A stretch of DNA of 12,830 nucleotides, taken from positions 1 through 12,830 of the forward strand of contig DHLU01000186.1 of NCBI GenBank assembly GCA_002405435.1, read 5' to 3'. This stretch comes from Flavobacteriales bacterium UBA4660 (lineage in GTDB: Bacteria > Bacteroidota > Bacteroidia > Flavobacteriales_D > Sanyastnellaceae). Under the pieces are notes generated by a model that saw only the letters and a program-made list of their open reading frames with translations, made no database searches and was not told the origin of the DNA. Position 1 is the stretch's first letter. Each line of letters starts with the position of its first letter. Both the position numbers and the translations under genes were made by a program. Shown one piece after another: positions 1 to 12,830 of this stretch.

Positions 1-1
1 C

Positions 2-763
2 TTCAAGTTTTATGCAGATGGTGCGCTGGGTTCACGCGGTGCTTGCCTCACCCTTCCCTATGACGATGTGCTGCCGAAGAAGCGATACGGCGCACTGCTC
101 GACAGCGTTGGTTATTTCGAAATGCGGGCGAAACAAATGCTGGAAGCCGGATTCCAGATGTGCACACACGCCATCGGAGACAGTGCCAACCGGGTCATGC
201 TCGACATCTACCGCAACCTGCTTCCACCGGGCAACGACCTGCGGTGGCGGATTGAGCACGCCCAGGTCATTCACAAGGCCGACATCCATAAGTTTGGCGA
301 GGCCGGCATCATTCCGTCCATACAGCCCACCCATGCCACCAGCGACATGTACTGGGCCTGGCAGCGGCTGGGCCGAAACCGTGTCAAACGCGCATACGCC
401 TACCGCGAACTGAAAGAACAACTGGGTATGGTCGCACTAGGTACCGATTTCCCCATAGAAGGAATCAACCCTGTCAACACCTTCTATGCCGCTGTGGTGC
501 GCAAAGACGCACAGGGTTATCCGGCCGAAGGATTTCAGATGGAAAACGCACTGACCCGTGAAGAGGCCTTACGGGGGATGACGATCTGGGCAGCCATCTC
601 CAATGTTGAGGAAAAGGTGAAAGGCTCGCTGGAGCCCGGAAAGTTCGCCGACTTTGTGATGCTTGACCAGGACCTGATGACCGCACCCGACGAAAACCTC
701 CTGCAGACACATACGCTGCTAACCGTCATTGACGGGGCGATCTTATTCGACGGTAGACCCTGA
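2..763 (+). CDS. YtcJ-like amidohydrolase (amidohydrolase family 3), 3' part only
   Basis: The reading frame is open from the left edge to the TGA at 761-763, giving the last 253 residues; the true start lies outside the window. It reads like the C-terminal half of the YtcJ/amidohydrolase-3 family of metal-dependent hydrolases: FYADGALGSRG at the very start, HAIGDSANR, RIEHAQ, IQPTHATSDM, ALGTDFPIEG and, near the end, the family's GSLEPGKFADFVMLDQDL. The His residues of HAIGD and EHAQ and the Asp of GTDFP are the expected metal or catalytic residues of this fold. The substrate cannot be read from sequence; relatives include amide and N-acyl hydrolases, and many are uncharacterised. Any export signal would be in the missing N-terminus. 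It converges on the gene at 802-2265 with a 38-base gap. A GTG at 68 is internal and is not the start. Confidence 0.9.
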   Translation, partial: FKFYADGALGSRGACLTLPYDDVLPKKRYGALLDSVGYFEMRAKQMLEAGFQMCTHAIGDSANRVMLDIYRNLLPPGNDLRWRIEHAQVIHKADIHKFGEAGIIPSIQPTHATSDMYWAWQRLGRNRVKRAYAYRELKEQLGMVALGTDFPIEGINPVNTFYAAVVRKDAQGYPAEGFQMENALTREEALRGMTIWAAISNVEEKVKGSLEPGKFADFVMLDQDLMTAPDENLLQTHTLLTVIDGAILFDGRP

Positions 764-792
764 CGAACTCCTGCGGCGGGTAGAAAGGTCGC

Positions 793-811
793 GAAGAAGA
801 ATTACTTCTTC
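793..811. repeat. Perfect 7-bp inverted repeat at convergent gene ends
   Basis: GAAGAAG (793-799) and CTTCTTC (805-811) flank AATTA, and the loop contains the TAA stop of the minus-strand gene (complement of 802-804). It sits where two genes converge and could fold in RNA from either strand. Neither side is followed by a T-tract, so it is at best a weak bidirectional terminator. The 764-801 gap holds nothing else recognisable. Confidence 0.35.
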
Positions 812-2265
812 AGGGCTTCAGACAGGATATTGCTGATGCGCTCCTCTTCTTCGCGGGCGAGGTCGGCGTCAACAATGATGCGGCCTGAGTGCTCATCTAC
901 AATGACCTTCTTGCGCGCAGCCACGTCAAGCTGTTTTTGCGGAGGAAGGGTAATAAAACTTCCCGCGCTGGCTTCGCGCTCGATCGGTACCACCGCCAAT
1001 CCGTTGCGCGAACTGCCGCGAATGCGCTCATATGCCTGCAGCAGACGCGGCTCAATTAATGTGCGCGCTTCATCTGACTTGCTGACCAGCAGGGTCTCTT
1101 CGGTCTCTGTCTCACGGATAATCTCATTGAGTTCATCGCGTTTTACCTGCAGATCTGCCTTGCGCTCATTCAACTTGAGCTCCGTCTGTGCAATCACGTC
1201 GCCCTTGGTCACTTTGAAAATCTCACTCTCCTTGATTTTCTTCTTAAAGCCCAGGATTTCAAGTTCCTGAAACTCCATCTCCTTGGCGAGCGACTCAAAT
1301 TCGCGGTTGTTGCGCACCTTATCCTGCTGCTCCTTGTACTTTTTAATCAGCGCTTCCGCATCTTTAATGGCCTGTTTGCGCGACGAAATATCTTTGTCCA
1401 ACTCACCCATTTCGTTGTTGAGATTCTGGAGGCGGGTTTCCAACTGGCTCACTTCATCCGCAAGGCCGTCTACCTCCAGGGGAAGTTCTCCACGCACGGA
1501 GCGCAACTTGTCAATGCGGGTATCAATCAGCTGTATATCATACAACGCTCTCAGCTTTTGCTCTACCGTTACGCCCTTCTTCAGGTCTTCGCTTGAAATG
1601 GGAAATCTCATCAGTTCTTTATTGATTGGTTTGTTTTCGTTCTCAGTTTTTGACTCCACCTGGCGCACATAGACCCTCGGGCCCTGGGCGTCCTTGGGCG
1701 CGATGTAGGGCGTCTTTGGACGCTCGACCACCACTTCCTCACCCGGGGCTACTACCTGCGGCTTAATCACCTTAGGCACAAATTCCGCGGTTTCGGTTAC
1801 GTTTTTCTTCTCTTTGGCAACCGCAGGTTTTGCCGGTGCGGCTTTTTCGGGTGCTGCCTTCGCGGGCGCAGGGGCCGGAGTCTTGGCAGCCTGTACTTTC
1901 TCTGCCGGCTTTGCCGCCTTTTCCTTGACGGGATTCTCTGCCTGGGTTTTATCCTTCACCGTTTTCTCTGCCGCGGGAGCAGGCTTTTCAGCCTTTTCAA
2001 CCACTGCTTTTGGCAGTGCCGGGGCGGTTTTAACGGGTGATTTGCTCACTGCCTTTGCCGGCAACGTCTTTATCCCCTTTTCTGCCGACCCCGCCGTTTC
2101 AGCGTTGGCCTTAGGGGCTGCAGGGGCTACCGCTTTTTTCGCAGGTGCGGCCTTCCCGATACCCACCGGCTTTTTGGACGCAGCAGGCTTGGCAGCCTTT
2201 GAGGCTGAGGAACTCTTATTGTCCAAAGCCTTCGCTTTCGTCGCCGTCACAGGTTTTTTTGCCAT
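802..2265 (-). CDS. CT398/C4-zinc-ribbon family coiled-coil protein with cysteine-free ribbon and Ala/Lys/Pro-rich N-terminus
   Basis: This is a 487-residue protein. Residues 1 to about 155 are low-complexity Ala/Lys/Pro, reminiscent of histone H1 tails. Residues 155-230 are a linker. From about 234 (VEQKLRALYDIQLIDTRID) to about 415 it is the charged antiparallel coiled coil of the C4-type zinc-ribbon (CT398-like) family, with the conserved GELPLEV and the KVRNNREFESLAKE stretch. The last part keeps the ribbon framework (NGLAVVPIER, PPQKQLD, RKKVIV, GRIIVD), but the CxxC pairs are S433-A-G-S436 and D457-E-H-S460, so no zinc site remains. Family members I know are about 250 residues, so this one is nearly twice as long. 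The start is chosen because MAKK is a common start in Bacteroidota homologues and lies 2 bases after the nif3 stop, which suggests coupling. M219 is an alternative start. Its molecular role is unknown; nucleic-acid binding through the basic tail is inference. Confidence 0.85.
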   Translation of the reverse strand: MAKKPVTATKAKALDNKSSSASKAAKPAASKKPVGIGKAAPAKKAVAPAAPKANAETAGSAEKGIKTLPAKAVSKSPVKTAPALPKAVVEKAEKPAPAAEKTVKDKTQAENPVKEKAAKPAEKVQAAKTPAPAPAKAAPEKAAPAKPAVAKEKKNVTETAEFVPKVIKPQVVAPGEEVVVERPKTPYIAPKDAQGPRVYVRQVESKTENENKPINKELMRFPISSEDLKKGVTVEQKLRALYDIQLIDTRIDKLRSVRGELPLEVDGLADEVSQLETRLQNLNNEMGELDKDISSRKQAIKDAEALIKKYKEQQDKVRNNREFESLAKEMEFQELEILGFKKKIKESEIFKVTKGDVIAQTELKLNERKADLQVKRDELNEIIRETETEETLLVSKSDEARTLIEPRLLQAYERIRGSSRNGLAVVPIEREASAGSFITLPPQKQLDVAARKKVIVDEHSGRIIVDADLAREEEERISNILSEALKK

Positions 2266-2267
2266 GG

Positions 2268-3362
2268 TCAGAAATAATGCACGGGGTTGGTTACCACCGC
2301 AGTTAAATGGGTCGCGAAAGTATTAAATTTTCGACGAAGCCTGTCGGCGAGGAGTCCGATGGTAAACTGCTCACTCTCATAATGACCGATATCGGCTATA
2401 ATAATTTGATTATCAGCATCAAAGAACTCGTGGTATTTAAAGTCGGCGCTGACGAATACGTCGGCACCCTCAGCGATTGCCCTCGTGAGCAGGAAACTGC
2501 CGGCGCCTCCGCACAGCGCCACATTTTGTATTGTTTCGCGGCACAGGTGCGTGTGCCGGATGCACGCCAATTGCAGGTCTTGCTTCAGCGCAGCCAGAAA
2601 ATGTGCAGCCGGCACAGGTTCGGGAAGGCGTCCGATCAGGCCCGCGCCCCAGTCGCCCGAGGTATTTTCCAATGCGTACACGTCGTAGGCGACTTCTTCA
2701 TAGGGATGGGCGGCCATCATGGCGCCGAGCACCGCCTGCAGCCGCCAACGCGGCATAATTACTTCAATACGTGTTTCGGCCTCCTGGTGTATGCTGCCCG
2801 GGGTACCCACAAAAGGATGCGTATCGGGACCTCCGCGGAAGGTACCCGAACCCTCGAGGTTGAAACTGCATTGGTCATAAGCGCCGATGCTGCCTGCTCC
2901 CGCGCTGAACATGGCACTTCTTACGCTGTCCGCGCTGTCATGGGGCACAAAAACGACAAGTTTGCACAGCCGGTCTTTCAGTGGGCTCAGCACCCTTGTT
3001 TCTTGCAAGCCGATACGGGCGGCCAGGGCTGCATTGACCCCTTCGCGCACATGGTCGAGGTTGGTGTGAATGGCGTATATGGCGATGTCGTGTTTGAGCG
3101 CCATAATGACCGTTCGCTCCACATAGTTGCGACCGGTGAGTGACTTCAGTCCGCGGAACACGATAGGGTGATGCGCCACCACCAGGTTGCATCCCAGGCT
3201 GATCGCCTCCTGCAGCACGGCTTCGGTGCAATCGAGCGCTACCAGCACCCCGGTGACCTCCATGCCTGGCGTTCCGGCTATGAGTCCGCTGTTGTCGTAG
3301 TCCTCCTGAAGGGCGGGGGGAGCGAGTTCCTCGAGCCAGCCGATAATACTTTTGAGTTGCAT
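2268..3362 (-). CDS. Nif3-like dinuclear metal centre hexameric protein (GTP cyclohydrolase 1 type 2/Nif3 family)
   Basis: This 364-residue protein starts MQLKSIIGWLEELAPP, a canonical Nif3 N-terminus. Candidate metal ligands are all present: H64-H65 in VAHHPIVF, D103 in HTNLDHVREGVN, and H327 and E331 in DIGHYESEQ. GLKSLTGRNYVER follows the His pair as usual. The length suits the long form of the family, in which a PII/CutA-like domain (roughly residues 125-235) is inserted between the two Nif3 halves. These proteins form toroidal hexamers with two metals per subunit; the cellular role is not settled. The frame stays open upstream to 3818, but that stretch is antisense to lpxK and lacks family similarity, so the start at 3362 is preferred. 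It heads an operon with the coiled-coil gene 2 bases downstream, a pairing I recall as frequent in Bacteroidota, and is divergent from lpxK with only 27 bases between starts. Confidence 0.93.
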   Translation of the reverse strand: MQLKSIIGWLEELAPPALQEDYDNSGLIAGTPGMEVTGVLVALDCTEAVLQEAISLGCNLVVAHHPIVFRGLKSLTGRNYVERTVIMALKHDIAIYAIHTNLDHVREGVNAALAARIGLQETRVLSPLKDRLCKLVVFVPHDSADSVRSAMFSAGAGSIGAYDQCSFNLEGSGTFRGGPDTHPFVGTPGSIHQEAETRIEVIMPRWRLQAVLGAMMAAHPYEEVAYDVYALENTSGDWGAGLIGRLPEPVPAAHFLAALKQDLQLACIRHTHLCRETIQNVALCGGAGSFLLTRAIAEGADVFVSADFKYHEFFDADNQIIIADIGHYESEQFTIGLLADRLRRKFNTFATHLTAVVTNPVHYF

Positions 3363-3366
3363 TGCG

Positions 3367-3385
3367 TTTCTTTGGCACAAAGTAA
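3367..3385. promoter_or_regulatory. Possible overlapping divergent -7 elements (nif3 / lpxK)
   Basis: The 27-base gap holds an imperfect palindrome centred on CTTTGGCACAAAG. Read on the plus strand, 3367-3374 is TTTCTTTG; read on the minus strand, 3385-3378 is TTACTTTG. Each differs by one base from the Bacteroidota -7 consensus TAnnTTTG. If both are used, the promoters face into each other and both transcripts would have leaders of roughly 10 bases. I saw no clear TTG -33 element at the usual distance on either strand, so this is tentative; the promoters may instead lie inside the opposite coding regions. Confidence 0.28.
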
Positions 3386-3389
3386 ATCG

Positions 3390-4430
3390 ATGAAGCCCCT
3401 TCAGGTTCTGCTCTATCCATTTTCGCTGCTCTACGGCCTCGGCCTTGTGGTTCGCAACGGGCTGTATGACCTGGGCTGGATGGCCAGCCGGAGGGCCGCA
3501 CTTCCCACCGTGGTGGTAGGCAACCTGAGCGTGGGCGGATCGGGAAAAACCCCAATGGTCGAATGGCTCTGTGCACGGCTCAGTGTGCCCTGCAAGCCGG
3601 CTGTGCTCTCGAGGGGCTATGGAAGAAAAACTGAGGGTTTTCTCTGGGTAAGGCCCGGTATGCCGAGTTCCGACACGGGCGATGAACCGCTGCAGATTGC
3701 CCGCAAATACGGCCAGGTGCCTGTGGCTGTCTGCGAAGATCGGTTGGCGGGTATTGACCGGATTGCCGCAGAGCGACCCGGCATAAACCTTGTGCTGCTG
3801 GACGACGCCTACCAGCACCGTAAACTGAAGGCCGATGTGTATGTCCTGCTGACGGAATACGGACTAACCTGGGCCGACGACTACCTGTTGCCCGCAGGCC
3901 GCCTCCGCGACCTGCGCGCTCAACGCAGGCGGGCCGCAGCCGTAGTGGTTACCAAGTGTCCCGGTCACCTCTCGCCGGAAGCGCAATCCGCATACCGCCA
4001 GCGGCTGAAACTCTCTCCCGGCCAGGCGCTCTTTTTTTCTTCACTCACCTATGAAAGGGCGCAACACGTCGCTGGTCCGGCTGCTACCCTGCAAGCGGGT
4101 GATGCCATAACCGCCTTTGCCGGTATAGCCCGCCCGGACGCCTTTCAGGCACACCTGGCTTCGGCCTATGTCCTTAAAAAATTCAAAACCTTTGCCGATC
4201 ACCGTCCTTTTACCCCCGACCAACTGCAGCGGCTCGCAGATGATTGCGTTACCTTTGCGGGCCCTGCGGGGAAAATGGTGTGCACCGAAAAAGACGCCGT
4301 CCGAATCGGTCACCTGACAGCATCGGTGGAATGGAAAATTCCACTCTTCTGTATTCCCGTTGGCACAACCTTCCTTCACGGCCAAGACCCCGTTTCGCTC
4401 ATCACCGGGCGGCTCGGCAACGGGAAGTGA
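3390..4430 (+). CDS. lpxK: Tetraacyldisaccharide 4'-kinase
   Basis: LpxK phosphorylates the 4' position of the tetraacyl-disaccharide-1-phosphate lipid A precursor at the inner membrane, giving lipid IVA. The 346-residue protein has the expected hydrophobic N-terminal helix (about 5-25), the Walker A region GNLSVGGSGKTP at 44-55, SRGYGR at about 74-79, GDEP at 97-100 (D98 matches the catalytic Asp position described for this family), LDDAYQHR at about 137-144, LLPAGRLRD at 166-174 and, near the C-terminus, TEKDAVRI. The frame is open for 222 bases upstream, but that part is antisense to nif3; MKPLQVLLYPFSLLYG is the normal LpxK start. The gene is first in a plus-strand run, 9 bases before gatB. 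Its presence implies a lipopolysaccharide-bearing outer membrane. Confidence 0.96.
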   Translation: MKPLQVLLYPFSLLYGLGLVVRNGLYDLGWMASRRAALPTVVVGNLSVGGSGKTPMVEWLCARLSVPCKPAVLSRGYGRKTEGFLWVRPGMPSSDTGDEPLQIARKYGQVPVAVCEDRLAGIDRIAAERPGINLVLLDDAYQHRKLKADVYVLLTEYGLTWADDYLLPAGRLRDLRAQRRRAAAVVVTKCPGHLSPEAQSAYRQRLKLSPGQALFFSSLTYERAQHVAGPAATLQAGDAITAFAGIARPDAFQAHLASAYVLKKFKTFADHRPFTPDQLQRLADDCVTFAGPAGKMVCTEKDAVRIGHLTASVEWKIPLFCIPVGTTFLHGQDPVSLITGRLGNGK

Positions 4431-4434
4431 GGAG
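4431..4434 (+). promoter_or_regulatory. Shine-Dalgarno-like site for gatB
   Basis: GGAG directly follows the lpxK TGA and lies 5 bases before the gatB ATG (GGAGAAAGCATG). It supports the ATG at 4440 and is the clearest Shine-Dalgarno match in the window; the lipoprotein and porP starts have none. Confidence 0.5.
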
Positions 4435-4439
4435 AAAGC

Positions 4440-5897
4440 ATGAACGCAACAAGCGACACATACGAACTGGTCGTAGGCCTGGAGGTCCACATGCAATTGC
4501 TTACCCACAGCAAGGCCTACTGCGCTGATCCCAACCAATACGGAGAGCTGCCCAACACCCTGGTGTCGCCGGTAAGTCTCGGCCATCCGGGTACATTGCC
4601 TATGCTCAACCGCCAGTCGGTGAAGTTTGCTGTGATGCTCGGTCATGCCTGCCACATGGAGGTACACAAATACACCCATTTTGCCAGAAAAAACTACTTC
4701 TATGCAGACCTTCCCAAAGGCTACCAGATAACGCAAGACAAAACCCCGATCTGCACGGGAGGCTACCTGATGATCCGTGACGAGAAGGGGGAAGAAAAAC
4801 GCATCGGACTCACCCGGGCGCACCTGGAGGAAGACGCGGGAAAAAGCCTGCATGACCAGGATCCCTTCGATACGCTGGTAGACCTGAACCGTGCGGGTGT
4901 GCCGCTGATTGAACTCGTCAGCGAACCCGATATCCGCACACCGAAAGAGGCCTATAACTACCTCACCGAAGTGCGCAAACTCGTGCGCTACCTCGGGATT
5001 TGTGATGGCAATATGGAAGAAGGTTCGCTACGGTGCGATGCCAATGTGAGTGTCAGGCGCAGGGGAGAAACCCGTTTGAATACGCGGTGTGAAATCAAAA
5101 ACATGAATTCCATTCGCAACGTACAGCGCGCTATAGAATTCGAATTTCAGCGTCAGGTCGAATGCATGGAAAAGGGAGAAGCCATCGTGCAGGAGACACG
5201 CGGTTTTGACGCGCCGTCGGGTACCACCTTCCCGATGAGAACCAAGGAACTTGCGCACGACTACCGCTATTTCCCCGAACCGGATTTGCAGCCTGTGCGC
5301 CTGAGCGATGCCGATATTGCAGAGGCACGCGCACTGATGCCCGCATTGCCCTCGGCCCTGTATGCGCGGTACGTCAATGCGCTCGGCCTCTCCGCCTATG
5401 ATGCCACCATGCTGACCAACGAGAAGGAGACGGCGCGCTGGTACGAGCAACTTATCCGGCACACCGACAACTACAAGGCAGCGTGCAACTGGCTGATTGG
5501 ACCTGTGAAAGCATGGCTCAATGAAAATGCAGTAGAACTAGACGCTTTTTCTGCTACGCCCGAACAGGTTGCCGGCATCATCGCGCTGGTAGATGCGGGT
5601 AAGGTGAGTGCCAGCACAGCCGCAGAAAAAATACTGCCTGTGCTCGCGTCCGGAGACGGTACGACGGCAGAAGCCGTGGCCGCGGCACTCAACCTTGTAC
5701 AAGACGCCGACACCGACGAAATCGTGCAGGCAGCGCGGGAAGTCATTGCAGCCTGGCCCGACAAGGCGGAGGCATACCGAAACGGAAACAAAGGACTGCT
5801 CGGCCTTTTTATGGGAGAGTTTATGAAAAAAACCCGCGGCAAGGCCAATCCCAAAACAGCCAGCAAAATCATTCAGGATATTCTTGACAAACCATAA
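4440..5897 (+). CDS. gatB: Asp/Glu-tRNA(Asn/Gln) amidotransferase subunit B
   Basis: GatB is the tRNA-binding and kinase-like subunit of GatCAB, which converts misacylated Glu-tRNA(Gln) and/or Asp-tRNA(Asn) to Gln- and Asn-tRNA, using ammonia from glutamine made by GatA. The 485-residue protein is full length. Conserved blocks in order: GLEVH (13-17), HPGTLPMLN (about 49-57), FARKNYFYADLPKGYQ (81-96), RAHLEEDAGK (about 126-135), DLNRAGVPLIELVSEPD (148-164), NMEEGSLRCDANVSVR (191-206) and EIKNMNS (218-224). The last 150 residues or so are the helical GatB/YqeY tail domain, ending in KANPKTASKIIQDIL. gatA and gatC are not in the window, as is common when the subunits are scattered. It sits between lpxK (9 bases) and the thioredoxin-like lipoprotein gene (6 bases), consistent with co-transcription without an obvious functional link. 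Confidence 0.97.
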   Translation: MNATSDTYELVVGLEVHMQLLTHSKAYCADPNQYGELPNTLVSPVSLGHPGTLPMLNRQSVKFAVMLGHACHMEVHKYTHFARKNYFYADLPKGYQITQDKTPICTGGYLMIRDEKGEEKRIGLTRAHLEEDAGKSLHDQDPFDTLVDLNRAGVPLIELVSEPDIRTPKEAYNYLTEVRKLVRYLGICDGNMEEGSLRCDANVSVRRRGETRLNTRCEIKNMNSIRNVQRAIEFEFQRQVECMEKGEAIVQETRGFDAPSGTTFPMRTKELAHDYRYFPEPDLQPVRLSDADIAEARALMPALPSALYARYVNALGLSAYDATMLTNEKETARWYEQLIRHTDNYKAACNWLIGPVKAWLNENAVELDAFSATPEQVAGIIALVDAGKVSASTAAEKILPVLASGDGTTAEAVAAALNLVQDADTDEIVQAAREVIAAWPDKAEAYRNGNKGLLGLFMGEFMKKTRGKANPKTASKIIQDILDKP

Positions 5898-5903
5898 TCC
5901 CTC

Positions 5904-7130
5904 ATGAAGAATTACACATTCATCATCATGGCCGTTGCAGTGCTTTCGGTCGCATGTTCCCCCTCAGGATCCCGCAGCACCATCACCGGCAACATCAGCG
6001 GTGCTGAAGGAAAAACGGTTTTCCTGGAAAGGTTCATCAACAACCAGCAGGTGCGTACCGACAGCGCCACCATTCAAGCCGACGGAAGTTTCTCACTCAC
6101 GCCGAACCCTCCGCTCGAACTCAACTTCTACCGGTTGCTGTTTGACAATGAGCACTACACCGTGCTCATCACCGACAGCACCGAGTCACCTGAGATCAGC
6201 GCCGCATTCGACAACATGAAGTCGGGCCCGGAAGTGAGTGGATCAACCCACACAGAAAAACTCGTCGGACTCTATAGCCAACTCTCAGGCTTTCAGCAGA
6301 AGATGTCCGACATGCGCACGCGTATCCAGTCGAGCGCCAATGAGGCCGAATCAGCGCAGCTGAAGACAGATTTCACCAACCTGCAGAAAGAGCGGATTGA
6401 CTTCTGCAAAAAATGGCTCGAATCGGAAAGCGCAAGTCCTGCAGCCCTCGCGGCCGTAAGCGAACTTGACCTGCGTTCCGAATTACCCGTCTACAAAAAA
6501 GTGATCGAATCACTGGCACCTGTTTTCAGTCATTCCATGTACTACAAAGACGTGGCGATGCGGGTTGCCAACCAGGAAAAGGCGGCCAGCATGCCCCAAA
6601 ACAACGAGGCGAACTCAGCGGCCACCATGGAAGAAATCCAACGAAAACTGCGTGAAAACGCCAACCAGTCTTATGACACACAAGACGTTCCGGGTTCGGT
6701 TGGTCCGGGAACTCGCGCACCTGAAATTGCCGATAAATCTCCCGATGGCAAAATCTACAAGCTGAGCGACCTGAAAGGCAAGGTCGTGCTCATCGATTTC
6801 TGGGCATCATGGTGCGGTCCGTGCCGCAAGGAAAACCCGTATGTAGTGGCCGCATACCAGAAATTCCACAAGAAAGGGTTTGAGGTTTTTTCCGTTTCGC
6901 TCGACAACAATGCGGAGCGCTGGAAACAGGCCATTCAGCAGGATGCGCTGCCCTGGCCCTACCACGTGAGCGACCTCAAAGGATGGCAAAGCAGCCATGC
7001 CGCGAAGTACGGTGTGCGCAGTATTCCCGCTCCATTTCTGGTAGGCAAAGACGGCATCGTCATCGCAACCGGCAGTGATGTGCGTGGCCCCGGACTGGAA
7101 GCCGAACTGGAGAATATCTTTGGTTATTAA
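5904..7130 (+). CDS. Thiol:disulfide oxidoreductase lipoprotein (DUF4369 + TlpA/AhpC-TSA-like thioredoxin domain)
   Basis: This 408-residue envelope protein begins with a signal peptide ending LSVAC-SPSGS. C18 is the likely lipidated cysteine; the lipobox is slightly atypical, with Ser at -3. Residues about 24-115 look like the DUF4369 beta domain (ITGNISGAEGKTVFLERF...). A helical, charged linker follows (about 115-260). A TlpA-like thioredoxin domain fills about 268-408: GTRAPEIADKSPDGK, VVLIDFWASWCGPCRKE with the C304-x-x-C307 redox pair, and the cis-proline loop SIPAPFLV (P375). It probably reduces or isomerises disulfides in periplasmic or surface proteins; this two-domain form is common in Bacteroidota, often in several copies, and partners are not known. 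ATG 5904 lies 6 bases after gatB without a clear Shine-Dalgarno site. Its TAA overlaps the stop of the convergent transporter gene. Confidence 0.92.
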   Translation: MKNYTFIIMAVAVLSVACSPSGSRSTITGNISGAEGKTVFLERFINNQQVRTDSATIQADGSFSLTPNPPLELNFYRLLFDNEHYTVLITDSTESPEISAAFDNMKSGPEVSGSTHTEKLVGLYSQLSGFQQKMSDMRTRIQSSANEAESAQLKTDFTNLQKERIDFCKKWLESESASPAALAAVSELDLRSELPVYKKVIESLAPVFSHSMYYKDVAMRVANQEKAASMPQNNEANSAATMEEIQRKLRENANQSYDTQDVPGSVGPGTRAPEIADKSPDGKIYKLSDLKGKVVLIDFWASWCGPCRKENPYVVAAYQKFHKKGFEVFSVSLDNNAERWKQAIQQDALPWPYHVSDLKGWQSSHAAKYGVRSIPAPFLVGKDGIVIATGSDVRGPGLEAELENIFGY

Positions 7131-7852
7131 GCGGTGCTGCCAGCCGAAGTCTCGCTGCGCCGGGCCGACAAATAACGCCTGATGGCGATGTGACCGGCGT
7201 AAATCAGCGGGGTAAGGGCTACGGCGATCAGAAGTTTCAGCACATAATTGGTCGGTGCCACCTTCATGTATTCGCTGAAAGGCATAGTACCCGGCAAAAC
7301 AAATCCGATGTAGAGTACTACATAGGAGTCTATGAGTTGCGAGACGGCCGTGCTACCCGTGCTGCGCAACCAGATCATTCTGTTGCCCGTTTTCGCCTTG
7401 ATACGCGCAAAGACCGCCGCGTCGAGCAACTGCGACAACAGAAATGCCGCGATGCTTCCCACGATAACCCATTGACTCTGGCCGAAGACCTTGGTGAACT
7501 CGGCATCCGTGGCTGTCAGCGGAGAGATGGCGGTGTTGGCCGGAATCTGCAGGGCTATCGTGACCAGCAAAAAACAGTACGCAATGAGCACAGCGGTAAT
7601 CCACGACAACCGCCTGACGGCAGCCTTGCCGTAAAATTCATTGATCAGGTCAGTCACCAAAAAAACTACGGGCCACGGCAGCACACCCATCACGGTTACG
7701 TAAGGGCCGAAGCTGTAGCCGAACAGGCGGAAACTCACTGGAATATCCACCAGCTTGTTGCTGAGGAGCTCGGCGGTTACCGCGTTGGTCACAAAAAAAC
7801 CGGCCAGCAGAATGAAGAGCCATTCGCGGCGGGTGGTTATAGTCGTCTGCAT
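7127..7852 (-). CDS. yhhQ: Queuosine precursor transporter, YhhQ/VUT family
   Basis: This is an integral inner-membrane protein of 241 residues with about six hydrophobic segments: roughly 11-30, 47-67, 83-103, 127-147, 170-188 and 203-223. The signature VTDLINEFYGK at about 66-76 and SQLIDSYVVLYIG at about 171-183 identify the YhhQ (vitamin-uptake-transporter) family. The E. coli member takes up preQ0/preQ1 for queuosine synthesis; the exact substrate here is inferred. The frame extends upstream to an ATG at 7924, but those 24 residues (MTLYFTTGHAP...) are not membrane-like and do not resemble the family, so MQTTITTRREW at 7852 is preferred. No preQ1 riboswitch was recognised upstream. It is convergent with and overlaps the lipoprotein gene, and divergent from topA across 267 bases. 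Confidence 0.9.
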   Translation of the reverse strand: MQTTITTRREWLFILLAGFFVTNAVTAELLSNKLVDIPVSFRLFGYSFGPYVTVMGVLPWPVVFLVTDLINEFYGKAAVRRLSWITAVLIAYCFLLVTIALQIPANTAISPLTATDAEFTKVFGQSQWVIVGSIAAFLLSQLLDAAVFARIKAKTGNRMIWLRSTGSTAVSQLIDSYVVLYIGFVLPGTMPFSEYMKVAPTNYVLKLLIAVALTPLIYAGHIAIRRYLSARRSETSAGSTA

Positions 7853-8015
7853 GCAGGACAAAGAAAGCCAAAGTTCAGCAAGGCCTCCGACCGGCGCATG
7901 CCCTGTTGTGAAATAAAGCGTCATGGACCTGATGCTGCAGTGTCAAATCTGAATCAGACCACAGCCGCAGCGGGGCGAAATATGCCTGTGCTGCACCCCC
8001 TCGCCCCCGGTCACA

Positions 8016-8023
8016 TACATTTG
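8016..8023 (+). promoter_or_regulatory. Candidate topA promoter, -7 element TACATTTG
   Basis: TACATTTG is an exact match to the Bacteroidota -7 consensus TAnnTTTG, 96 bases before the topA ATG. No good TTG -33 element stands at the usual 19-base distance, so the call rests on one element. It implies a leader of about 90 bases. A short stem (CGCCC 8047-8051 with GGGTG 8058-8062, one G-T wobble) lies in that leader. The rest of 7853-8119 shows no gene, repeat or recognised riboswitch, and no convincing promoter for the divergent transporter. Confidence 0.4.
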
Positions 8024-8119
8024 CACACTTTTCCCGGAGTAAAAAACGCCCGCAACAGGGTGCGCGCTTCCGGCAAGGGGTAGCCAACTGCGTCACACAA
8101 AACCGCCAGAAAGAGGGAC

Positions 8120-9556
8120 ATGGGTAAAAATCTTGTAATCGTTGAGTCGCCGGCCAAGGCAAAGACCATTGAAGGATATCTCGGGAAGGACTTCGTGGTG
8201 AAGTCAAGTTACGGCCATGTCCGCGACCTGCCGAAAAATGACGTGGCCATTAACATAGGCAATGACTTTGCTCCGGTGTATGAGGTGAGCGAAGACAAAA
8301 AGGAGGTGGTGAAGGAACTGAAGAAACTCGCTTCGAAATCTGAGACCGTATGGCTGGCCACGGATGAGGACCGCGAAGGAGAAGCCATATCCTGGCACCT
8401 GGCCGAGGCATTGGGCCTCGACATCACCAGCACCCGCCGTATTGTCTTTCACGAGATTACCAAAAAAGCTATCCAGTCTGCCATAGAGAAACCCCGAACG
8501 ATAGACATTGACCTGGTCAATGCCCAGCAAGCCCGCCGCCTGCTCGACAGGCTGGTGGGTTTTGAACTGAGCCCCGTGCTGTGGAAGAAGGTCAAACAGG
8601 GCCTCAGCGCCGGACGTGTGCAGAGTGTTGCCGTACGCATCATTGTGGAGCGAGAGCGCGAAATCGAACAGTTCAGGTCGAGCACTTTCTTCAATATCCG
8701 TGCAGGATTTGACCTGGGAACCGCTACGCTCAGGGCCGAGTTGTCGCGAAAAATTACAGACCGCCAGGAAGCGGAAGCTTTCCTGAGCCGCTGCATGGGC
8801 GCCAGTTTCCGCATTGCCTCGATTGAAACCAAACCCGGCAAGCGCACCCCCGCGCCGCCCTTTACTACTTCTACCCTGCAGCAGGAAGCCGGCCGCAAAC
8901 TTGGTTTTAGTGTAAGCCGCACGATGGTAGTGGCACAGAAACTATACGAGAGCGGAAAGATCACCTATATGCGTACCGACAGCGTCAACCTGAGTGATTT
9001 CGCGCTGGATGCTGCCCGGACGGAGATCACGCGGGCGTTTGGAGAACGCTATTCGAAAGCCCGTCAGTTTACCTCTAAGAGCAAGGGGGCCCAGGAAGCG
9101 CACGAAGCCATACGGCCCACCGATATGGGTGTGCGTGAAGTAGCGGGCGACCCCGCAGAGCAGCGCCTGTATGACCTGATCTGGAAACGCACGGTGGCCT
9201 CACAGATGGCGGATGCCGAACTCGAAAAAACTACCGCCACTGTCGAGATCAGCACCATGAAAGATGTGTTGCTCGCCCGGGGTGAGGTAATCCGTTTCGA
9301 CGGGTTTCTGAAGCTCTACCTCGAGGGTTCAGATGAAGACGACAACGACGATGGCAGCAGCACGATGCTGCCTCCCATCCAGGAAGGCCAGTCGCTGACC
9401 CTCGCAGAGATGACAGCCACACAGCGCTTTACCCAAAAACCACCCCGATACACGGAAGCCAGTCTGGTAAAGCGGCTCGAAGAACTGGGCATAGGAAGGC
9501 CTTCCACCTATGCGCCTACGATTTCCACCATACAGCAGCGCGAATACATCGACTAA
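8120..9556 (+). CDS. topA: TopA N-terminal part (Toprim and catalytic core), ends at premature TAA
   Basis: The 478 residues cover the Toprim domain (about 1-115; NLVIVESPAKAKTIEGY with catalytic Glu9, and TDEDREGE at 81-88 carrying the metal-binding acidic residues) and most of the type IA core: NAQQARRLLDRLVGFELSP at about 134-152, GLSAGRVQSVAVRIIV at 161-176, PFTTSTLQQEA at 247-257, and ITYMRTDS at 281-288 with the DNA-cleaving tyrosine Y283. HEAIRPT follows at about 328-334. The piece stops just after GRPSTYAPTISTIQQREYID (459-478). It therefore lacks the last part of the core that closes the toroid (the LFPTDIGMVVNDFL region) and all C-terminal DNA-binding repeats. Alone it would probably not relax DNA. 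The ATG at 8120 follows AGAGGGAC, a possible ribosome site. Confidence 0.9.
   Translation: MGKNLVIVESPAKAKTIEGYLGKDFVVKSSYGHVRDLPKNDVAINIGNDFAPVYEVSEDKKEVVKELKKLASKSETVWLATDEDREGEAISWHLAEALGLDITSTRRIVFHEITKKAIQSAIEKPRTIDIDLVNAQQARRLLDRLVGFELSPVLWKKVKQGLSAGRVQSVAVRIIVEREREIEQFRSSTFFNIRAGFDLGTATLRAELSRKITDRQEAEAFLSRCMGASFRIASIETKPGKRTPAPPFTTSTLQQEAGRKLGFSVSRTMVVAQKLYESGKITYMRTDSVNLSDFALDAARTEITRAFGERYSKARQFTSKSKGAQEAHEAIRPTDMGVREVAGDPAEQRLYDLIWKRTVASQMADAELEKTTATVEISTMKDVLLARGEVIRFDGFLKLYLEGSDEDDNDDGSSTMLPPIQEGQSLTLAEMTATQRFTQKPPRYTEASLVKRLEELGIGRPSTYAPTISTIQQREYID
9554..9556 (+). other. In-frame premature ochre codon in topA
   Basis: TAA in the context GAC-TAA-AAA-GAC-AAA-GAG, in the same frame as the coding sequence before and after it. 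One substitution (AAA to TAA) explains it. The flanking codons encode conserved TopA sequence on both sides, so no insertion or deletion is involved. Confidence 0.9.
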
Positions 9557-9592
9557 AAAGACAAAGAGGGAACGCCGCGTGTATTCGAAATA

Positions 9593-10504
9593 ATGACCCT
9601 GCGCAACCAGCAACTGACGCGGGAGGAAAAGACGGAAAACACCGGTGCCGAAAAGTCCAAGCTCTTCCCCACGGATATCGGCATGGTGGTCAACGATTTT
9701 CTGGTTTCGCAGTTTCCCCGGATTCTCGACTACGGCTTTACCGCCGCGGTAGAGGCCGAATTTGACGACATCGCCGAGGGCAAGTTGCGCTGGCAGGAGA
9801 TGCTGCACAGGTTTTACCATCCCTTTCACAAAGATGTGGAGGAGACCATTGAGCGGGCGGCACGGCAAACCGGCGAACGCGAGCTGGGTACCGATCCGAA
9901 ATCGGGCAAACCCGTGCTCGTGCGCATTGCGCGTTTCGGCCCGGTGGTGCAAATAGGCGGCAGTGAAGACGAAGAAAAAAAATACGCCTCACTGCTGAAG
10001 GGCCAGAGTATCGGCACCATCACCCTGGAAGAAGCCCTGCGGTTGTTTGACCTCCCGCGCACCCTCGGAGAATACCAGGGACAACCGGTATCGGCCGGTA
10101 TCGGACGTTTTGGTCCCTTTGTGCGGTGGGGAAGCACCTATGCCTCGCTCCGGGTGCGTGAAGGCGATGATCCTCATACGGTAGAACTGGACCGCGCCGT
10201 GAAACTCATTGAAGACAAAATCAACGGCATCAATGCCAACGATATTCAGAAGTTTGAGGAACGCCCCGATATCAAGGTAGTGCGCGGCCGTTTCGGACCT
10301 TATATCAAATGCGGCGACGACAACTATAAACTGCCCAAGGGAGCCGATGCGGAAAAGATCACGCTGGCAGAAATTGTGTCCATTATTGAAGATCCGGCCA
10401 ACAAACCCTCGGGAAAAAAACCGGTGCGGAAGTTTGCGAAGAAAGGGACGGGCGGAGAAAAAACCCTCAAGAAGGCTGCCGCCAGAAAGCCGGCCCCCAA
10501 ATAG
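9593..10504 (+). CDS. topA: TopA C-terminal part (end of core plus C-terminal repeats), separated by the TAA
   Basis: The coding frame really continues from 9557; ATG 9593 is the first methionine after the stop and gives 303 residues. LFPTDIGMVVNDFL (24-37), FTAAVEAEFDDIAEG and the W...L..FY..F pattern up to about residue 78 are the end of the type IA topoisomerase core. Three topoisomerase C-terminal repeats follow, each with a (G/A)RFGP core: ARFGPVVQIG (113-122), GRFGPFVRWG (171-180) and GRFGPYIKCG (232-241). These repeats bind DNA in relatives. The tail (about 271-303) is basic and Lys/Pro/Ala-rich. There is no Cys4 zinc ribbon. The TAG at 10502 is followed in frame by SVKKKK and another TAG at 10523. 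Expression as an independent protein would need reinitiation at 9593, for which no ribosome site is evident. Confidence 0.85.
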   Translation: MTLRNQQLTREEKTENTGAEKSKLFPTDIGMVVNDFLVSQFPRILDYGFTAAVEAEFDDIAEGKLRWQEMLHRFYHPFHKDVEETIERAARQTGERELGTDPKSGKPVLVRIARFGPVVQIGGSEDEEKKYASLLKGQSIGTITLEEALRLFDLPRTLGEYQGQPVSAGIGRFGPFVRWGSTYASLRVREGDDPHTVELDRAVKLIEDKINGINANDIQKFEERPDIKVVRGRFGPYIKCGDDNYKLPKGADAEKITLAEIVSIIEDPANKPSGKKPVRKFAKKGTGGEKTLKKAAARKPAPK

Positions 10505-10604
10505 TCGGTCAAAAAGAAGAAATAGTCCTTTACAAGCAATGGGCTCCGGGCGCGTCAGAAATCAACAGAGCGACTTCGACAACTTGGTCAGCAGGACTGC
10601 GGAA

Positions 10605-10634
10605 GGGGGTTGACCGGGCCACAACTTAGCCCCC
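10605..10634 (+). promoter_or_regulatory. Hairpin abutting the GTG start of the arginase-like gene
   Basis: GGGGG (10605-10609) can pair with CCCCC (10630-10634), extended by TTG (10610-10612) with CAA (10622-10624), leaving a 5-base bulge on the 3' side. The 3' arm ends directly before GTG 10635, so in RNA it would cover the ribosome landing site. The gap 10526-10634 shows no TAnnTTTG promoter motif and no clear terminator after topA. Function is inference. Confidence 0.3.
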
Positions 10635-11801
10635 GTGGACCTCAGTGTATTTCTTTCACCATCTTCATTCAGGGATGAATGGAAAGTGGAAAACCGCGCC
10701 TCTCAACTGATCAGGCACGTACGATTCTTTGACCCCCAGGAACCCGCGCTGGAAGGCGTGCAACTGGCATTGATCGGTGTAATGGAAGACCGCCAGTCGG
10801 GCGTTAACCGCGGATGCGCCGAAGGCCCCGATGAAATCCGCCGCGAATTTTACCGGCTCTACCTCCCCGACCAGCCTGCAGTGATCATGGACATGGGCAA
10901 TATCAATGCCGGTGACACCTGGTCTGACACCTGCTATGCCTTGTCGGAAACCTGCCGCTATCTCATCGCGCAGGGTATTGTCCCCCTGGTGCTCGGGGGC
11001 TCACAAGACCTTACCTACGGTATGTACACCGCCTACGAAAAGCTCGAGCAGACCGTAAACCTGGTTACCATAGACCACCGGCTTGACTTCGGCAAGGGCG
11101 GCGAAGACACCCACCACCACAATTACCTCAACCGGATTATTCTGCACAAGCCCAATTTTCTGTTTAACTATTCCAACATCGGACACCAGCGCTACCTGGT
11201 GGAGCCCGAACTGATGGAACTGATGGCCAATATGTATTTTGACCTCTACAGGCTGGGCGATATGCAGAGCCTGCTGCATCAGGCCGAACCCGCTATCCGC
11301 AATGCCGACCTGGTTTCGCTCGACATTTCGTCGGTGCGCATGGGCGAGGCGCCGGGCTGCGCCCTGGCAGGGCCTAACGGGTTTTACGGCGACGAAGCCG
11401 CCCAACTCTGCCGCTATGCAGGTATGAGCGATAAACTGAGCGCCTTCGGCATTTTCGAATACAACCCCGGACTCGACCGCAACGGGCAAACCGCCATGTT
11501 GCTGGCCCAATTGCTCTGGTGTTTTGTAGAAGGTTTCAGCCAGCGCAAGCAGGATTACCCCGCCGGCAGCTACGCCGAATACACCAAGTACATGGTCAAC
11601 GTGGCCGGCGAACAGCACGAACTCACCTTTTACAAGAGCCACAAGAGCGACCGGTGGTGGATGGATGTGCCCTACCCTTCCGGCCAGGAAAACCGCTACG
11701 AACGCCATCACCTGGTGCCCTGCTCCTATGAAGAATACCAGCAGGCCACCAACGACGAAGTACCCGACCGGTGGTGGAAGACCTACCAGAAACTGACCTG
11801 A
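10635..11801 (+). CDS. Arginase/formimidoylglutamase-fold protein with degraded metal site
   Basis: This 388-residue protein belongs to the Bacteroidota group usually annotated as formimidoylglutamase or arginase-family. The fold markers are there: GVNRGCAEGPDEIRREFYRLY (57-77, the arginase-type substrate-entry region), LVLGGSQDLTYGMY (118-131), VTIDHRLDFG (144-153) and VSLDISSVR (227-235). Against the family's metal motifs GGxH, DxHxD and SxDxD, it reads GGSQ (Q124 for His), D147-H-R149-L-D151 (Arg for His) and SLD230-I-S232 (Ser for Asp), so three of six ligands are gone. It is therefore probably not an active ureohydrolase. The C-terminus is rich in conserved-looking aromatics (FYKSHKSDRWWMDVP, VPDRWWK). 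The start is GTG because MDLSVFL is a plausible family start and the frame closes at TGA 10611. It lies between topA and a porP-type gene, an order I recall from other Bacteroidota; the role is unknown. Confidence 0.85.
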   Translation: MDLSVFLSPSSFRDEWKVENRASQLIRHVRFFDPQEPALEGVQLALIGVMEDRQSGVNRGCAEGPDEIRREFYRLYLPDQPAVIMDMGNINAGDTWSDTCYALSETCRYLIAQGIVPLVLGGSQDLTYGMYTAYEKLEQTVNLVTIDHRLDFGKGGEDTHHHNYLNRIILHKPNFLFNYSNIGHQRYLVEPELMELMANMYFDLYRLGDMQSLLHQAEPAIRNADLVSLDISSVRMGEAPGCALAGPNGFYGDEAAQLCRYAGMSDKLSAFGIFEYNPGLDRNGQTAMLLAQLLWCFVEGFSQRKQDYPAGSYAEYTKYMVNVAGEQHELTFYKSHKSDRWWMDVPYPSGQENRYERHHLVPCSYEEYQQATNDEVPDRWWKTYQKLT

Positions 11802-11841
11802 AACACGGGCACACGCCCCCTTTTCCGGTTCTCGCCCGGGA

Positions 11842-11874
11842 GGGCCCAGGAAGGCCCGCGGATAATTTTTTTTT
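11842..11874 (+). terminator. GC-rich hairpin plus T-tract after the arginase-like gene
   Basis: GGGCC (11842-11846) and GGCCC (11853-11857) form a 5-bp GC stem with a 6-base loop, followed after 8 bases (GCGGATAA) by nine Ts (11866-11874). The spacer is longer than in a standard intrinsic terminator, and the wider CCCGGG/CCGCGG context allows other pairings. It is a reasonable but imperfect candidate, about 40 bases after the stop. Confidence 0.4.
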
Positions 11875-11901
11875 GCAGGTTGGTGAATCTTTTTACTTTC
11901 G
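11872..11901 (+). promoter_or_regulatory. Candidate Bacteroidota-type promoter for the porP-like gene
   Basis: TTTG at 11872-11875 (-33) is separated by 18 bases from TACTTTCG at 11894-11901 (-7; consensus TAnnTTTG, one mismatch). The spacing fits the TTTG-N19-TAnnTTTG pattern known for the phylum's primary sigma factor. The leader would be about 45 bases. The -33 element uses the end of the T-tract of the upstream terminator candidate. Confidence 0.6.
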
Positions 11902-11950
11902 TGACTTTATCAAAACTGAGAAGGAACCGATTTTAACCCTCCGACACCTT

Positions 11951-12830
11951 ATGAGATTATTTGCAATTGTTGCTCTTGGTGCCCTTGTTTCACTCACTTC
12001 CTACGCACAGCAGGACCCCCAGTTCACCCAATGGATGTACGACCGCCTGTCGTTTAATCCGGCCGCGGCGGGTATGCGCGACAACTGCGGGGAGCACTGT
12101 GTTTCTTCCTTTTACCGCTCCCAGTGGGACGGTTTTGACCGCGACCCAAAAACCCTGCTGCTGAACTACAGCGGCCAATACGGCAAGAACCTGGGTCTCG
12201 GCCTTTCTTACATTGGCGACCGCCTCGGTCAGGAGCAGAACTCAATTATCCGACTCCACGGCGCCTACCACCACCAAATAGGCAATAATTTCGTTTCCGG
12301 TGGCCTGTCGCTGGGCTTTCTGGGCAAGCGCCTCGGTACCAACTGGGTGTATAACGACGAGAATGACCCGCTGATCAATCCCCTCGAAGCTTCGCAGCAA
12401 AACGACGGCACTGTAGACCTGTCTCTGGGCGGTATGTTTTACCAGCCCGGCAAGTTCTATATAGGGCTTTCGGCCACACACCTCAACGGCGGAGAGCTGG
12501 CTGACCTCAACATCAAAACAGCCCAGCACTTCTACCTCATGGGGGGGTATACCCACGAACTCAACAGTACGATGGACCTGCGGGGTAACGTGTTGGCCAA
12601 ATCAGACCTTAACGCTGCCGCCTTCGACGTGAACGCCAACCTCTTGTACGATAAAATGCTCTATGGCGGTATTTCTTTCCGCCCGGGTGATGCCATTGCC
12701 CCTATGGTCGGTATGGAATATGACCTGGGATGCCAGAAGAAAAAGACCTCAGAGTACTGCCACTGCATACGTGCCGGTTATAGCTACGATATTACCCTGA
12801 GCGACATTGCCGACTTTAGTTCAGGCTCAC
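11951..12830 (+). CDS. Type IX secretion system membrane protein PorP/SprF family, 3' end cut by window
   Basis: The frame is open from ATG 11951 to the right edge (293 codons). MRLFAIVALGALVSLTSYAQ is a signal peptide, probably cleaved after SYA. The mature protein starts QQDPQFTQWMYDRLSFNPAAAGMRD, the hallmark of the PorP/SprF family (compare the family's 'QDPQ(F/Y)S-Y...NPA-AG'). SFYRSQWDGFDRDPKTLLLNYSG, alternating Gly/aromatic beta-strand stretches and the near-terminal AGYSYDITLSDIADFSSGS also match; probably only a few tens of residues are missing. Members are outer-membrane beta-barrels, some acting in T9SS cargo handling, gliding or surface anchoring. Unusually there are five cysteines: C46, C50, C261, C270 and C272. 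It has its own promoter candidate and no Shine-Dalgarno site. Many genomes have several paralogues, so porP versus sprF cannot be decided here. Confidence 0.93.
   Translation, partial: MRLFAIVALGALVSLTSYAQQDPQFTQWMYDRLSFNPAAAGMRDNCGEHCVSSFYRSQWDGFDRDPKTLLLNYSGQYGKNLGLGLSYIGDRLGQEQNSIIRLHGAYHHQIGNNFVSGGLSLGFLGKRLGTNWVYNDENDPLINPLEASQQNDGTVDLSLGGMFYQPGKFYIGLSATHLNGGELADLNIKTAQHFYLMGGYTHELNSTMDLRGNVLAKSDLNAAAFDVNANLLYDKMLYGGISFRPGDAIAPMVGMEYDLGCQKKKTSEYCHCIRAGYSYDITLSDIADFSSGS

Follow-up and report, generated by a model that had tools for sequence, protein, structure and literature searches.

An In-Frame TAA within topA of a Flavobacteriales Draft Genome Is Probably a Consensus Error

We analyzed a 12,830-base contig of a Flavobacteriales draft genome (G000), here called the window in the sense of this whole stretch of DNA, in which topA is divided by an in-frame TAA. 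Comparison of assembled sequences rather than of reads leads us to regard this TAA as a sequence or consensus error, with a probability of about 0.8. Error is favored because no relative scored has the TAA and because further conserved genes of this assembly are broken as well, by TAA, TAG, and TGA alike. The topA stop would be an ordinary case, a probable consensus error in a gene that is intact in relatives. We rank a real, recent nonsense mutation next and find little support for readthrough, recoding, or a two-piece enzyme. An earlier note on this DNA had not decided between error, fresh mutation, readthrough, and a two-piece enzyme; the evidence now favors error.

An in-frame TAA divides an otherwise conserved topA

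The TAA at 9554-9556 lies on the + strand, in the same frame as the open reading frame that starts at ATG 8120. The features of the gene, with the corresponding residues of relatives and of its nearest homologue (P0001), are as follows.

8120..9556, + strand: topA upstream piece, 478 aa from ATG to the in-frame TAA; contains Toprim plus the greater part of the type IA core, with the YMRTDS motif
9554..9556, + strand: in-frame TAA; of the 110 relatives' loci scored, 106 have Lys and 4 have Arg
9557..10504, + strand: topA downstream piece, 315 aa to TAG; core end followed by three C-terminal repeats; its first ATG, at 9593, is in frame and 12 codons past the TAA
10502..10504, + strand: terminal TAG of the window's topA; Lys at the same position in P0001
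10505..10525, + strand: in-frame tail past the TAG; the last six residues of P0001, then TAG

In profile searches, the upstream piece matches TIGR01051 over positions 1-507 of 632 (E 9e-191) and the Pfam families Toprim and Topoisom_bac (2-357). For the downstream piece, the matches are Topoisom_bac (361-410), NF006451 (511-790), and three stretches of Toprim_C_rpt, and the profile coordinates of the two pieces adjoin across the TAA, in order and in one frame. These matches bear out what the earlier note had described, namely an in-frame TAA in an otherwise conserved topA, with Toprim and the catalytic-motif part upstream and the end of the core and the C-terminal repeats downstream. The Tyr of YMRTDS is presumably the catalytic Tyr. 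Assuming equal use of all codons, 315 open codons past the TAA would be expected by chance with a probability of ~3e-7. Residue 510 of E. coli TopA (1ecl) aligns to window residue 477, just ahead of the TAA, in a region that we take to be the core domain; on this alignment, the TAA is placed within the TopA core fragment.

The nearest homologue, P0001, is an unbroken protein of 801 aa that is 96% identical over the whole length; it has five member sequences, the longest contig among them spanning 245,692 bases. Its alignment with the window is gapless, with 30 residue differences; in addition, the TAA and the terminal TAG both stand at Lys sites of P0001, and both sit within A-rich runs. The note's description of the stop as single thus holds for the inside of the conserved gene, where there is one TAA, and fails at its end, where the TAG also corresponds to Lys. 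Since the column of this terminal TAG is variable among homologues (Lys in 82 and Arg in 31 of the 119 best-scoring ones), its presence in the window may be natural and harmless.

The differences from P0001 are equally sparse before the TAA (19/478) and after it (11/315), and none of the 237 columns that are invariant in 29 relatives is changed in the window. On these two grounds, we conclude that topA is not decayed. That the rest showed no decay, as had been stated, is therefore accurate for topA but not for the draft genome, in which single stops also break other household genes (see below).

Two genes elsewhere in the window also deserve mention. At 2268-3818 on the - strand lies what we take to be a NIF3-like gene, whose longest open reading frame begins at a GTG far upstream of the conserved-looking part; its true start is probably an internal ATG. 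At 802-2265 on the - strand, a 487-aa protein carries a long Ala/Lys/Pro-rich N-terminal stretch, followed by a part that seems to resemble the coiled-coil zinc-ribbon type.

The TAA column in relatives

We searched for TopA in 60 genomes, including the window's own, and obtained a match in 59, that is, in 58 of the 59 relatives. Loci were taken from 29 of those 58 relatives and from the best 80 of 576 further loci, two sets that may overlap. Across both strands, 108 of the 109 loci could be scored at the TAA column, the one left out (L053) being cut by a contig end; the column holds Lys in 104 of them, Arg in 4, and a stop in none. The Lys codons are AAA in 57/108 and AAG in 47/108 of the loci with codons counted, in agreement with the earlier note, according to which homologues commonly have Lys here. 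Two further genomes, G056 and G041, also have Lys, which brings the totals to 106 Lys and 4 Arg among 110 loci. The comparison with relatives that the note had suggested thus finds the TAA in 0/110 loci. Stops had been counted inside the TopA of G033, G056, and G041; in all three they lie at the C-terminal ends and not at the TAA column. In the TopA matches of the remaining genomes searched, no internal stops were reported.

Database proteins give the same picture. The TAA column is Lys in the 120 best of 7999 proteins scored (P0001 and 119 others). A 478-aa truncated product (P0241, one member) is among the proteins listed, and there it comes from this 12,830-base contig alone. The 303-aa open reading frame that starts past the TAA is not among the best 120 proteins, the closest there being 72% identical. 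A split shared with relatives, as a two-piece type IA enzyme might show, was seen in 0/110 loci and in 0/120 best proteins; a stop conserved at this site, as readthrough or recoding might leave, was likewise seen in 0/110 loci.

Two observations on individual relatives were made along the way. The TopA at locus L031, titled Chryseobacterium gleum, is 78% identical to the window's upstream piece; other near relatives, unlike L031, are named uncultured Flavobacteriales, and the label of L031 may be wrong. In genome G046, the TopA match is divided between two contigs (residues 1-344 on one, 384-765 on the other), probably through a contig break.

The host draft genome

The host assembly is a 2.80 Mb draft in 261 contigs, 78.6% complete, and no congener was among the relatives returned. 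A second topA or topB, for which the earlier note had proposed a search, did not appear: a Topoisom_bac family search of this 78.6% complete draft found the window's gene only. For closer study, we sampled 729 kb, consisting of the window and 80 further stretches, six of them entirely N. This sample contains 128 short N runs (median 140) in 53 contigs; two control genomes have none (G008, 306 kb) and one long run (G012). We take the N runs for scaffold gaps, although in part they could be masked stretches. The window itself has no N run. The sample, 26% of the draft, holds three tRNAs, all ordinary.

Other conserved genes of the draft are interrupted

The sample was scanned with a periodic Markov model for stops flanked by coding-like sequence before and after, with the ten following codons free of ATG; a scan by codon score only had discriminated poorly and was replaced by this one. 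The scan score cannot separate a broken gene from two neighbors, so the pieces on either side of each stop were searched apart. Fifteen in-frame stops were shortlisted in the draft (20.6 per Mb), that of topA included. Similar lone stops in other conserved genes, as assembly error would lead one to expect, were indeed present: 7 of the other 14 interrupt conserved genes, with TAA, TAG, and TGA all represented. For five of the 14, both pieces match one family in order.

Aldehyde dehydrogenase (L131): Aldedh 14-303 and 308-450
MoaA (L173): Radical_SAM 3-89 and 99-161
RarA (L189): AAA 1-21 and 39-127
PBP2 (L142): TIGR03423 2-70 and 187-467, an NCBIfam match below the model's curated cut-off
Amidohydrolase (L161): NF051886 6-65 and 303-397, an NCBIfam match below the model's curated cut-off

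In two more, MurA (L123) and CorA (L175), the downstream piece starts inside an NCBIfam profile (at 31 and 49, respectively) and the upstream piece is without a match. The upstream MurA piece also gave no match against the PDB; at 60 aa, it is probably too short. The remaining seven comprise a PKD protein with weak evidence of interruption, three stops that part clearly different neighboring genes, and three for which one piece has no match at all and no break is shown.

Relatives read through the positions of these stops with sense codons, as seen in 19/19 loci for MurA, 18/18 loci examined for RarA, and 8/8 examined (of 14 loci) for CorA. For MoaA, a good match was found in 10/19 relatives, each an open frame of 327-343 aa without stops. 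RarA has no good match in the near relative G008 (99% complete) and is present in the other 18 relatives searched. Counting topA together with the seven to eight other interrupted genes in 729 kb, the rate is ~11-12 per Mb, and at such a rate, one interruption falling in topA needs no special cause.

We also looked for other signs of poor sequence. At otherwise invariant columns, MurA, RarA, CorA, and MoaA of the draft have odd residues within the range of their relatives. Aldehyde dehydrogenase (7/179 columns changed, second highest of 20) and PBP2 (8/78, highest of 20) stand out, with N runs contributing in both. General missense noise was thus not clearly seen, as 4/6 other interrupted genes lie within the relatives' range. 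The aldehyde dehydrogenase gene seemed to have lost its natural stop, an effect that we ascribe to an N run. Clustering of stops at gaps or contig ends was not adopted either: nine stops lie at a median of 892 bases from a gap or contig end, compared with 1248 for random points, and these are bare medians to which no significance is attached.

As controls, we scanned two genomes better assembled than the draft, the one-contig G012 (400 kb) and G008 (306 kb), for 706 kb together. Four stops were shortlisted in G012 (10.0 per Mb) and three in G008 (9.8 per Mb). None of the six that were searched (one in G012 was left out) interrupts a gene: four separate different genes, and two, without a match on one or both pieces, are uninformative. 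One of the four pairs of different genes has rhodanese domains on both sides, but these are whole domains in different proteins. The comparison is therefore 7/14 interrupted in the draft versus 0/4 informative stops in the controls, which represent two better-assembled genomes.

Weighing the explanations

An error could have arisen as follows. In a scaffolded metagenome assembly that was probably thinly covered, a single wrong base would have entered the consensus and given TAA in place of a sense codon, while in the cell itself topA is probably an ordinary gene without interruption, coding for some 794-801 residues. The other stops of the draft would likewise reflect errors of sequencing or consensus, not the organism. 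Both murA and topA are normally needed for growth, so that loss of both in a living lineage is unlikely. Counted against error are the 0/237 odd residues in topA, the four other interrupted genes that stay within the range of their relatives, and the lack of N runs in the window. Alternatively, the sampled strain, or part of its population, could have a genuine nonsense mutation, either harmful or compensated elsewhere and too recent for decay: the sequence is undecayed on both sides of the TAA, nothing at the sequence level forbids such a change, and a consensus can fix a minority allele. We nevertheless consider it unlikely, as topA is normally essential, the 78.6% complete draft yielded no second topA or topB, and stops in several other conserved genes are hard to explain by the biology of one lineage.

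Far less probable are the readings in which the organism carries the TAA and yet makes a working topoisomerase I, either because the two pieces are translated separately or because an amino acid is inserted at stops. A working TopA assembled from the upstream piece, with Toprim and the active site, and a downstream piece begun at ATG 9593 would draw on the conservation of both pieces, on the in-frame ATG 12 codons past the TAA, and on the precedent of type IA enzymes made of two polypeptides, the reverse gyrases that are naturally split in Nanoarchaeum equitans and Methanopyrus kandleri (PMC8185306). It seems very improbable given that a stop at this column is absent from all relatives scored, that the break would lie inside the core (near E. 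coli TopA residue 510, window residue 477), and that a start at ATG 9593 drops the first 12 residues of the downstream piece. We hold functional readthrough or recoding, with Lys inserted at both TAA and TAG, to be just as doubtful. The Lys sites of P0001 at both stops, the A-rich runs around them, and Lys at the RarA stop column in 5/18 relatives would fit such insertion; Lys at the corresponding column in 0/19 MurA and 0/8 examined CorA relatives, the presence of TGA among the stops, and the lack of a topA-column stop in any relative scored argue against it. Lys-specific recoding was dropped as the main reading on account of MurA, CorA, and TGA. No suppressor-like tRNA is among the three tRNAs of the sample, which makes for a weak test. 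Were the TAA real, the break in the core of an essential enzyme, seen together with the other interrupted genes, would suggest readthrough or assembly from subunits, neither of which this bacterium is known for, and amino acid insertion at stops would also explain those other genes. If it is an artefact, in line with the consensus error that we prefer, the case is a warning that a lone in-frame stop in a gapped draft should be judged by how often such stops occur in the rest of the assembly.

Comparison with known systems

The split reverse gyrases noted above resemble the window's gene in being a type IA enzyme of two polypeptides, provided that both window pieces are made; they are archaeal reverse gyrases (PMC8185306), whereas the window's gene has one in-frame stop that occurs in no relative scored. 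Bacterial TopA (TIGR01051 / NF006451) is the closer likeness: the window's gene has its layout, with Toprim, the type IA core with YMRTDS, and the C-terminal repeats following in order and in one frame across the two pieces. It departs from bacterial TopA in that the reading frame is not uninterrupted, the sequence as given having one TAA (9554-9556) inside the core that is absent from the relatives scored. Literature on just such nonsense artefacts yielded nothing on point among the matches listed. Nonsense artefacts of draft metagenome assemblies show up as isolated stops that interrupt conserved genes of a gapped draft while homologues elsewhere are intact. The present case shares these features, lone stops, a gapped draft, and intact homologues, and no feature was found to distinguish it from them.
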